Assembly (NCBI GenBank): GCA_009841255.1
Contig: VXMD01000008.1
Coordinates: forward strand, 125,445 to 189,444
Reading direction: 5' to 3'
From: Candidatus Poribacteria bacterium
GTDB lineage: Bacteria; Poribacteria; WGA-4E; WGA-3G
Length of the DNA stretch: 64,000 nucleotides
The notes beneath the pieces are model-generated. The model was not told the DNA's origin and searched no databases. It was given only the letters and a program-made list of their open reading frames with translations. Below are positions 1 through 64,000 of this stretch, piece by piece. Both the position numbers and the translations under genes were made by a program. Within the stretch, counting starts at the first letter, position 1, and every line of letters starts with the position of its first letter.

Positions 1-99
1 GTCAATGACGGGACCCAGGTCGTTCTCATCAAGTGCATCTTCAAGCAGTAGATATCCGTTGTCGTGAAAGAAGGAAACTTGAGATTCAGTTAAACGCAT
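1..99 (-). CDS. PhyH-family dioxygenase, N-terminal fragment (runs off window)
   Basis: Only the first 33 codons are inside the window. The peptide begins MRLTESQVSFFHDNGYLLLE, which closely matches the N-terminal helix and first strand of the PhyH gene just downstream (a phenylalanine-rich helix, then NGYL and LED). A GGAGG ribosome site lies about 8 bases before the ATG. In this family the N-terminus packs against the double-stranded beta-helix that holds the Fe(II)/2-oxoglutarate site; the catalytic part is outside the window. It is oriented like the gene at 199-1002, so the two are probably tandem paralogues. The family assignment is by similarity to that neighbour. Confidence 0.7.
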   Translation of the reverse strand, partial: MRLTESQVSFFHDNGYLLLEDALDENDLGPVID

Positions 100-198
100 A
101 ATTGCGTCCTCCTTGCACGGAGGCACGCCATCACGATGATAGTGATCGCGTGACCTCCGAGTTGTATTGTAGGGCGTGGCTTATAAGCCTATATTGCA

Positions 199-1002
199 CT
201 ATCCCCATCGCTGTTCTGGTGGATCGAAGACAAATCCGTGAAAAAACTTCCGCTGTTCCGGTGAGAGTTGCTTGTTATAGAAGGTTTTCGGATATCCCCA
301 ATGTTCCTGTGAGGCGATCATCCACGGATGCTCGTAAGCGTAATAGAGCATTTCGCGAGAACCCGCCGGTTTTGTAAAGATGCCAGCGGAATGCCAAACG
401 GCGTTGTGGAAGAGGATCGCGCTCCCCGGTGGCGCGCACACCTCCAAAGCACCGGGATATTCGTAAGGATGACGGAGGTCTTCATGGCTCGGGTCATACA
501 TCGCCGTGTGGCTACCCGGTAGGAGCCACAGATTGCCCTGACCGCCTTCTGTCATGTCCGTCAGATAATAGCCGATTTTGAGTTGCAAAAACGGGATCGG
601 ACGCAGGTTACGATAGCCTTCATCGTGTCCATCGATATGCCACCCCATCGAACGCTCCATGAAATCCGAAGCGTGCTCGACAATGGCATCCGAAGCGTGA
701 TGGTGCGGCATTTTGTTGAGCAACCCCGTGACGTATGGCAGAATCGGTTGCCAATCCAGGAGTTCCAAAAACGCCGGATGGTCCCCGAGAATATAGAAGA
801 TACGGGTGCTTTTCGCACCGTGGATGTGTGTCATTCCGGTTTCGGTTGACCCTTTCTCTTCACGTTCCCGCCGCTTCTCAATGACTTCAGCAAGGGCACT
901 CCTGAGTGTTTCAACGTGTGAAGCCGCGAGAAAGTCTTCCAAAACGAGGTAGCCGTTGTTTTCGAAGAAAAACTTTTCAGCATGAGTCAGTTCGTATGGC
1001 AT
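199..1002 (-). CDS. Phytanoyl-CoA dioxygenase (PhyH) family oxygenase, canonical HxD site
   Basis: This 267-residue protein has the PhyH-type Fe(II)/2-oxoglutarate oxygenase layout. It opens with an N-terminal helix and NGYLVLED strand. The metal pair His122 and Asp124 sits in GWHIDGHD, a LLPGSH turn lies near residue 162, the distal metal His204 is in NAVWHSAG, and Arg216 is placed to bind the 2-oxoglutarate carboxylate. All three metal ligands are present, so a hydroxylating enzyme is expected. The substrate cannot be read from the sequence; bacterial members act on diverse small molecules. The fragment at 1-99 starts with a very similar N-terminus. Confidence 0.9.
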   Translation of the reverse strand: MPYELTHAEKFFFENNGYLVLEDFLAASHVETLRSALAEVIEKRREREEKGSTETGMTHIHGAKSTRIFYILGDHPAFLELLDWQPILPYVTGLLNKMPHHHASDAIVEHASDFMERSMGWHIDGHDEGYRNLRPIPFLQLKIGYYLTDMTEGGQGNLWLLPGSHTAMYDPSHEDLRHPYEYPGALEVCAPPGSAILFHNAVWHSAGIFTKPAGSREMLYYAYEHPWMIASQEHWGYPKTFYNKQLSPEQRKFFHGFVFDPPEQRWG

Positions 1003-1153
1003 ATCCTAAACCCTCTTCTCTTTCGCGCCTTTCGCTGGCGAGGCTTCCAGTTTCATCCGTTTTCAAAAATCTCGTTTCTCAATCTCATATTTTAACCCAA
1101 GTTGCTACTAAAACGTTTAGGACTGGGCAAAACGGAGTTGCAAACAATTTCCC

Positions 1154-1220
1154 TACCCCGTAGGGGTAATATGTCTATAGAAAACGGCATATTCATAGCC
1201 ACCGCACCCCGTAGGGGTGC
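1154..1220. repeat. Two copies of a CCCCGTAGGGG palindromic repeat
   Basis: Two palindromes, TACCCC-GTA-GGGGTA (1154-1168) and GCACCCC-GTA-GGGGTGC (1204-1220), lie 36 bases apart in the 254-base gap between two minus-strand genes. Each is followed by a similar tail (ATATGTCTATAGAAAA or CTATGTTAATGAAAA). The tail GGGGTGCTATGTCTATA recurs near 40634. The repetition of flank as well as stem points to a dispersed element rather than two chance terminators. Confidence 0.7.
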
Positions 1221-1256
1221 TATGTTAATGAAAAGGTGGCAATTTGTGTTATTTTA

Positions 1257-2225
1257 CTACAAATCGAACAATTTTATGGCGTTTTCACTAAAAATTCGTG
1301 CTTTATCTGCTTCAGGGATCGGCATCTCCGCAATTAAACCGACAAATCGTGGCATATCGACCCACGGATGGTCTGTTCCGAACAACAGACGGTCCGCCCC
1401 AGAATACTCGTAGGCATACTGCAGCGATTGCACCGAGGGCGACACAGTATCCAGATAGATACGTCGCAGATACGCGCTCGGCGGCTGTGTTATATGCTCT
1501 CTGGCTCTCCCTAATACTTCCGTCTGATGATCGATCCTACCGCTCATATAGGGGAGAATGCCGCCGACGTGTGGCATCACGATTTGGAGGTGTGGATGAC
1601 GTTCAAGGATCCCGCTCAGAATCAGTCGTAACAGCGCGAAACTGTTGTCCACCTGTAACCCCATCATACCTATCATCCAGTGATCTTTGATCGTCTCTCC
1701 CCATGTCGGGACGGTGGGATGCATCACAATCGGCATACGGAGTGTTTCAGCGTGTGTATAGACAGGTTCAAATTGTGGCGCGTCAACAGGTGTGCCTCCG
1801 ATATGTGAATAGAGCATGATCCCGCGAAAACCGAGCCCCTTCACTCTGTCCATTTCTGTGATGGCTTCATCTGGATTTTGCCACGGCAGGCATGCCAGTC
1901 CTGCGAATCGGTTTGGATGGGCATCCACTAGTTCAGCGATGGCATCGTTGATCGCTTGCGCGCCCGTGTTCCCTAATTCAGGTGCGAGCATACAGGGTGG
2001 GGGTATATTGGTACTGAGCAGTGCCATATCGACCCCTGCCGCATCCATATCCTTGAGTTTTCGCTTCGAATCGTAGGCTTCATCTTGTAGCCGAAATGTT
2101 TGGACATCGCCATACGTAACGACAGCCTCGTTCCCGCGGCGGATGACTTGCGGCGGGTGTGGGTTCTGGGCGAGGATTTCAATATAGGTGTCTGGAAATA
2201 TATGGCTCTGGCAGTCGATACGCAT
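1257..2225 (-). CDS. Amidohydrolase family 2 (ACMSD/decarboxylase-like) protein
   Basis: This 322-residue TIM-barrel protein belongs to the Amidohydro_2 group, whose members are metal-dependent hydrolases or non-oxidative decarboxylases of carboxylated rings. Visible landmarks are MHPTVP near residue 167, VMPHVGGILPYM near residue 215 and LLFGTDHPWVD near residue 285, which carry the second and third metal His and the catalytic Asp of the family. The N-terminal metal motif is unusual: it reads IDCQSH where D-x-H-x-H is expected, so the first His is Gln. It is followed by the Uma2 gene on the same strand but separated from it by 39 bases. Substrate unknown. Confidence 0.85.
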   Translation of the reverse strand: MRIDCQSHIFPDTYIEILAQNPHPPQVIRRGNEAVVTYGDVQTFRLQDEAYDSKRKLKDMDAAGVDMALLSTNIPPPCMLAPELGNTGAQAINDAIAELVDAHPNRFAGLACLPWQNPDEAITEMDRVKGLGFRGIMLYSHIGGTPVDAPQFEPVYTHAETLRMPIVMHPTVPTWGETIKDHWMIGMMGLQVDNSFALLRLILSGILERHPHLQIVMPHVGGILPYMSGRIDHQTEVLGRAREHITQPPSAYLRRIYLDTVSPSVQSLQYAYEYSGADRLLFGTDHPWVDMPRFVGLIAEMPIPEADKARIFSENAIKLFDL

Positions 2226-2264
2226 TTTTTTCAGTCAGTATTCTCTGATTTTGCGTCCGTCTTG

Positions 2265-2954
2265 TCAACGTGAGTCGCGTGATTGTAAATGTGCAAGTTG
2301 TTCTCGGAGCTGGGCGACTTCTGCTTCTGCTTGTTCCGCGCGTGCGGCTTCCTGTTCCGCGGGTGTTTGAAGCCACGTCTCGCCTACTGAGTCATAGATA
2401 CCTAAACCTTCATCCATCATCTGAAACGTTAGCCCTAAAACCGGCGACATCACACCTCCGTCGGCATTTGGTCGAATCGCAACATATTCACCCGCCACTA
2501 ATTCAAAACCCATCAATGGGGTAGGAAGATACAGACCCTCGATATCGCATAAAAAGTAGTTCTGCATTCCTAATTCTGCATAAAGTGCTCGCTTCCGACC
2601 TAAGTCATTTCGATAAGTGCCTTTACTCGAAAACTCCATAACAAACTCAGGCACTTTCCCCTCATTCCATACCTGATACGTCCGCCGAAACTTCTGACCG
2701 ATTCCGAAGGTGACGAGGACATCCGGTGAAACCGATTTCTGCGGGACACCCTCCTCGTAATACATCATTATATCGCCAGAGACATACACCCCTGGCTCCG
2801 ACGCAAAATGAATTTCAAGTGTTTGTAATATCCGCGTAAGCCAATATCTGTGGTGATCGCTTACTGCCATAGGTTTACCATCCGTATCAGGATATAGGTC
2901 TGTATCATCTGTCGGTGCATGGGGGATGGTTGCACCTTTCGTATAGGTTACCAT
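2265..2954 (-). CDS. Uma2 family (DUF820) putative PD-(D/E)XK endonuclease
   Basis: The 229-residue sequence matches the Uma2/DUF820 family, common in cyanobacteria, Planctomycetes and Poribacteria. It shows SPDVLVTFG, PEFVMEFSSKGTYRNDLGRK and YAELGMQNYFLCD, the pattern holding the predicted PD-(D/E)XK nuclease core (Asp, Glu and a Lys-containing strand). The last 30 residues are rich in Glu, Ala and Gln and should form a coiled coil, a frequent tail in this family. A GGAGG-like site precedes the ATG. The biological role of the family is not established. Confidence 0.88.
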   Translation of the reverse strand: MVTYTKGATIPHAPTDDTDLYPDTDGKPMAVSDHHRYWLTRILQTLEIHFASEPGVYVSGDIMMYYEEGVPQKSVSPDVLVTFGIGQKFRRTYQVWNEGKVPEFVMEFSSKGTYRNDLGRKRALYAELGMQNYFLCDIEGLYLPTPLMGFELVAGEYVAIRPNADGGVMSPVLGLTFQMMDEGLGIYDSVGETWLQTPAEQEAARAEQAEAEVAQLREQLAHLQSRDSR

Positions 2955-3131
2955 CGATGTTCCTCCTTTTCCATGAGATGCATGAAAAACAGATGTTTAT
3001 AGTATAACCGATTTTCTACCAGCGGTCAAGCCAAGATATTTAAATCATTGCAATTCACGATACCTTATGCTATCTTTAAACATATCAAAACCACTTGCCA
3101 ATCACACCTATAATACGAGGAAGGGAAGTCC

Positions 3132-6100
3132 ATGAAAGACTGGAAAATCTTTGTTATCTTTACCTGTTTACCGATGCTTATTTTCGGGAGTTATCAAAGT
3201 GCTAATGCCCAAGAAAATCTCGCACAACAGGCGTATGCGATCTTTGAACAAAACTGTCTCAACTGCCACGGCGAACATGGAGCGCTTACTGAAGAAATCA
3301 TCATTGACCACACGGCACTCATAGAAACCGGGGCGGTTGTTCCGGGAAAACCGATTGCATCTGAACTCTATCGAAGACTCCTTGACAAGGATCCAGCAAA
3401 ACGGATGCCGCTGGGTCAACCCCGACTTCCTCCTGCTGCGATTCTGACGATCGGTAATTGGATTCAAGCAGGTGCCCCGAGTTGGGAAGTCAAACATGAT
3501 GTCAACTTCATTACGCCGCATGCGATGCTCACAGCGATCGAGAAACATCTTTCGACGCTGGACACCTTTAACCGTCCGTTCGCCCGCTATTTCACGATGA
3601 CACATCTCTATAACGCCGGTGAGCGTCCAGAGACGCTGCGGGCCTATCGGATTGCGCTCTCGAAACTCGTCAATAGTCTTTCTTGGGGGTATGAGGTCAT
3701 CACTCCGAAACCTATTAATGCCCAGGGGACGATCTTCTATATTGATCTGCGTGATTATGAGTGGGATATTCGCGGAGATGCCTGGCAGCAGATTGAATCG
3801 GTATACCCTTATGCGATCGAGTATGATGCCGAAAAGCAATCCCCTCTGCTTGCCAAACTCACGAAACTGCGTCAGGAGATGGACTGCGAAGTGCCGTTTA
3901 TTCATGTCGATTGGTTTTTGGCGACGGCTTCTTTGCCACCACTGTATCATGAGATACTGAGTTTGCCGGAGACCGACCTTCAGTTAGAGCAGCAGCTCGG
4001 GATAAATGTGGTGGGAAACCTCAACGCAGCTCCGGGGGTTCGGGTTTGGCGTGCGGGTTTCAATGATTCAGGAGTCTCGAATCACAACCGTGTCGTTGAA
4101 CGTCACAAATCGCAGCACGGTGCGTATTGGAAGTCTTATGACTTTTCGGGGTCTTCGGGTGTGCAGAACATCTTTACACATCCGCTTTCCTTCCGAGCCG
4201 ACGGTGGCGAGATCGTCTTCAACCTTCCCAACGGCTTGCAAGCATACTATATCTCAAATGCCTCGGGTCAGCGGATAGACGTCGCCCCGACAGACATTGT
4301 TTCTAACCCTGCGGCAAGCGATCCTGCAGTTCACAATGGTCTGTCGTGTATCGGCTGCCACACCGAAGGCATGAAGACGTTTGAGGATACTGTGCGTGTG
4401 GCGGTTCAGCAGACGGCGAACCCCCTGTTTGACAAAGCCCATGCGTTGCGCTTGTATGTGCCGCAAGCGGAGATGGATGTGCTGGTTGCTGAGGATACGC
4501 AGCGGTATCGTGAGGCTCTTGAAGCCACCGGGGGTGTCTTCGGTGGTATAGAGCCGGTGCATCGCTTCTATGAAGCCTTTCACGGTCCCGTTGATGCCGA
4601 GTATGCGGCTGCGTCGGTGGGATTAGAGAAAGATGCGTTGCTAAAAGAGATTCGTGAGAAGTCGAGTCTGCAAAACTTAGGATTGACGGGTCTGCTGAGT
4701 GGTGGCAACGTCAAACGGGATGCATGGACAGCTCGGTTCAATGAAGTGATCAGTGCTCTCAACTCGCCGGATATCCCTGTCACACCGGGCATCGTGCGTC
4801 CTGTTCGGCCGACACCTGGGGGGAGGGTTCACATTCCCGATCCGAACCTGCGTGCAGCAATCACAGAGGCACTTGGCAAATCACCGGGGACGCCTATTAC
4901 AGTGCAGGAAATGGCAACATTGGAAAGTCTTATCGCATGGGAGATGGGTATTCGGGATTTGACAGGACTTGAGTTCGCAACAAATCTGGACACTTTACTA
5001 ATTGGTGGCAATTTGATAACCGACCTCTCTCCGATTGCGGGGTTAACTCAACTGGGTCATTTACGGATACCAAGGAGTAAGATTTCGGATATTTCACCAC
5101 TTACAGAACTAAAAAATTTAGGTGCACTCGAAATATATGATAATGAAATCTCAGACATCTCACCACTGGCAGGGATGACGAACTTACATTGGTTATCTAT
5201 GTATAATAATCCAGTCTCAGACATTTCACCCCTCGCAAATTTGAAGAGTCTGATCGGAATGAGAGTGAGTGTTAAAGATCCCGGGAATCTATCACCTATT
5301 GCAGAATTAACCAACTTGGAAGATATTTTCTACTGGGGTTCGGGCGAACCTGTTCCTGACCTATCTCCGCTCACCAACTTGCCAAGACTGAGAAAAATAG
5401 ACATCCGTGGTGGAGGGGCTGTGGATCCATCACCTTTGGCAGAACTGGCATCTGTGAAAGAACTCTGGCTACAGGATGGTGGAATCTCTGACCTCTCCTT
5501 TTTAAAAAAACTAACCGGTTTGGAACAATTAAACCTTGAACGTAACAATATCTCGGACGTATCCGGCTTGGCAGGATTAACTAATCTGAAATGGCTTGAT
5601 CTTAGGGAAAACACAATATCCGATTTTTCGCCGTTGGCAGGGTTAGCGGAGACTACCGCTATCTCTCGAGTCTTTAACCCAGGAGCTCCAGTAGGTGGAC
5701 CTAAAATAGAAGGTCCCTGGCTATGGGCGATGGTGCCGGGGAAACGCCTAACAGATGGTACGGATTTGTTAGCAGAAGCCAGTGGCGGTCGTGTAACAGA
5801 AGATCATCTTGCTACTTTCGGGGCATCAGAAGGAATGCCTATCGGAAACACTGTATGGACAGCACACAAGATTTCGCCCCAAGGACGTAATAATGTCAAT
5901 CAAATGTTGGAATCCATTGGTATCAAGCCAGATGAAGAAAACCGGGTTGTCTATGGCTCTATTATACTGAATTCACCGAGTGAACAGAACACGACTATGT
6001 TCGTTGGCAGTGATGATGCTATCAAGATCTGGCTGAATGGTGAACTCGTCCGCAAGTCCCTTGTTTGGTTTGACGATATTCACAATTATCAAGATTTTAT

Positions 6101-7295
6101 CCCTGTGTCCTTCAAACAAGGTGCGAATACGCTGTTAGTCGCGATTGACAACCGCAGCGGCGAGAAATGGGCCGGATTTTTCGGTTTTGAAGAAGGCACG
6201 AAGTATACAGTACTCCCTTTTCATAACAGGATTCTTCTATCTGCGGATACGACACGCCCCCATATTGGCGATACCTTCACCGTTCGTATCAACTTCCAAG
6301 ATGGCACCGATCTGGCGGGATGGCAATCCGATCTTGTCTTCGAGCCAACTGTACTTGAAGCGATTGAGGTAAACGAAGGTGATTTCCTGAAGCAAGAAGG
6401 TCAAACAACCTTCTTCCAGAAAGGAACTATTGATAATCGAGTTGGTAACATCAGAGGTATTAGTTCAACAAGGCTCAATGAAGAGGGAGTCAATGGCACA
6501 GGGACACTCCTTTCGGTGACCTTCTCAGCGAAATCGGTTGGTGAAAGTCGATTGACGCTAAATAATTTCCAGTTCGGTTCCAGCACCGGCGAGGTCATTC
6601 CTATCCAATTGTTCGCAACTACTATCGATATTGAGGGGCAACTCGCTACTGGCGATGTAAACCGAGACGGACAAGTGAGTATCCTGGATATGATCCTTAT
6701 CGCCCAACAGTTAGGAAAGGTGGTGTCTCCCCACTCGGGGGTTGATGTGAACGGTGATGGAACTGTCAGTATCTTGGATCTGATTCTTGTGGCACAACAT
6801 CTCGGTAAGTCAACCGCCGCAGCCCCTTCCATTCTTGCGATGGACGATATACACAGATTAGATCCTGCGATGATACAAGCGTGGATAGAGCGTGCGCAAG
6901 TTGAAGATGATGGCTCTGTCGCCTTCCGAGGGGGGATTGCTTACCTCCAAAGCCTCCTGACACTCCTTGTTCCTAAAGAGACCGCACTGCTTCCAAACTA
7001 CCCAAATCCGTTCAATCCAGAGACGTGGATACCGTATCAACTCTCCGAACCTGCGGAGGTTACCTTGCGTATCTATTCAGTAAATGGTATCTTGGTTCGG
7101 ACCTTGGCATTGGGACATACACCCGCTGGGATTTATCAAAGTCGCAGCCGTGCGGCATATTGGGATGGCAGAAATGACGTAGGTGAATCCGTTGCGAGCG
7201 GCATCTATTTCTATACATTGTCCACGGAGTCCACACGCGACTCCGTTACCGCAGGCGATTTCACCGCAACGCGCAAACTGCTGATACGGAAATAG
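3132..7295 (+). CDS. Secreted multidomain protein: cytochrome c, leucine-rich repeats, cohesin, dockerin, C-terminal sorting-type domain
   Basis: This 1387-residue exported protein has an unusual domain string. Residues 1-26 form a signal peptide ending ANA. A haem c motif CLNCH lies at about 42-46 in a PSCyt1-like cytochrome region, and a second haem motif CIGCH at about 405-410. From about 567 (IPDPNLRAAITEALGK) to 845 there are internalin-type leucine-rich repeats of the form L-x-x-ISDISPLAGLTNL. A galactose-binding/PA14-like stretch covers about 850-1030, a cohesin-like beta sandwich 1035-1172, and a dockerin 1173-1226 with two calcium loops, DVNRDGQVSILD and DVNGDGTVSILD. Residues 1285-1387 (YPNPFNPETWIPYQL ... 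GIYFYTL ... TRKLLIRK) form a FlgD-like or type IX-style C-terminal domain. It is probably surface-exposed; its function is unknown. It has a consensus start with GAGGAAGGG upstream. Confidence 0.88.
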   Translation: MKDWKIFVIFTCLPMLIFGSYQSANAQENLAQQAYAIFEQNCLNCHGEHGALTEEIIIDHTALIETGAVVPGKPIASELYRRLLDKDPAKRMPLGQPRLPPAAILTIGNWIQAGAPSWEVKHDVNFITPHAMLTAIEKHLSTLDTFNRPFARYFTMTHLYNAGERPETLRAYRIALSKLVNSLSWGYEVITPKPINAQGTIFYIDLRDYEWDIRGDAWQQIESVYPYAIEYDAEKQSPLLAKLTKLRQEMDCEVPFIHVDWFLATASLPPLYHEILSLPETDLQLEQQLGINVVGNLNAAPGVRVWRAGFNDSGVSNHNRVVERHKSQHGAYWKSYDFSGSSGVQNIFTHPLSFRADGGEIVFNLPNGLQAYYISNASGQRIDVAPTDIVSNPAASDPAVHNGLSCIGCHTEGMKTFEDTVRVAVQQTANPLFDKAHALRLYVPQAEMDVLVAEDTQRYREALEATGGVFGGIEPVHRFYEAFHGPVDAEYAAASVGLEKDALLKEIREKSSLQNLGLTGLLSGGNVKRDAWTARFNEVISALNSPDIPVTPGIVRPVRPTPGGRVHIPDPNLRAAITEALGKSPGTPITVQEMATLESLIAWEMGIRDLTGLEFATNLDTLLIGGNLITDLSPIAGLTQLGHLRIPRSKISDISPLTELKNLGALEIYDNEISDISPLAGMTNLHWLSMYNNPVSDISPLANLKSLIGMRVSVKDPGNLSPIAELTNLEDIFYWGSGEPVPDLSPLTNLPRLRKIDIRGGGAVDPSPLAELASVKELWLQDGGISDLSFLKKLTGLEQLNLERNNISDVSGLAGLTNLKWLDLRENTISDFSPLAGLAETTAISRVFNPGAPVGGPKIEGPWLWAMVPGKRLTDGTDLLAEASGGRVTEDHLATFGASEGMPIGNTVWTAHKISPQGRNNVNQMLESIGIKPDEENRVVYGSIILNSPSEQNTTMFVGSDDAIKIWLNGELVRKSLVWFDDIHNYQDFIPVSFKQGANTLLVAIDNRSGEKWAGFFGFEEGTKYTVLPFHNRILLSADTTRPHIGDTFTVRINFQDGTDLAGWQSDLVFEPTVLEAIEVNEGDFLKQEGQTTFFQKGTIDNRVGNIRGISSTRLNEEGVNGTGTLLSVTFSAKSVGESRLTLNNFQFGSSTGEVIPIQLFATTIDIEGQLATGDVNRDGQVSILDMILIAQQLGKVVSPHSGVDVNGDGTVSILDLILVAQHLGKSTAAAPSILAMDDIHRLDPAMIQAWIERAQVEDDGSVAFRGGIAYLQSLLTLLVPKETALLPNYPNPFNPETWIPYQLSEPAEVTLRIYSVNGILVRTLALGHTPAGIYQSRSRAAYWDGRNDVGESVASGIYFYTLSTESTRDSVTAGDFTATRKLLIRK

Positions 7296-7374
7296 GATGA
7301 GATTAGCCAAGTGGGTCGCATGCCACCTTGAAAATTTCTTGCGTTTCAAGGCGGTTTGTGCTATCCTATAAAAC

Positions 7375-7464
7375 ATGACAACTGATTCTCAAGAAGAAAA
7401 GCACCGCGTTTACATTGACGCGACGATTCCGAGTTATTCGGATAAAAAAAACCGAAAAGCCTGA
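7375..7464 (+). pseudogene. Remnant of a PIN-domain toxin (first ~25 codons only)
   Basis: A 29-codon reading frame reads HRVYIDATIPSY from residue 9, which is the typical start of PIN-domain/VapC-like proteins (hydrophobic strand, then Asp and T-I/V-P-S). It then runs into SDKKNRKA and stops, with no remaining catalytic Asp residues. A full-length protein would need about 130 more residues. I read it as a truncated toxin gene left in the gap between the large secreted protein and the helicase. Confidence 0.45.
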
Positions 7465-7489
7465 TGCCTAAGTTTCACTTGACACCGTG

Positions 7490-10400
7490 CTACATCCTAT
7501 CCCGGGGGCTCCATTTGACGACATAGTTAGATGGTATCTCCCTCACGAACATGGACGAGGCACGATCCCGATCCCCAAAACGATACACAGCGGAACTCAG
7601 GTAAAGCTGCTCCTGCGCTCGCGTCATACCGACATAGAAAAGACGGCGCTCCTCTTCAAGCTCCTCTTCCGTGATATTCTGCCGCCACATCGGAAAACTC
7701 CCCTCCTCCATACCGATGATGATAACGACCGGGAATTCTGTCCCTTTCGCCGCATGCAAAGTCATTAACGTCAGCTGTTCCGTCTTATCGTCGAGTTCGT
7801 CAATATTCGTGAGGAGTTTCTGGTAATCCAGGAAGTCAATAAGTCTATGCGCATCACTGATTAACTCAAAGTGGAGGACGGCGTTCATGAACTGAATTCG
7901 GCGTTGTCGCCAGTCGGCATCTTCAGGGAACTCACGGACGGTGGCATGCTGTAACGCTTCGATATGTTCTCTCGCCTGCGCCGCTTCTGTCGGGTCGAGC
8001 GGTAGATTCTCCAGTGATACGATGTTATGTGTCTGGACGAAGCGTTTCGCGACATTTAAAAACGTATCGGTCTCCGTTAAGGTTTCCTCTGAGTGAGCGA
8101 CATCTTCCGTTTTCGCAAGGATGCCGAGCCCAACAAAGGGTAGCAATTCCGTAAGGGATTTCGCCTCGCGTCTATGAGCGTCGATTCTAATGAGCTCTTT
8201 AAAGATCTCTCGATTGACTCTGACATCCTCCAAAGCACTGTGCAAACGTCCGTGTTCAATCTCAAATTTTTCAGCGAGCGCGCTCATACTACAGCGTTGT
8301 CGTGGGAAAAGCCTACGTGCCGTGGCGAGCGTATCGTAATGCGGGGCGGATAAACCCATTTTCAGATACCTTCTCAGGTCTCGCGCAAGGATCGGATTGT
8401 CATATTCCGCGACGTTGTGTCCAATCAGGATCCTATTCTGGATAAACCCGAGGAATTCAGGCAACACCATTTCGATTCCGGGTGAGGTCTTGACAGTCTC
8501 TGTATCAACGCCATGGACACGTGTTGCTGACTGCGGGATGTGTCCTCCCGGCGGTCTGACCAAGCGATAATACCGATCAACTTCATCTCCGATTGGACTG
8601 AGACGATGCGCCGCGATCTCAACGATTTCTGCGGTTTTCGGATTGAGTCCTGTTGTTTCCAAATCGTAAACGACCATATCTGCCATGTTTGGGGTTTCAA
8701 AACGGTTCACAAGCCGTTGGCAGAGTTTGAGTGCCGTGATACTGTGAACCCCTTCGGCTTCCAAGCGAAGTACATCCGTGTGTGCTACGTCCGCTGTGCC
8801 GATGAGGAGTGTCCGGGCATCCCGCGCGCTTTCTCCGATTTCCTCGAAATCGCCGATAAGCAGATGGACCCCGTTTTCGTTCGATTTAGGCCTGTTTCCT
8901 TCAGGCGGCAACAATTGGAGTTGTGGGGTATGATTTAGATAGGTTTCAAGCGTCTGGTAGATAATGTGTGCGGCACAGTACGCGTCAATCCCGTGGCTGG
9001 CGGTAATCTGGACCGGTTCACCGAGCGTTAGCGCGCTGTAGAGGACATCTTGGGCAGTTACCAGATTCGGCAGTTCCGGTTGTTTTTCGATCACTTCCAG
9101 TTCTTCAGCGCGATACGGACTCCGAAAGCGTTCCAAAGTATCGAAGAGTTTCGAGATAATTTTATCCACCCGATCGCCTTCAATGTCAATGGATAGTCTC
9201 TCAAGTTGCGTCCAGAATTGACGAACATTCCGACGTGTTAGAGGACCGACATCCTGTGGATACGCTTCGATATTTTTCAAAAGCTCGACAAAAGCGATAT
9301 CTTCACGTTGTGCGAGCCATTTCAAACGCACCCATGTGAGATCGTCGATACAAGTTTCAGGGAAGTTGATTGCGCTTTCCAGATCTTGCGGGAGTTGCCA
9401 CTGGATGAAGCGGAGATACGCCAAGATCCCTTTGCTATTCGCTTCCGCAAAGGAGTGAATCGGTTGAATCCGCTGGAATGGAATATGTTCCCGTAGCAAC
9501 TGTTCTTCCAGAACGTCCGCGAGCCTGTGGGTCCGGTAAAAAACGGCAATATCGCGGTAGGAATGGTTGCGTTTCGTTACTAAGTTCTGGATAACACTGA
9601 TGATACTGTGTGCTTCCGATACCGGTGTATCAAAGGTATAATGAAAAATGTCGCGCCCGGCGTCTTTATGGGTTCTGAGAGTGTGCTGTTTCTGTCGTTC
9701 CGTGTTTCTGGAGATGACCTCCTCTGCGGCACGCAAAATCTTCTCGCTACACCGATAGTGGTCGTCCAAAGCGAGTTCTCTTGGATGGTAATCGGTTCTG
9801 AAATCATCAATATACGCTGGATCCGAGCCGCGCCAGCTATAGATCGCCTGATCTTCGTCAGCGACTACCATGAGGTTGTGTTCAGGGGGCGCGCAGAGCA
9901 GTTGGAGCAGGCGATACTGCACGCTGTTCACATCGTGGAATTCATCAACGAGGATATGGGCGATTGTGTTGTGATAGTCTTGCTGAACATCCGGTACCTG
10001 TTCAAGCAATTCGACGGTTTTCACGAGGAGGTCGTCGAAATCGAGCGCATCGTATTCCGTGAGTTTGTCTTGGTAGCTACGCAGGACACTTCGGAGGTTT
10101 TCGACGGTTTCTGGGTCGTGAATGTCCGAGGCCTCCACTGCGTCAACGGGATTCTGTGATTTACATTTGGTATCGCTGATAATATTGCGCAGCAACCACG
10201 GCGGATACTCGTCGGTGTTGAGGTTCAAGGCACGAACGCTTTCTGTTAGGATCTCATCTTGGAGTTCCTGATCGAAGATGGTAAAGTTTTCGCTTAATCC
10301 GATCCGTAGGGCGTGCTTTCGGAGCACTTTAACGCAAAAGGCGTGGAATGTACTAACTTTAATGTTGGAACTGTGCGGTTCGCCGATCTCGGTGTTGACG

Positions 10401-10609
10401 CGCTCCTGCATCTCTTGCGCGGCTTTGTTCGTAAAGGTGATTGCAAGGATGTTTTCCGCCTTGATGCCGTGTTCGCGAATCAGATAAGCGATGCGATGTG
10501 TAATGATTCGTGTTTTCCCAGTACCGGGACCAGCGATAACGAGGAGTGGACCATCTTTGTGTGTGACGGCTTCTGTCTGTTTTTCATTGAGTTCATGAAG
10601 AATGTTCAT
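7490..10609 (-). CDS. UvrD/PcrA-like superfamily 1 helicase with inserted DnaQ-type 3'-5' exonuclease
   Basis: The 1039-residue protein starts as a UvrD-type DNA helicase: Q motif near residue 9, Walker A GPGTGKT at 27-33, motif Ia TFTNKAAQEM, a motif II of the form LVDEFHDVNSVQ and motif III ADEDQAIYSWRG. At about 640-820 a DEDDh exonuclease is inserted. It shows VVYDLETTGLNP (ExoI), IGHNVAEYDNPIL (ExoII) and LHSALEDVRVN (ExoIII). Helicase motifs V and VI follow near 948 (MTLHAAKGTEFPVV) and 990 (ERRLFYVGMTRAQEQL). Residues 520-630 look like an extra domain I do not recognise. Coupling unwinding to 3'-5' degradation in one chain suggests a repair or end-processing role. Motif II has FH where UvrD usually has YQ. 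Confidence 0.88.
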   Translation of the reverse strand: MNILHELNEKQTEAVTHKDGPLLVIAGPGTGKTRIITHRIAYLIREHGIKAENILAITFTNKAAQEMQERVNTEIGEPHSSNIKVSTFHAFCVKVLRKHALRIGLSENFTIFDQELQDEILTESVRALNLNTDEYPPWLLRNIISDTKCKSQNPVDAVEASDIHDPETVENLRSVLRSYQDKLTEYDALDFDDLLVKTVELLEQVPDVQQDYHNTIAHILVDEFHDVNSVQYRLLQLLCAPPEHNLMVVADEDQAIYSWRGSDPAYIDDFRTDYHPRELALDDHYRCSEKILRAAEEVISRNTERQKQHTLRTHKDAGRDIFHYTFDTPVSEAHSIISVIQNLVTKRNHSYRDIAVFYRTHRLADVLEEQLLREHIPFQRIQPIHSFAEANSKGILAYLRFIQWQLPQDLESAINFPETCIDDLTWVRLKWLAQREDIAFVELLKNIEAYPQDVGPLTRRNVRQFWTQLERLSIDIEGDRVDKIISKLFDTLERFRSPYRAEELEVIEKQPELPNLVTAQDVLYSALTLGEPVQITASHGIDAYCAAHIIYQTLETYLNHTPQLQLLPPEGNRPKSNENGVHLLIGDFEEIGESARDARTLLIGTADVAHTDVLRLEAEGVHSITALKLCQRLVNRFETPNMADMVVYDLETTGLNPKTAEIVEIAAHRLSPIGDEVDRYYRLVRPPGGHIPQSATRVHGVDTETVKTSPGIEMVLPEFLGFIQNRILIGHNVAEYDNPILARDLRRYLKMGLSAPHYDTLATARRLFPRQRCSMSALAEKFEIEHGRLHSALEDVRVNREIFKELIRIDAHRREAKSLTELLPFVGLGILAKTEDVAHSEETLTETDTFLNVAKRFVQTHNIVSLENLPLDPTEAAQAREHIEALQHATVREFPEDADWRQRRIQFMNAVLHFELISDAHRLIDFLDYQKLLTNIDELDDKTEQLTLMTLHAAKGTEFPVVIIIGMEEGSFPMWRQNITEEELEEERRLFYVGMTRAQEQLYLSSAVYRFGDRDRASSMFVREIPSNYVVKWSPRDRM

Positions 10610-10841
10610 CGGGTTTCCCTCCGTCCATTCTGTCCGAAATTTGTGTGTTTTTTAGCGTCGGTGTGATATAATATTTATGTCGAAATACAAGGCTCCCACT
10701 GCGAATAACCTATGATTATTATACCTGATTCAACGCGAAAAAGCAAGGCATTTTGAGCAAAGATAGGGCTATTTTAGGTGTCACAAAACAGGTGTAACGG
10801 CACACAAGGTCTGCCGTTAATATTCTACATATAGCGATATA

Positions 10842-10887
10842 AGGCGTGTGGTTAGTGCTTTACAGGACTTACACATTAACCACGCCT
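10842..10887. repeat. Inverted repeat in the helicase/BMP intergenic region
   Basis: AGGCGTGTGGTTA (10842-10854) pairs with TAACCACGCCT (10877-10887), leaving a two-base bulge and a 22-base loop. A smaller hairpin, ACGGCA/TGCCGT, lies at 10798-10817. These are the only structures I see in the roughly 365 bases between the divergent helicase and BMP genes; it could be an operator or an upstream terminator. A TATAAT-like box lies at 10668-10673 but no matching -35 is clear. Confidence 0.4.
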
Positions 10888-10975
10888 ATCAGAAAAGATT
10901 TCCTGACGAATTGTGTGGGTCCTAACTTTAAAATATGATGACACATGGTGTGTCTGCTGCTTTGAAAGGAATGGA

Positions 10976-12010
10976 ATGAAATATTTGAACGTGTTGAAAA
11001 ACGTAACCTTTTTAGGGATCGCAATTCTTTTAATTTCTACCTGTGGCTGTGAGAAAGCTCAGGATATAATTCCTCCCGATCAACCAGGGGCGATGGATTC
11101 TGCATCGATGCAGGTGAGCGTCGTGTATCCGGGTGAGTGTCTTGGAGATTCTTCCTATTGTGATGTGCTGTATAACGGTGCCCAGAAAGCAAAAACCGAA
11201 CTCGGGGTTGCTATAACTGAAATGGAGAGCAACGCCGAGACGTGGGACATGCGTTTACAGGAAGCCGCTCAGACCTCGGGCTTGGTTATCACTTCAGGGT
11301 ACCAGATGGCGGATCCCGTCTCACGCGTCGCACCGGAGTTCCCAGACGTTACATTTGTTATTTTTGATGCCGCAGTGGATCTTCCGAATGTAGCCTCTTT
11401 CACGCACAGAGTGAACGAAGGCACGTTTCTGCTCGGAGCGATCGCTGGGCTAAAAACCGAGACTGGGAAGGTTGGCTACCTCGGTGGGGCGGATGTCCCG
11501 CTGATACACGAATTTGAAGCCGGCTACGTCGCTGGGGTCAAAGCCGTGAATCCAGACGCAGAGATTATTAGGGGTTATGTCGCTGATAACGAGCAAGGGT
11601 TCTACCAACCCGCGGTCGGCGAAACAATCGCCTTAACCCAATACGGTCTCGGTGTTGATGTAATTTACACGATGGCCGACCAGTCGGGGTTCGGCGCGAT
11701 TGAAGCCGCCAAACTCGCAGAAGGCAGATATGTGATATGGAACTACATTGATATTACGGATGTCGCACCGGGTGTCGTGCTAACAGGACTGCGCGTCGGC
11801 ATCGACGACTCTGTCTATAACGTTATCCAAGCCTTCGTCGCTGGCGACTTAATGACGGGCGTTCGCTCGCTCGGTCTCGCTGAGGACAAGGTCGGTTATA
11901 TGCCTGGTGAAGGCAACAGCGATCTGCTTTCTGAAGAACTTCTTGACAAGGTCGAAGCACTGAAAGCAAGCGTCATTGCTGGTGAAATTACTGTGCCGGT
12001 GGTGCCGTAA
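10976..12010 (+). CDS. BMP-family substrate-binding lipoprotein
   Basis: From the ATG at 10976, which has AAAGGA just upstream, the protein has 344 residues. The longer frame from 10913 would place 21 polar, Cys-rich residues before the signal sequence. A hydrophobic signal ends in LLISTCGC, an imperfect lipobox. The rest is a periplasmic-binding fold of the Bmp/PnrA family: VSVVYPGECLGD, then NGAQKAKTELG, a SGYQMADPV turn, PDVTFVIFDA and FLLGAIAGLKTETGKVGYLGG. Family members bind purine nucleosides or related ligands for ABC import. No permease or ATPase is adjacent, so it is an orphan binding protein here. A strong terminator follows. Confidence 0.87.
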   Translation: MKYLNVLKNVTFLGIAILLISTCGCEKAQDIIPPDQPGAMDSASMQVSVVYPGECLGDSSYCDVLYNGAQKAKTELGVAITEMESNAETWDMRLQEAAQTSGLVITSGYQMADPVSRVAPEFPDVTFVIFDAAVDLPNVASFTHRVNEGTFLLGAIAGLKTETGKVGYLGGADVPLIHEFEAGYVAGVKAVNPDAEIIRGYVADNEQGFYQPAVGETIALTQYGLGVDVIYTMADQSGFGAIEAAKLAEGRYVIWNYIDITDVAPGVVLTGLRVGIDDSVYNVIQAFVAGDLMTGVRSLGLAEDKVGYMPGEGNSDLLSEELLDKVEALKASVIAGEITVPVVP

Positions 12011-12084
12011 CGCCGGATTACGTTTTATTCTCGATTCTAAAAATATCGGCAACAAGGGGATTGAACACTGCCCCAACAAGGTAA

Positions 12085-12124
12085 CTATAAAAGGACGAGG
12101 TTTCCGAACCTCGTCCTTTTATAG
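12085..12124. terminator. Bidirectional intrinsic terminator (perfect 18-bp stem)
   Basis: CTATAAAAGGACGAGGTT, a TCCG loop and its exact reverse complement form a 40-base hairpin with A and T runs at both bases. It sits between the convergent BMP lipoprotein and PhyH genes, so it can end both transcripts. Its core, CGAGGTT-TCCG-AACCTCG, resembles hairpins at 20498 and 24641. Confidence 0.92.
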
Positions 12125-12158
12125 TTAAGCCCGAAATCGCTGGCGCGGTTCCCTAAAA

Positions 12159-12959
12159 TCACGGCTTGGTGTCCGTATTGACGGGCGGTTCCTCGTTGTT
12201 AATAAACCGTTCAATCGTGTTAATTGTTGCTGGACTCGTACGGAAATCAGCAACCCACGGTTCACGGAAATATGCCTGCTTTTCACGCGGTAAGGCGGAA
12301 AGTACTTCGGGCGGAGTCTTCAACCGATGCCAATGCGTTGCGAGATGCGCGTAAGCACTGAGAATTGCCACACGCGGTGCTTCCCGTTGCCAAACAGGAC
12401 CCGCATGACATAGATTTTCTGTAAAGAAGATGGCACTGCCTGCCGGGCATTCATACGACATCAGGAACGGACTCCGTTTTCCCTCCTCTAACGACATGTG
12501 ATCCGCATGCATCGGGAAGTTGGACTTATGACTCCCCGCGATGAAATGCGTTGCCCCGTCCTTTTTGGTGACATCCGTGAGTTCAAAGACGACGCGCACC
12601 ATTCCGGCGTGAATCCGTCCGTTATTGAAACGATACCCGAAGATCGGATCTCCCTGTTGCGGTCCACCCCCGTGGAGTCCACCGTGTTCCTGCCCCTTTT
12701 CACGCCAGACGGACGAACAGTTCTCTAACCGAACGTCGGGTCCAATGATTTCGTGCAAGACATCCAGTACCTTCGGGTGATCAATGAGGACACTTGATGG
12801 ACCGCCCGGCACGGCGCGGTGTTCTGGTGGTAAAGACTCTGGATTGTGATGGATCCGTTCGATTTGTTCAACGATTGCGTCTACTTCGTCGCGTTCAAGG
12901 ATTGCAGGACGAACAAGAAATCCACTCAAATCGAATCGAAATTTTTCTTCATCAGTCAT
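12159..12959 (-). CDS. PhyH-family protein with HxG in place of HxD (halogenase-like metal site)
   Basis: This 266-residue protein aligns over its whole length with PhyH oxygenases: FDLSGFLVRP at the N-terminus, ATHFIAGSHKS after the metal strand, ENLCHAGPVW with the distal His185, and Arg196. The proximal motif reads GGLHGGG (His96-Gly97-Gly98), so the usual Asp two residues after the His is Gly. An HxG pair of this kind leaves an open site where non-haem iron halogenases such as WelO5 bind chloride. The loss may instead mean another chemistry or loss of activity. The substrate is unknown. It lies head to tail with the DUF1611 gene, 45 bases downstream of it. Confidence 0.85.
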   Translation of the reverse strand: MTDEEKFRFDLSGFLVRPAILERDEVDAIVEQIERIHHNPESLPPEHRAVPGGPSSVLIDHPKVLDVLHEIIGPDVRLENCSSVWREKGQEHGGLHGGGPQQGDPIFGYRFNNGRIHAGMVRVVFELTDVTKKDGATHFIAGSHKSNFPMHADHMSLEEGKRSPFLMSYECPAGSAIFFTENLCHAGPVWQREAPRVAILSAYAHLATHWHRLKTPPEVLSALPREKQAYFREPWVADFRTSPATINTIERFINNEEPPVNTDTKP

Positions 12960-13004
12960 AGATTTTGGATCTCCTTTGATTCTGTAGCTTTGGGATTTTT
13001 CTCT

Positions 13005-14078
13005 TCATTTTTGCTTATGAAATCTCTGAACAGCATCAACGAGTTTATCTGCACCGAACCGCACGACATCCGTTGCGGGTAACCCCGTCTCTGCTTCCGC
13101 TGCGATGACTGCCTCACGCGCCGCAGCCTCGGACAGATCAAAACAATTCAACGCCAATCCGATCACTTTGGCGGGCTTTATCGGTGCCGCCATTGCTTCG
13201 TATTGCGCTATCATTTCAGGGACAGATGGCAACGGCACTGTATATCGGGCAACCGTATCCCGCGAGGGTTGATGACAGAATATCATCGCATCGGGTAGAC
13301 TGCCGTGAAGCAAGCTTAACGTTACACCGGAATACCCCGGATGAACGAGCGACCCCTGTCCTTCAACGATAAGCAGCGAGTGATCTTTCGCACCTTCAAG
13401 CACGATCTGCTCCGCGGCACCGGCGGTGAAATCAGAGACAACGGCATCGATCGCAATGCCCCAACCCCAAACCATAATTCCGTTCTGTCCCGTTGGACAG
13501 AATTCGGCATCCAAACCGCGCTGGCGTGCCGTACGCGTGACCTCTATGCCGGATAGCATTTTGCCGACGCGACAATCTGAACCCACGGTTAAGATAACGG
13601 TGGCATCGACATCATCAGCTTTGCACGTCGCCACAGGTAGATTGTCAGGTGGTTTCCGGGCATCCCATAGCAGCACATCGTGTGCCGCGGCGAGTTCCGC
13701 GAGTTCTGCGTCCTCACTCAGGAATTGGTGCAAGCCGCTCATGACGTGTAAACGGTTGTGGATCGATTCGTGGAGGATTGCGCGCCAAGCCTGCGGTAAC
13801 TCGCCGCCGGGTGGTGCAATACCGATAGCGAGCAGTGTCGGCTCGAACTGCATCGCCTCGGCGAGATCCCGGACAACAGGAATACCTTCTCCAATCTCGA
13901 TGATCTCGCTGGTATCTCGTCCCGCGTTCTCACTGTCGATCACTGCAACGACGTTCTCAGGGAGATAGCGCACCAAGACCGTAGCGGTTTTCGATTCGAG
14001 AATCCCGAACGACCCCTCAGCAAGGATCGCGATTCTGTGTGATTTCGGTTGTAATTGCTTTACCATTTTTTTATCCAT
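13005..14078 (-). CDS. DUF1611 family protein (DgcN-like, P-loop type)
   Basis: The 357-residue form starts at ATG 14078; a TTG start at 14135 would add 19 residues with no recognisable signal. The sequence matches the DUF1611 family (PF07755). It has an N-terminal Rossmann-like half (HRIAILAEGSFG, VVAVIDSENAG), then TVGSDCRVGKMLSGIEV near residue 195, similar to a P-loop, and later LIVEGQGSLVHPGYSG. Characterised relatives (DgcN) act in D-amino-acid catabolism with the enolase-superfamily partner DgcA. I see no dgcA here, so the substrate is open. A PhyH gene follows on the same strand. Confidence 0.8.
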   Translation of the reverse strand: MDKKMVKQLQPKSHRIAILAEGSFGILESKTATVLVRYLPENVVAVIDSENAGRDTSEIIEIGEGIPVVRDLAEAMQFEPTLLAIGIAPPGGELPQAWRAILHESIHNRLHVMSGLHQFLSEDAELAELAAAHDVLLWDARKPPDNLPVATCKADDVDATVILTVGSDCRVGKMLSGIEVTRTARQRGLDAEFCPTGQNGIMVWGWGIAIDAVVSDFTAGAAEQIVLEGAKDHSLLIVEGQGSLVHPGYSGVTLSLLHGSLPDAMIFCHQPSRDTVARYTVPLPSVPEMIAQYEAMAAPIKPAKVIGLALNCFDLSEAAAREAVIAAEAETGLPATDVVRFGADKLVDAVQRFHKQK

Positions 14079-14204
14079 CGTTTCGGGCAGGATAGGATGC
14101 ACTTGTAGATTAGCACAAATCGAAATCAATTTCAAGGGATGGCGGAATTGATTTTAGGATCGTTTAGTTTTAAGAAATTATTGGATTTTCTGCCTTTTTT
14201 TCTC

Positions 14205-14347
14205 GATCCGGAGCGGTTACAAACCGCTCCTACCGGATCCGATTCCCCGAAAACGTCCTAAAAAATGGGGAACTGAATAGCCCTCCAATTGATACCAGAA
14301 CCATTCAGTCTTTTAACTGACAACTGGGAACTGATGACTGACAACTC
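14205..14347. repeat. Hairpin repeat and degenerate heptamer repeats
   Basis: GATCCGG-AGCGGTT-ACA-AACCGCT-CCTA-CCGGATC (14205-14239) is a nested hairpin of the dispersed GTAGGAG family read on the minus strand. At about 14303-14346 there are degenerate tandem units of about 7 bases (ACTGACA, ACTGGGA, ACTGATG, ACTGACA), the same family found at 22488, 26640, 36371 and elsewhere. Confidence 0.65.
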
Positions 14348-15226
14348 CTAAAGAAATTGCCGGAGATATCTGCCACCGAGCGCAAAACCATCTAATCCAG
14401 GGGCACCGCGATCCTCATTCTCGACACAGAGCACATAGTCATAGCCAGATTCTTGTAAGGCTCCAGTAATCGTCCCCCAATTCAATTGTCCGCGCCCGGG
14501 CACACGATACTGCCACCACCAGTTCCCGATGATACCCTGCCGGAACTTCATCTGCGGACTGATTTCACAATCCTTCACATCGGCGTAATACCACTTACCG
14601 TTGAACATACGGATGGCATCCTCAGCGGGTAGGATACCCATCCAGAGCCAGTGCGACGGGTCGCAGGAAAGTCCCAGCGAATCCGATGGGATCGCATCGA
14701 GAATCCGTTCCCACATTTCAGGATTACAGGCGATGTTGCCCATGCGGACGGCGCAATCAAGCGCAAGCTGCACGCCTTTCTCTTCGGCGAAGCGGACAAC
14801 AGGGGTCCACATCTCTTTAAATCGTCCAACGAGTTCAACCGACCTATCTCCGGGATTGCCCGGTTCTGACGAAAACTGCCCATAGAAATGCCAACTCACG
14901 GGACTACCAGCGTAGGTTACCACCACGGGAGCACCGAGGATGTGTGTCGCTTCGATGGCTTCCATCAGTGCGTCGCGCGCCTTCTCCCGTGTTTCTCGAT
15001 CATCGTCAAGCAGGTTACAATGCGCCGTTAAGGCGGCGAGATAGATGCCGTGCGCATCCAGAATTTCCTTGACCGCTTCGCCGCCGGATTGTATAATGGC
15101 ACTCGGTTCGACAACGCCGGTGGCGTTCGGACGGATCGCGTCAAACCTGTTGGCTTTTGCCCACGCGGCGCATTCGGCAAGGCTCCATCCGCCGTTACCC
15201 GCACTTGTACTGAAACTTAAATCCAT
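14348..15226 (-). CDS. Sugar phosphate isomerase/epimerase (xylose isomerase-like TIM barrel)
   Basis: This 292-residue protein matches the AP_endonuc_2/xylose isomerase-like TIM-barrel family. Visible pieces include MDLSFSTSAGNGGWSL, YLAALTAHCNLLDDDRETRE, ALDCAVRMGNIACNPEMWE, LGLSCDPSHWLWMGI (metal-binding Asp and His), YYADVKDCEIS and YVLCVENEDRGAPG. Members isomerise or epimerise sugars and cyclitols, or cut abasic DNA; the context of oxidoreductases and isomerases in this genome favours sugar metabolism. The gene diverges from the endonuclease III-like gene with only 35 bases between starts, so their promoters must overlap. Confidence 0.85.
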   Translation of the reverse strand: MDLSFSTSAGNGGWSLAECAAWAKANRFDAIRPNATGVVEPSAIIQSGGEAVKEILDAHGIYLAALTAHCNLLDDDRETREKARDALMEAIEATHILGAPVVVTYAGSPVSWHFYGQFSSEPGNPGDRSVELVGRFKEMWTPVVRFAEEKGVQLALDCAVRMGNIACNPEMWERILDAIPSDSLGLSCDPSHWLWMGILPAEDAIRMFNGKWYYADVKDCEISPQMKFRQGIIGNWWWQYRVPGRGQLNWGTITGALQESGYDYVLCVENEDRGAPGLDGFALGGRYLRQFL

Positions 15227-15261
15227 AGTCTTTTCCTTTTTTGTTAGGGGACTTTCTGCGT

Positions 15262-15939
15262 ATGCAAATTCTATGTGAAGGCAATATTACCGAAAAACTG
15301 TTTACACTCTATAACCAACTGCTTGCACAACACGGAAACCGCAAGTGGTGGCCCGCGGACACACCTTTTGAAGTTGCACTCGGTGCTATTCTAACGCAAG
15401 CGACGTCGTGGCGCAACGTCGAAAAAGCGATGGACAATCTCAAAAACGCTGGTGCGTTTACAGCTGAGGAGATAGCGTCTATCAGTCAATCGGCGTTGGA
15501 ACGACTTATCCGGCCCTCACGCTATTTTCGGATGAAGGCGCAGAAGGTGCGGGCATTCGTCGAACATATCGCGGAACGTCCTATGCACGTGATGTTTACG
15601 CAGGAGGTCCCCGAATTGCGTGAAGAACTACTCTCCATCTACGGTGTCGGTCCTGAGACAGCGGATACGATTATCCTCTACGCCGCTGGTAAACCGAGTT
15701 TTGTGGTTGATTCCTATACCTATAGGCTCTTTTCGCGGTTGGGATGGGTTACAGGAAGATACGACTATGATAAACTCCGAGCACTGTTTATGGACAACCT
15801 TCCTCACGATGTCGATCTGTTCAATGAATACCATGCGCTGATTGTTGGGCACGGTGCGAGAGTCTGCCACAAAAAGACACCGAACTGCCAAGAGTGTCGC
15901 TTACAGACATCGTGTGCCTATTACCAGTCGTCTGAATAA
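15262..15939 (+). CDS. Endonuclease III-like DNA glycosylase (COG2231/MagIII-like) with Fe-S motif
   Basis: From ATG 15262 (GGGGA upstream) the protein has 225 residues. WWPADTPFEVALGAILTQATSWRNVEKA is the signature of the COG2231 branch of the HhH-GPD family, which includes the 3-methyladenine glycosylase MagIII. The helix-hairpin-helix reads IYGVGPETADTIILYAAG and the catalytic Asp is in FVVDSYTYRL. The residue that is the lyase Lys in endonuclease III is Glu here, so glycosylase without lyase activity is likely. The C-terminus has the four-Cys C-x6-C-x2-C-x5-C iron-sulfur loop, which MagIII itself lacks. It probably removes damaged bases. Confidence 0.87.
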   Translation: MQILCEGNITEKLFTLYNQLLAQHGNRKWWPADTPFEVALGAILTQATSWRNVEKAMDNLKNAGAFTAEEIASISQSALERLIRPSRYFRMKAQKVRAFVEHIAERPMHVMFTQEVPELREELLSIYGVGPETADTIILYAAGKPSFVVDSYTYRLFSRLGWVTGRYDYDKLRALFMDNLPHDVDLFNEYHALIVGHGARVCHKKTPNCQECRLQTSCAYYQSSE

Positions 15940-16008
15940 GAATATGTGGCGCGCACCGGCTGTGGTGAAACTTACAATTACGTTTACACCTACCCTTAGC
16001 GAGGAAGC

Positions 16009-16040
16009 ATTTGTAGTCGTGCAATTCATCGCACGTCTTA
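16009..16040. repeat. Copy of the GTAG-hairpin repeat
   Basis: TTTGTAGTCGTGCAATTCATCGCACG, with a short GTGC/GCAC hairpin around AATTCATC, lies between the convergent glycosylase and ligA genes. It matches copies near 35931, 49021 and 49144. Confidence 0.6.
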
Positions 16041-16133
16041 TGAAAAAGTGTCAGTTTAGGATTCCATAAAGTGGATTCACAGCGTTTGAAAGTGAAAATG
16101 TAGGTTGGGTTGAAACGCAGTTGAAACCCAACG

Positions 16134-18149
<2,016 letters not shown>

Positions 18150-18369
18150 TTATCCGATTTTAAAAGAGATTTTGAAAAATTTAGGACGGACCCACACAAA
18201 ACAGATATTGAAGGGTGAAAGGAAGAGGATGGAAGAATGGAAGGCAGGGTGTCCAATCTTCCGACCTTCCAACCAAGAATCTTCCACTTCCGCAAACAAA
18301 CGAAAGGATTTTGTGTAATCCTTACAGTTTTTAAACAACCTAGACCGGTCGCGAATACATCTATTTCTG

Positions 18370-19800
18370 TCACTGTGTATGTGCTGATAAATCGCTTGCG
18401 ATCGTTAAGCGTCTCTGGCGTGTGAAGGTGCGTGGACGCGTGAACCCTTCGCCTGTCGGTCCGGCGATGGTCATTGCGAGGTAGCCTTCGCCTTCTAATC
18501 CGCAGGAGGCATAAGAGGGAGCGTTAATAACTGTAACGCTGCAGTCTATTGCCTTTGTAAACTGTGTGATGCGTTTGGTGTTGTTCGTATGGAGCACGCC
18601 GGTGTGTCCACGTCCACCTTCGGCTCTGACCGCACCTGCCAACGCCTCGTCGAAATCGCGACACCGAACGACGGGCAGAATCGGCATTAGGTATTCGTTA
18701 AGGACGAACCCATGATCCGCTGGCACTTCAACAACAATCGCGACCGTCTCTGCAGGGGCTGCGATACCGGCGGCGTTTAAAATGGTCAGGGCGTCTTTAC
18801 CGATGTATTCCTTGTTGGATTCCTCTTTTTCCGTAACAACCGCTTCTAATGCCTGAAGTTGGCTCGCACCGAGGAGATGTCCGCCGTTCCGCGTTAACTC
18901 CCGAACCGTTTCATTCGCTACGGAATCAATAACGAAAAGTGCCTTTTCGCCGATACAGAGCAGATTGTTGTCGAAACTCGTGCCCGCAATGACATGTTTC
19001 GCTGCCTGTTGAATATCCGCTGTTTCGTCGATAATCGCAGGCGGATTGCCCGGTCCAGCGGCGATGGTCTTTTTACCGCTTGAGAGGGCAGTCCGGACGA
19101 CGGACGCACCCCCCGTCGCAACGAGCATCGCGATCTCAGGATGCTCCATGATCTCTTTCGCCGTTCGCAGACTGGCGTTCGCAACCGAAGTGAGCAGGTT
19201 GGCAGGACCTCCCGCCTTGACAATTGCCTCGTTGATAACGTGCATCGTTTCTTCGGTACAGTCGCGGGCATTTGGGTGCGGGCTGAACACAACGGAATTC
19301 CCTGCGGATAGCATGATAATCGCGTGGTTAATCACCGTTGAGGTCGGATTGGTGGTAGGGGTGATCGAATTAATAACGCCGAAAGGAACGTATTCGATGA
19401 GAAGCGTTCCCGCATCACCGGATACCGCCTCGGAGAGCAGATCTTCCACTCCCGGTGAGAGTGTTACGGCACCCTCATTTTTCATCACTTTATGCGCGGC
19501 GTTCCCCATATTTGTGTCTTGTACTGCCAAGTCTGCGAGACGTTTCGCGTTCGCGAGCGACACCGCTTTGATCGCTTCGATGATCTCGCGTCTTTTTGCA
19601 AACCCAAGTTTGATTAATGCCGCTTGTGCCGTTTTCGCGGCTGCGATAGCCTCTGCCACTGTCCCAAAGACGCCTGCCCGCGAGGAGGCACTCGTCCCCA
19701 CGGACGGAGCAGGCGGCGTCGCTGCTGGTCCGTCTTGTTGGAGTGTTCTTAAGACTTGGGAGACAATCTCTTCTATCTGTTTTTCGTCAATTTGTGCCAT
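18370..19800 (-). CDS. CoA-acylating aldehyde dehydrogenase, EutE/PduP type (microcompartment cargo)
   Basis: This 476-residue aldehyde dehydrogenase is of the EutE/PduP class, which converts acetaldehyde or propionaldehyde plus CoA to the acyl-CoA. The catalytic Cys282 lies in NNLLCIGEK, and the Rossmann part has VPFGVINSITPTTNPT and TGGASVVRTALSSGKK. The first 20 residues (DEKQIEEIVSQVLRTL) form an amphipathic helix followed by an Ala/Pro linker, the classic encapsulation peptide that targets the enzyme into bacterial microcompartments. The shell gene at 19955 lies just upstream on the same strand, 154 bases away, so the two form a small microcompartment locus. Confidence 0.95.
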   Translation of the reverse strand: MAQIDEKQIEEIVSQVLRTLQQDGPAATPPAPSVGTSASSRAGVFGTVAEAIAAAKTAQAALIKLGFAKRREIIEAIKAVSLANAKRLADLAVQDTNMGNAAHKVMKNEGAVTLSPGVEDLLSEAVSGDAGTLLIEYVPFGVINSITPTTNPTSTVINHAIIMLSAGNSVVFSPHPNARDCTEETMHVINEAIVKAGGPANLLTSVANASLRTAKEIMEHPEIAMLVATGGASVVRTALSSGKKTIAAGPGNPPAIIDETADIQQAAKHVIAGTSFDNNLLCIGEKALFVIDSVANETVRELTRNGGHLLGASQLQALEAVVTEKEESNKEYIGKDALTILNAAGIAAPAETVAIVVEVPADHGFVLNEYLMPILPVVRCRDFDEALAGAVRAEGGRGHTGVLHTNNTKRITQFTKAIDCSVTVINAPSYASCGLEGEGYLAMTIAGPTGEGFTRPRTFTRQRRLTIASDLSAHTQ

Positions 19801-19954
19801 TCAGCTCTCCAATACCTCGTCACGCAGGGCGCGCTACGAGAACGCATACTGAACCACGAATAGGTATAGATCCCGTGGCAGTGCAACGTGTTCTCTGCTA
19901 AAACAGTGTAGGGCAGAGGTCCGAAAGCCGTCCCGAACCCTACAAAGTCTCCGA

Positions 19955-20254
19955 TTATTTACTTTTACTCTCCGCTGCAGGTTTCCCACCGAGAATCGTT
20001 TCCACTTCTGAGTGTGGGCGAGGGATGACGTGTACTGACACTAATTCGCCGACCGCTTTCGCCGCTTCTGCACCGGCGTCTGTCGCCGCTTGCACCGCAC
20101 CAACGTCTCCGCGAACCAAAACAGTGACGAAACCGCCACCTACTTGTTCTTTTCCGATCAATTTAACGTTCGCGGCTTTCACCATGGTGTCGGCAGCTTC
20201 GATTGCACCAACGAGTCCGCGGGTTTCAACCATTCCTAATGCTTCATTGCTCAT
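19955..20254 (-). CDS. Bacterial microcompartment shell protein (BMC-H, EutM/PduA-like)
   Basis: This 99-residue single-BMC-domain protein forms hexameric shell tiles. It has [24 protein letters not shown] at the start, [21 protein letters not shown] in the middle and SVHVIPRPH near the end, all typical of BMC-H. The pore-loop and edge-Lys features are as in PduA and EutM, though I cannot read pore specificity. It precedes the aldehyde dehydrogenase gene with its encapsulation helix. No vertex (BMV) or trimer (BMC-T) gene and no signature enzyme is in the window, so the rest of the compartment must be encoded elsewhere. Confidence 0.96.
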
Positions 20255-20857
20255 GTAGTCAAGCTCCTTATCTGTGAAAATAGAATATGAGGCACTGTGC
20301 GGCGTACCCCCACTGTCTGGTTGTAGGTTTGCTATCAGCTCGGTACGCCCAGCGTCCCCTTAATCAAATACACTCTTTAATAATGATACTACAAAATTCG
20401 CATTTCTGCAAGTCAAATTTTTCATAGAATCAGGGCTATTTATAATAAAATCCAAAAACATGTGAACACAATTTGGACCTGATACTTCACCGCCGCTGTC
20501 GAGGTTTCCTAACCTCGACAACTCCGAAGTGTCCATTTAATTCTAGGCTTTACTATAGTTCTTCTGTAGGAGGAAACTCCGATTCCCGACTCTTGCTGAC
20601 GCTTCTTGTAGGAGCGAGTTGTACTCGCTATACTTACTCTATCTGCTTTTCAATTTTATCTTGACTTTTAAGCGGAAATCTGCTAAAATATATTTTAAAG
20701 TATTGATAAGCGTCGATCAGGGGTTTTTGAACGGAACCTGACGCACCCCATCGTCCTGTTTCGTGAAGGGTGATTGTGTGGATTTGGACAAATTAAATCT
20801 CGGATAAACTTGCCAGACGAACATTTCGATTAAAAAGTCAACGAAGGAGAATTCATT
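20255..20857. other. Intergenic region between shell gene and citrate synthase-like gene
   Basis: No convincing gene was found in these 603 bases. They hold a perfect hairpin GTCGAGGTT-TCCT-AACCTCGAC (20498-20519) and two copies of the GTAGGAG repeat in tandem (20563-20590 and 20604-20628, the latter with GCGAG-TTGTA-CTCGC). Confidence 0.6.
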
Positions 20858-22408
20858 TTGAACAAGATTTCAGGGGCGAAGCAGGTAGCCGCGGCCCGGA
20901 AAATCCTGTCTGGTGTGCCAGAAGCCTCAACGTATGCCCCAGTAACGGATTCCTTAAACAGAGCGGCAGAGTTGGGTGAAGACCAGATTGCTGCCGTGCT
21001 TACCAGTTTCAGCTCAATGCCACAATCGACAACCGTTTTCGCGAATCCGGCGTTGCACAAAGTCGCGGTTGACTGTGCGGGCACTCAGATCACCTTGAAC
21101 ATTCGCAGTTTTGCGATTCGGGGTATTGTCTCTGAAAGTGAGATCGTCGCGGGGCAGATTAGTCCCGAGGCTGTCATCTTCGCTGGACTCTTCGGTAGGA
21201 AACCTGAAACGGATGCAACGGGGCTTGACGAAGAGGCACTGCTGTCAGAATTAATAGATAAAAAATTTTATAACTTTACCACAACTCGCAGAGAGAGCCT
21301 AACGGGTAAACAACGCCTCGTCAATCAGGTCGCAGAATTCGTGAAAGCCTTCCCAGAGGCAGGTCCAGAAGCTGCCATTCAACATTTCTCAACACTCCGT
21401 AAACTGAGTCATTCGAATCAGAAAGGGATTAACGGCACAAGGCATCCCGGTGCGCTTCTGATTGAACTAATCGGAACGCACATGGAGAATGTCGCCGTCG
21501 GGGCAGTCTCTGTGTATATGCGCCATCAGCTCCGCGAGAACAGTGCCCTGCATCCGCAGGTCCTCGCAATGCGTGCATCTGACCTTATCACCGATCATCA
21601 AAAGCGAGAGAAAACCGCTTTCCAGACCTGCTACAGTCTCCTCTTAGGACGAGAAGCGAGCACCGTTGAAGCGAATATCTTAGAACGGATGGGTATCATA
21701 CAGGCACACCACGGTTCCGCAGGTTCCAACGTCGTCGCACGCTACCTTGCCACTTTACACACCGGTGCAGTCTCTGACTTTTTCGTCGCATCACAGATGA
21801 CGTTAGACGGCGACCGGCACTTCGGTGCGATTCACGACATGACGGCGTTCATTAACCAAATTGAACCGCTGGATACCGACGCCCGCGAGGACGCAATCCG
21901 TCAACGGATGCTCTCTGCACTACCGACCTTTGGGCACCCGGAAATCGCTGCTGCTGGACGCGCCGATGAAATCCAGCAAGATCCCAGACCCGCCATCTAT
22001 TTCAATCCGTTCTTAGAAGCCGTTGACAATGGTGACATTCAACTCAATGATCAGCAGAAAAAACGGTTGGGGATTACACAACGCATTTACCAACTCGCTT
22101 TCATTGAGGGGTTTGTCCGTCCTGGGCGTGAAAACGAACCGCCCCTCCGTTTAACACCGAATACCGATTTCGGTGGATGGGCAGTCCAAGAAGGATTGGA
22201 CATCTATGAGACTGACAGAACCCTATTGACCTACATCTTCCGCGGTTTCGGTTGGATAATGGATGCCCGAGAACAACTCCAGCTGAGGATTATCCGGCCC
22301 GTTATCCCACCCCACCCAGATGTCATTCCGGGACCAACTGACGATATGACCATTGCAAACGAAGTCGTCGCATTACACAACCGGATGGCAAGCGAAGTTG
22401 CCTTTTAG
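20858..22408 (+). CDS. Citrate synthase family protein (divergent, long form)
   Basis: The TTG start is chosen because GGAGA lies about 10 bases upstream and the frame opens directly into coding-like sequence. The 516-residue protein resembles citrate synthases. HHGSAGSN (about 283) corresponds to the first active-site His, GDRHFGAIHD (about 321) to the catalytic HGGAN His, PNTDFGGWAVQEGL (about 435) to the catalytic Asp of NVDFYSG, and GFGWIMDAREQ to GWxAHxxEQ. The GHRVYK loop reads GHPEI, and the N-terminal half is longer than usual. It probably condenses an acyl-CoA with an oxo-acid. The isocitrate dehydrogenase gene follows on the same strand, supporting a citric-acid-cycle role. Confidence 0.78.
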   Translation: MNKISGAKQVAAARKILSGVPEASTYAPVTDSLNRAAELGEDQIAAVLTSFSSMPQSTTVFANPALHKVAVDCAGTQITLNIRSFAIRGIVSESEIVAGQISPEAVIFAGLFGRKPETDATGLDEEALLSELIDKKFYNFTTTRRESLTGKQRLVNQVAEFVKAFPEAGPEAAIQHFSTLRKLSHSNQKGINGTRHPGALLIELIGTHMENVAVGAVSVYMRHQLRENSALHPQVLAMRASDLITDHQKREKTAFQTCYSLLLGREASTVEANILERMGIIQAHHGSAGSNVVARYLATLHTGAVSDFFVASQMTLDGDRHFGAIHDMTAFINQIEPLDTDAREDAIRQRMLSALPTFGHPEIAAAGRADEIQQDPRPAIYFNPFLEAVDNGDIQLNDQQKKRLGITQRIYQLAFIEGFVRPGRENEPPLRLTPNTDFGGWAVQEGLDIYETDRTLLTYIFRGFGWIMDAREQLQLRIIRPVIPPHPDVIPGPTDDMTIANEVVALHNRMASEVAF

Positions 22409-22530
22409 GCGTTAGCGGTTTTCAGTTATCTATTTAGGCAAACACGTTTACGAACGAACGGGAAGGCGCGCTTTTCCAAGCACCGAAAACTGACGACTGA
22501 CGACTGAAAACTATTTAGAGAGGAATATCC
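22409..22530. repeat. Degenerate TTTTCAGTTATC / ACTGACG heptamer repeats
   Basis: The gap between the citrate synthase-like gene and icd begins with TTTTCAGTTATC and ends with ACTGACGACTGACGACTGAA. These two parts are roughly inverted and could pair. Units of this type recur at several other intergenic sites. Confidence 0.55.
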
Positions 22531-23775
<1,245 letters not shown>

Positions 23776-23814
23776 CGAAAGTCCTTTCCACTGCACATCG
23801 TAAAGGAGCGGTGC

Positions 23815-23952
23815 ATGTCCTTAAAAACGAAGTTGATTCTCGCGGCGGGTGTGTCGATTGCTATCGGCATCGGATGTGTCCTTGAATTACACCGTCTTCA
23901 CAGGCGCATCCTACAAGAGTTAGTCGCAATCCGCCAGCAAGGCGAGCGATAG
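23815..23952 (+). CDS. Small membrane protein, 45 residues
   Basis: A short frame with AAAGGAG 8 bases before the ATG encodes a 45-residue protein. It has a positively charged start (MSLKTK), one hydrophobic segment (LILAAGVSIAIGIGCVL) and a basic amphipathic tail (HRLHRRILQELVAIRQQ). It lies 39 bases after icd and 31 before the NIPSNAP gene on the same strand, so it is probably cotranscribed with them. I do not recognise the family. Confidence 0.7.
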   Translation: MSLKTKLILAAGVSIAIGIGCVLELHRLHRRILQELVAIRQQGER

Positions 23953-23983
23953 TGCGTTTACTGAGTAGCGCGGGAGGAATAAC

Positions 23984-24604
23984 ATGATCCACGAAATAAG
24001 AACCTACAATCTGAAACTCGGACAACTCAACGAATACTGGGAACGCTTCGGCGAAAAGCTACCGGGGCGCCAAGAACTATCCAAACTCGGTGGACACTGG
24101 TACACCGAAGTCGGACCCTTGAACCAGATGGTCGCTATATGGCCCTACCAGAGTCTTGAACAGCGGGCGGAGATCCGGCGCGCCGCAGAGGCAGATCCGA
24201 ACCCGGTATGGCCCCCCCATACCAGCGATCTCATCGTATCCATGGTATCCGAGATTTTTCTGCCAGCCCCCTTTATGGAGCCGTTAGGTGAAAAAGACCT
24301 CGGTCCGTTGTATGAGATGCGTTTGTATACCTATCCCCCTGAAGGCATGCCGCAAGTTTTAGAAGCATGGGGTGCCGCTATCCCTGAGCGCGTGAAATAC
24401 TCATCCTTGGCAGGCTGTTGGTACTCTGAATACGGTGGGGTCAACAATTTCATCCATCTCTGGGCATATAGGAGTTTCGAGGAACGCCAACGGATCCGAG
24501 CAGAAACGCGCGAGAAAGGCGTCTGGCCCCCCAAAGGCTCCGTCAGACCCATCACCCAAGAAAGCAAACTGCTGCTACCTGCCCCTTTCTCACCCATGCA
24601 GTAG
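23984..24604 (+). CDS. NIPSNAP family protein (two-repeat)
   Basis: This 206-residue protein contains two NIPSNAP-type ferredoxin-like repeats. The first starts IHEIRTYNLKLGQLNEYWERF and the second LYEMRLYTYPPEGMPQVLEAW. Each has a hydrophobic strand after an R-x-Y, and a W-x-Y-x-S/F-E-Q/E-R element (WPYQSLEQRAEIR; WAYRSFEERQRIR). Bacterial members are small dimeric alpha/beta-barrel proteins, often encoded near dioxygenases or dehydrogenases; no biochemical role is established. GGAGGA precedes the ATG. Confidence 0.88.
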   Translation: MIHEIRTYNLKLGQLNEYWERFGEKLPGRQELSKLGGHWYTEVGPLNQMVAIWPYQSLEQRAEIRRAAEADPNPVWPPHTSDLIVSMVSEIFLPAPFMEPLGEKDLGPLYEMRLYTYPPEGMPQVLEAWGAAIPERVKYSSLAGCWYSEYGGVNNFIHLWAYRSFEERQRIRAETREKGVWPPKGSVRPITQESKLLLPAPFSPMQ

Positions 24605-24640
24605 CATATTTCTCTCAACATAAACCCCTCCACCCCGCTG

Positions 24641-24712
24641 GCGAGGTTTCCTAACCTCGCCTTTGTTTCTCTTATTAAAAAATATGGGCGAGAAAAGAAA
24701 GTTCCTCGCCCA
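24641..24712 (+). terminator. Two hairpins after the NIPSNAP gene
   Basis: GCGAGGTT-TCCT-AACCTCGC (24641-24660) is a perfect 8-bp stem followed by CTTTGTTTCT, and TGGGCGAG/CTCGCCCA (24685-24712) is a second hairpin. Either could terminate the NIPSNAP transcript. The first has the same core and CCGCTG prefix as the hairpin at 20498. Confidence 0.7.
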
Positions 24713-24720
24713 AAGTAATA

Positions 24721-24855
24721 CTATTTAGATGAATGCAACGCTATAAACTCGTCGACTTCCAGTCGTGCTTGTCTGATAATGCTGCGCAGGGTGCCTTTAT
24801 CTAATTCTTTATGATTCGGCACAACAACCTGAGTGAGCGGATTATCGCGACGCAG
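24721..24855 (-). pseudogene. hicA toxin remnant (C-terminal two-thirds)
   Basis: Forty-four codons read LRRDNPLTQVVVPNHKELDK, then GTLRSIIRQARLEVDEFIAL, and stop. This is the C-terminal part of a HicA mRNA interferase (VP-x-H-x-x-L-x-x-GTL-R-x-I-x-x-x-A). An in-frame TGA lies directly upstream and the first strand, with the catalytic G-S-H, is missing. The lost end lies towards the tyrosine recombinase gene that starts 49 bases further on, suggesting the recombinase region replaced it. No hicB is adjacent; an orphan hicB is at 33331. Confidence 0.75.
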
Positions 24856-24903
24856 AGTTCACGCGTGGGCTGGGCAGTACGGCTGGCGTCAGGGAGGGAA
24901 CTG

Positions 24904-25509
24904 ATGAAAGGGACAAGACCGTTAAGCAATGATGAGATTCGACAGGTTTACGAGGCTTTCAGTGGCACATACGCAAAACGCAATCGCGGGTTGTTCGTTC
25001 TCGGTGTTTCCACCGGCGGACGTATCTCTGAACTGCTGAGTCTGTCGATCGGAGATGTTTGGCAGAATCAAAAGCCCGTCAGTGATCTGCTCTTTGACAA
25101 GGCAATCGTCAAGGGTGGGGAGGTCTCAAGAGCCGTACCGGTGAATACAGACGGCATACAAGCGATTGAGGCGTTGATTCACTGGCATACAGACCACTAC
25201 GGAGAGATTGCCCCTACCCGTCCGCTGTTCCCATCGCGACAAGGCGGTGCGATGGACAGGAGAATGGCACATGCAGTGCTTAAGCAGGCGTTTGAGGCTG
25301 CGGGCTTGAATGGCAAGTTGGCAACGCATTCCATGAGAAAGTCGTTCGCTCAGCGTTTATATGAGCAGACGGGTGATATATTCGCCGTTCAAAAGATGTT
25401 AGGACACAAGAACGGCGCAACGACACAGAAATACTTGGGTGTCAATTATGCCTTTGTTCGGGATGCGGTTGAGAAGATGGCGTTTTCGGTGACAGGTCGG
25501 AGAGATTAA
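24904..25509 (+). CDS. Short tyrosine recombinase/integrase (catalytic domain only)
   Basis: The ATG at 24904 has GGGAGGGA 6 bases upstream, so I prefer it to the earlier in-frame start at 24811. The 201-residue product has the complete tyrosine recombinase catalytic set: Arg40 in STGGRISELLSL, Lys70 in AIVKGGE, His142 and Arg145 in HSMRKSF, His168 in LGHKN and Tyr177 in TTQKYLG. It lacks the usual N-terminal SAM-like core-binding domain, as do some short integrases of small mobile elements. It lies next to a broken hicA gene and at the left edge of the accessory region, consistent with a mobile element, though no att sites were identified. Confidence 0.88.
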   Translation: MKGTRPLSNDEIRQVYEAFSGTYAKRNRGLFVLGVSTGGRISELLSLSIGDVWQNQKPVSDLLFDKAIVKGGEVSRAVPVNTDGIQAIEALIHWHTDHYGEIAPTRPLFPSRQGGAMDRRMAHAVLKQAFEAAGLNGKLATHSMRKSFAQRLYEQTGDIFAVQKMLGHKNGATTQKYLGVNYAFVRDAVEKMAFSVTGRRD

Positions 25510-25529
25510 ATATCAAACGTCGTCAAATC

Positions 25530-25558
25530 TGTTAAAACCTGTTAAAACGTGCTATGAT
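25530..25558 (+). promoter_or_regulatory. Extended -10 promoter
   Basis: CGTGCTATGAT contains TG-C-TATGAT, an extended -10 element with its hexamer at 25553-25558. A weak -35 (TGTTAA) lies 17 bases upstream. The same TGCTATRAT form is found before mutS and at 29.8 kb. Confidence 0.55.
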
Positions 25559-25564
25559 CGGCAC

Positions 25565-25813
25565 AGATTTGGGGCAAATGCGCTAAAAATAATATGGACT
25601 CAACAGGAATTGAGTAATTAGCCTTCAGACCCCGCCTGAACTGGCTTCAGCAAGACGGGCAGTGTGCGTGAAAAATTAACGGGTGCCCATGAAGTCCCCA
25701 AATTCACCAAGGAAGCCGAGCAGACGGAAGAAGGTAAATCTTTCTAACTTAACTGCGGGGTAACATTTACAACGCCTGCTTTGGCGATTGTGTCAAAGCA
25801 GGCTTTTCTTTGT
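25565..25813 (+). ncRNA. Candidate small RNA with own promoter and terminator
   Basis: The stretch from the promoter at 25530 to the terminator at 25774-25813 (perfect 10-bp stem GCCTGCTTTG, then TTTTCTTTGT) has no credible gene. It contains nested pairings: CTGAA-CTGGC-TTCAG inside CCCG/CGGG, GGGCA/TGCCC, and GTAAAT/ATTTAC. A 20-codon basic frame at 25690 is too short to weigh. It could also be the untranslated tail of the recombinase transcript. I could not match it to a known RNA class. Confidence 0.35.
25774..25813 (+). terminator. Intrinsic terminator
   Basis: GCCTGCTTTG and CAAAGCAGGC pair perfectly around a 10-base loop, followed by TTTTCTTTGT. Confidence 0.88.
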
Positions 25814-25987
25814 CTATTTCTGAGCCCGGTGGTGAAAAGGGGTTCTGCCTTTAAGTCTGTAGACTCCAAGGAGTCATCGTTTCTCAGTGCTGTCATCCGG
25901 TCATAATACATAATAGAAGTCTTTTAATTCCGCTGTCTGTGTTTATTTTTTTTATGTTAGGATCGTCATCTGACGACCGATAAGTCT

Positions 25988-26494
25988 TTATCCACTCTTG
26001 GGACTAAAGACATTCTTTGGATCTGGATTGTCTTCTGTAGGCTCGGGGGTGTGCATCCGCATTGTCTTTTTCATAACCATCCATGCCAGCGTCTGTCCGG
26101 CGAGTTTCGTATCGACATCAAAGTGAGAGACGACTTCTGCTTTGGTGAGTGACTCAATGTTTGAGGATACCAGGATCCGGTCAGCAAGTTCAGAGATTTC
26201 CGCAAGCCGTTGTGGGTCGTCCCAGGGTTGTTTCGGCTTGCTTTTGGCAGTTTTGGGTGGGGGTGCTGCCGGTTGGGGTTTCTCCGGTTTCGTTTGCGGT
26301 GTTGCCTTGGGTGGGGTTTTTTCAAGACGTTCAACCGCCGCTCGGAGCGCACGGACTTCTTTGATGAGCGTTGCCAATGCCGATTCGAGCGTCCTGACGC
26401 GACCTTCTAAGATCTCAATACGAGATGGAACCCTTTTCGGAGGGGGTGACTTTTTGCTAATCAGACTACTAATATTGCCAATATGTTCGGGCAT
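25988..26494 (-). CDS. Hypothetical protein: coiled coil, Pro/Lys linker, small C-terminal domain
   Basis: The 168-residue protein is not recognised. It has a basic N-terminus (MPEHIGNISSLISKKSPPPKR), a heptad-rich helix at about 22-58 (IEILEGRVRTLESALATLIK), a Pro/Lys/Gln-rich linker at 60-92, and a compact C-terminal part (LAEISELADRILVSSNIESL, TKAEVVSHFDV) with the look of a winged-helix or SAP-type fold. That would suit a DNA-associated protein. Absence of a signal peptide places it in the cytoplasm. GGAGACGG precedes the ATG. It stands alone. Confidence 0.6.
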   Translation of the reverse strand: MPEHIGNISSLISKKSPPPKRVPSRIEILEGRVRTLESALATLIKEVRALRAAVERLEKTPPKATPQTKPEKPQPAAPPPKTAKSKPKQPWDDPQRLAEISELADRILVSSNIESLTKAEVVSHFDVDTKLAGQTLAWMVMKKTMRMHTPEPTEDNPDPKNVFSPKSG

Positions 26495-26599
26495 TTCTGG
26501 AATCCGTCTCCTTTAAACTCGTTATTCTGATCTTTAATTATATCGCAATCCGACGGCTGAAATCAATTTTTTTTGCGGACAGTTCTGTGGAGAAAGAAA

Positions 26600-26628
26600 A
26601 GCCCACGCGTCGAGTAGACACGCGGGCT
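26600..26628 (-). terminator. Hairpin downstream of the clostripain-like gene
   Basis: AGCCCACGCGTC-GAGTA-GACACGCGGGCT, a 12-bp stem with two mismatches, lies 62 bases past the stop of the minus-strand gene. Heptamer repeats (AGTTATC) lie between them at 26640-26662. The outer bases match the composite hairpin at 28295. Confidence 0.65.
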
Positions 26629-26689
26629 ATATAGTTATAAGTTGTCAGTTATCAGTTATCAGCTAAAAACACGGACACAGACGAAGACA

Positions 26690-28150
26690 CTACTTAATCA
26701 CTAACATTTTTCGGCTTGCTGTAAAATCTCCAGCCTTCAGAATGTAGAAATATAGACCGCTTGAAACAGGTTCACCTATCTCATTGCTGCCATCCCAGTA
26801 AGCGGCACGCCCTTGTGTGTAATAAAATCCACTTGGCTTGTAACCCACTCTCAATCTCCGAACTAAATATCCATCTATAGAATAAATTGTAATCGTAACA
26901 GTGGCGGGTTTTGACAAACGATACGGTATCCATGTGTCAGGATTAAAAGGGTTGGGATAGTTGGGCAACACAGCTGTAATATCTCGAGAAACACTCATTA
27001 CGAAAGAAGGTGCCGCCGCAATACGTTTCGCCATTTTCTGGAGTCTCTGAAGATGATCAACATGAGGTAAAGACATTCCGTTATGCTCATGCGTCCAGTG
27101 AAAAAAGTCTCTATTGTCTACGTTGTAGATGATAGTCGCATTGTACGTGTCAATCAGGGATTGTGGTGCGTTGTTATCATTCATATACTGATACACATCG
27201 CCATGAGATGCGTAATTCCCCAATATTCTGGTTCTTTCCAGGAACGCTAAGAATTGAGGATAAAACGCAAGGAACGCCTCGCAGGAAAAAAGATAACTTG
27301 CCTGCTGGACTTGATTCTGAATCATATAGTTTCTCGAATATTCGTAGGCTTTCCGATTTAAATCCAGACGATCTTTCAGTGATTGCTCAAGGCTTTGATC
27401 TTCGGCAAATATATTATGAAATTGCATATCCGCGTCGGTTTCGATATGCTTTTCGTAAGTCCAGTCATCCATAGCGTATCCGCCATTTGGCATATCCGAC
27501 GCTATATAGTATCTCGCATACTCACAGAAATTTACAAGGTCGCCAAAGCCAGCTTTATTGCACGGTCCACCCATATCTATAACGCCTAATGGCTTTCCCA
27601 TTTTTCGTGTCCAATGTTTCAGAAAGCCGTAAGCATGTTCTCTATTTAGCATTAACTCAAATAAATCACCTCCAGGTGCGCCATGTCCATTATATGTGAG
27701 ATGATGTTCGGCGTTCGGGTGTCTATTCACTATATAATTTGCAATTTTCACAAACACATTTCTGAGATAAATACTCCTATCATCTTTATTGATCCCCGGC
27801 ACATCTGCGGGCAAATCTGTGTATTTCTTTCTCGCAAACTTTTCTCGATACGCGATATTTTCATCGTCGGGTTCCCAAAAACGCGAGTATGGGTCATATT
27901 CGTTTGAAAACTCATAGAGATGAACAGCGTCAATATCTTCCCATATCGTTGCCTCATAATATTTGAGATTCTCGCTTTCTTTTACAAGGACTGCCGCATC
28001 CCAGCCACCTATATCTTCAAATTCCATCCATTCTGTTGGAACATATACGACTCTTAACATGATATTGGGAATATCTTCAGCAGAACTAAAACGTCCCAGA
28101 ATCGCCATGAAAATCATAGAAAAAATCAGACGTTTCCATAATAGCATCAT
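26690..28150 (-). CDS. Secreted clostripain-like (C11 family) protein with C-terminal sorting-type domain
   Basis: The 486-residue protein has a signal peptide ending FSSA-ED. The middle shows the layout of caspase-fold C11 peptidases: YNGHGAPGGDLFEL, with a His-Gly dyad position, and VIDMGGPCNKAGFGDL, with a Cys after a hydrophobic strand. It may therefore be a secreted cysteine protease, although the catalytic pair needs checking against a structure. The last 90 residues (LPNYPNPFNPDTWIPYRL ... YWDGSNEIGEPVSSGLYFYIL ... ASRKMLVIK) are near-identical in design to those of the protein at 3132, suggesting a shared export or anchoring route. Confidence 0.75.
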   Translation of the reverse strand: MMLLWKRLIFSMIFMAILGRFSSAEDIPNIMLRVVYVPTEWMEFEDIGGWDAAVLVKESENLKYYEATIWEDIDAVHLYEFSNEYDPYSRFWEPDDENIAYREKFARKKYTDLPADVPGINKDDRSIYLRNVFVKIANYIVNRHPNAEHHLTYNGHGAPGGDLFELMLNREHAYGFLKHWTRKMGKPLGVIDMGGPCNKAGFGDLVNFCEYARYYIASDMPNGGYAMDDWTYEKHIETDADMQFHNIFAEDQSLEQSLKDRLDLNRKAYEYSRNYMIQNQVQQASYLFSCEAFLAFYPQFLAFLERTRILGNYASHGDVYQYMNDNNAPQSLIDTYNATIIYNVDNRDFFHWTHEHNGMSLPHVDHLQRLQKMAKRIAAAPSFVMSVSRDITAVLPNYPNPFNPDTWIPYRLSKPATVTITIYSIDGYLVRRLRVGYKPSGFYYTQGRAAYWDGSNEIGEPVSSGLYFYILKAGDFTASRKMLVIK

Positions 28151-28294
28151 AAGATGCCTCCTTTTGAGAGATCAAAACGTCACTATGCAAGGATTCGATC
28201 TCCTATTTTTATTACAAATTTAGCAGAATTTTGGTGAAAAAGCAAGCCGTTTTGAGATGCAGGGGGCGACGTTTTGTAAAAAAAACTAAAATAA

Positions 28295-28389
28295 ATAGCC
28301 CACGCATCAAGCGGAGCGCAGGGTATTAGGTATCTTCGCAACCTGAAGGTTGCAGGATACCTCTACCCCTGCGAAGACACGCAGGCTAT
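28295..28389. repeat. Composite long hairpin repeat
   Basis: The 95-base structure is bounded by ATAGCC and GGCTAT and has an inner stem CGCAGGGTA/TACCCCTGCG. Within that is the palindrome GGTATC-TTC-GCAACCT-GA-AGGTTGC-AG-GATACC (28329-28361). It lies between two minus-strand genes and may terminate the small coiled-coil gene. Its inner palindrome recurs inside the open reading frame at 29428-29463. Confidence 0.75.
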
Positions 28390-28405
28390 GCTGTTGCGGG
28401 GTCTA

Positions 28406-28651
28406 TCACTTAAACAAAGCAATCAGCGCAATGATAACAGCACCGACAGCCGTTGCGGTGGTGACGATTTGCCAGACACCTGCGCGACCTTCTTGAGTGC
28501 CTTCAATTTTGCCCTTGATCCATGCGACATCGTTTTCAACACTGCCTAACCGCGTCTCAATATTATCAAGACGTTTGTTGATTCCTTCAAACTGGGTCTG
28601 TATTTGATCAAAACCGCGTTTCATAAAGTCATAAAGTTCTTCAGTTGTCAT
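28406..28651 (-). CDS. Small coiled-coil protein with C-terminal membrane segment
   Basis: From ATG 28651 (GAGG upstream) the product has 81 residues; the longer frame begins in non-coding-like sequence. MTTEELYDFMKRGFDQIQTQ begins a long heptad helix (FEGINKRLDNIETRLGSVEN), followed by a C-terminal transmembrane segment (WQIVTTATAVGAVIIALIALF) ending in Lys. Similar small proteins occur as phage XhlA-type haemolysin/holin accessories and as uncharacterised membrane proteins. The layout matches the product at 29993, encoded divergently 1.3 kb away. Confidence 0.75.
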   Translation of the reverse strand: MTTEELYDFMKRGFDQIQTQFEGINKRLDNIETRLGSVENDVAWIKGKIEGTQEGRAGVWQIVTTATAVGAVIIALIALFK

Positions 28652-28707
28652 AATAGCGACCTCACACAAAGTTATGCAGTAGTATAACACATTTTATCCG
28701 TTATGAG

Positions 28708-28878
28708 TTACCCGTTACACACCGGCATTCTCACAAAAGCAAGCGGTTGCCGGAAATAACTGTAAAGCACCGTGTAGCCGTTGAGCCGATCCTGAAAAAC
28801 CTTACCGCCAAACCGTTCTACGTACCGCTCGGCACGATCCAGGGCAATCCATCTCCTGAAGGGGTGTTTGCTTCTCAT
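28708..28878 (-). CDS. Hypothetical 56-residue basic protein
   Basis: The ATG at 28878 starts one base after the stop codon (28880-28882) of the upstream frame and has GGGGGGA just before it, so translation is likely coupled. The peptide MRSKHPFRRWIALDRAERYV ... GKVFQDRLNGYTVLYSYFRQ is rich in Arg and aromatic residues, with no signal or membrane segment. Not recognised. It is the last gene of the minus-strand branch that starts at the promoter at 29806. Confidence 0.5.
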   Translation of the reverse strand: MRSKHPFRRWIALDRAERYVERFGGKVFQDRLNGYTVLYSYFRQPLAFVRMPVCNG

Positions 28879-28879
28879 T

Positions 28880-29116
28880 CTACAGTCCCCCCACAATAAA
28901 CGCAAGATAACTGCCGACAAAGATGGCGATGGCTCCGACCGCATCCCCGATCACTTCTCCGACCGTTCCTCGCTGCCGGAGCTTTACATTTCTGTATCCG
29001 TCCTGCGTCTCCTGGAACTGACGTTGACGGATCTCGGCTAAAATCGCTTCAGGATCGATGCCGGTATGTACCAGTAAGGTTTTCTCAACAGCCGACAGCC
29101 CCGCCGCGATAACACC
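28880..29116 (-). pseudogene. Small membrane-protein frame without a start (probable frameshifted tail of the 29038 gene)
   Basis: This frame reads VIAAGLSAVEKTLLVHTGID, then EIRQRQFQETQDGY and a hydrophobic C-terminus (GEVIGDAVGAIAIFVGSYLA). It has no ATG, GTG or TTG at its beginning, and an in-frame TAA lies at 29117-29119. The overlapping frame of the gene at 29038 loses its protein-like character over the same bases, ending in basic and aromatic residues. A one-base shift between about 29090 and 29117 would join the two into one protein of about 290 residues with a C-terminal membrane anchor. Confidence 0.5.
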
Positions 29117-29682
29117 TTATCGGTGAGACATTTGATAGGAATGTGTGCCACCCAGGTGCCTCGCTCCTTCGAGACGCGTATCCCCAAGTCTCTAAAGATA
29201 CCTTTCGACATCTCATAGAGATCCCAGAAGTTTGCGCAAGGGTTATGGTAAATGAAGGTGGTGTTATCGTGAATGCGTGAAGCGGGTCCCGGGAAAATGT
29301 ATCTGCCCCATCGCGACGCTTCTATAAATAGCGGAAGGCTCTCGGCAAAGATGTCGTCGATCGTCGGCGTATCCTGCTCAGGTTCGGGTTCCGGTATTGG
29401 TGAGGTTGAGAGAGAGTCGGAGCGTAAGGTATCCTCTCTAACCTCAAGGTTAGAGGGATTACCTTTTCGACTCCGATCCGTATCGGATGCGGAGAGAAGC
29501 GTCCCACGATTGTGCCTATCGTCGGACGACTTCTCCTCCGGGCGCGAGTTCTGCGGTGTTTCAAAAGCAAGTCGCTGCGCGATTTGCTCCCAGGAGCGTT
29601 CATAGGATTCGGGAGATGGCACCGTCGGTGTGGGTTCGGGTACGGTTACAAAGACCGTGCCAGGCTTGCGTTGGAAATTCAT
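29038..29682 (-). CDS. Hypothetical protein with low-complexity middle and an in-frame palindromic repeat
   Basis: The ATG at 29682 has AAGGAG 9 bases upstream and follows the strong minus-strand promoter at 29806-29834. The 214-residue product begins MNFQRKPGTVFVTVPEPTPT, has a disordered Ser/Glu/Pro-rich middle, and ends in a folded region (IDDIFAESLPLFIEASRWGR, NPCANFWDLYEMSKGIFRDLG, ERGTWVAHIPIKCL). The bases 29428-29463 are a palindrome related to the intergenic repeat at 28329 and encode NPSNLEVREDTL in the disordered part. The true C-terminus may lie in another frame. Not recognised; the context is an accessory cluster. Confidence 0.55.
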   Translation of the reverse strand: MNFQRKPGTVFVTVPEPTPTVPSPESYERSWEQIAQRLAFETPQNSRPEEKSSDDRHNRGTLLSASDTDRSRKGNPSNLEVREDTLRSDSLSTSPIPEPEPEQDTPTIDDIFAESLPLFIEASRWGRYIFPGPASRIHDNTTFIYHNPCANFWDLYEMSKGIFRDLGIRVSKERGTWVAHIPIKCLTDKVLSRRGCRLLRKPYWYIPASILKRF

Positions 29683-29694
29683 GTCATTTTCTCC

Positions 29695-29723
29695 TTGCGT
29701 CATGACAAGGAAAATGCTATACT
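29695..29723 (+). promoter_or_regulatory. Plus-strand promoter inside the minus-gene 5' region
   Basis: TTGCGT, a 17-base spacer and TGC-TATACT (hexamer 29718-29723). A terminator hairpin follows at 29769-29800, so it may make a very short RNA antisense to the leader of the minus-strand gene. Confidence 0.45.
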
Positions 29724-29768
29724 TAAAAACGTAAAGCAATCTCCTTGATCCTGGAGGGTTTTACACTC

Positions 29769-29800
29769 AGGGTGGTGGTTCATACCACCCTATTTTCTTG
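29769..29800 (+). terminator. Hairpin followed by T-rich run
   Basis: AGGGTGGT-GGTTCAT-ACCACCCT, then ATTTTCTTG. On the plus strand it would end the short transcript from 29724; on the minus strand it sits about 10 bases into the leader from the promoter at 29806. Confidence 0.6.
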
Positions 29801-29805
29801 CAATT

Positions 29806-29834
29806 ATTATAGCATTTTCCCGACTTTTTGTCAA
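29806..29834 (-). promoter_or_regulatory. Consensus sigma-70 promoter (minus strand)
   Basis: Read on the minus strand: TTGACA, 17-base spacer ending TGC, TATAAT. Both hexamers are perfect. It drives the genes at 29682 and below. Confidence 0.88.
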
Positions 29835-29864
29835 GAGAAAAACGCCTAAAAATGTACTTTTTTC

Positions 29865-29892
29865 TTGACTCCCCTTGAAAAAATGCTATACT
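29865..29892 (+). promoter_or_regulatory. Near-consensus sigma-70 promoter (plus strand)
   Basis: TTGACT, a 16-base spacer ending TGC, and TATACT. It is 30 bases from the divergent minus-strand promoter and directly precedes the structured leader at 29901. Confidence 0.85.
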
Positions 29893-29900
29893 CTCTTTTA

Positions 29901-29987
29901 TCTCACGTTGGCAGACATATCCAGCGTAGTCTCTTGACTACGTGTCTGCCTCCCACTGGATAGGGGATAAACGCGTGAGACGTGAGT
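29901..29987 (+). promoter_or_regulatory. Candidate pseudoknotted cis-regulatory RNA leader
   Basis: A hairpin GGCAGACA (29910-29917)/TGTCTGCC (29943-29950) encloses a second perfect stem CGTAGTC (29925-29931)/GACTACG (29936-29942) with loop TCTT. The seven bases bulged between them, TATCCAG (29918-29924), are exactly complementary to CTGGATA just downstream (29956-29962), which would form a pseudoknot. CTCACGT (29902-29908) can pair with either of two repeats, CGTGAGA (29974-29980) or ACGTGAG (29980-29986). The second overlaps the only purine-rich ribosome-site candidate, about 7 bases before the ATG at 29993. This is the arrangement expected of a riboswitch-like translational switch. Confidence 0.6.
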
Positions 29988-29992
29988 GTCCA

Positions 29993-30223
29993 ATGAAATC
30001 TATTTTGTTTTGTGTGCTACTTTTCTCTCTCCTTGTGCTTCCGGTTGTCGGTGAGACATCCGAAATAGAGGCAATCAAAACGGATATTGCATCCATCAAA
30101 ACCGACATTGCGGTGATGCAAGCAGAGATCAAGAATCTCAATGCGAAGATCGACGATCGGTTTAATAGCGTTGAGGATCGGTTTGATAGCATCGAAAAAA
30201 CTTCGACAGACAGAGTAATCTGA
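29993..30223 (+). CDS. Small exported coiled-coil protein (first frame of a split gene)
   Basis: ATG 29993 begins MKSILFCVLLFSLLVLPVVG, a clear signal peptide or membrane anchor. It is followed by a heptad-repeat helix, with repeated units IKTDIASIKTDIAVMQAEIK and DRFNSVEDRFDSIEK. The 76-residue product stops at 30223, but the -1 frame continues with a transmembrane helix and charged tail to 30369. The switch point is an A6 run at 30195-30200. The gene is preceded by a strong promoter and the structured leader. No specific family is recognised; the general type (anchor, coiled coil, membrane helix) resembles the product at 28406. Confidence 0.7.
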   Translation: MKSILFCVLLFSLLVLPVVGETSEIEAIKTDIASIKTDIAVMQAEIKNLNAKIDDRFNSVEDRFDSIEKTSTDRVI

Positions 30224-30369
30224 TTATTGCGTGTATTGCGATCCAGATGGGCATTATCGCCATCTTGGTGAGTTGGCGGAGTCTTCGAGATAAAGCCGAA
30301 AGCAAACAGATTGAAAAACTATCTCGTGAGATTGAAGATCTCAAACAAGAGCGTCTTAGCAATCCATGA
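30201..30369 (+). other. Continuation of the 29993 gene in the -1 frame (membrane helix and tail)
   Basis: Immediately after the run GAAAAAAC the -1 frame reads NFDRQSNLIIACIAIQMGII, then AILVSWRSLRDKAESKQIEK and a Glu/Lys-rich end, stopping at 30369. It is protein-like from the first codon after the A run and has no start of its own. Joined, the product would be 125 residues: signal, coiled coil, membrane helix, charged helix. The run offers a plausible A-AAA-AAC slippery heptamer for -1 ribosomal frameshifting, but a real one-base deletion or a sequencing error would look the same. Confidence 0.6.
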
Positions 30370-30449
30370 GCAAAAACGGAACATAGTAGAGAACACGACC
30401 CTCACCGCTGGGTGAGGTCTCTACCACTACCGAATTGGAGGATAACAAG

Positions 30450-30737
30450 ATGAACAATGAGAATAAGCCAGTAATTACCCCAATAGGTCGGCAAACATGG
30501 ATTGTTGGGACAGATTTTAAAGTTGAAATCCCTATTTCTAATGCTGATACCGCTTGGGCAGAAGGCAAATTACATATGAGGGCTCTTCATTCTTGGAATA
30601 AGGACAAAGGCATATTAACATTAACAGGACATCCTAATGAGGAAATATCAGATCATGTTGTTACTGTATATGTTGTGAAAGATGGTAATCAAGTAGAACA
30701 TACGATTTATTACGATGTTGTATTGCCTAATTCCTAA
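30450..30737 (+). CDS. Small putative Ig-like (He_PIG-type) protein, 95 residues
   Basis: ATG 30450 has GGAGG 8 bases upstream. The 95-residue product lacks a signal peptide and reads as one beta-sandwich unit: TDFKVEIPISNADTAW, LHMRALHSWNKDKGILTLTG, HPNEEISDHVVTVYVVKDG. This resembles a single repeat of the putative-Ig domains seen in the large protein at 60876 (a sensible fold inference, not a proven one). It lies in the plus-strand branch of the small-protein cluster. Confidence 0.65.
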   Translation: MNNENKPVITPIGRQTWIVGTDFKVEIPISNADTAWAEGKLHMRALHSWNKDKGILTLTGHPNEEISDHVVTVYVVKDGNQVEHTIYYDVVLPNS

Positions 30738-30879
30738 GACATGAGATGTGGCCGGATTGGAGTGAAGGGGCGTTGTCGGTTTCGCCGAGGGACAAAATAT
30801 CAACGCAATGAAAGATCTTGATGACGAATAGAGGCTTATTTTGTAGCAGCAATTATTATTGGGAGGTGAGTATCCTAAA

Positions 30880-30984
30880 ATGACTGGAAATGGTTTTTTT
30901 GATGTCATATTTTTAATTTGTGGTATTGTGATAGCAACTTCCTTATTTATTATATGGCTACTTGGTGGCTTTAGAGACTCATAA
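30880..30984 (+). CDS. Very small membrane protein, 34 residues
   Basis: A frame with GGGAGGTGAG about 10 bases upstream encodes 34 residues. They are nearly all one transmembrane helix (DVIFLICGIVIATSLFIIWL) with short polar ends. It ends 13 bases before the next small gene. Such tiny single-helix proteins can be holin-like, toxin-like or membrane-complex subunits; the sequence does not say which. Confidence 0.55.
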   Translation: MTGNGFFDVIFLICGIVIATSLFIIWLLGGFRDS

Positions 30985-30997
30985 AAGGATCATTGAA

Positions 30998-31162
30998 ATG
31001 CTAATTCCCAAATCTGATGCTGAAAAAACATTAGCATTAGAAGAAGAAAGGATTAATCGAGAAGTCAAAGAAGTATCAACTCAAGAAGAAATACTGGAAG
31101 TATTAACTACCATTTCAGAGCAGTTAAGTGAATTAATAGAATTCCTGAGGAATACCCGGTAA
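30998..31162 (+). CDS. Small coiled-coil protein, 54 residues
   Basis: ATG 30998 has AAAGGA 8 bases upstream; the start at 30962 would overlap the preceding gene. The product MLIPKSDAEKTLALEEERIN followed by EEILEVLTTISEQLSELIEF is an acidic amphipathic helix with leucine heptads. It is probably cotranscribed with the single-helix membrane protein before it and could be its cytoplasmic partner. Not recognised. Confidence 0.55.
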   Translation: MLIPKSDAEKTLALEEERINREVKEVSTQEEILEVLTTISEQLSELIEFLRNTR

Positions 31163-31233
31163 CCTGCATAACATCCAGATGATACCTCAGCAGCCATCAT
31201 CAAAGCCGTCTGGAAAGCATTACGCGAAAACAA

Positions 31234-31494
31234 ATGATAAGCAACAAGAAATTAGCTCAGGCTGGGCTGTTTTGTCTCAAGGAAGCCGCCTATAATGTAC
31301 TGTTAGAGACATCAGACACCGAAACGCCTGAACTCAGTAACCAGCAAATTAATGAACTTTTAGGCATTGAGAGGTCATTTCAGGATAGCTACAGTTACCC
31401 GCTGATTCGGGGAGTTCTGGATGTGCTTGTTCGTGAGGGACGCATTAAGCGTGTTGATAAAAATGGGAAGAAAATGATGTGGAGAATCATTTGA
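31234..31494 (+). CDS. Hypothetical 86-residue winged-helix-like protein
   Basis: The product MISNKKLAQAGLFCLKEAAY ... NQQINELLGIERSFQDSYSY ... LVREGRIKRVDKNGKKMMWR has the helix-helix-wing pattern of a small wHTH domain, with a basic wing. Uncharacterised proteins of this type sit next to restriction or McrC-type systems in some genomes, which I do not see here. The ATG overlaps by four bases the TGA of a short upstream frame (HPDDTSAAIIKAVWKALREN) that lacks a start and may be a remnant. Confidence 0.6.
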   Translation: MISNKKLAQAGLFCLKEAAYNVLLETSDTETPELSNQQINELLGIERSFQDSYSYPLIRGVLDVLVREGRIKRVDKNGKKMMWRII

Positions 31495-31622
31495 GGTATT
31501 ACCCAAGGGGGTTACGTTCAACCCGACACACCGTTAATCTCACTTTCATATCAGGGGCAATGCTTGATGTGCGTTGTGGCGTTAAGTCACATCACACCTT
31601 ACGCTTCTAAAAGGAGTCCCCC

Positions 31623-32702
31623 TTGAGAATAGAAAATATTCTGAAAATAATCATATTACTGCTCGGGTACCTGTTGGGTCTGTCGGGGTGTGAGAAGATA
31701 ACGTCGCCGCTGCAAATGGAGTCTGCTCCGCCTAAGACGGTTTCGCCCCTCACGGTGATGACCTATAATGTCTATCTTGGAAGTTCTACAGACGCTGTGC
31801 TTGGGGTTGAACATCTCGTAGAAGTGCCGACAGCGGTTGCCAAGGTCTACGACACCTTCATTGCTTCTGATTTCCCGGGACGCGCGGCGGTGATCGCGGC
31901 ATCTATTGCGACACATCGTCCACATCTCATCGGTCTACAAGAGATGTCGCTGATTCGCCAGCAGTTCCCCGGCGATCGGATCCTCGGTGGAAGTCTGCCA
32001 GCGGAAGAAGTTGTTATGGATTTTCGCACGGTTCTCATCGACGCACTCACAGCCGCTGGGGAAGACTACCGAATTGTCGCCGAAGTTGAGAACATAGACG
32101 TTGAGATGCCGATGTTCTCTGATGAAGGTATCGTTGATGTTCGACTGACAGATTACGATGTCATTCTCGCACGCAGCGATGTCGGCATCACTGACGTTGT
32201 GTATGTGAACTACACAGCTGCGTTTGGTGTTGAGAAGCTCGGTCTTTTGGTGAAAAGGGGCTATGCGGCGGTGGATGCGATGGTTGAGGGTGTCACGTAT
32301 CGCTTTGTCAACACGCATTTGGAGTCCTTCAACCAAGAGGTTCGGGTCGCACAGACGCACGAACTTATTGAACATCTTAGCGAGGAGACGTTCCCGATTG
32401 TTCTTTTAGGCGATTTCAATACCCCAGCTCCTAACGGCACGGCGTATCAGATTCTCATGGGTGCGGGGTATGTTGACACGTGGCAGAAGGATACGATAGG
32501 GAATACCTGTTGTCAGCAGGAAGACCTTCGCAACGAGGTCAGTGAACACACCCGGCGTATTGACCAGATATTCGTCGGTAACTCAAAATCCGAAATCCGT
32601 GTGTTGATGACGCAGACCGTCGGAGATACCCCCTCAGATCGGAGTACATCGGGGGTATGGTCTTCGGATCACTCCGGTGTTGTTGCACAACTTTTGTTTT
32701 AA
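31623..32702 (+). CDS. Endonuclease/exonuclease/phosphatase-family lipoprotein
   Basis: The start is TTG 31623, with AAAAGGAG 7 bases upstream. The 359-residue product has a lipoprotein signal with lipobox LSGC near residue 20-23. The mature part has the DNase I-like fold landmarks: VMTYNVYLGS (Asn), LIGLQEM (catalytic Glu), VNTHLES (His), VLLGDFNTPAPNGT (Asp and Asn), RIDQIFV and WSSDHSGVVA (final Asp-His). All the metal and catalytic residues are present. The family includes nucleases, phospholipases and sphingomyelinases, and an outer-surface lipoprotein form suggests phosphodiesterase activity outside the cell. Substrate unknown. Confidence 0.88.
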   Translation: MRIENILKIIILLLGYLLGLSGCEKITSPLQMESAPPKTVSPLTVMTYNVYLGSSTDAVLGVEHLVEVPTAVAKVYDTFIASDFPGRAAVIAASIATHRPHLIGLQEMSLIRQQFPGDRILGGSLPAEEVVMDFRTVLIDALTAAGEDYRIVAEVENIDVEMPMFSDEGIVDVRLTDYDVILARSDVGITDVVYVNYTAAFGVEKLGLLVKRGYAAVDAMVEGVTYRFVNTHLESFNQEVRVAQTHELIEHLSEETFPIVLLGDFNTPAPNGTAYQILMGAGYVDTWQKDTIGNTCCQQEDLRNEVSEHTRRIDQIFVGNSKSEIRVLMTQTVGDTPSDRSTSGVWSSDHSGVVAQLLF

Positions 32703-32800
32703 AAGGTTTTCTCAGTTGTGCTGAACGGGTCAAACTCAAAGCCGTCGTCTGCCGATATTGTAGATCAGAACTCAACGAAGTACCTGAAGGGAAAGTATAT

Positions 32801-33034
32801 ATGATTTCCAAACACTTTGAATATGAGAATCCCATTGATATTACGATAAATTTGGTGTCTGGAGAAAAAGAACCCTTAAAAGCCGTGTCGAAAATTTCCA
32901 TTCATCTCAGGATGAACGGTGAATACCATATTATCGTATCTCACGTTAGAGATGGTGAGTCTGTCAGATACGACGGCATCATCACTGAAGATGAATTTTT
33001 AAGAATCAAGGAGTTTTCTAAAAAACTCAAGTAG
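32801..33034 (+). CDS. Hypothetical 77-residue protein
   Basis: I chose ATG 32801 (GAAGGGAAAG upstream), giving MISKHFEYENPIDITINLVS ... ISIHLRMNGEYHIIVSHVRD ... ITEDEFLRIKEFSKKLK, a small alpha/beta protein of unknown family. The frame extends upstream to 32657 and includes VVCRYCRSELNEVPEGK, a single C-x-x-C that could belong to a longer, degraded protein overlapping the preceding gene. It ends 13 bases before the small lipoprotein gene. Confidence 0.5.
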   Translation: MISKHFEYENPIDITINLVSGEKEPLKAVSKISIHLRMNGEYHIIVSHVRDGESVRYDGIITEDEFLRIKEFSKKLK

Positions 33035-33047
33035 AAAGGAGATACAA

Positions 33048-33245
33048 ATGTTTAGAATATATGGCTTGTCTTTAATTTTAGTCGTATTAATAATGTGTTC
33101 TGGTTGTGCTTCAATTTTCAGCAAATCCAATTATCCGGTTGCTGTCAGTTCAGAACCGAATGAGGCGATGTTCCAAGTTGTAGACGGCGACGGGCGCATT
33201 ATATTCAACGGGAAAACCCCAACTGTTATCGCGACGCAAAATTAG
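33048..33245 (+). CDS. Truncated small lipoprotein (65 residues)
   Basis: The product starts MFRIYGLSLILVVLIMCSGCASIF, a clear signal with lipobox MCSGC. It continues NYPVAVSSEPNEAMFQVVDG and a GKTP turn, the usual start of a PEGA-like surface lipoprotein. It stops 15 residues into the first strand pair, whereas such proteins normally run to about 120 residues. It is probably a truncated copy. AAAGGAG precedes the ATG. Confidence 0.6.
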   Translation: MFRIYGLSLILVVLIMCSGCASIFSKSNYPVAVSSEPNEAMFQVVDGDGRIIFNGKTPTVIATQN

Positions 33246-33330
33246 GTGGCTGCCACGCTGTCGTCTTAGATAAAAGTCTACTTTAGCAAGCGTTTCATAC
33301 ACGCTTGCCCAGAAATTAGCGGTAACCCAC

Positions 33331-33537
33331 TCATACTGCTACTACTAATGCCTCAAAACGTTCTTCCGGAATTGGTAACCCATCTTCTTCAAGCACAACA
33401 ATATAGCCTTCAATCGCTTCTCTGATATTGTCAACCGCTCCCTGTTTCGTTTTAGCTTGACTAATGCAACCGGGTAAACTGAGACATTCTGCAATCCAAT
33501 AGCCGTTTTCTCCTGGGTAAATAACAACTTGTCTCAT
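33331..33537 (-). CDS. HicB-type antitoxin-like protein, orphan
   Basis: From ATG 33537 the product has 68 residues: MRQVVIYPGENGYWIAECLS, then LPGCISQAKTKQGAVDNIRE and AIEGYIVVLEEDGLPIPEE. This is the partial RNase H fold of HicB antitoxins, with the conserved G-Y-W-I-A-E/L-P-G-C core. It lacks the C-terminal DNA-binding extension of longer HicB proteins, as is common. No hicA gene lies on either side; the only hicA sequence in the window is the broken copy at 24721. It may be an orphan or act on a toxin elsewhere. Confidence 0.82.
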   Translation of the reverse strand: MRQVVIYPGENGYWIAECLSLPGCISQAKTKQGAVDNIREAIEGYIVVLEEDGLPIPEERFEALVVAV

Positions 33538-33564
33538 GATACACTCACTAAATAGTAGAGGCAT

Positions 33565-34018
33565 TCAGGACCGATCTTTGTTGGAAACTAAATGCTCCTG
33601 CCAAGTAGTTTGCCTCCTTAACTGAAGAACGTTTATCTGATATATTGTATTACATTTATCATGAATACTATACGACGAAAACAACTAAAAGTCAACGAAA
33701 AAACAATAAAAAACGCAACCAGCTAACCTTTTTCAGAGACAAACAACATCCTTCTCAAGATTTCATCTGTCAATCGTTCCAACCCGTTACTGGGAAGGGA
33801 CACCGAATCCCCTCAAAGACCTCTTAAAAAATCCGCGTCATCCGTATCATCCGTGAAAATCCGCGATTCAGACAATAGAAAAATTTCATATAATTTTAAG
33901 TTGTATACAGACTATTTATTTATTTAATTTGAAAAATATTTAGAATTGTCTTATAATAACTATAGCGTTTTCCAACCCCAACGCTTACACAAAACTTCAC
34001 TTCACGGAGGTAACAACC
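33565..34018. other. Intergenic region before the FN3 protein
   Basis: No supported gene. It holds ACCCGTTACTGGGAAGGG (33782-33799, repeated exactly near 40611), a string of degenerate ATCCGYG units near 33829-33868 (ATCCGCGTCATCCGTATCAT), AT-rich sequence, and a sigma-70 promoter at 33929. Confidence 0.6.
33929..33957 (+). promoter_or_regulatory. Sigma-70 promoter
   Basis: TTGAAA, 17-base spacer, TATAAT. It lies 62 bases before the small gene at 34019 and in the same direction as the FN3 protein gene. Confidence 0.75.
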
Positions 34019-34174
34019 ATGCCAAACCGGCACATCAATGCCAACATTTCCAAAGCGATGTCCCCCGCGACAGGACTGGGTATCTCCCAAGACTCAATGC
34101 CGCCTCACACCGTCACGTCGTCCCTGAAGCCCGCTAACAAGCGATTAGACTCCCCCTCTCCACTTTACAAATAG
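34019..34174 (+). CDS. Small 51-residue protein or leader peptide
   Basis: The frame has GGAGG 9 bases before the ATG and a strong promoter upstream. The product MPNRHINANISKAMSPATGL, rich in Ser, Pro, Asn and Lys, has no membrane segment and no obvious fold. It ends 41 bases before the FN3 gene, so it could be a short protein or an upstream leader affecting FN3 translation. Composition alone does not prove it is translated. Confidence 0.4.
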   Translation: MPNRHINANISKAMSPATGLGISQDSMPPHTVTSSLKPANKRLDSPSPLYK

Positions 34175-34215
34175 TAAGTAATATTATTCATAATACAGTA
34201 TCAGCACTGATCGCT

Positions 34216-35856
34216 ATGCTGGATGCTTCGCGCCCGTGTCACCTTCGTCTCACACGGAATCTCTCGTTGCGGACGATTTTTGTTGGTGTCTTACTCATAC
34301 TCATGAGTCTATTAATAGCTGAAGCCGTCGCTCAAGATAACGCACCTGGAGCACCTACGGGGCTTAAAGCAACAGCAGGTGACAAGCGAATTAAGCTGAG
34401 TTGGACACCTCCAAGCAATAAAGGCACTGACACTCTTCTCCGCTATTACACAGTTCACGACGTGGTCGGTATAGTTCTTGGAAAAAGTAACAATCAGACG
34501 TCTCGTGATAAGACAACTACGTCTGCAACAATCACCTTCACTCAACAGGTTACACGTCAGTTTAGCGTTTACCCTGACTATCGGGCGGCTGATGGAACAT
34601 TCCCTACGGGAGCCCTAGCCACCCCCATAACAGTAACCACCGCGATACCTGCGCCTACAGCTTTCACAGCAACTTTAGATGACCCATCTATAGGTGATAG
34701 GACAGTTACGCTGAACTGGACAGCCCCATCACCTACAAGAGCTGCTATCAACGGTTACCAATACAGTCAAAATGGTGGAACTTGGACATCCGCAGGTAGC
34801 AGCACGAGTTATTCTGTATCTGGATTGACAAATGGAATTTCATATACCTTTAGGGTCAGGGCTACGCGGACTAATGAAGATCCAGAAAAATTTTCTCAGA
34901 AATCTCGGACGGTAAGAGTAACACCCTTGATAGACGCACCAGGGTCTCCGGGAACTCTTAGCGTCAAAAGAGTTGGGAAGACGGCTATTCTCACATGGAG
35001 TCCCCTACGCAGCACAGGAGGATTTATTACCAGATATGAGTATTCTGATGATGGCGGAGCGACGTGGAAATCTACGCGGAGCACCCGCACAACATATACT
35101 GTCACCGGACTCAAAACCGGACAAACCTATACCTTCCTCGTCAGAGCCGTTTACGTCGATGGAACAACTTCACGAATTATCTCACACCCAAGTAACACCT
35201 CTAACTCAGCAGTCCTCACAGTACCGAAACGGCGGGTCATACAGGACTGTCCTGTCGGATGGGTGAGATCCGACGGGTTCGCTGGACGCACCCGACGCGT
35301 CCTCCTCTATGAAGTCAAATTGGACATGGATTTCCAGAACCGCACCTCTATCTATAAACCTGACTGGGTCGCCATCTATGTGCATCCAGACGAAAAACTT
35401 GAGAACTTGGAGGGTTGGAAACTCCAAGTCGCCGTCCCCTATAATCGTCATAGAGACTATCTTCTCACGGCAGAGAACTCCGTTGTCGTCGAGGCGGGAT
35501 TTGTAGAAGGCGGCTTTGCGTTCATAGCAAACCCAGAGGAGAATCCCTTCCCAATGACAGGTATAGGCTTTGCGGGGTCCCCTGCCCCCGGTTTTGATTA
35601 TCGTCTCTATGATCACACAGGGAGGCGTGTCGACTTTGGGATCTCCTGCTATAAGCGATTCGACATTTTTCAGGTGCTCAAGGATCTCGAGGATCCGCGC
35701 GTCTTACGGAACGTGTCTCTGAAAGATGTTGACTGGAATGCGTCTCGGTTTATCAGGAGTGAATGGACGCTTCCGATTCCGGTGAATGCACCGGGAGCAC
35801 CCTCCGCCCCCGGCGTCAACTTAGTTGGGAAATGGGCGGATCTAAAGAAAAAATAA
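34216..35856 (+). CDS. Secreted fibronectin type III protein
   Basis: The 546-residue protein has a membrane signal near residues 20-40 (LRTIFVGVLLILMSLLIAEA). Three fibronectin type III modules follow at about 43-140, 150-236 and 240-338. Each has the A-P-x-x-L/F-x-A opening, a W-x-x-P strand and the G-L-x-x-G-x-x-Y-x-F-x-V-R-A ending (GLTNGISYTFRVRAT; GLKTGQTYTFLVRAV). The C-terminal 200 residues (RVLLYEVKLDMDFQNRTSIY, DWVAIYVHPDE) are not recognised and look like a beta-rich domain. It is probably a surface or secreted binding protein of the eukaryote-like repeat class typical of sponge symbionts. Confidence 0.85.
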   Translation: MLDASRPCHLRLTRNLSLRTIFVGVLLILMSLLIAEAVAQDNAPGAPTGLKATAGDKRIKLSWTPPSNKGTDTLLRYYTVHDVVGIVLGKSNNQTSRDKTTTSATITFTQQVTRQFSVYPDYRAADGTFPTGALATPITVTTAIPAPTAFTATLDDPSIGDRTVTLNWTAPSPTRAAINGYQYSQNGGTWTSAGSSTSYSVSGLTNGISYTFRVRATRTNEDPEKFSQKSRTVRVTPLIDAPGSPGTLSVKRVGKTAILTWSPLRSTGGFITRYEYSDDGGATWKSTRSTRTTYTVTGLKTGQTYTFLVRAVYVDGTTSRIISHPSNTSNSAVLTVPKRRVIQDCPVGWVRSDGFAGRTRRVLLYEVKLDMDFQNRTSIYKPDWVAIYVHPDEKLENLEGWKLQVAVPYNRHRDYLLTAENSVVVEAGFVEGGFAFIANPEENPFPMTGIGFAGSPAPGFDYRLYDHTGRRVDFGISCYKRFDIFQVLKDLEDPRVLRNVSLKDVDWNASRFIRSEWTLPIPVNAPGAPSAPGVNLVGKWADLKKK

Positions 35857-36035
35857 TACGGACCTCCGGCACAAACTATGATAGATTTTAGAATTCCCTT
35901 GCAGTTTATCCGTTTTCGCGCAGTCTTTCGTTCGTAGTAGCGCAATTCATTGCGCTCTTACATGCAGATACCTCATAGAGTTCCACACTCTCTATAATGC
36001 GACTTTATTTTTCAGATTTGGTATAAAAAAATTGT
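35857..36035. repeat. Intergenic sequence with GTAG-hairpin repeat
   Basis: TTCGTAGTAGCGCAATTCATTGCGCTCTT (35931-35959) contains the stem GCGCAA/TTGCGC around TTCA and is a copy of the dispersed GTAG-hairpin family. No gene is seen. Confidence 0.6.
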
Positions 36036-36062
36036 TTGACATTTTTAACAATTAATTATGAT
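36036..36062 (+). promoter_or_regulatory. Possible promoter of a small RNA
   Basis: TTGACA (36036-36041) and TATGAT (36057-36062) with a short 15-base spacer. Confidence 0.4.
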
Positions 36063-36068
36063 AAAAGG

Positions 36069-36200
36069 AGCAATACAACTGCTCTTGTAGTGGATGGTGT
36101 TGCGGAGGGCCGTCAAGGGGAATTGGCGAGATAATTGGACCCTTGCGATCTTTCCGTGAACCGCGATAGACCTAAGTCTAAAAGCTTGGGTCTGTCATTT
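36069..36200 (+). ncRNA. Candidate structured small RNA upstream of mutS
   Basis: No gene is present. After a possible promoter the sequence folds as GCGG (36102-36105)/CCGC (36161-36164) enclosing CAAGGG (36114-36119)/CCCTTG (36140-36145) with an inner AATT/AATT pair, preceded by GGAGCA/TGCTC. It is followed by a hairpin AGACCTAAG/CTTGGGTCT (36168-36193) and GTCATTTTCTT, which looks like a terminator. The class is not recognised. Confidence 0.35.
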
Positions 36201-36370
36201 TCTTACACTATATCCCCCCAAGTGTGAAATTTTTAGAGTAACCTTCCGATCAACATTAGAAGAAACCCTCCAAAACCCGGTCATAGTATGAGTTTGCAAC
36301 CTTCTCCAGAAACCACCACATTCAAGATTTACGCTGAATACTCTGGAACGCGTTTTAGCTTCTTCTGGCA

Positions 36371-36396
36371 ACTGGTAACTGACAACTGAAAACTAT
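36371..36396. repeat. Degenerate ACTGACA heptamer repeats
   Basis: ACTGGTAACTGACAACTGAA, seven-base units of the same family as at 14303, 22488 and 26640, lies directly before the mutS promoter. Confidence 0.55.
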
Positions 36397-36403
36397 AAAT
36401 GAT

Positions 36404-36432
36404 TTGACATAAACGCCCGAATGTGCTATGAT
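36404..36432 (+). promoter_or_regulatory. mutS promoter
   Basis: TTGACA, 17-base spacer ending TGC, TATGAT; an extended -10 of the kind seen elsewhere in the window, 60 bases before the mutS ATG. Confidence 0.8.
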
Positions 36433-36492
36433 AGTAGAAATTGACCTTTCATCCAAAAAACAGCCACGTACATGAGAACCAAGGGAAACGAT

Positions 36493-39180
36493 ATGCCACG
36501 TTCAAAACCGTCCGATCTGTCAATGATGGAGCTTTATAAACACGTAAAAAAACAGCACGAAGACGCCATACTCCTGTGTCGAGTCGGCGATTTCTATGAA
36601 GCCTTCTTTGAAGACGCCGAACTCATTGCCCGCCTGCTTGAGATCGCCTTGACAGCGCGAAGTCATAAGAACCAAAAATCCCCGCCGCCACCGATGGCAG
36701 GTATCCCGCACCACGCACTCGACTCCTATCTCTACAAACTCGTCAAAGCCGGACATAAGGTCGCCATTTTAGAGCAGACCGAGGACGCAAAACTCGCACG
36801 AGACGAAAATCGGCTCGTCAAACGCGATGTCGTCCGGATCGTTACACCCGGCACTGTGACCGACCCAAAAGTGCTGGAGCATAAGGTGAACAATTACATC
36901 GTCTCGATCTATCTCAACAAAGACACTTACGGTGTCGCTGTTGCGGATCTCTCCACCGGCGAATTTCTGGTAACCGAACTCACAGACCCTTCACGTCTCT
37001 GGGCGGAGATCCATCGCTTTTCCCCAAAAGAGTGTCTCTTTGCCGATACCTTTGAAGATGAGGAGATGTTTGATCGTCTTAAAACCGAACTCAAGGCGAC
37101 GCTCAATTATCTGCCCGATTGGCGGTTTGAAGTGGATACCGCTCGGACGGAACTTCTCGAACATTTCCAAACGATTTCGCTCGATGGATTCGGGTGCGAA
37201 CACCTGCCGACGGCTATCTCTGCCGCCGGTGCACTCATCTATTACCTCAACGAAACGCAGAAACAGGAAGTCGAACACATCGTCTCCCTTCACACCTATA
37301 CACTCTCAGATTTCATGGTGCTGGATGCCGATACACAACGCAACCTTGAACTGACAGCCTCCATTCGCGACGGTTCCACGAAAGGCACGCTCCTTGAAGT
37401 CCTTGATGAGACGGTAACAGCGATGGGTGGCAGGAAAATGCGTCAGTGTCTCTTACAACCCCTGCTCGATGAGAAAGGGATCGCGGAACGCCTCGGTGCA
37501 GTTGACGAACTCAAAACCCAGATTAACTTACAAGAGGAGTTACGGGATGCACTCGGACAGATGTATGATATCGAGCGTCTCATTTCGCGGATCAGTCTCG
37601 GTTCCGTGAACGGACGCGACCTGCATTCGCTCAAGGACTCCCTTCATCTGATCCCTGATGTTAAGGCGCAGCTCCAAAACTGCGGTAGTGCCTTGTTGGT
37701 ATCCCTTAATGATACTTTAGATCCGCTTCCAGACTTGGTTACGTTGATTGAACACGGCATCCATCCGAACCCACCCGTGACGATCCGTGAAGGCGGCATC
37801 ATAAATGACGGTTATAGTGAGGAACTCGATGAACTTCGGCAGATTGTAGGGCAGGGAAAAGACTGGATAGCCGCTATGCAGGAGGAGGAGCGCAAACGCA
37901 GCGGTATCCAATCCTTGAAGGTCGGATTCAACCAGGTCTTCGGTTATTATATCGACGTAACGAAACCGAATCTGCACATGGTGCCTGAGCATTACATCCG
38001 TAAACAGACACTCCGGAACTCCGAACGCTTCATCACTCCTGAACTCAAGGAGCAGGAGGCGAAGGTCCTCAACGCCGAGGATCGGATACAGGACTTGGAA
38101 TATGAACTCTTCTGTCAGATCCGCGAGAGTGTCTCGAAATGGACGGAGGTTATTCAAAAAATCGCCGCGGCACTCGCCATGACGGATGTGCTTGCCAACT
38201 TCGCGTATGTCGCCTCGAAATACAACTATGTGAAGCCGACCGTCGCCGCAGTAGACGAAATCGTTATCCGGGATGGCAGGCATCCGGTCGTCGAGCAACT
38301 GTTCACGCAAGAGGGGTTTGTGCCCAACGATACGCTCCTCAACTGTGATGATGAACAGTTACATATCATCACGGGACCGAACATGAGCGGCAAGAGTACG
38401 TATCTGCGTCAGACGGCACTCATCGTTCTGATGGCACAGATCGGGTGTTTTGTGCCTGCCGCTGCTGCGAAGATCGGCTTGGTAGACCGGATTTTCACAC
38501 GGGTCGGTGCATCGGATAACCTCGTGATGGGACAGAGCACTTTCCTCGTTGAGATGAACGAGACGGCGAATATCCTCAACAACGCTACCCGCAATAGCCT
38601 CGTCATCTTTGATGAGGTCGGACGCGGCACCAGCACGTTTGATGGACTCAGTATCGCGTGGGCGGTTTCGGAGTATCTCTTGGATGAAAAGCGGATGGGC
38701 GCGAAAACGCTCTTCGCAACGCACTATCACGAGTTGGTGGAACTTGCTGACAAATACAAACGCGCCAAGAACTACAATGTCGCCGTTCATGAAGATGGAC
38801 AGAAGGTAACCTTCCTCCGAAAAGTCGTCCCGGGGGGCGCAGACCAAAGCTACGGTATCCACGTCGCACGACTCGCCGGACTTCCCCAAGTCGTGATTAC
38901 ACGCGCCCAGCAGATACTTGAGGTGCTTGAGCAGCACAACCTCAGTGTTGAAGCGGACGGAGCGACGGGTCAGTCACCGAAAACACATCCGACACTGCCG
39001 AAACCGCGTCGCCGCGTCTCCCGAAAAACGCTGCAGAACGATTCCCTACAGATGGCACTCTTTACACCGAAGACGCATCCACTCGTCGAAGAGATCCGAC
39101 GGTTGGAACTCACGCAGGTAACCCCTTTGGATGCAGTGAATATTCTCTATGATTTGAAGGCGAAGGCGGAGGAATCTTAG
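36493..39180 (+). CDS. mutS: DNA mismatch repair protein MutS
   Basis: ATG 36493 is preferred because AAGGGA lies 6 bases upstream; the frame could also start at 36472. The 895-residue protein is a complete MutS. The mismatch-reading domain has the expected Phe and Glu region (LLCRVGDFYEAFFEDA). The clamp and lever domains follow, and the ATPase domain has Walker A GPNMSGKST at about 628-636, a DEVGRGTSTFDG signature and the THYHEL segment. The C-terminus reads NILYDLKAKAEES. It recognises base mismatches and recruits MutL. mtaB is convergent, with 2 bases between the stop codons. Confidence 0.98.
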   Translation: MPRSKPSDLSMMELYKHVKKQHEDAILLCRVGDFYEAFFEDAELIARLLEIALTARSHKNQKSPPPPMAGIPHHALDSYLYKLVKAGHKVAILEQTEDAKLARDENRLVKRDVVRIVTPGTVTDPKVLEHKVNNYIVSIYLNKDTYGVAVADLSTGEFLVTELTDPSRLWAEIHRFSPKECLFADTFEDEEMFDRLKTELKATLNYLPDWRFEVDTARTELLEHFQTISLDGFGCEHLPTAISAAGALIYYLNETQKQEVEHIVSLHTYTLSDFMVLDADTQRNLELTASIRDGSTKGTLLEVLDETVTAMGGRKMRQCLLQPLLDEKGIAERLGAVDELKTQINLQEELRDALGQMYDIERLISRISLGSVNGRDLHSLKDSLHLIPDVKAQLQNCGSALLVSLNDTLDPLPDLVTLIEHGIHPNPPVTIREGGIINDGYSEELDELRQIVGQGKDWIAAMQEEERKRSGIQSLKVGFNQVFGYYIDVTKPNLHMVPEHYIRKQTLRNSERFITPELKEQEAKVLNAEDRIQDLEYELFCQIRESVSKWTEVIQKIAAALAMTDVLANFAYVASKYNYVKPTVAAVDEIVIRDGRHPVVEQLFTQEGFVPNDTLLNCDDEQLHIITGPNMSGKSTYLRQTALIVLMAQIGCFVPAAAAKIGLVDRIFTRVGASDNLVMGQSTFLVEMNETANILNNATRNSLVIFDEVGRGTSTFDGLSIAWAVSEYLLDEKRMGAKTLFATHYHELVELADKYKRAKNYNVAVHEDGQKVTFLRKVVPGGADQSYGIHVARLAGLPQVVITRAQQILEVLEQHNLSVEADGATGQSPKTHPTLPKPRRRVSRKTLQNDSLQMALFTPKTHPLVEEIRRLELTQVTPLDAVNILYDLKAKAEES

Positions 39181-39182
39181 GG

Positions 39183-40538
39183 TCAGGCGGCAGCGATGCA
39201 ATCCCCTTCTAACGCACCGAGCGTAACGCGCTGAATCTGATTGATCGCACTCTCTGGGGCGTCCACGAGGACACGGAGATAGTTGTCGGTAAAGCCTGCG
39301 AGATGGTTGTTTTCCCCTTCTCTGCTCGCTTCGATGAGCACTTTTTTCTCCTTGCCAAGCATCCGTTGTCGAAACGCCGTGTTCAGGCGTTCACCGAGCG
39401 CAATCATCCTTTGACTGCGTGCCGCAGAGACGTGTGGTGAGACTTGGTCCGGATAGGTCGCCGCAGGTGTGCCTTTTCGCGGGGAGTAGCGGAACACATG
39501 CAATTGACTGAATCCGATCTCCTCGACGAATTGACAGGATTCCTCAAAATGGACATCCGTTTCACCGGGAAACCCGACCATAATGTCGGTGGTAATCCCG
39601 ACATCGTCGCCAAAGACGCGTCGTAAGTTCTCAACGAGATGTGCGAACTCTGCCGTGGTGTAACGCCGACGCATCTGCCGTAACACCGCATCTGAACCGG
39701 CTTGGAGGGGGAGATGGAAATGCGGCATGCATTTTGGAAGTGCCGCCATCCGTTCACCGAGGGTATCTGGAAAATACATCGGTTCGATCGAACTAAAACG
39801 GATACGTTCGATGCCTTCGATGTCGTGGATATGCGCTAAGATGTCGGCGATGTCTTTTTCTCTCCCGGTGTCCACGCCGTAAGCACCGAGATGTACGCCC
39901 GTAATAACGACCTCTTTGATACCGCTGTCAGCGATCCGACGGGCTTCATCGGCGATGTCGTCGAGGGGACGACTTGTCATTCTGCCGCGCACGTATGGGA
40001 TAATGCAGTAGGTACAAAAGGCACTGCATCCGTCTTGCACCTTGATGAGCGCACGCGTGCGTTTGCCGGCGTCGCTGACCCCTTTGCTAAAGCGTGCGTG
40101 TTCACGAATGGCATCGTGTTGAACGGGTTCTATGGCGAGGAGTGGGTTAGGCGTGTCAGCCACCTCTACCGTCGGAGATGAAGTTTCGGTATGCAAGACA
40201 TCGAGGTACTGCTGAAAATCCGCCTTTTCCCGGTTACCGAAAACGAACGTCACGCCGGGTATCTCTTCAATCGCCTCACGGTCGCTTTCCGCATAGCAAC
40301 CTGTAACGAGCACTTTTGCGTTCGGGTGCTTGCGAATCGCTCTCCGAATGACTTGCCGTGCTTTCTGGTCGGCGGTGTTCGTTACGGTGCATGTATTGAT
40401 GAGATAGAGGTCAGTCTGCTGTTGCGCGGTCTCATTGTCGACAATCGTATATCCGTTGCGTCGAAGTGTCTCGCGCATGGATTGCGTATCGTATTGATTG
40501 ACCTTACAGCCCATCGTAATCAGTTTTGCGGTTTTCAT
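39183..40538 (-). CDS. mtaB: tRNA (N6-threonylcarbamoyladenosine-37) methylthiotransferase MtaB
   Basis: From ATG 40538 the protein has 451 residues; a TTG at 40574 would add 12. It has the three MTTase-domain Cys (11 in MGCKVNQYD, 50 in INTCTV, 81 in TGCYAE), a radical SAM triad C-x3-C-x2-C at 171-178 (GCSAFCTYC), and a C-terminal TRAM-like segment. The CKVNQYD form at the first Cys marks the MtaB branch rather than MiaB or RimO. It converts t6A to ms2t6A at position 37 of tRNAs reading ANN codons, using two Fe-S clusters and S-adenosylmethionine. Confidence 0.94.
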   Translation of the reverse strand: MKTAKLITMGCKVNQYDTQSMRETLRRNGYTIVDNETAQQQTDLYLINTCTVTNTADQKARQVIRRAIRKHPNAKVLVTGCYAESDREAIEEIPGVTFVFGNREKADFQQYLDVLHTETSSPTVEVADTPNPLLAIEPVQHDAIREHARFSKGVSDAGKRTRALIKVQDGCSAFCTYCIIPYVRGRMTSRPLDDIADEARRIADSGIKEVVITGVHLGAYGVDTGREKDIADILAHIHDIEGIERIRFSSIEPMYFPDTLGERMAALPKCMPHFHLPLQAGSDAVLRQMRRRYTTAEFAHLVENLRRVFGDDVGITTDIMVGFPGETDVHFEESCQFVEEIGFSQLHVFRYSPRKGTPAATYPDQVSPHVSAARSQRMIALGERLNTAFRQRMLGKEKKVLIEASREGENNHLAGFTDNYLRVLVDAPESAINQIQRVTLGALEGDCIAAA

Positions 40539-40574
40539 ACTTTTTTTAATGATGGGTATTTCTGCGGATTTCAA

Positions 40575-40891
40575 TAAGGTTTTTCAAGCACTTTCTCACC
40601 CGGGGTTCCCACCCGTTACTGGGAAGGGGAGACGGGGTGCTATGTCTATAAATAGATGGAAACTTATGTTATCTATTGAATGATTTTCTGGTTTGCCAGT
40701 AAATATTATACCTAATTTTCACCCGAATTGCAAGTTTCAATAATTATCGGTTATCAGTTTTCAGGCATCGGTTAAGGGAGTTCGATTTGACAAACACCTC
40801 TTTAACTTTAACCATCAACTCGTGCCTTAACAATTCTATCAATGTGTGAGTTGATGGTTAAAACCGAAGACCGACAACCGATAACCATCTA
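40575..40891. repeat. Repeat-rich intergenic region with a perfect 15-bp inverted repeat
   Basis: No gene is seen. It carries the ACCCGTTACTGGGAAGGG repeat (40611-40628) joined to a GGGGTGCTATGTCTATA tail. It also has a perfect inverted repeat TTTAACCATCAACTC (40807-40821)/GAGTTGATGGTTAAA (40848-40862) with a 26-base loop. GGTTATCAG-type heptamers lie at 40741-40762 and 40868-40888. Confidence 0.65.
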
Positions 40892-41863
40892 TTATGATAA
40901 ATCGACCGTTTTGCCCGTCCGTGCGCATTCGTAGATAGCCATGTTGAGAGCAACCGAACGCCTACCTTCATAGCCGTCAACTGCCGGTGAACCCCCGTCA
41001 TTGATGACTTGGAGCGCGTCCTCAATGACGTTATTCGGATACGGCGGAAGTTCGATGTCGGGTTCAGCGTCATCGACGAACTCCCACATCTCCGGTCCAA
41101 GACCGACGATGCCTTTTTCGCCGTGAACGTGGATCATTGAGACGCTGCTCCCCGGGAAGGTCGTCGTCGTCAGGACGTGTCCGAGCGCACCGTTTTCAAA
41201 TTCAAGGATCGCCGAGGTCATGTCCTCGGTTTCACAATTTTCGTGATCGTAGACGTCGAAGTGCGCACCGATAACACGTTTGACGGGACCCATGAACCAG
41301 AGCATCAGATCGATGTAATGCACGCCTTGATTCATGATAGAGCCGCCACCATCGAGTGCCCACGTGCCGTGCCAACCGACGTAGTAGCTATCCGGACGTT
41401 TCCACTTCATGCGGAGTTCGCAGAGGAGTGGTCTCCCGAGAGCACCCGTTGCGAGTACGTGCTGAATCTGACGATTATGTGTGCCGTAGCGTTCACCGAA
41501 GTCGACAAGTAACTTGACATCGTTGTCTTCGCAGGTTTTGATGAGAGAATTGCAATTTTCAACGCTGACGTCCATCGGTTTCGTGGTGATGACGTGTTTA
41601 CCGCGGCGTGCGGCTTCTTCCCCGAATTTTCCGTGGAGTCCGCTCGGTGTCATAATCATTGCCACGTCGATGTCGTCGCGATCGAACATCTCAAGCGCAT
41701 CATCGTGGCTTTCGCAACCGAAGTTTTCTTCAGCCGACGCGCGCCGTTCTTCGACGAGGTCCGCCACAGCGACGAGGTCCGCACCGTCTGTCTCGTGGAT
41801 CATACGGGAGCGATTCATGCCCATACCTAAACCGACAACGCCAAAACGTAGAGTAGTAGCCAT
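40892..41863 (-). CDS. Gfo/Idh/MocA family oxidoreductase
   Basis: The 323-residue protein has an N-terminal Rossmann fold with VVGLGMGMNRSRMI (GxGxxx nucleotide loop) and the family Lys in ITTKPMDVS near residue 97. A C-terminal alpha/beta sheet domain carries GGGSIMNQGVHYIDLMLWFM, the usual G-x-x-x-D/N-x-G-x-H-x-x-D segment with the catalytic His. Members oxidise or rearrange sugars and cyclitols with NAD(P). The substrate is not evident. It is divergent from the VCBS/ASPIC gene, 60 bases away, and GGAGA precedes the ATG. Confidence 0.93.
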   Translation of the reverse strand: MATTLRFGVVGLGMGMNRSRMIHETDGADLVAVADLVEERRASAEENFGCESHDDALEMFDRDDIDVAMIMTPSGLHGKFGEEAARRGKHVITTKPMDVSVENCNSLIKTCEDNDVKLLVDFGERYGTHNRQIQHVLATGALGRPLLCELRMKWKRPDSYYVGWHGTWALDGGGSIMNQGVHYIDLMLWFMGPVKRVIGAHFDVYDHENCETEDMTSAILEFENGALGHVLTTTTFPGSSVSMIHVHGEKGIVGLGPEMWEFVDDAEPDIELPPYPNNVIEDALQVINDGGSPAVDGYEGRRSVALNMAIYECARTGKTVDLS

Positions 41864-41923
41864 TAGAAAATCTCCTTTATAGTTATCAGTTAACTGAAAA
41901 CCATTATACCATATACACAGACG

Positions 41924-43597
41924 ATGCGTTACAAAAAATTGACGATACCCACAATCGGTTTTGCTATTTTCTTTTTTAGCTTGCCCGTTGTGCTAAAGTC
42001 TTCATTCGCACAAACCGTTTCTCCACGAAATCAGGATATACGTTTCACCGATGTAACAGCGGAACTCGGCATCGAATTTCAGCATGTGAACGGTGAGAGT
42101 GGCAGAAAGTACTTTATTGAACCGATCGGCAGCGGCGTTGCCCTCTTCGATTTTGACAATGACGGAGATTTAGATCTCTATTTCGTCAACGGTGGTGATT
42201 TACCCGGAATGACCTCATCAATTCCGCCGACAAACCGTTTTTACCGCAATGATGGCGGCACGTTCGTTGATATAACGGATGCGGCTTCTGTCGGTGATAC
42301 CCACTACGGGTTGGGGTGTTGTGTCGGGGATTACAACAACGACGGTTTCACGGATCTCTACGTGACGAACTACGGTCCGAATGTGCTGTATCGCAACAAT
42401 GGGGACGGGACTTTTACGGATGTCGCTGACGCTGCTGGCGTTGATGGCGATCAATTCAGTAGTGGGTGTGCCTTTGTAGATGTTGATGCCGATGGGTACC
42501 TGGATCTTTATGTTGTCAACTATGTTCAGTTCGATCCAGATACGAATCCAGAATGCACTCGACAAGGGATTCGGACGTATTGCACGCCAGAAGCGTTCCC
42601 CGGTGCTGCCGATGTGTTCTACCGCAACAACGGCGATGGCACTTTCACGGATGTCTCAGAGAAGATAGGCGTCGGCACAGCGAGTGGAAAGGGATTGGGC
42701 GTTGTCTGTGGTGATGTGGATAACGATGGAGATGTCGATATTTTCGTTGCGAACGATACCACCCCGAATTTTCTTTATCTCAACCGACGAAACGGCGTTG
42801 AGATGACAGAGGACGCACTCTTCGCAGGCGTTGCGCTCAGCGAGGAAGGACGTGCCTATAGCGGGATGGGCGCGAATCTCGGTGATTTTGACAACGACGG
42901 CTATCTCGATATCGTGATTACGAATTTTCAGGATCAGACGAATAGTCTTTACCACAATGCCCAGAGTGGATTCTTTACCGAGATGAGTTTCGCCAAGGGG
43001 ATCGGTGAGCGGAGTCTTCCGTATTTGGCGTGGGGTGTCGATTTCATCGATGTTAACAATGACGGTTGGTTGGATCTGTTTATTGCCAACGGCCACCTTG
43101 ACGACAATATCGCAGAGATTGATCCGATTGGCACGTATGCCCAGCCGAATCAACTTTTCCTGAACCATCGGGGTATCCGTTTTTCGGAAAACCCTGACGC
43201 GGCGATCGCACAGCAAAGAGTAAGTCGAGGCACTGCTTTCGGCGATATAGATAACGACGGTGATATTGACATTGTCATCTCCAACCTCAAACACGCACCG
43301 ACCGTTTTGCGGAACGACGGTGGCAACACCTCGCAGTGGTTGACCGTCAAGCTCATCGGAACCCATTGCAACCGAGATGCGATTGGGGTACGAGTGACCG
43401 TTGTTTCCAGGGGATTGACGCAGATGCGTGAGGTCAAAAGCGGTTCCGGCTACCTCAGCCAAAATGATCTCCGTTTACATTTCGGGTTAGCGGACGCAAC
43501 GCGGATTGATACGCTGACAGTGCAGTGGCTCTGCGGCAACGTTCAAACTTTACAGAACGTTGAAACGAATCAAGTACTTATTATCTCAGAAAATTAG
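41924..43597 (+). CDS. Secreted FG-GAP/VCBS repeat protein with ASPIC/UnbV C-terminal domain
   Basis: The 557-residue exported protein has a signal peptide ending SSFA-QT. It carries many Asp-rich calcium loops of the form D-x-D-N-D-G-D-x-D-L-Y (DFDNDGDLDLYFVNGG, DYNNDGFTDLYVTNYG, DVDNDGDVDIFVAND, DIDNDGDIDIVISN), which build a seven-bladed integrin-like propeller. The last 90 residues (VKLIGTHCNRDAIGVRVTVV, REVKSGSGYLSQNDLRLHFG) form the ASPIC/UnbV domain found in CRTAC1-like proteins. It is a typical surface adhesion-like protein of Planctomycetes and Poribacteria; the ligand is unknown. Confidence 0.92.
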   Translation: MRYKKLTIPTIGFAIFFFSLPVVLKSSFAQTVSPRNQDIRFTDVTAELGIEFQHVNGESGRKYFIEPIGSGVALFDFDNDGDLDLYFVNGGDLPGMTSSIPPTNRFYRNDGGTFVDITDAASVGDTHYGLGCCVGDYNNDGFTDLYVTNYGPNVLYRNNGDGTFTDVADAAGVDGDQFSSGCAFVDVDADGYLDLYVVNYVQFDPDTNPECTRQGIRTYCTPEAFPGAADVFYRNNGDGTFTDVSEKIGVGTASGKGLGVVCGDVDNDGDVDIFVANDTTPNFLYLNRRNGVEMTEDALFAGVALSEEGRAYSGMGANLGDFDNDGYLDIVITNFQDQTNSLYHNAQSGFFTEMSFAKGIGERSLPYLAWGVDFIDVNNDGWLDLFIANGHLDDNIAEIDPIGTYAQPNQLFLNHRGIRFSENPDAAIAQQRVSRGTAFGDIDNDGDIDIVISNLKHAPTVLRNDGGNTSQWLTVKLIGTHCNRDAIGVRVTVVSRGLTQMREVKSGSGYLSQNDLRLHFGLADATRIDTLTVQWLCGNVQTLQNVETNQVLIISEN

Positions 43598-43606
43598 TGC
43601 TATCTC

Positions 43607-43638
43607 TTCTGTAGGAGCGATCTCCCGATCGCGATTCC
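43607..43638. repeat. Copy of the GTAGGAG hairpin repeat
   Basis: TTCTGTAGGA-GCGATC-TCCC-GATCGC-GATTCC, the clearest copy of the family, lies 10 bases after the VCBS/ASPIC gene and may act as its terminator. Confidence 0.75.
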
Positions 43639-43763
43639 TTCTTTTCCATTTTTAATTTTATTTTCTTATTGTGGTATACTGTTCAAACCAGTTTGGGTGG
43701 CACTGCAAACCGTCTGTCACCCTCCCACCTTCGCAGGGGGATAAATGGACTGGAGACTGGTAA

Positions 43764-44030
43764 ATGCAAATGGATGTGTTGGAAGAACTTAAAGCGCGTG
43801 ACGAACGTATTGAAAGATTAGAACGCGCGCTTTTGTTAGTATTAAGTTTGAACGTCGGAAATCACCTCGATAAGTCTTCGAAGAACTGTTTTAGCCATGT
43901 TCAATCTTTTGCGGTGGAGCAGGTGGAGACCCTTGTTGCCGAGTCTGGAAGCACGGAGCAAGTCATTGAAGCATTGCTTGACATCACTGAGAGACGTTAT
44001 CGTGCTGAACTCGATGTATTGGGTCGGTAA
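43764..44030 (+). CDS. Hypothetical 88-residue helical protein
   Basis: GGAG lies 9 bases before the ATG. The product begins with a charged coiled coil (MQMDVLEELKARDERIERLE), continues with RALLLVLSLNVGNHL, which is hydrophobic but short, and ends in an amphipathic helix (IEALLDITERRYRAELDVLG). Not recognised. It stands alone before a hairpin-rich gap. Confidence 0.55.
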   Translation: MQMDVLEELKARDERIERLERALLLVLSLNVGNHLDKSSKNCFSHVQSFAVEQVETLVAESGSTEQVIEALLDITERRYRAELDVLGR

Positions 44031-44092
44031 TCCTGTAGGCACAGCATATCGTAGTGAAGTGAAGGTGCTTCATTATTTGTGCCATCTCTGTA

Positions 44093-44257
44093 CCGCAAAC
44101 TGTTAGTTTGCGGAGCACAACCGTAGTCTAACGGATCCCGCTACCCAAAGACACAATCTAACAGATTGTGCTACAAAGAGAATTCAGTTGGGTGACTTTT
44201 GCGAACCAAAGCGATGATTTATGGACCATCATCAGTTAGGTATTTTACAATGAATCG
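44093..44257. repeat. Cluster of three GTAG-associated hairpins
   Basis: CCGCAAA-CTGTTAG-TTTGCGG (44093-44113) and CACAAT-CTAACAG-ATTGTG (44152-44170) have unrelated stems but the same loop (CTAACAG, once in each orientation). Each is next to GTAC or CTAC. A third unit, TTACAATGAATCGCGCTACC TACGAC, lies at 44235-44260 next to the stop of the PhyH gene. Confidence 0.65.
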
Positions 44258-44263
44258 CGCTAC

Positions 44264-45178
44264 CTACGACGTTGCGTAATCGTCCGGATTGTTCTTGCGC
44301 CAGTTCGGGAGATAGCCTTCTTTGTGCCCGAAGCCGTAGGAGGGTCCGATCTGATTGATGCTCGACCAGGGCCACGCTTGCCCGCCGATGAGACGAAAAT
44401 CCGCGCCTTTACCGCAGAGCCAATAGAACATGTGTGCCACGTATCTCGCTACGCCGTGTCCGCCATATTCGGCAGCCTGAAAGTCGAATTCGGGTTCTGC
44501 TTTCCAATCCCGTGTCGGTGGGACCGTCCGCCAATAACTGTACTTCAGCATGTGGCGCAGCCCTTCCGCTGTGGACTCCCCGCGTCGATGGAGGATGCTT
44601 TGCGAATGAATAACGAAGGAGCCCGCCGGTCCTTCGCTTGAAACCCCTTTCTGCGCTATATCTCGACTTGTGGAACGGATGTGTGAGCCGGGCAGAAGTT
44701 CCGTCGGACCCAATTCCAACGGTGTATCCTGTGGGAAGTAAAAGACCTCCACGAAATTGGTTTCGGGTCCAAAAACGTGATCGGCATCGTGGTGCCATCC
44801 CTGTGCGGGCATCGGACACTCAACCCGATGGTTGCTGACTAACACCGGTAACCCGACATCCTTACCGAGCAATGAGCGTAATGCGCCAGCGAGTTCACGA
44901 TTCAGCAGGACATGCTCAATATACCAATCCTCAAGCAGAATCGAGCTGGGTTCATGCGTATCCCGCATCCGCTCTAAATCGCCGTGTGTCATCCCATCGG
45001 GCATGAAACACGGATTTATCGGCAGATCACCGTTGAGATAATCGCACGTCCGTTGATTAATCTCGTCAGGAACGACCCCTTGGAGTTGCAGGTAGCCATC
45101 CCGACAATACTGCAGCACCTCTGTATCGGTGAGCGTCGGTTCACAATCAAAGGTACGGTTTACTTCATCGTATTTCAT
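44264..45178 (-). CDS. PhyH-family oxygenase, canonical HxD site (end of nucleoside-phosphorylase operon)
   Basis: From ATG 45178 (GAGGGA upstream) the protein has 304 residues. It keeps the full Fe(II)/2-oxoglutarate set: His129 and Asp131 in GWHHDADHV, LLPGSH near 161-166, distal His197 in SILHRRGE and Arg208. The C-terminal 60 residues (HMFYWLCGKGADFRLIGGQA and following) extend beyond the usual core. It is the last gene of a four-gene minus-strand operon: PhyH-like protein, nucleoside phosphorylase, GNAT, this gene. The gap to the GNAT stop is 20 bases. Substrate unknown; the neighbours suggest a nucleoside or its derivative. Confidence 0.9.
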   Translation of the reverse strand: MKYDEVNRTFDCEPTLTDTEVLQYCRDGYLQLQGVVPDEINQRTCDYLNGDLPINPCFMPDGMTHGDLERMRDTHEPSSILLEDWYIEHVLLNRELAGALRSLLGKDVGLPVLVSNHRVECPMPAQGWHHDADHVFGPETNFVEVFYFPQDTPLELGPTELLPGSHIRSTSRDIAQKGVSSEGPAGSFVIHSQSILHRRGESTAEGLRHMLKYSYWRTVPPTRDWKAEPEFDFQAAEYGGHGVARYVAHMFYWLCGKGADFRLIGGQAWPWSSINQIGPSYGFGHKEGYLPNWRKNNPDDYATS

Positions 45179-45198
45179 CTGTGATTCCCTCACACTTC

Positions 45199-45606
45199 TC
45201 ATTTTTCCATCCTAAAGACACCAATCCTAAAGCCGTATCGCTGGTAAAAAGCAACGGCATCCTCGTTATGGGCAAGTACGTCCAACCTGACCTTCTTATC
45301 CGTCCATACGTTTTCGTACAACCAATCGAGCAATTGCGTGGCGATCCCTTTTCGCCGGTGTGCTCTGTCCACATACAATTGCCGCATATAATAGTGTCCA
45401 CCGTCATCTCTGTATAGGCAGTAGCCGACAATGTGTCCATTCTGCTTCGCCACATAGCAGATATAATCGGTTGCCAACCACGCTTTCATCCGTTGCGTGA
45501 GTTTGGCGATGTTCATCGGATTCGGGTGCCGCTCGTCCTCGATGAGATGCTTGTTCAGTTCAGCAAGCGTTTCGACATCCGTGAGTTCAGCTTTAACGAT
45601 TTCCAT
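45199..45606 (-). CDS. GNAT family N-acetyltransferase
   Basis: The 135-residue protein has the GNAT fold. It starts with MEIVKAELTDVETLAELNKH and has GHIVGYCLYRDDGGHYYMRQ for strands 3-4. The acetyl-CoA loop RRKGIATQLLDWL fits the R-x-x-G-x-A/G pattern, and NEDAVAFYQRYGFR closes the domain. It transfers acetyl groups to an amine that cannot be deduced. It overlaps the nucleoside phosphorylase gene by 14 bases and is followed by a PhyH gene, so the three are probably translated together. Confidence 0.93.
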   Translation of the reverse strand: MEIVKAELTDVETLAELNKHLIEDERHPNPMNIAKLTQRMKAWLATDYICYVAKQNGHIVGYCLYRDDGGHYYMRQLYVDRAHRRKGIATQLLDWLYENVWTDKKVRLDVLAHNEDAVAFYQRYGFRIGVFRMEK

Positions 45607-46360
45607 TTTCGTGTTTTTCTATGATGGCAAACGCTGTATCGATAACGGCCTGTTCACCCTCTTTCCGTCGTCGTCGTTTTTCAGCATCACTCAAGAGGAT
45701 ATGCTCACCCTTGCTCGGATTATCGAAAACGAACAGTAACGATAGGCGTTGCATCCCAAAGTATTCAGCGACAGCGAAAGTGGTAGCCGTTTCCATGTCT
45801 ACAGCAATATAGCCCTGATGAGACCAACTCTGAATTTCTGCTTTTCCCTCTGCGAGCAGTGCTGAGGTCGTCCAGATTGGACCTTTATGTATCTCAACGG
45901 AGGCAACACGTGGAGGCATAATCTGTTCAACAAGGTTGGGTGAAGCACTAACTTCTCGCTTTTGGGGTAAATAATATTGCGATGCACCTTCACCACAATA
46001 CGCCGATGTTGCGCAAACGATATCGCCTGCTTGGATGCTATCGGTCAGTGCACCGCAGCAACTTGTTTGTATGACTAAGGTTGTACCCAAGACCCCGAAG
46101 AGATGCGTGATTTCAGAAGCCATCGCATCACCGTACACAGAAGCATAACCAACGGTGATGTTTTTATAATCACCAATCAACACGTCCTCGAAAATACCGT
46201 TTGGTGAACCGACTTCAAAAGCGTATGAGAGAAAATCACTATGCTTAACATAATTGGCTCTTAGGTTGCGTGTTCCTCGCAGAATTAAAACGGTTGGGAC
46301 CTTGTTCTTAGGGATATTTAAAAGCGACAACCAGTCATTTTTTGTTAATTCCTTGAGCAT
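45593..46360 (-). CDS. Nucleoside phosphorylase (PNP/UDP family)
   Basis: From ATG 46360 (AGGAAAGG upstream) the protein has 255 residues. It belongs to the PNP_UDP_1 family, which cleaves nucleosides with phosphate, or related N-glycosidic bonds. Visible pieces are TVLILRGTRN, a VGYASVYGDAMA stretch with the phosphate-contact Gly-rich turn, TSCCGALTDSIQAGDIV and GYIAVDMETATTFAVAEYFG, with the ribose-binding Met-Glu pair in DMETA. LLFVFDNPSKGEHI follows. The base preference is not readable. It is downstream of a PhyH-like gene (23 bases) and overlaps the GNAT gene, in an operon that looks like a small nucleoside-modifying pathway. Confidence 0.9.
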   Translation of the reverse strand: MLKELTKNDWLSLLNIPKNKVPTVLILRGTRNLRANYVKHSDFLSYAFEVGSPNGIFEDVLIGDYKNITVGYASVYGDAMASEITHLFGVLGTTLVIQTSCCGALTDSIQAGDIVCATSAYCGEGASQYYLPQKREVSASPNLVEQIMPPRVASVEIHKGPIWTTSALLAEGKAEIQSWSHQGYIAVDMETATTFAVAEYFGMQRLSLLFVFDNPSKGEHILLSDAEKRRRRKEGEQAVIDTAFAIIEKHENGNR

Positions 46361-46383
46361 TATGCCTTTCCTGTGAACCTTGT

Positions 46384-47196
46384 CTATAGAGTCAGTGTTA
46401 CAGTATCCTGTTTCACGAGATCTTTGATTTCCCACTCTGAGCCATGAGCCGCCAGTGCCTTCGTCTCCGGAGAAAGTCTCTCCATCACTTCTGGTGGGAA
46501 CGATTCACGGACACCGCGCTCATCTTGAAAGAACTGCGTCTTATACCGCAGAATCAGGAATCTCCGATCGCGATCCGTCGGTTTCCACACCAGCACACCG
46601 TGTGTCAGCATTTCAGTGATAATCACAACGTCTCCCGCTTTCGGTGTCACATTAACGATCGCGGGATGGAGGGGCATATCTGGAGTGTCAGGGGCAGGGA
46701 AAAACAGATTTTCCGGACGTTCAAACTCGCTTTTGTGGGAACCCGGTAGGACTATCAAACCACCGTCACCCGGATAGACATCCGTGAAGTAGAAGAAACA
46801 AACAACGTCATTCGTGAAGATCTGATCATTTCTGACACCGTAGCGTCGGGTCCAGCGGAAACCTTCACGGGCACAGTGGAGTGGTGTCATTTCCTGCCGT
46901 TCATGTGTATTCACAACAAGTGATCCACGATTAAAGCGGGGTTTATTCCACGTCAGTTCTTTGATGATGGGCCATGTGGTCGGATTCAGTGTCAATGCCT
47001 CAAGCGATTTGTCCGCTGAGAACCCGTTTGAAAACCCTTCGCCACCCCGACTGATACCGGGTGGCAATTCATCTGGCGATGCTTGCACAAGCCGTTCGAT
47101 GGCTGCTTGCGTATTGCTGAGTTCTTCTGGCGTCAGGACGCTCTCTAAATGCAGGTAGCCACGTAGGTCAAAGAGGTATTTCTGTTTCGGTGTCAT
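46384..47196 (-). CDS. PhyH-family protein with HxA in place of HxD (halogenase-like metal site)
   Basis: The 270-residue protein matches PhyH oxygenases: FDLRGYLHLESVLTPEEL at the start, VCFFYFTDVYPGDGGLIVLP with the LPGSH turn at 150-154, distal His199 in TEMLTHGV and Arg211/212. The proximal motif is PLHCAREG (His107-Cys108-Ala109), so the metal-binding Asp is Ala. In SyrB2-type halogenases exactly this HxA change opens a site for chloride on the iron. Loss of function or another reaction are alternatives. It is the first gene of the operon with a nucleoside phosphorylase, a GNAT and a second, canonical PhyH. GGAAAGAA precedes the ATG. Confidence 0.87.
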   Translation of the reverse strand: MTPKQKYLFDLRGYLHLESVLTPEELSNTQAAIERLVQASPDELPPGISRGGEGFSNGFSADKSLEALTLNPTTWPIIKELTWNKPRFNRGSLVVNTHERQEMTPLHCAREGFRWTRRYGVRNDQIFTNDVVCFFYFTDVYPGDGGLIVLPGSHKSEFERPENLFFPAPDTPDMPLHPAIVNVTPKAGDVVIITEMLTHGVLVWKPTDRDRRFLILRYKTQFFQDERGVRESFPPEVMERLSPETKALAAHGSEWEIKDLVKQDTVTLTL

Positions 47197-47337
47197 GTTC
47201 TTTCCTCAAGCGGGTAGCGGTATCGTTTTCTTGCGAAACATCATATAAAGAATTGCTTTAAATTTCAAGATAATTTATAATAGCGGTGTAAGTGAAATGG
47301 CATGCGGTACTGTAATGCTTTAGTAGAGGGATTCAGA

Positions 47338-47649
47338 GTGGAAAATCAAACGGTTCTCAGCAAAGCATTTATCAAGCAGACCCTGCTGGATAATCGACAG
47401 ACCCTGCGGAAATACGGGGTCAAACGGATCGGCTTGTTTGGGTCTTACGTCCGCGGCACAGCAACCGCCGCAAGCGACATTGATTTCCTCGTTGAACTGG
47501 AGAGGTTGACTTTTCGGGACTACATGGGATTGGCTCTATTTCTTGAAGACCTGTTTCAGAAAGGTGTTGACCTGGTTACCCCTACCTCCATCAAACCGGG
47601 TTTCAAACCTTATATTGAAAAAGAGATAGAGTATGTCACGGAACTATGA
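47338..47649 (+). CDS. MNT-type nucleotidyltransferase (antitoxin of a HepT/MNT pair)
   Basis: GTG 47338 has GAGGG 8 bases upstream; the ATG at 47302 would add 12 residues not typical of the family. The 103-residue protein has the minimal nucleotidyltransferase motif GLFGSYVRGTATAASDIDFL, with Gly35-Ser36 and Asp47/Asp49. Antitoxins of this kind (MntA) AMPylate the HepT toxin. The hepT reading frame overlaps its 3' end by 17 bases, the normal arrangement, but that gene is broken here. Confidence 0.92.
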   Translation: MENQTVLSKAFIKQTLLDNRQTLRKYGVKRIGLFGSYVRGTATAASDIDFLVELERLTFRDYMGLALFLEDLFQKGVDLVTPTSIKPGFKPYIEKEIEYVTEL

Positions 47650-47976
47650 TTTATACCTCCAAGACATAGTGACGGCAGCTGACCGTATTGCATCCTATGT
47701 TGAAGGCATTACTCGCGGTGGGTTTGAGACAGACCAAATGCGGATTGACGCGGTTATCCGAAACCTTCAGATCATCGGGAAGCAGTCAAGAAGATCCCCG
47801 ATTCAACTCAGGAAGAGTATCCAAGTATTCCATGGCAGGAAATTGCAGGGTTAAGGAACAGAGTAACCCACGTATATTTTCATGTGGATATTAACATTAT
47901 CTGGGATGTAGTGCAATTTGAACTTCCTATACTGAAAACACAAATTCAACAACTCCTCAAGGAAAGAAGCGAATGA
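47633..47976 (+). pseudogene. hepT toxin gene with a one-base deletion
   Basis: The first 49 codons (MSRNYDLYLQDIVTAADRIA ... DAVIRNLQIIG) are HepT-like. After IIG the frame slips into KQSRRSPIQLRK and stops at 47854. In the -1 frame the correct sequence resumes at once: EAVKKIPDSTQEEYPSIPWQ, then the catalytic R-x4-H-x-Y motif in LRNRVTHVYFHVD, ending at 47976. The bases GGGAAG where GGN-GAA is expected show one missing base near 47779. With the toxin's catalytic part out of frame, the toxin should be inactive and the MNT partner left alone. Confidence 0.85.
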
Positions 47977-48088
47977 TACCGCGCTGTCCAAAATCGGATA
48001 GAGTGAATATTTGACAATGTTTCCTAACGTGTTAGAATATTCAATTAATTTTGATGGTAAGCATATCTGCACTAAACAGGAGGATGCT

Positions 48089-48910
48089 ATGTTCAAGCGA
48101 ACAATTCAACCTATCTACAAACCTTTAGCATTTGGTTTTATATTTATTTTTGGCTTGATGGTGCTCTCTCATATCGGATATGCCGCACCGAAACCCGAAG
48201 TTTGGTTTTCCTTCAAAGGAAGAAAGGCAGATGTCGTTGAGGATGCCAGTGGAAACGGAAATGACGGCAGGATTGAGGGCAATGCAAAGCGGGTCAAAAG
48301 TAAAGACGGTCCTTACGGGATGGGTATCGAACTCAGCAAAGCTTTGGACCAGTTCATTGAATTCGATTACGAGATGACGGATCCGGGCACCGTTTTATTC
48401 TGGTTTAAGCCGCACTGGAATGGTGGGGACGCTGGGACCTTTAGGATATTCGATGCCAACAATGCAGTCGTCTTCTTCTCCATTGGGAAAGGTGCCGTCA
48501 TTGGAGAACGGGAAAATGAGTTCCACTTCGCTGTAGAAGACGCACCCGATACAGACTATTATCTCGCCGCTCAGGCCGCTGACGTTGTTAAAAAAGATAC
48601 GTGGATGCACGTCGCCGCAACGTGGGATTTCGGCGGCAGTGCTTTCTTCTACCTTGATGGTGAGGAAATCGCTACAGCGAAAGGGTTCGCAGGATTTCCC
48701 GCATTTCATGAATCCCCAAGAATCGGAGGAAATAACAAGTTCAAGTACAGAGCCACCACGGCAGGGGCTCACGGTGTTATTGACGAATTCGCTATCTACA
48801 GTGAAGTCTTGTCGCAAAAGGACATCCAGCGGGAGATGGAGATGCTCGTTTCCGATGTGAAGCCCGAAGGGAAAATCGCTGTTATCTGGGGACGGCTCAA
48901 GAGCGAGTGA
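48089..48910 (+). CDS. Secreted LamG-domain protein
   Basis: From ATG 48089 (AGGAGG upstream) the protein has 273 residues, with a signal peptide ending GYA-AP. The body is a LamG/concanavalin A-like jelly roll: VWFSFKGRKADVVEDASGNG, QFIEFDYEMTDPGTVLFWFK, WMHVAATWDFGGSAFFYLDG and GVIDEFAIYSEVLSQKDIQ. These are the standard strands and Asp-containing calcium site. The C-terminus is GKIAVIWGRLKSE, which resembles that of the LamG protein at 57820. Such proteins bind glycans; the ligand is unknown. Confidence 0.88.
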   Translation: MFKRTIQPIYKPLAFGFIFIFGLMVLSHIGYAAPKPEVWFSFKGRKADVVEDASGNGNDGRIEGNAKRVKSKDGPYGMGIELSKALDQFIEFDYEMTDPGTVLFWFKPHWNGGDAGTFRIFDANNAVVFFSIGKGAVIGERENEFHFAVEDAPDTDYYLAAQAADVVKKDTWMHVAATWDFGGSAFFYLDGEEIATAKGFAGFPAFHESPRIGGNNKFKYRATTAGAHGVIDEFAIYSEVLSQKDIQREMEMLVSDVKPEGKIAVIWGRLKSE

Positions 48911-49296
48911 TAACAATTGTTAGACAATTCCCCATAAGAACACGATGAATAAGGGGGCACGATGATGTACGAGGCATTTTCTTTTGGGGCCAAATATGTC
49001 ATTGTTGACGGATGAGGGCGTTTGTAGGAGTTCGATTTATCGCACGTTCTGATTGTGCGTTAGCGGTCAATACATTGCCCGACTACAAGCGGCCATATTG
49101 ATAATAATCTGTTCTCGTGTATATAGCGATGATGGGTGAGTAGTTTGTAGGAGTGCGATTCATCGCACGTCGTGAAGAACGGGCAATGAATTGCCCTACT
49201 ACGAACTTCTGGGTTCAAATTTAGTGGTATTGGATTTCCAGCGAATAAGAACAGGCAATGAATGGTTTTCCTACTACAAACTTTTGACTTCCTATT
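48911..49296. repeat. Intergenic array of GTAG-hairpin repeats
   Basis: No gene is seen in these 386 bases. Copies of the repeat family lie at 49021-49045 (TTTGTAGGAGTTCGATTTATCG), 49069-49087 (minus), 49144-49170 (GTGCGATTCATCGCAC), 49180-49203 (minus, GGGCAATGAATTGCCC) and a degenerate one at 49255-49278 (minus). They alternate in orientation. Confidence 0.7.
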
Positions 49297-50691
49297 TCAC
49301 TCATAATCCTCCAATTCATCCCGCAACCGTTCCAATTCCGCTTTCAATTCGACCACAACATCCGCATACGCCGGATCTGCGTAAACATTATGCATCTCAT
49401 GCGGATCCTTCTCCAAATCGAACAATTCCCACTCTGGTGGTGTCGAGCGGTCGATTGCACCGCCTGACCCTAACGCCTCACCGTAATAGTAGATGAGTTT
49501 ATACCGTTCCGTCCGCACGCCGTAGTGTGCGGGGATGTTGAAGTGCGCCAGGTGCATCCAATACCGGTAATACATAGACGTGCGCCAATCTACTGGCGTT
49601 TCACCTTCCAACGACGTTCGGAGACTCCGTCCTTGCATGTCGTCGGGAATTCCTATACCTGCGTAGTCCAGTAGCGTCGGGGCGAAATCGACGTTCAGCG
49701 TAATTTGCTCGCTCACACCCGCCGCTTGAATCTCGCGTGGATACCGGACGAGCAACGGAATCCGCATCGATTCCTCATACATGAACCGTTTGTCGTACCA
49801 CCCGTGATCGCCTAAGAAGAATCCGTGATCTGCAGAATAGATGACGATCGTATCTTCCGAGAGACCTGCTGCCTCCAAATAATCGAGCAGTCGTCCGACA
49901 TTCTCGTCGATGGCGTGCGCACACCGCAGATAGTTCTGCATGTAGCACTGATAGTTCCACCGTTTCAAATCGTCACCCGCCAGACCTTCAGGTGTCGGTT
50001 CCGGAAGATGATTTTTTCGTTGCATGATGTCTACTTTCGCCGTGTTCATTGCGGCGGCTGCCGCTCGGTTTTCATAATCATCGTTGAAAGTCGGGGGCTC
50101 AGGGATTTCTTCCGTGTAGAGATGCCGATGCTTCGGATTCGGAAAGAAGGGATCGTGCGTCGCTTTGTAGGTCGTCATCAGAAAAAACGGTTGATCCGCC
50201 TCTCTGCCCTGTAGCCAATTCAGCGAACTATCCGTCACGATGTCAGCGGAGTATCCATCGAATTTTTTCCGTTCCCCCATCTCAATCATTTCGGGATCGA
50301 TGTGTGCCCCTTGGACGGGAAACACGTTCCAGTAATCGAATCCGTGCGGATCGCTGACACCCCCGTGTCCGAGATGCCATTTCCCGACAATCGCCGTTTG
50401 GTATCCATCTTCATGCAGCATCTGTGCGACAGTCCGTTCCTGCGTGTGATCGATGGTGTCCGCAAGGGTTTTGATACCCGTTTTATGGCTGTATTTTCCC
50501 GTGAAGATGGAACCGCGTGCCGGTGTGCAGATTGCGTTCGGGCAGAAACAGTTGTTGAACCGCATCCCACCATTACCGATTCGATCGATATTTGGGGTAC
50601 GATTCATCTCGCTACCGTAGCAACTGATCGCCGGTGCCGCATGGTCATCGGATACGATAAGGAGTATATTCGGTCTGTGTGTAGTCGGCAT
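49297..50691 (-). CDS. Arylsulfatase-type sulfatase (S1 family)
   Basis: The 464-residue protein is a type I sulfatase. The active-site signature CTPAR is at residues 55-59, where Cys55 must be converted to formylglycine. Metal ligands are Asp15 and Asp16 in LLIVSDDHA, and VKWHLGHG and YSADHGFFLGDHG carry the catalytic His, Asp and Asn positions. It has no signal peptide, so it is probably cytoplasmic or exported another way. The alcohol dehydrogenase gene lies 3 bases upstream on the same strand, suggesting joint breakdown of a sulfated sugar or alcohol. The maturation enzyme is not in the window. Confidence 0.95.
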   Translation of the reverse strand: MPTTHRPNILLIVSDDHAAPAISCYGSEMNRTPNIDRIGNGGMRFNNCFCPNAICTPARGSIFTGKYSHKTGIKTLADTIDHTQERTVAQMLHEDGYQTAIVGKWHLGHGGVSDPHGFDYWNVFPVQGAHIDPEMIEMGERKKFDGYSADIVTDSSLNWLQGREADQPFFLMTTYKATHDPFFPNPKHRHLYTEEIPEPPTFNDDYENRAAAAAMNTAKVDIMQRKNHLPEPTPEGLAGDDLKRWNYQCYMQNYLRCAHAIDENVGRLLDYLEAAGLSEDTIVIYSADHGFFLGDHGWYDKRFMYEESMRIPLLVRYPREIQAAGVSEQITLNVDFAPTLLDYAGIGIPDDMQGRSLRTSLEGETPVDWRTSMYYRYWMHLAHFNIPAHYGVRTERYKLIYYYGEALGSGGAIDRSTPPEWELFDLEKDPHEMHNVYADPAYADVVVELKAELERLRDELEDYE

Positions 50692-50694
50692 CGC

Positions 50695-51717
50695 TTATTC
50701 CCAGGGTTTCAGGATAATCTTCGAACTTTCGTGAGAAGCAGAGGTTTCAAACGCCTGCTGGATCTCGCTCATCGGATAGACGTTACTGATGAGCAGATCA
50801 AGAAGCGGTGAGCCTTCAATAACCTTCATCAATCCGGGGAATTGGTTCAGGTTATAGTGCCATGCCCCGGCGAGACGCAACCCTTTACCGATGAGATCTG
50901 GACTCACATGGAGGACAGTGTCGTTGTTACCGCTCTGTCCAACGAACGCAATCGTGCCACGCCGACGCGTCGCATCGATACAAAGTCTGTGTGCGTGAAC
51001 GTTTCCTGAGCAATCGAGTGCGAAGTCTACACCGCGCCCATCCGTAGTGAGATCGCGAATCTGGTCTACGGCATCTTCATCGGTTGGATTGATGACCGCT
51101 TCGACCCCCATCTGTCTTGCGCGTTCGGCGCGCCACGGAATCAGTTCCGCTGCGATGACTTTCGCACCACGAAACCGGGCATTTGTAATCGCTCCGAAAC
51201 CGACGGGACCGATACCGGTAATCAACACGGTGTGTGTCGCGTTAACGCCCATCTCATCAAATGCTCGGTAAGACGGACCCAAGGCGCAACACGCAAGTGA
51301 GGCGTGTTCGTAAGAGACGTTATCTGGAATCTTCGGGAGCAACCAAGAGGGTTTGAGGATATACTGTGCCATCGTCGCGTTCCCGTAAGTGGAACCGACG
51401 AATTCCTCGAAATTGTAGTTGTTTTCGCAGTGGATGTAGTCCCCATCCGTGCAAAGTTCGCACTTCCCGCACGGGTATTGCGGCATCACAACCACTCGGT
51501 CGCCGATCTCTACTTTTCCGGGTTGGGCGATGTCTACAACCTCGCCTGCCGCTTCGTGTCCGAGCTGATCGGTCTTGTGTCCATACTCGAAAGCGTGGTA
51601 TTCGGTACACATCGGCGACGCATGGATTTTCACAACGACCCAATCCTCTTTCGGCGTCGGATCCGGCACTTCAACGAGTCCTGCTTGATGTTCACCTAAA
51701 ACTGCTGCTACTTTCAT
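50695..51717 (-). CDS. Zinc-dependent alcohol dehydrogenase (MDR family)
   Basis: The 340-residue protein has the zinc alcohol dehydrogenase features: catalytic zinc ligands in SPMCTEYHAF and LGHEAAGEVV, the structural zinc loop CGKCELCTDGDYIHC (four Cys), and a Rossmann coenzyme segment VLITGIGPVGFGAITNARF. The end reads YPMSEIQQAFETS. It oxidises an alcohol or polyol with NAD(P). Only 3 bases separate its stop from the sulfatase start, so the two form an operon, plausibly for a sulfated carbohydrate. Confidence 0.94.
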   Translation of the reverse strand: MKVAAVLGEHQAGLVEVPDPTPKEDWVVVKIHASPMCTEYHAFEYGHKTDQLGHEAAGEVVDIAQPGKVEIGDRVVVMPQYPCGKCELCTDGDYIHCENNYNFEEFVGSTYGNATMAQYILKPSWLLPKIPDNVSYEHASLACCALGPSYRAFDEMGVNATHTVLITGIGPVGFGAITNARFRGAKVIAAELIPWRAERARQMGVEAVINPTDEDAVDQIRDLTTDGRGVDFALDCSGNVHAHRLCIDATRRRGTIAFVGQSGNNDTVLHVSPDLIGKGLRLAGAWHYNLNQFPGLMKVIEGSPLLDLLISNVYPMSEIQQAFETSASHESSKIILKPWE

Positions 51718-52056
51718 TATTGCTCCTTCTATTTTTTAGCAAAGATATAGGAATATTTCGATTAAACCTCCGTCCATTTTAGCACAATTCTATTTATTCT
51801 ATAAATCAAATTGTTAAGGTATTGGGGCATTTGACTTTCTTGTAGGAGGGATCTCCGAATCCCGACTTCTTACTTAACGGACCGTTGACGACTGACGGCT
51901 GATCGTCAAAAACTTTGCTTGACAAAATTGACGAAAACCTGTTTAATAATAGAGGCAGATACGAACCATCACAGCAAGTATTGGCTTGCAAGTCACATCA
52001 GAAGTGCCGTGTTTGCGGCATACATAGGATTTAATCTTTTGTAAAAAGGAAAGCAA
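51718..52056. promoter_or_regulatory. Intergenic region with repeat and Rid-gene promoter
   Basis: No gene is seen. TTGTAGGA-GGGAT-CTCCGA-ATCCC (51840-51865) is a copy of the hairpin repeat, and ACTGACG-type heptamers lie at 51889-51905. A likely promoter is TTGACA (51919-51924), 17 bases, TTTAAT (51942-51947) ahead of the first Rid gene, leaving a leader of about 100 bases. Confidence 0.6.
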
Positions 52057-52515
52057 ATGAAAATAGAACAACGACTTGAAGAATTAGGTGTGGAACTACC
52101 AGAACCCGCCGTTCCCGTAGCGAATTACGTCACGACGGTGCAAACCGGCAATCTCGTCTTTACCTCCGGACACGGACCCGGAAACGGCGAAGGTCCAATC
52201 TATAAAAGCCAACTCGGCACCGATGCGACGATTGAGGAAGGCTATGCTTCCGCGCGCCAAGTGGCAATCTGTTTGTTGAGTACCCTCAAGCACGCACTCG
52301 GTGATCTCGACAGAATCAAACGGGTCGTCAAAGTGATTGGGTTCGTCAATTCGGCACCCGATTTCACCGACCAGCCCGCGGTCGTCAACGGCGCATCAGA
52401 CTTTTTGGTTGAAGTGTTCGGTGATAAAGGCAGACATGCCCGTTCCGCAGTCGGCATGGTGCAATTACCCGGTGGGATTCCCGTTGAGGTTGAGATGGTT
52501 GTCGAAATTGAGTAG
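52057..52515 (+). CDS. Rid family (RidA/YjgF-like) protein, first copy
   Basis: The 152-residue protein matches the Rid family, which includes enamine/imine deaminases that clear reactive intermediates of amino-acid metabolism. It shows the opening RLEELGVELPEPAVPVANY, VFTSGHGPG, a central helix (CLLSTLKHALGDLDRIKRVV), and GRHARSAVGMVQLPGGIPVE. The Arg in that last segment corresponds to the catalytic Arg105 of RidA. AAAGGAAAG precedes the ATG. A very similar gene follows 109 bases later. Confidence 0.92.
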   Translation: MKIEQRLEELGVELPEPAVPVANYVTTVQTGNLVFTSGHGPGNGEGPIYKSQLGTDATIEEGYASARQVAICLLSTLKHALGDLDRIKRVVKVIGFVNSAPDFTDQPAVVNGASDFLVEVFGDKGRHARSAVGMVQLPGGIPVEVEMVVEIE

Positions 52516-52624
52516 GAACATTCAGTCGTAATAGAGGCGAAGGCAACGATCATCGCAGGTTTTAACTCGCAAATTGCGCTAAAAATGCCGTCTTTGTGAA
52601 TCCGTTTGCAAAAGGACGAATCAG

Positions 52625-53089
52625 ATGAAGGTAGAGCAGCGGCTTAAAGAATTAGATATAGAATTAGCGGAACCGATAGGACCTCAAGCGAATTACGTCA
52701 CGACGGTGCAGACCGGTAATCTTATATTTACATCAGGGCACGGTCCCATAACGAGTGACGGTGAAATCCTTAAGAGCCAACTCGGCACTGATGCGACGGT
52801 CGAAGACGGTTATGCGTCGGCGCGTTTAGTGGCACTCTGCTTGTTGAGCACCCTTAAACATGTACTTGGCGATTTGGACAAAGTGAAGCGGATTGTCAAA
52901 GTAGTTGGGTTCGTCAATTCGGCACCTGATTTTACCGATCAGCCCGCAGTCATCAATGGGGCATCGGATTTATTCGTCGAAGTGTTCGGTGATAAAGGCA
53001 GACATGCCCGTTCTGCAGTCGGCATGGTGCAATTGCCCCTTGGAATTCCTGTTGAAATTGAGATGGTTGTTGAAATTGAGGATCTTTAA
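52625..53089 (+). CDS. Rid family (RidA/YjgF-like) protein, second copy
   Basis: The 154-residue product differs from the first copy mainly in loops. It keeps RLKELDIELAEPIGPQANYV, IFTSGHGP, CLLSTLKHVLGDLDKVKRIV and GRHARSAVGMVQLPLGIPVE, with the catalytic Arg present. The two genes share long stretches at the base level (for example ACGTCACGACGGTGCA), showing a tandem duplication. The spacer between them is not a copy of the first gene's leader. The copies may have split substrates. Confidence 0.92.
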   Translation: MKVEQRLKELDIELAEPIGPQANYVTTVQTGNLIFTSGHGPITSDGEILKSQLGTDATVEDGYASARLVALCLLSTLKHVLGDLDKVKRIVKVVGFVNSAPDFTDQPAVINGASDLFVEVFGDKGRHARSAVGMVQLPLGIPVEIEMVVEIEDL

Positions 53090-53236
53090 CTATTAGGTTT
53101 TGCTCCGTTTTTCCGTTGTCAAAAACGGGTTTTCGATGAATATCAACGACATCGTCGATAATTATGGGCGCGACCTCGAAAGCATGACTTCCTTACTAAC
53201 ACCTTCAAGCCTGTTAAAAAATAAAAAGAGGATACA

Positions 53237-54430
53237 ATGGCAGTTCAAATTGTTAAGCCTCGGATACGCGGGTTTATTTGTACCAATGCCCATCCGGTTG
53301 GATGTCAGGCAAATATTCTGAGCCAGATAGGTGAGATTAAACAGGGCATTCCCTACAAAGAAACGGATATGAACGCACTTGTCATCGGGGCATCAACAGG
53401 TTACGGGCTTGCCTCTCGTATCGCTCTGACGTGGGCTTATGGTGCAAAAACACTTGGGCTTCTTTACGAGCGACCCGCCGATGCCAGACGGACCGCAACA
53501 GCCGGGTATTACAACACCGTCGCCTTTCATCAACAAGCCGCAGCAGATGGATTTTTCGCCGATAGCCTCAACGGAGATGCGTTTTCAGATGAGATGAAGG
53601 CGGAGGCGATTCAACGACTCAAAACGGACTTCGGCAAAATAGATATCTTGGTCTACAGTATCGCCGCACCGCGACGCATACATCCGAAAACCGGTGCCTC
53701 ACATCAATCCGTCCTCAAACCGATCGGTGAGCCGTATACAGGGAAGACGATTGATCTGAACCGAGAAACCATTGTCCCTGTTACCATTGATCCGGCAACT
53801 GAACAGGAGATTACGGATACGGTTGCCGTGATGGGCGGTGAAGATTTAGAGATGTGGATGGACGTATTGGCAGAAGCGGAGTTGCTCGCGCCGGAAGTCA
53901 CGGTTGTTGCCTATACCTATATCGGGAGCACCTTAACGTGGCCCATTTACTGGGACGGGACTATCGGTAAAGCAAAAGACGATCTCAAGACGCGTGTTGA
54001 CGCACTTGACGAGCGGCTCGCGAATCAACTCGGTGGCAATGCCTATATCTCGGTTAACAAAGCCGTCGTTACACAGGCGTCTGCCGCAATTCCGGTCGTG
54101 CCGCTCTATATCAGCATCCTCTATGACATTATGAATGCCAAGGGCATCAATGAAGCACCGATTGGGCAGATGCGACGGCTCTTCTCGGAGCATCTCGGAC
54201 CTGAACTACACCCGCAACTCGACAACGAACGCTACATCCGACTCGATAACCGTGAGTTACAACCTGAGGTGACGAACGCAGTGACCGAGCGTTGGGGGCA
54301 AATTGATACCAACAATTTCCATGAACTCTCCGATTACGCAGGCTACAGGCGACGTTTCCGAAACCTGTTCGGCTTTGAAGTTGAAGGCGTAGACTACGAT
54401 GAAGCGATCGAGACGGAGTTAACGTTCTAA
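53237..54430 (+). CDS. fabV: Trans-2-enoyl-CoA/ACP reductase FabV
   Basis: The 397-residue protein is FabV, the NADH-dependent enoyl-ACP reductase of fatty acid synthesis and the main triclosan-resistant form. It opens MAVQIVKPRIRGFICTNAHP, has the cofactor loop GASTGYGLASRIA, LVYSIAAPRR, and the active-site Tyr238 and Lys247 in the family pattern Y-x8-K (YWDGTIGKAK). VNKAVVTQASAAIPVVPLYI and the C-terminal helix region follow. AAAAAGAGG precedes the ATG. It appears to stand alone. Confidence 0.97.
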   Translation: MAVQIVKPRIRGFICTNAHPVGCQANILSQIGEIKQGIPYKETDMNALVIGASTGYGLASRIALTWAYGAKTLGLLYERPADARRTATAGYYNTVAFHQQAAADGFFADSLNGDAFSDEMKAEAIQRLKTDFGKIDILVYSIAAPRRIHPKTGASHQSVLKPIGEPYTGKTIDLNRETIVPVTIDPATEQEITDTVAVMGGEDLEMWMDVLAEAELLAPEVTVVAYTYIGSTLTWPIYWDGTIGKAKDDLKTRVDALDERLANQLGGNAYISVNKAVVTQASAAIPVVPLYISILYDIMNAKGINEAPIGQMRRLFSEHLGPELHPQLDNERYIRLDNRELQPEVTNAVTERWGQIDTNNFHELSDYAGYRRRFRNLFGFEVEGVDYDEAIETELTF

Positions 54431-54569
54431 TCAGGAATAATAGACGACAGATTATAGTGAAATTCTGCTATAACTAAACTCACGACAATTTTTTGTGGTA
54501 TAATCGAAACGAAACTCTCGACAGAGGTTTTTGATATATTACTGTAATTAGAGAATTAAGGAGAAACTT

Positions 54570-55304
54570 ATGACGCAACCGATTCAGGTTACAGTCTGGA
54601 ACGAATTTAGACACGAAAAAACGAACGAGTTCATTCGCGGTCTTTATCCGAATGGCATTCATGCCGCAATTGCCGATGGACTCGACAAAGTTGGCGGTTT
54701 TAAGGTTCGGAGCGCAACTTTAGATGAACCCGAACACGGCTTGACCGACGATGTCCTCTCAAACACCGATGTTCTCATCTGGTGGGGACATGCGGCGCAT
54801 AATGCTGTTGAGGACGAAATTGCCGCTAAGGTTCGCGCCCGTGTGTTAGACGGTATGGGACTGATTGTCCTGCACTCCGCTCACTATTCTAAACCTTTTA
54901 CGGGTTTGATGGGCACGTCGTGTAGTCTCAAATGGCGTGAGGCGGGCGAAAAGGAACGTCTCTGGGTCATTGAGCACGGACACCCGATTGTTGAAGGTTT
55001 AGGCGAATACTTTGAAATCGAGCACGCCGAGATGTACGGCGAGCCGTTTGATATTCCTGAACCTGACACCCTTATCTTCGTCAGCTGGTTCCCCGGCGGT
55101 GAAGTGTTCCGAAGTGGATGTTGTTATTATCGGGGCAGAGGGAAGATTTTCTATTTCCGTCCCGGTCATGAGACATATCCGATCTATTACGATGAGAACG
55201 TCCGGCGCGTTATTGCGAATGCCTCCAGATGGGCGGCACCCGGGAACGCACCGACGCCTGTCTTTGGAAACGCAAAACCCTTAGAACCCATAGAAGAAGA
55301 ATAG
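54570..55304 (+). CDS. ThuA domain protein
   Basis: The 244-residue protein matches the ThuA (trehalose utilisation) family, which has a glutamine amidotransferase-like fold. Motifs are [20 protein letters not shown] at the start, [58 protein letters not shown] and [20 protein letters not shown]. It is exactly the length of the compact members. Some ThuA proteins act in keto-sugar metabolism; the reaction is otherwise unknown. TAAGGAGAAAC precedes the ATG. The Nramp-like gene lies 63 bases downstream after a hairpin. Confidence 0.93.
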
Positions 55305-55322
55305 GCGTCCAACGTAGCATTG

Positions 55323-55346
55323 AGCGGGCTTCAAGAGAAGCCCGCT
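55323..55346 (+). terminator. Hairpin between ThuA and transporter genes
   Basis: AGCGGGCTTC-AAGA-GAAGCCCGCT, a perfect 10-bp stem followed by TGTTGTTATT. It probably ends or attenuates the ThuA transcript. Confidence 0.75.
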
Positions 55347-55367
55347 TGTTGTTATTGGGAACTCTTT

Positions 55368-56852
55368 ATGCAAACAGAAGAAACACAAACGACTGAACCT
55401 GTTGACATTCCACCCGTCACCGGTCCGTATACCGAGCCGTGGTCGCTGAAAAAGATTATCGCGCTCGCATCAGTGTTTGGACCTGCGGCGATTGTTGCTT
55501 CAGTGAGTATCGGGGCAGGTGAAACGATTGTTGTCGTCCGGGCAGGAGCGTGGGCAGGCTATAACTTGCTCTGGCTTGTGCTGCTCAGCTGCGTCGTTAA
55601 AGGCATCTTTGTCACCTATCTACTGGGTCGTTATACCGCCGTTAGCGGTGAATATATCGGACATCGGCTCGTCAAGCTACCTGGACCCCGAGGCTGGCTC
55701 CTCCTTGTGATTGTCCTCTTTGAGATGATCGGCGCGCCTTTGGCGTGGGTGCCGATTGCTAAACCGTGTGGGGCGCTGCTCCATTTTCTGTTCAAAGATA
55801 CACTGTCTTCAGGTATTTCGCAACTCGTTTGGGAAAACCTAATCACGTCCTGCTTCATCACCCTCGCACTCCTTTTCGGTTTGCGGATCTCCTTTGAAAA
55901 ACTGGAGAAACAGCAACTCATTATTTGCCTGATTCTTGTTGTTGGCACAATTATTGGCACACTGATGGTGCGTCCCGACTTTGGCAAAGCACTCATTGGA
56001 AGTCTCCGTTTCGGATATCTGCCGGAATTTCCTGAGTGGGCACCGAAGGATGCGGTTGAGAATCCCTTGTTGACAATGGCGACGGCATTTGGCTACGTCG
56101 GCGGTTCTGTAATGGGATATGTCGTCTACGCCAATTGGGTCGGGCTTCACCGTTGGGGGATGACCTCACATCGGAACATTGACGCGATCCGTCAACGTGC
56201 CGCGAGTCGTGATAGAATTGATTATCTTCCTGAAGGCCCTGAGCAGATCAGCCAACTCCGAAAAATCCTTGCACCACTCCGGTGGGATATCGGCATGGGC
56301 GCGATTGTGTTATTTATCGTGACGGGCGCGTTCATGATCTCAGGGGCGGCTGTCCTGTATGGTATGCAAAGCACTTTTGAAGGATGGAGCCTACTGACCG
56401 ATCAGGCGAGTGTCTGGAAAAATATTCATGCTTCACTCGTATGGGTGTACTACATCTGTATCATCGTCGCGCTGTGGGGAACGTTACAGGCACTTCCAGA
56501 GATTTACGCACGGGTGATGCAAGAGTTCTTCCAAGCAATCTGGCCCCACCGCGAATGGAACTACGATACACTTCGGAGATGGATTTGTCTCTATATTTTC
56601 CTTACGACAATGGTGCTCATTTGGTTGAACATTCCGTTCGACATCTTGACACAGATCGCAGGTTTTATTTTGGCGAATTTTTCGATCGCGTTGATGATGA
56701 TCGCAGCACTCTATCTCAACGCCAAGCTACCCACTGCTTATCGAACGCGCCCGTTCATGTTCATCGGTGCCTTGATTTCCGCAGCCGTGCTTGTTACATT
56801 TGCCGGAATCAGCGGTTGGGGATTGTTCGCCAAACTGTTCGTTAGCAATTGA
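55368..56852 (+). CDS. Nramp family divalent metal transporter-like membrane protein
   Basis: ATG 55368 is preferred over the TTG at 55320, which lies inside the terminator hairpin. The 494-residue protein has about 11 hydrophobic helices, starting with KKIIALASVFGPAAIVASVS. The metal-site helix reads SIGAGETIVVVRAGAW: the DPGN motif of classical Nramp transporters is replaced by GAGE, as in a divergent branch of the family. A second landmark is GYVGGSVMGYVVYANWV. Its substrate is therefore uncertain; a divalent cation or another small solute is possible. Confidence 0.8.
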   Translation: MQTEETQTTEPVDIPPVTGPYTEPWSLKKIIALASVFGPAAIVASVSIGAGETIVVVRAGAWAGYNLLWLVLLSCVVKGIFVTYLLGRYTAVSGEYIGHRLVKLPGPRGWLLLVIVLFEMIGAPLAWVPIAKPCGALLHFLFKDTLSSGISQLVWENLITSCFITLALLFGLRISFEKLEKQQLIICLILVVGTIIGTLMVRPDFGKALIGSLRFGYLPEFPEWAPKDAVENPLLTMATAFGYVGGSVMGYVVYANWVGLHRWGMTSHRNIDAIRQRAASRDRIDYLPEGPEQISQLRKILAPLRWDIGMGAIVLFIVTGAFMISGAAVLYGMQSTFEGWSLLTDQASVWKNIHASLVWVYYICIIVALWGTLQALPEIYARVMQEFFQAIWPHREWNYDTLRRWICLYIFLTTMVLIWLNIPFDILTQIAGFILANFSIALMMIAALYLNAKLPTAYRTRPFMFIGALISAAVLVTFAGISGWGLFAKLFVSN

Positions 56853-57008
56853 GGTTTTTAATTTATGGATGCCTCGCGCGCGAGTTCTTGGTATCCTACA
56901 CAACCCGTAGTCCATAACGAAGTGGAGGACGGATGTATCGGAAGGCACGTAAGCGTCTAAACGTACGTTGTTTCTCCGCAAGGTAAAATTAAAAAAGGAG
57001 ATGAGATT

Positions 57009-57731
57009 ATGGCAGGCATCAAAGATGAGCTCAAGAAATTGCAACAGAACGGCTTCGTTTTGATAGAGGGTGCGTTGTCGCTAGATGAGACAGAGCGTGT
57101 CCGTCAGCGCATCAATTATGCGCGGGAACAGGGGTGGGAGGAAGGCTTGAACGCCGTCGGCAATATGTGGTTTGATACCCTTCTTGATCGGGAACCCGAT
57201 ACATACCAGTCGCTTGTTGGACATTCGAGTGTACGTCCCTACCTTGAGGGCTTGATGGGTAAACAGTGTCAACTGCGGAGCCTACGCGCACACATAAATC
57301 CAGGTCCCTATCTCCAAGAATGGCACATGGATTTTTACGGCTATTGGCAGGAACAGCGGTATGTTCAGGAACATCCGTTTGCAATGGCTCCTGTCGGGAT
57401 TAACACCACCTTCTATTTCCAAGACAACGATCCCGGTGAGGGGCACCTCAAGTTTATCAAAGGCGGCCATCTGTCAGAACCGCCACACCTCTATCCCTTG
57501 GATCGTCCTAAATTCGAGGCGTGGTGTGACGCACAAGAACATGTTATCCTGCATCCGAAGGCAGGGGATTGTGTCGTGTTTATTAACCATATTCCGCATC
57601 AGGGAGCGAAAGAGCGGGATGATATGGAGCGGAGCAATGTGGTGTGTCATTATCAGGTAACCCCGATGTATGAAGGCGTGTGGCACGTCTCTCGTCCGCG
57701 TGGGTATCAAGGGACATTCCCGTTTGCTTAG
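57009..57731 (+). CDS. PhyH-family oxygenase, canonical HxD site
   Basis: The 240-residue protein starts MAGIKDELKKLQQNGFVLIE after AAAAAGGAGATGAG. It has His106 and Asp108 in QEWHMDFYGY, GHLKFIKGGH in place of the LPGSH turn, distal His197 in NHIPHQGAK and Arg208. This is a complete Fe(II)/2-oxoglutarate site, so oxygenase activity is expected. An upstream TM transporter is on the same strand, but with 156 bases between. A terminator hairpin follows. Substrate unknown. Confidence 0.9.
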   Translation: MAGIKDELKKLQQNGFVLIEGALSLDETERVRQRINYAREQGWEEGLNAVGNMWFDTLLDREPDTYQSLVGHSSVRPYLEGLMGKQCQLRSLRAHINPGPYLQEWHMDFYGYWQEQRYVQEHPFAMAPVGINTTFYFQDNDPGEGHLKFIKGGHLSEPPHLYPLDRPKFEAWCDAQEHVILHPKAGDCVVFINHIPHQGAKERDDMERSNVVCHYQVTPMYEGVWHVSRPRGYQGTFPFA

Positions 57732-57750
57732 AGATATATGCTGATGTTTC

Positions 57751-57780
57751 ACGGGCGGGTGTTCTTGACATCCGCCCGTA
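57751..57780 (+). terminator. Hairpin after PhyH gene
   Basis: ACGGGCGGGTGT and ACATCCGCCCGT pair (one G-T) around TCTTG, followed by ATCGTTT. Confidence 0.7.
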
Positions 57781-57819
57781 TCGTTTAACGAACGAACCCT
57801 ATGAAACTGGAGGATACTC

Positions 57820-58653
57820 ATGCGTAACTTACAAACCAAAGCCTCGTATGTAAAGATGATTTGCTTATGTGCTGTGTATCTAATAGTGAGTTTACAAGGC
57901 ATCGGGACAGCCGCGGAACTTGAAGGGCTGGTCGTCTATTTTGCCTTTGAGGAAGGTGCTGGTAAAGCCGTGGCGGACCTCTCTGGTAACGGACAGAATG
58001 GGAAATTGGAGGGCGATACATCGTGGACGGATGGGAAATTCGGGAAAGCGGTGAATTTCGGCGGAAAAGATGGGATCGTTAGCGTAGAACATTCCGATGC
58101 ATTTGAATTCACCGATGGCATTACAATTGCCGCTTGGATTCTGCCCACTTTGAAGGCGGGACCCGGCACATGGCAACTGATAGCGGCGAAGGGACCTGAC
58201 GTTCAAGAATTTTTCGAGGTACTGCTCCATCCGAATGGATTTATATGGATGGGATGGAAGTTGACAGGTGGACGCGTTGTCCCCGCACAAAGCCCCCGCG
58301 ATGTCGTTAAAGACAAGTGGCAACACGTCGCCGTTTCGTTTCAGAGTGGAGAGTGGTGGACCGTCTATCTTGATGGCGAGGTCCTGATCGATTACCCGAA
58401 AAATGGCAATGAACTCGTGCCGATTGATGCCCCGCTCCTACTCGGTCGGGAGGACCCTCCGGCTCTCAATCGCTACTATAACGGTGTTATTGATGAATTC
58501 GCACTCTTTAACCGCGGACTCTCACAGGATGAGGTTAAAGAAATTCAGGGGAGTAGTATTCAAGAGATTTTGGCTGTTGAACCCGATGAAAAATTGCCGA
58601 CGACATGGGGACTTCTTAAAGGAAGATACGCAGGCGGTAGTAAGTCAAATTGA
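57820..58653 (+). CDS. Secreted LamG-domain protein
   Basis: The 277-residue protein has GGAGG 8 bases before the ATG and a signal peptide ending GTA-AE. The body is a LamG jelly roll: LVVYFAFEEGAGKAVADLSG, GKAVNFGGKDGIVSVEHSD, ITIAAWILPT, WQHVAVSFQSGEWWTVYLDG and GVIDEFALFNRGLSQDEVKE. The C-terminus EKLPTTWGLLKGRYAG resembles the GKIAVIWGRLK end of the LamG protein at 48089. It is probably a periplasmic or surface glycan-binding protein. Confidence 0.88.
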   Translation: MRNLQTKASYVKMICLCAVYLIVSLQGIGTAAELEGLVVYFAFEEGAGKAVADLSGNGQNGKLEGDTSWTDGKFGKAVNFGGKDGIVSVEHSDAFEFTDGITIAAWILPTLKAGPGTWQLIAAKGPDVQEFFEVLLHPNGFIWMGWKLTGGRVVPAQSPRDVVKDKWQHVAVSFQSGEWWTVYLDGEVLIDYPKNGNELVPIDAPLLLGREDPPALNRYYNGVIDEFALFNRGLSQDEVKEIQGSSIQEILAVEPDEKLPTTWGLLKGRYAGGSKSN

Positions 58654-58744
58654 CATATAGAATCACAACCGTTGTGTAGGACTTAAACACATCTCACAAA
58701 TCTGGTAAAATGTATTCAAATCTATACAAATCTAACAGAGTTGT

Positions 58745-58960
58745 TTGAGTGTTGCCATACTTCCTGCTTCGTCGTTTCGTGCCTTCAAGGAAGGTCTTGC
58801 CGAAACTCCACAGGCGTTTTACTTCTCCTCGCAACTCGTGGCGAAGTGTTAAGAATCAAGCAGGACACAGATTGATAGCCGCGTTGAGGTCTCGATCTAT
58901 AGACAGACCACATGTGAGGCAGTTGTATATCCGATCGGAGAGCATTAGGTGCTTTTTCTT
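58745..58960 (-). ncRNA. Predicted TnpB guide RNA (omega RNA) region
   Basis: In IS605/IS607 elements the RNA that guides TnpB covers the 3' end of tnpB and the right end of the element. Here the minus strand from the tnpB stop reads GTAAAACGCCTGTGGAGTTT, then a stem GACCTTCC-TTG-AAGGCACG-like segment, and ends GGAAGTATGGCAACACTCAA, a conserved and structured stretch near the element end. The boundaries are approximate and the guide would be the flanking host sequence. This is inferred from family knowledge. Confidence 0.5.
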
Positions 58961-59980
58961 GTGTCCGCAGGAGCTACAGGTCTTGGAACTGGCAAAGAAC
59001 GTATCTGCCTGTGTTATAGGAATTCCGCGTCTCTCTGCTTTGTATTTGAGCATTGTGAGAAAGCGTGAGAGTGCGGAGTCGAATAACGCCTTGGCAAGTT
59101 TTCGGTTCTTTAGCAGTCCACTGATATTCAGTGTTTCTATACCGATAGCAGCGGCTTTACGGACAATCTGTGTTGTCGCTTGGTGGTGAGCGTCCTCACG
59201 GATACAGGCGATCCTGTAGTGGACAGCACCGAGTCGTTTCTTTGCTTTATACCAGTTCTTTGACTGATAAACCTTACGCGATAAGGCGCGGTTGGCACGT
59301 GCTAACTTCCGTTCATACCTTTTCAAAGGGCGTGGATTCTCGTAGGTTGTGCCGTCAGAACAGGTCGCAAGCGTATTGATACCTACGTCAATGCCAATCG
59401 GTTGTTTATCGTCAAAGAGAGGCGGTTGGTGCCTATAGTTGTTTGAATCACAACGCACCGTGATAGAAACGAACCAGCGGTCGTCTGTGCGGGATACAAC
59501 GACTTTTGTGATGTCGCCGGTGTAGCGGAGTTCTTCACGCATGCGAACCCACCCGATTTTCGGTAAGTCAATCCGTTTCTTGTGGACTTTTACCGTGCCT
59601 GCTCCATTGTCGGCTTGGTATGAACATTTACCACTTCGGTTCTTATAGACAGGGAAACGGTTTTGTCCTTTCTTCCAACGAGTTAGCGCGTCACCGAGAT
59701 CGCGTATGGCGTTCTTAGAGGCGTTCTGCGATAGAGGTATAGACCAAGGAAACTTCTCACGCTTGACGGCGTTAAATGCCTTGCGTAAGTCCTGCTCACT
59801 CTGATAGTTATCTTCGTCTAATCCTGATTTGAAAGCAGAAAGAGCGAAGTTGAACGCAACACGCCTATAGCCCGCATGCTGTGCCATGAATGTGGCTTGC
59901 TTGTTGTTCGGATTGAGTTCTATCTTCTGGGTTCGTAAGATTTCCAAATTGAAGTTCCAGTTGGGTTTTTTCTTCAGCAA
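58856..59980 (-). CDS. tnpB: TnpB RNA-guided nuclease of IS607-type element
   Basis: The 374-residue protein has an N-terminal WED/REC-like part (QKIELNPNNKQATFMAQHAG), then a RuvC domain with Asp198 in PIGIDVGINTLA, Glu281 in IGIETLNISGLL and Asp363 in SIDRDLNAAINL. A zinc ribbon C-x2-C-x15-C-x2-C (Cys334, 337, 353, 356) is intact. All three RuvC acidic residues are present, so nuclease activity is expected. In the element it promotes retention of the IS at its donor site by guided cutting. It starts inside tnpA in another frame. Confidence 0.93.
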   Translation of the reverse strand: MLKKKPNWNFNLEILRTQKIELNPNNKQATFMAQHAGYRRVAFNFALSAFKSGLDEDNYQSEQDLRKAFNAVKREKFPWSIPLSQNASKNAIRDLGDALTRWKKGQNRFPVYKNRSGKCSYQADNGAGTVKVHKKRIDLPKIGWVRMREELRYTGDITKVVVSRTDDRWFVSITVRCDSNNYRHQPPLFDDKQPIGIDVGINTLATCSDGTTYENPRPLKRYERKLARANRALSRKVYQSKNWYKAKKRLGAVHYRIACIREDAHHQATTQIVRKAAAIGIETLNISGLLKNRKLAKALFDSALSRFLTMLKYKAERRGIPITQADTFFASSKTCSSCGHKKKHLMLSDRIYNCLTCGLSIDRDLNAAINLCPA

Positions 59981-60578
59981 CGATCTGCTCTATTTCCTGT
60001 GCCATTTTCTTGGACTTCTGAGAACGCCGCCCATAGAGTTTGGCACAAAATACAGTCATGATTTCCATGACATCCCGCGTGAGTTCTTCCTCAAAGGAAG
60101 GTTGTTCACCTTTATTGATAATGACGACCTCTATACCTTTGAGTTCACAGATACGAAAAACGATCTCGGCACCAAAACGCAGAAGACGATCTTTATGTGT
60201 GATAACGAGCCGGGACATTTGACCCTGCACCATTAACTCAAGGAGTCGTGAAAGTCCTTTCTTATTGTAGTTCATGCCACTACCGAGGTCTCTTATGATT
60301 TCAGTTCGCCACCCATTCTTATTGCAAAACGCTTCAAGGATGGCGTGCTGACGTTCTAAATCCTCCTTCTGGTCAGAACTTGAGACCCTCGCATAAGCAA
60401 TCGTAGGATAGGACAAATCATTGGCATCTAACAATTCTTGAAGACTATAAAGGCGAGTGCCTTTGGGAGTCCGTTTTACAGGCTGAATCACACCGCCTTC
60501 CTCCCAACGCCGAAGGGTTTGTGGATTAACACCCAGTATCTTTGAAGCCTCGCCAATCTTTACAAATCTATCATTCAT
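59865..60578 (-). CDS. tnpA: IS607-type serine recombinase TnpA
   Basis: The 237-residue protein joins a MerR-like helix-turn-helix (KIGEASKILGVNPQTLRRWE) to a small serine-recombinase domain. That domain has the nucleophile Ser66 in YARVSSSDQ, ERQHAILEAFCNKNGW and ITHKDRLLRFG, with the catalytic Arg. This order, DNA-binding domain first, is diagnostic of IS607 transposases. It moves the element through a double-stranded circular intermediate. The last 40 residues overlap the start of tnpB. Confidence 0.95.
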   Translation of the reverse strand: MNDRFVKIGEASKILGVNPQTLRRWEEGGVIQPVKRTPKGTRLYSLQELLDANDLSYPTIAYARVSSSDQKEDLERQHAILEAFCNKNGWRTEIIRDLGSGMNYNKKGLSRLLELMVQGQMSRLVITHKDRLLRFGAEIVFRICELKGIEVVIINKGEQPSFEEELTRDVMEIMTVFCAKLYGRRSQKSKKMAQEIEQIVAEEKTQLELQFGNLTNPEDRTQSEQQASHIHGTACGL

Positions 60579-60875
60579 ACTATAATTATATCACATTTCT
60601 ATAGCATTTGTCAAATAAAAATCTTACAATGTATAGAATAATTAGATATGTATAGATTTGTATAAATTTGACAATGTTTTAGCCTGCTGCAACATGCCCT
60701 TTTAAGACTGTGCCAATTTGGCAGACAATCCGCGGGAATTTCCGCTATTTCAAGTGATTACTATTGGCATAAATATGGTACACTATTATGAACCTATATC
60801 GTGAAGCGACTGATTGAGATATTCAATGTCCAATAGTGTACGATACATTTAATGACCAACAAAGGATACGCACTT

Positions 60876-63800
60876 ATGAAAATAACTTTCACGACTATCA
60901 CGATTGTGTTCTGTGTAATGCTGGCATTTCCCTCAGAACCCTCACAACTTCGATCGGATGTAAATGAAGATGGGGTCGTCAATATCATAGATTTGACGTT
61001 GGTTGCCTCCAACTTCGGCGAGCGGGGAGAAAATACTGCTGATGTTAATGGGGATGGTGTTGTCAATATTACAGATTTAACACTTGTAGCGGCAGCATTT
61101 GGAAATACTACGCAAGTGCAGGGCCCGCCCGTCTGGCAGACGATCATTCCACAACAAGAGTTTGTCGTTGGCGTTACCAAGTCGGTCAATTTACTTTCCT
61201 TTGTTGATGCGGGCTATCCCTCACCGAGTTTCAGTGTGAAGACGGGGCAGACTTTGCCAGCGGGGTTGCGATTTGACAATGGGGTTGTATCGGGCTCGCC
61301 AATTACGGTTGGGCATACAGATGTTATCTTCGTTGCCTCCAATACGGTTGGTGGAACTCGGAACAATGTAGAGAAAACTATCAGTTTCAGGGTGCATGCC
61401 CGACAGGGGCCGACATGGGAAACTGACTCTGATATTCGCACTGTCGCGATAGATACTAACTATTCATTGGACCTGAACACAATGGTGACTGCATATCCGC
61501 GTCCAACAATATCGCGAGGATCTATCCTTATCTTTCCCCCAGGGTTGACACTGGCAAATGGCATTTTATCAGGAACACCCACGCGGCCAGGTAAATATCA
61601 ACTTACTTTTATCGCTACTAACAGTGAAGGGACTGCCTCGTTGACATTCACCTTACAGGTGCAAGCACCTCCTGTCTGGCAAGCGACTATTCCACAACAG
61701 ACGTTTGTCGTTGGCGTTACCAAGTCGGTCAATCTGCTTTCTTTTCTTGATGCCGGCTTTCCGGCACCGACTTTCAGTGTGAAGACGAGTGAGGTGTTAC
61801 CTGCGGGTTTCCGTCTTGTGGACAGTATATTAGTTGCCGTACCTGAAGAGTCTGCTGCAAGCACACGCAGCATTACCATTGTCGCAACAAACGCGCAGGG
61901 TTCTACAGAGAAAACTATCGGTTTGAATATCACCGTGGATCTGCCAACGATAAGGACTGTGCCGAGTCAGTCGTTTGAAGCCTCTACAGAGTACTCGTTA
62001 GATTTGAACGATTTTGTTACCAGTGCTGCAAGGGTGACATTCCAAGTAGATCCAAGGACACCGCTACCCGCGGGTCTTACACTCACAAACGGAGTGATTA
62101 GCGGAAGGGCTACGGTTATCGGTACCAGTGTGACGAGGATCGTTGTTTCCAATTCGGCAAGTTCTGTGGATCTAGACATCGGCTTTAATATCCAACGACT
62201 CACACGGACAGCTCCTAATTTCGCTTCAACCTTGCCAATAGCACAAAACGGTAATGTGAATGTCAGATTGCCAGCAATTGATTTATCGCAACACGTCAGA
62301 GGGTCAATCCCGATTATTTTCAGTGTGAAAACGGGTAGTACACTTCCCGCAGGGCTTACCCTTGAAGGCAGTATTATATCGGGTATCCCAACTGCAGAAA
62401 TTGTTAATGAGCAAGTTACCGTTATCGCAAAGAACAGTGTCGCATCTGATGAGGCGATAATTACTTATACCGTCGGGGCAGAACCCGTGTATCAAGCACC
62501 GAATTGGAAGGCTATTCCAGATCAGCTACTGCGCTTGGGGCAAGAGGTTTCACTAAATATTTCATCGTATGTAACGGGACACCCAGAACCTGATCTCTAC
62601 TTCACACCTATTTACTCAGATGGGCGGGTACCTTTCGGCGGCAATCCTTTCACGGATCACGTAGGCGAGCAGGAATTTGTTATGGGGCTGCATATCAACC
62701 AACGCGATGGACAATACTATATTGAAGGCATCGTTAAGGGTTTTGATGTAAATACACCGCCTGCAGGTGCGACCCAGGAAGAACTTGATGATTGGGCTTT
62801 CTTGAGCAAGAACCAGCCATCACTCGGTCGAGGCGTAAGCGAATGGATACTCAGTGCGGAGAACTATGATACGAATTTGCAAGTAGACAATGTAGAATCA
62901 GCAGAAACACGCCTTCGGATTTGGGTCGGCACAGAACCTTATACACCTGTTCCAGTGCCAGAGTTGCCTGTAGACCGCAATCAATTGTTCTGGTTTAACT
63001 TTTTACAACCCGCGAAGGAAGGCGCGCCCTATTTTGGCGGGATAGATGTCTCCCCGAATGAATTAGACAACAACCCTGACCGCTATCCTGATATAAAATT
63101 CTATCTGGCGATGCGACCCTATGGCACGCTCCGTGTAAAACAGATACCGAATAACAGGTTGCCCGAAGGATTAGTACTCATAACCTACAAATCAGCCCCA
63201 GACAGTCGACCAAGTTTTTCAAATAATCCAGACCTCTTTTCTATCCGCGGTATCTGCACTGAACCGCCTAGCAAACATAGTGTTGTGCTTGAAGCAACAA
63301 ACGAGTATGGGAGTCGTGATATAGGAATAACCTTCAACATACGCGGGCGTGAACCTGTAGATAAAAAGAATATATTCTTCTTGAGGCGTATCCAACTGGA
63401 CCCAGTAGCTTTGGAAGGTAAAGAAGTCAAGGCTATCGCGTTTGAGGACGATGCGTTCTATATCGGGACATACGATGCGGAGGAAGGAAATTCGTACGGG
63501 AGAAAACCGTATGTTTTAGAAACACCAAAATTCGCCGGGCGAATCCCCACCGTGCCTGCTAATACCGAGATACCTGCCCCAACGATTCTCGCGTTTAGGC
63601 CCAACGGCGAACGGGTTGTGGGACAGGGAAGCGTGCCAGCCAGTTTTGAACTCAATAGAGCTACAAAATCTTACAACTTTACTACGCTGCCACCACATGC
63701 AATCCTTTTTAGACCGCCTGTCACTCATTCATTAACAATATTTCGTTCCGGATATTTAGATGTAATAACGCGGAAAGTGATACAAAGCGAGACGAGAAGG

Positions 63801-64000
63801 ACTACTTTTGACATCCGTATCTTAAAAGGTGTCGGTGATCGTGGCGAATCAGAATCACGAAGACTGATTATCAATAGAGGATCAGCATCAAACGTAAGAG
63901 GTAGTGCGTTTGCCGAAATGTATATGGCTTACTCGGGTGAAGGTATTACTGAAACAACTCCCGTTACATCGCCTTACAATCAATATCCGAATACTTTTGA
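60876..64000 (+). CDS. Large secreted protein: dockerin followed by putative-Ig repeats (3' end outside window)
   Basis: The frame is open from ATG 60876 (AAAGGA upstream) to the window end, 1041 codons without a stop. A signal peptide ends near residue 23. A dockerin follows at about 27-75, with two loops DVNEDGVVNIIDLTLVA and DVNGDGVVNITDLTLVA. After that come repeated Ig-like units of the He_PIG type (LPAGL-x-x-x-x-G-x-x-S-G-x-P, for example LPAGLRFDNGVVSGSP, FPPGLTLANGILSGTP, LPAGLTLTNGVISGRA). Past about residue 550 the repeats give way to a longer, unrecognised region. With dockerin first, it could attach to a cohesin-bearing protein such as the one at 3132. Confidence 0.88.
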   Translation, partial: MKITFTTITIVFCVMLAFPSEPSQLRSDVNEDGVVNIIDLTLVASNFGERGENTADVNGDGVVNITDLTLVAAAFGNTTQVQGPPVWQTIIPQQEFVVGVTKSVNLLSFVDAGYPSPSFSVKTGQTLPAGLRFDNGVVSGSPITVGHTDVIFVASNTVGGTRNNVEKTISFRVHARQGPTWETDSDIRTVAIDTNYSLDLNTMVTAYPRPTISRGSILIFPPGLTLANGILSGTPTRPGKYQLTFIATNSEGTASLTFTLQVQAPPVWQATIPQQTFVVGVTKSVNLLSFLDAGFPAPTFSVKTSEVLPAGFRLVDSILVAVPEESAASTRSITIVATNAQGSTEKTIGLNITVDLPTIRTVPSQSFEASTEYSLDLNDFVTSAARVTFQVDPRTPLPAGLTLTNGVISGRATVIGTSVTRIVVSNSASSVDLDIGFNIQRLTRTAPNFASTLPIAQNGNVNVRLPAIDLSQHVRGSIPIIFSVKTGSTLPAGLTLEGSIISGIPTAEIVNEQVTVIAKNSVASDEAIITYTVGAEPVYQAPNWKAIPDQLLRLGQEVSLNISSYVTGHPEPDLYFTPIYSDGRVPFGGNPFTDHVGEQEFVMGLHINQRDGQYYIEGIVKGFDVNTPPAGATQEELDDWAFLSKNQPSLGRGVSEWILSAENYDTNLQVDNVESAETRLRIWVGTEPYTPVPVPELPVDRNQLFWFNFLQPAKEGAPYFGGIDVSPNELDNNPDRYPDIKFYLAMRPYGTLRVKQIPNNRLPEGLVLITYKSAPDSRPSFSNNPDLFSIRGICTEPPSKHSVVLEATNEYGSRDIGITFNIRGREPVDKKNIFFLRRIQLDPVALEGKEVKAIAFEDDAFYIGTYDAEEGNSYGRKPYVLETPKFAGRIPTVPANTEIPAPTILAFRPNGERVVGQGSVPASFELNRATKSYNFTTLPPHAILFRPPVTHSLTIFRSGYLDVITRKVIQSETRRTTFDIRILKGVGDRGESESRRLIINRGSASNVRGSAFAEMYMAYSGEGITETTPVTSPYNQYPNTF

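Follow-up and report, generated by a model that had tools for sequence, protein, structure and literature searches.

The stretch of interest, in a 64,000-nucleotide window of a Candidatus Poribacteria genome (the whole piece of DNA analysed here, contig VXMD01000008.1, positions 125,445 to 189,444), is a copy of a folded RNA of sponge-symbiont bacteria that had not been described before and that starts the messages of many DNA-cutting, transposon-linked and virus-defence genes. We propose that it belongs to a new cis-acting leader RNA class of Poribacteria that gates translation by strand exchange between two tandem partners, a reading to which comparative sequence evidence leads us to assign a probability of about 0.6. 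TnpB, homing nucleases and single-gene defence proteins need to be controlled by means that are mostly obscure, and here one leader RNA is common to many of them. The covariation of the leader is strong enough to fix its fold without experiment.

A preliminary description of the leader listed two perfect stems of 8 bp (P2) and 7 bp (P3), a bulge, TATCCAG, complementary to a CTGGATA 31 bases downstream, and a CTCACG complementary to two CGTGAG copies; each was found exactly where it had been placed (Table 1). The promoter claimed to precede the leader is represented by sigma-70-like boxes, and relatives carry a −10 box at a like place. We add a further hairpin, P4, whose four pairs close the loop that contains the 3′ pseudoknot strand. 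The minimum-energy fold of a 135-nt stretch has a z-score of −3.5, with 1 of 200 shuffles equally stable.

Table 1. Features of the leader and of related loci in the window.
Feature	Position	Strand	Basis or remark
Sigma-70-like promoter (TTGACT 29865–29870, 16-nt spacer, TATACT 29887–29892)	29865–29892	+	Sequence
Leader RNA, type I, predicted transcription start to start codon	29899–29995	+	Covariance-model match, 101.2 bits, E 7.8e-20 (one of the 15 sequences in the model; the score is a placement, not a test)
P1 5′ strand, two possible partners (CTCACG 29902–29907)	29901–29908	+	Alignment pairing
P2 5′ strand, 8 bp with 29943–29950 (GGCAGACA/TGTCTGCC)	29910–29917	+	Alignment pairing
Pseudoknot 5′ strand (bulge TATCCAG)	29918–29924	+	Alignment pairing
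P3 hairpin, 7 bp, 29925–29931 with 29936–29942	29925–29942	+	Alignment pairing
P2 3′ strand	29943–29950	+	Alignment pairing
P4 hairpin, 4 bp TCCC/GGGA, loop containing the pseudoknot 3′ strand	29951–29967	+	Outer-pair exchange in relatives
Pseudoknot 3′ strand CTGGATA	29956–29962	+	Alignment pairing
Conserved unpaired junction, UAAA plus one base	29968–29972	+	Near-invariant columns
P1 3′ strand, copy 1 (CGTGAG 29974–29979)	29973–29980	+	Alignment pairing
P1′ 3′ strand, copy 2 (CGTGAG 29981–29986), initiation region, just before ATG 29993	29980–29987	+	Alignment pairing
SPCC gene, frameshifted (first frame of 76 codons, to 30223; the rest in another)	29993–30369	+	Homologues of 118–139 aa unbroken
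Degenerate type II leader, the second in the window (no P3; CTGC/GCAG is all that is left of the pseudoknot)	43684–43769	+	38 bits, E 8.7e-6
88-aa gene of the MDIL86 family, after the second leader	43764–44030	+	Relatives behind type II leaders elsewhere

A DNA search of the window's genome returned 13 clear relatives of the leader, 71–84% identical and scattered over contigs, together with one weaker match; almost all stop at an ATG, and the protein gene that it starts differs from copy to copy. When 15 leaders of this genome were aligned, 98.0% of the cells were paired and two-sided changes occurred in 20 of the 30 pairs, whereas control alignments with the partner slid by 1–3 columns gave 25–44% paired cells and at most 5 pairs with two-sided changes. 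Among 59 distinct leaders, 98.8% of the cells in 33 pairs form, and 20 of the 33 show two-sided changes. A covariance model (R1) holding P1, P2 and P3, not the bulge pairing, found 29 copies in the window's genome at E ≤ 0.01. The bulge pairing, which is in no search model, has at least six consecutive Watson-Crick pairs in 97 of 100 distinct type I leaders (null ~0.3%), among which there are 56 different bulge sequences, and in 34 of 55 leaders of the more divergent type II (null ~9%); in the other 21 type II leaders, some of them decayed, the run is shorter than 6. Identical leaders were counted once. For alignment A6, 50 loci were fetched with a pattern fixing parts of P2, P3 and P4, which biases those helices toward structure; the bulge pairing, and P1/P1′ except for the inner edge, lie outside the pattern, and 411 of 413 bulge-pair cells in A6 were Watson-Crick, with no G.U. 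Of 59 distinct rows, 34 have U-A and 25 have A-U as the outer pair of P4, which is never broken; the inner pairs are changed in diverged leaders. The unpaired UAAA between P4 and P1 is near-invariant, and the letters of P1, P2 and the pseudoknot vary freely.

Relatives thus hold the same pairings with other letters, in agreement with the earlier judgement that the pairings lie beyond chance. The covariance-model search for compensatory changes proposed at that stage reveals pairings that covary, and homologous leaders that fail to preserve the stems and the bulge pairing, named in advance as evidence against the idea, were not the outcome of the comparison. We regard it as near certain from the aligned sequences that P1, P2-P3 and P4 meet in a three-way junction, with a pseudoknot in which the P4 loop kisses the 7-nt bulge between P2 and P3. 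The bulge is almost unique to each copy (27 different among 30 in the window's genome), yet strictly Watson-Crick; copies may in this way be kept from cross-pairing.

The mismatches in P3 comprise 32 G.U and 1 A.C, which fits a single strand of this sense, that is, an RNA rather than a DNA feature. Five diverged copies (L079–L083) were left out of this count and kept in the bulge-pairing and two-partner counts; a window element at 30383–30459, discussed below, was left out of the bulge-pairing, two-partner, promoter/Shine-Dalgarno and G.U/A.C counts. TnpB genes, identified by PF07282/PF01385, stand behind 106 of 119 type I leaders and behind 26 of 31 in the window's genome. With most leader copies inside TnpB elements, the leader could be conceived as a DNA feature of IS200/IS605 elements, such as a left-end hairpin or operator, and not as an RNA. 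We consider this extremely improbable: in relatives, identical element pairs start ~110–130 bp upstream of the leader, at the element's own terminal hairpin, so that the leader is internal and not at the element's tip; leaders also precede genes outside such elements; and the cores differ between the copies of one genome, which one DNA-binding protein could not follow. That these cores nevertheless agree inside each copy suggests conservation of base pairing rather than of a site for a DNA-binding protein. Two tnpB copies of the window's genome (L049:475–561 and L036:2607–2700) lack the promoter and leader and retain only the end with the 3′ copies; they are natural deletions.

In 79 of 100 type I leaders (null 0.9%), the P1 5′ strand contains a 6-mer that is matched perfectly by two partners close to the start codon. 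The tandem 3′ copies are 7 nt apart in most type I leaders, with 13 different cores, and both covary with the 5′ strand; for P1′, formed with the copy next to the start codon, 95.5% of the cells are paired and 5 of 8 pairs show two-sided changes. P1 and P1′ are mutually exclusive because the 5′ strand is common to both. The main alternative to selection for two pairings is that replication slippage between tandem copies 7 nt apart keeps copy 2 alike, against which the varying spacing of the copies in type II leaders (mostly 4–8 nt) argues mildly. One TnpB leader (L270) has a single 3′ copy and a repeated 5-mer partner is absent in 6 of the 18 most distant leaders, so two copies are dispensable. 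The earlier proposal of a new pseudoknotted leader with alternative pairings, here two mutually exclusive 3′ partners near the start codon, is thereby supported by covariation. A conserved structured core in an mRNA leader, which is expected of a riboswitch, is present, and mutually exclusive pairings at the expression platform are present as judged by comparison; the label “riboswitch-like” is one that we infer for the leader.

A −10-like box ending 3–4 nt upstream of the leader is present for 96 of 118 leaders of type I and for 31 of 47 of type II, and the leader is therefore predicted to be the very 5′ end of its mRNA. At the other end, the first gene begins where the leader stops in most cases. 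The alternative pairings had been described as ribosome-site pairings. That wording is not borne out, as the region covered by copy 2 contains no Shine-Dalgarno sequence, and we therefore speak of an initiation-region pairing. Shine-Dalgarno-like matches (−20 to −4) are depleted in relatives, being found in 6% of 100 leader tnpB genes, versus 22% of shuffled sequences and 47% of 40 long window ORFs. A conserved AGGGG was considered as a fixed, distant Shine-Dalgarno and rejected, as it belongs to P4 and varies with its partner; a micro-ORF within the P1 copies was likewise rejected, as it is not conserved. This depletion, together with computed energies that make the two pairings about equally stable (mean difference between P1 and P1′ of −0.4 kcal/mol; ≤2 in 41 of 59), is also what one would expect of a leader that fixes translation at a low level through its compact fold and missing Shine-Dalgarno and senses nothing, copy 2 merely making the occlusion surer. 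We find this rather unlikely: a plain hairpin would suffice for that purpose, and the junction, the strictly Watson-Crick pseudoknot and the conserved UAAA suggest more.

Our preferred reading is instead that the leader probably acts as a translation switch on its genes; we infer the switch and, above all, its signal. The transcript would start with the leader, to judge from the promoter position, and the leader would end at the first gene's start codon. P1 formed with copy 1 would leave the start region open, whereas P1′ formed with copy 2 would close it at about −12 to −5. A factor that steadies the junction and UAAA would tip the balance between P1 and P1′ and set translation; it could do so because the two states are of similar computed stability. 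Such a putative factor might be a protein or a small molecule present at particular times, for example during phage infection, and costly or harmful genes (those for TnpB, homing and restriction nucleases, abortive-infection proteins and small membrane proteins) would be held low until wanted.

The genes behind type II leaders were surveyed in a set that is no full census: it combines the weaker-scoring hits of 12 fully listed genomes with the highest-ranked hits of a further 26 and with some from 13 relatives. Its 115 distinct leaders include 36 before SPCC genes (a family of small signal-peptide/coiled-coil/membrane proteins to which the window gene belongs), 14 before genes of the 86–98-aa MDIL86 family, 28 before no ORF of 60 codons and 37 before others. 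Two of these 37 are TnpB genes with their own leader, leaving 35, of which we assign 22 to restriction-modification or abortive infection; several of the methylases are orthologous, and the 22 of 35 do not equal 22 independent events. The 22 are restriction enzymes (BglII, DpnII-type and others: L341, L323, L358, L284; HSDR_N: L347), twelve DNA methylases, four of them assigned by N-terminal likeness (L325, L364, L368, L302), and ApeA-HEPN (L355), AbiTii (L272), TIR (L291), FRG-TPR (L374) and Hypoth_Ymh (L320) proteins. In a PADLOC alignment scan, single methylase models matched at most 11 of the 35; in a control with 39 window ORFs, the families ranked first were helicase, Cas12f/TnpB and others (1–2 members each), and no methylase model was among the 25 listed. 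PF01555 methylases number 40 in the window's 5.7-Mb genome and 173 in seven genomes, and the 12 of 35 behind leaders is far above the genome-wide ~1% (with the gene number estimated rather than counted). By eye, most DNA-methylase genes of these genomes are without a leader, and the link to defence is thus an enrichment, not a rule. GIY-YIG homing endonucleases follow the leaders in L278 (with NUMOD3) and L310. Of the 28 leaders with no ORF of 60 codons behind them, six (L337, L327, L350, L353, L366, L373) are followed by a conserved 28–34-codon ORF and, ~100 nt later, by a methylase-like ORF. This short ORF (for example MTGKPYFFEKSIQQK...) sits between the leader and a methylase-like gene having its own Shine-Dalgarno, and encodes a possible small regulatory peptide.

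The leader of the window does precede a small membrane protein gene, as originally noted; the association is not specific, since most of its close relatives lead TnpB genes. The SPCC gene is frameshifted, with an ORF at 30247–30369 that by eye is homologous to the SPCC C-terminus, and either decay or a fault in the assembly may account for the frameshift. In sister genomes some SPCC relatives stand behind a type II leader (L135, L139, L144, L146) and others have none, so the leader is a movable module; the MDIL86 gene stands behind intact leaders in many sister genomes. Between two small genes, positions 30383–30459 (+) scored 30.8 bits and were rejected as a leader, having no bulge pairing, no P1 copies and a normal GGAGG; they may be a degraded relative of L308/L309, in which the GGTAGAGA hairpin carries a bulge pairing (GTTTGAG/CTCAAAC). 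The window's TnpB gene at 58859–59980 (−) (L042) is without a leader; most TnpB genes of the genome have one, and some do not.

The window's genome holds ~30 dispersed copies, and a search with model R2 found the leader in all 38 genomes of the genus. At E 0.001 it is present in 51 of 84 genomes of the phylum: 38/38 in the genus, 9/20 in the rest of the family, 4/14 in the rest of the order, 0/10 in the rest of the class and 0/2 beyond. In an exact-pattern search, all 50 named matches were Candidatus Poribacteria. Genomes of a different family (G044–G047) carry a third sequence type before TnpB and GIY-YIG genes, with the same architecture and almost no common sequence; bulge pairing of at least 6 bp occurs in 13 of 18 of these (null 0), and two partners in 12 of 18. 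A phage contig in IMG/VR (L262) carries a type I leader; the ORF behind it contains repeated DGTHxFL motifs, NUMOD-like by eye, and RuvC- and methylase-like ORFs (also named by eye) lie nearby. The type II pattern had no match in IMG/VR. One 288-kb contig (G018, C2), perhaps a plasmid or a defence island, carries at least 8 leaders. Two leader-like copies (L161, L163) have a T-run after them and lack an adjacent long ORF; perhaps they are stand-alone RNAs.

One leader common to many unrelated genes, and present on a phage contig too, could be the binding site of a single shared RNA-binding protein, coded by host or phage, that activates or represses all these mRNAs. There is a precedent in abiD1, where a phage protein is said to bind the 5′ UTR and activate translation (PMC12373285). 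The letters of P1, P2 and the pseudoknot vary freely, however, and such a protein would have to recognise shape and a few bases; we see this as possible, if doubtful. It is distinctly unlikely that the leader acts in trans or on its own mRNA as a processed stable 5′ RNA, an RNA antitoxin, a TnpB partner RNA or a protector of the 5′ end from decay. Its compact 5′-terminal fold would be stable enough, and RNA antitoxins do lie upstream of abortive-infection genes in the examples given in that source; however, no repeat array is seen, the leader abuts the start codon, and one RNA would need to recognise proteins as different as TnpB, methylases, TIR and HEPN.

If the leader is instead a switch, its dozens of copies per genome might form one infection- or stress-sensing family, an RNA-level defence regulon in which a common signal, be it a nucleotide, a second messenger or a phage product, jointly releases TnpB, homing and restriction nucleases, methylases, TIR, HEPN and AbiTii proteins and small membrane proteins; we offer this extension tentatively, as a speculative one. 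The leader makes RNA-level control of defence genes readily testable and offers a portable translational element for compact nucleases. It is also a marker for new defence genes, for which the SPCC and MDIL86 small proteins are candidates.

The leader has no counterpart among the families of Rfam 15, which gave no match at gathering score over the whole window; relaxed thresholds gave chance-level matches (e.g., LhrC, E 6.5), none of them on type I or type II leaders. Searches of the open-access literature listed no description of this RNA. In the purine riboswitch, the switching helix is P1, which closes a three-way junction that has a tertiary loop contact. The leader resembles it in having a three-way junction closed by P1, a tertiary loop contact and, as proposed here, switching of P1, and is unlike it in that the kissing contact joins a bulge to a loop and in the absence of an Rfam match. 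Omega RNA and RAGATH-18 reRNA are structured RNAs encoded with TnpB genes, as the leader is; the relevant section of PMC11061315 presents them as guide scaffolds, with the TnpB gene upstream of the RAGATH-18 RNA. Such RNAs lie at the 3′ end of tnpB, whereas the leader is found at the opposite, 5′ end, ahead of the ATG, and leads non-TnpB genes as well. Downstream of one tnpB, a RAGATH-18 match (E 0.24) stayed below threshold.

Structured RNA before an abortive-infection gene is common to the leader, the abiD1 5′ UTR and abiF RNA, a type III-like antitoxin of two repeated hairpins and a terminator that neutralises its protein (as outlined in PMC12373285). These are single-gene systems, the portion of that source describing them does not suggest the leader's topology, and our tests indicate no relatedness; type III toxin-antitoxin loci have a repeat array and terminator before the toxin, whereas in the leaders read a single fold abuts the start codon. 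T4-type homing endonucleases (I-TevI, segB, mobE), as presented in an excerpt of PMC2988022, have an RNA structure at the start that limits translation, with a consensus Shine-Dalgarno hidden in a stable stem and timing set by promoter choice. The leader, in which Shine-Dalgarno sequences are depleted, is a pseudoknotted three-way junction with two tandem partners, and our tests show no relatedness to these structures; on that source's description, the two are nevertheless alike in that RNA structure limits the translation of a selfish nuclease, as we propose for the leader.
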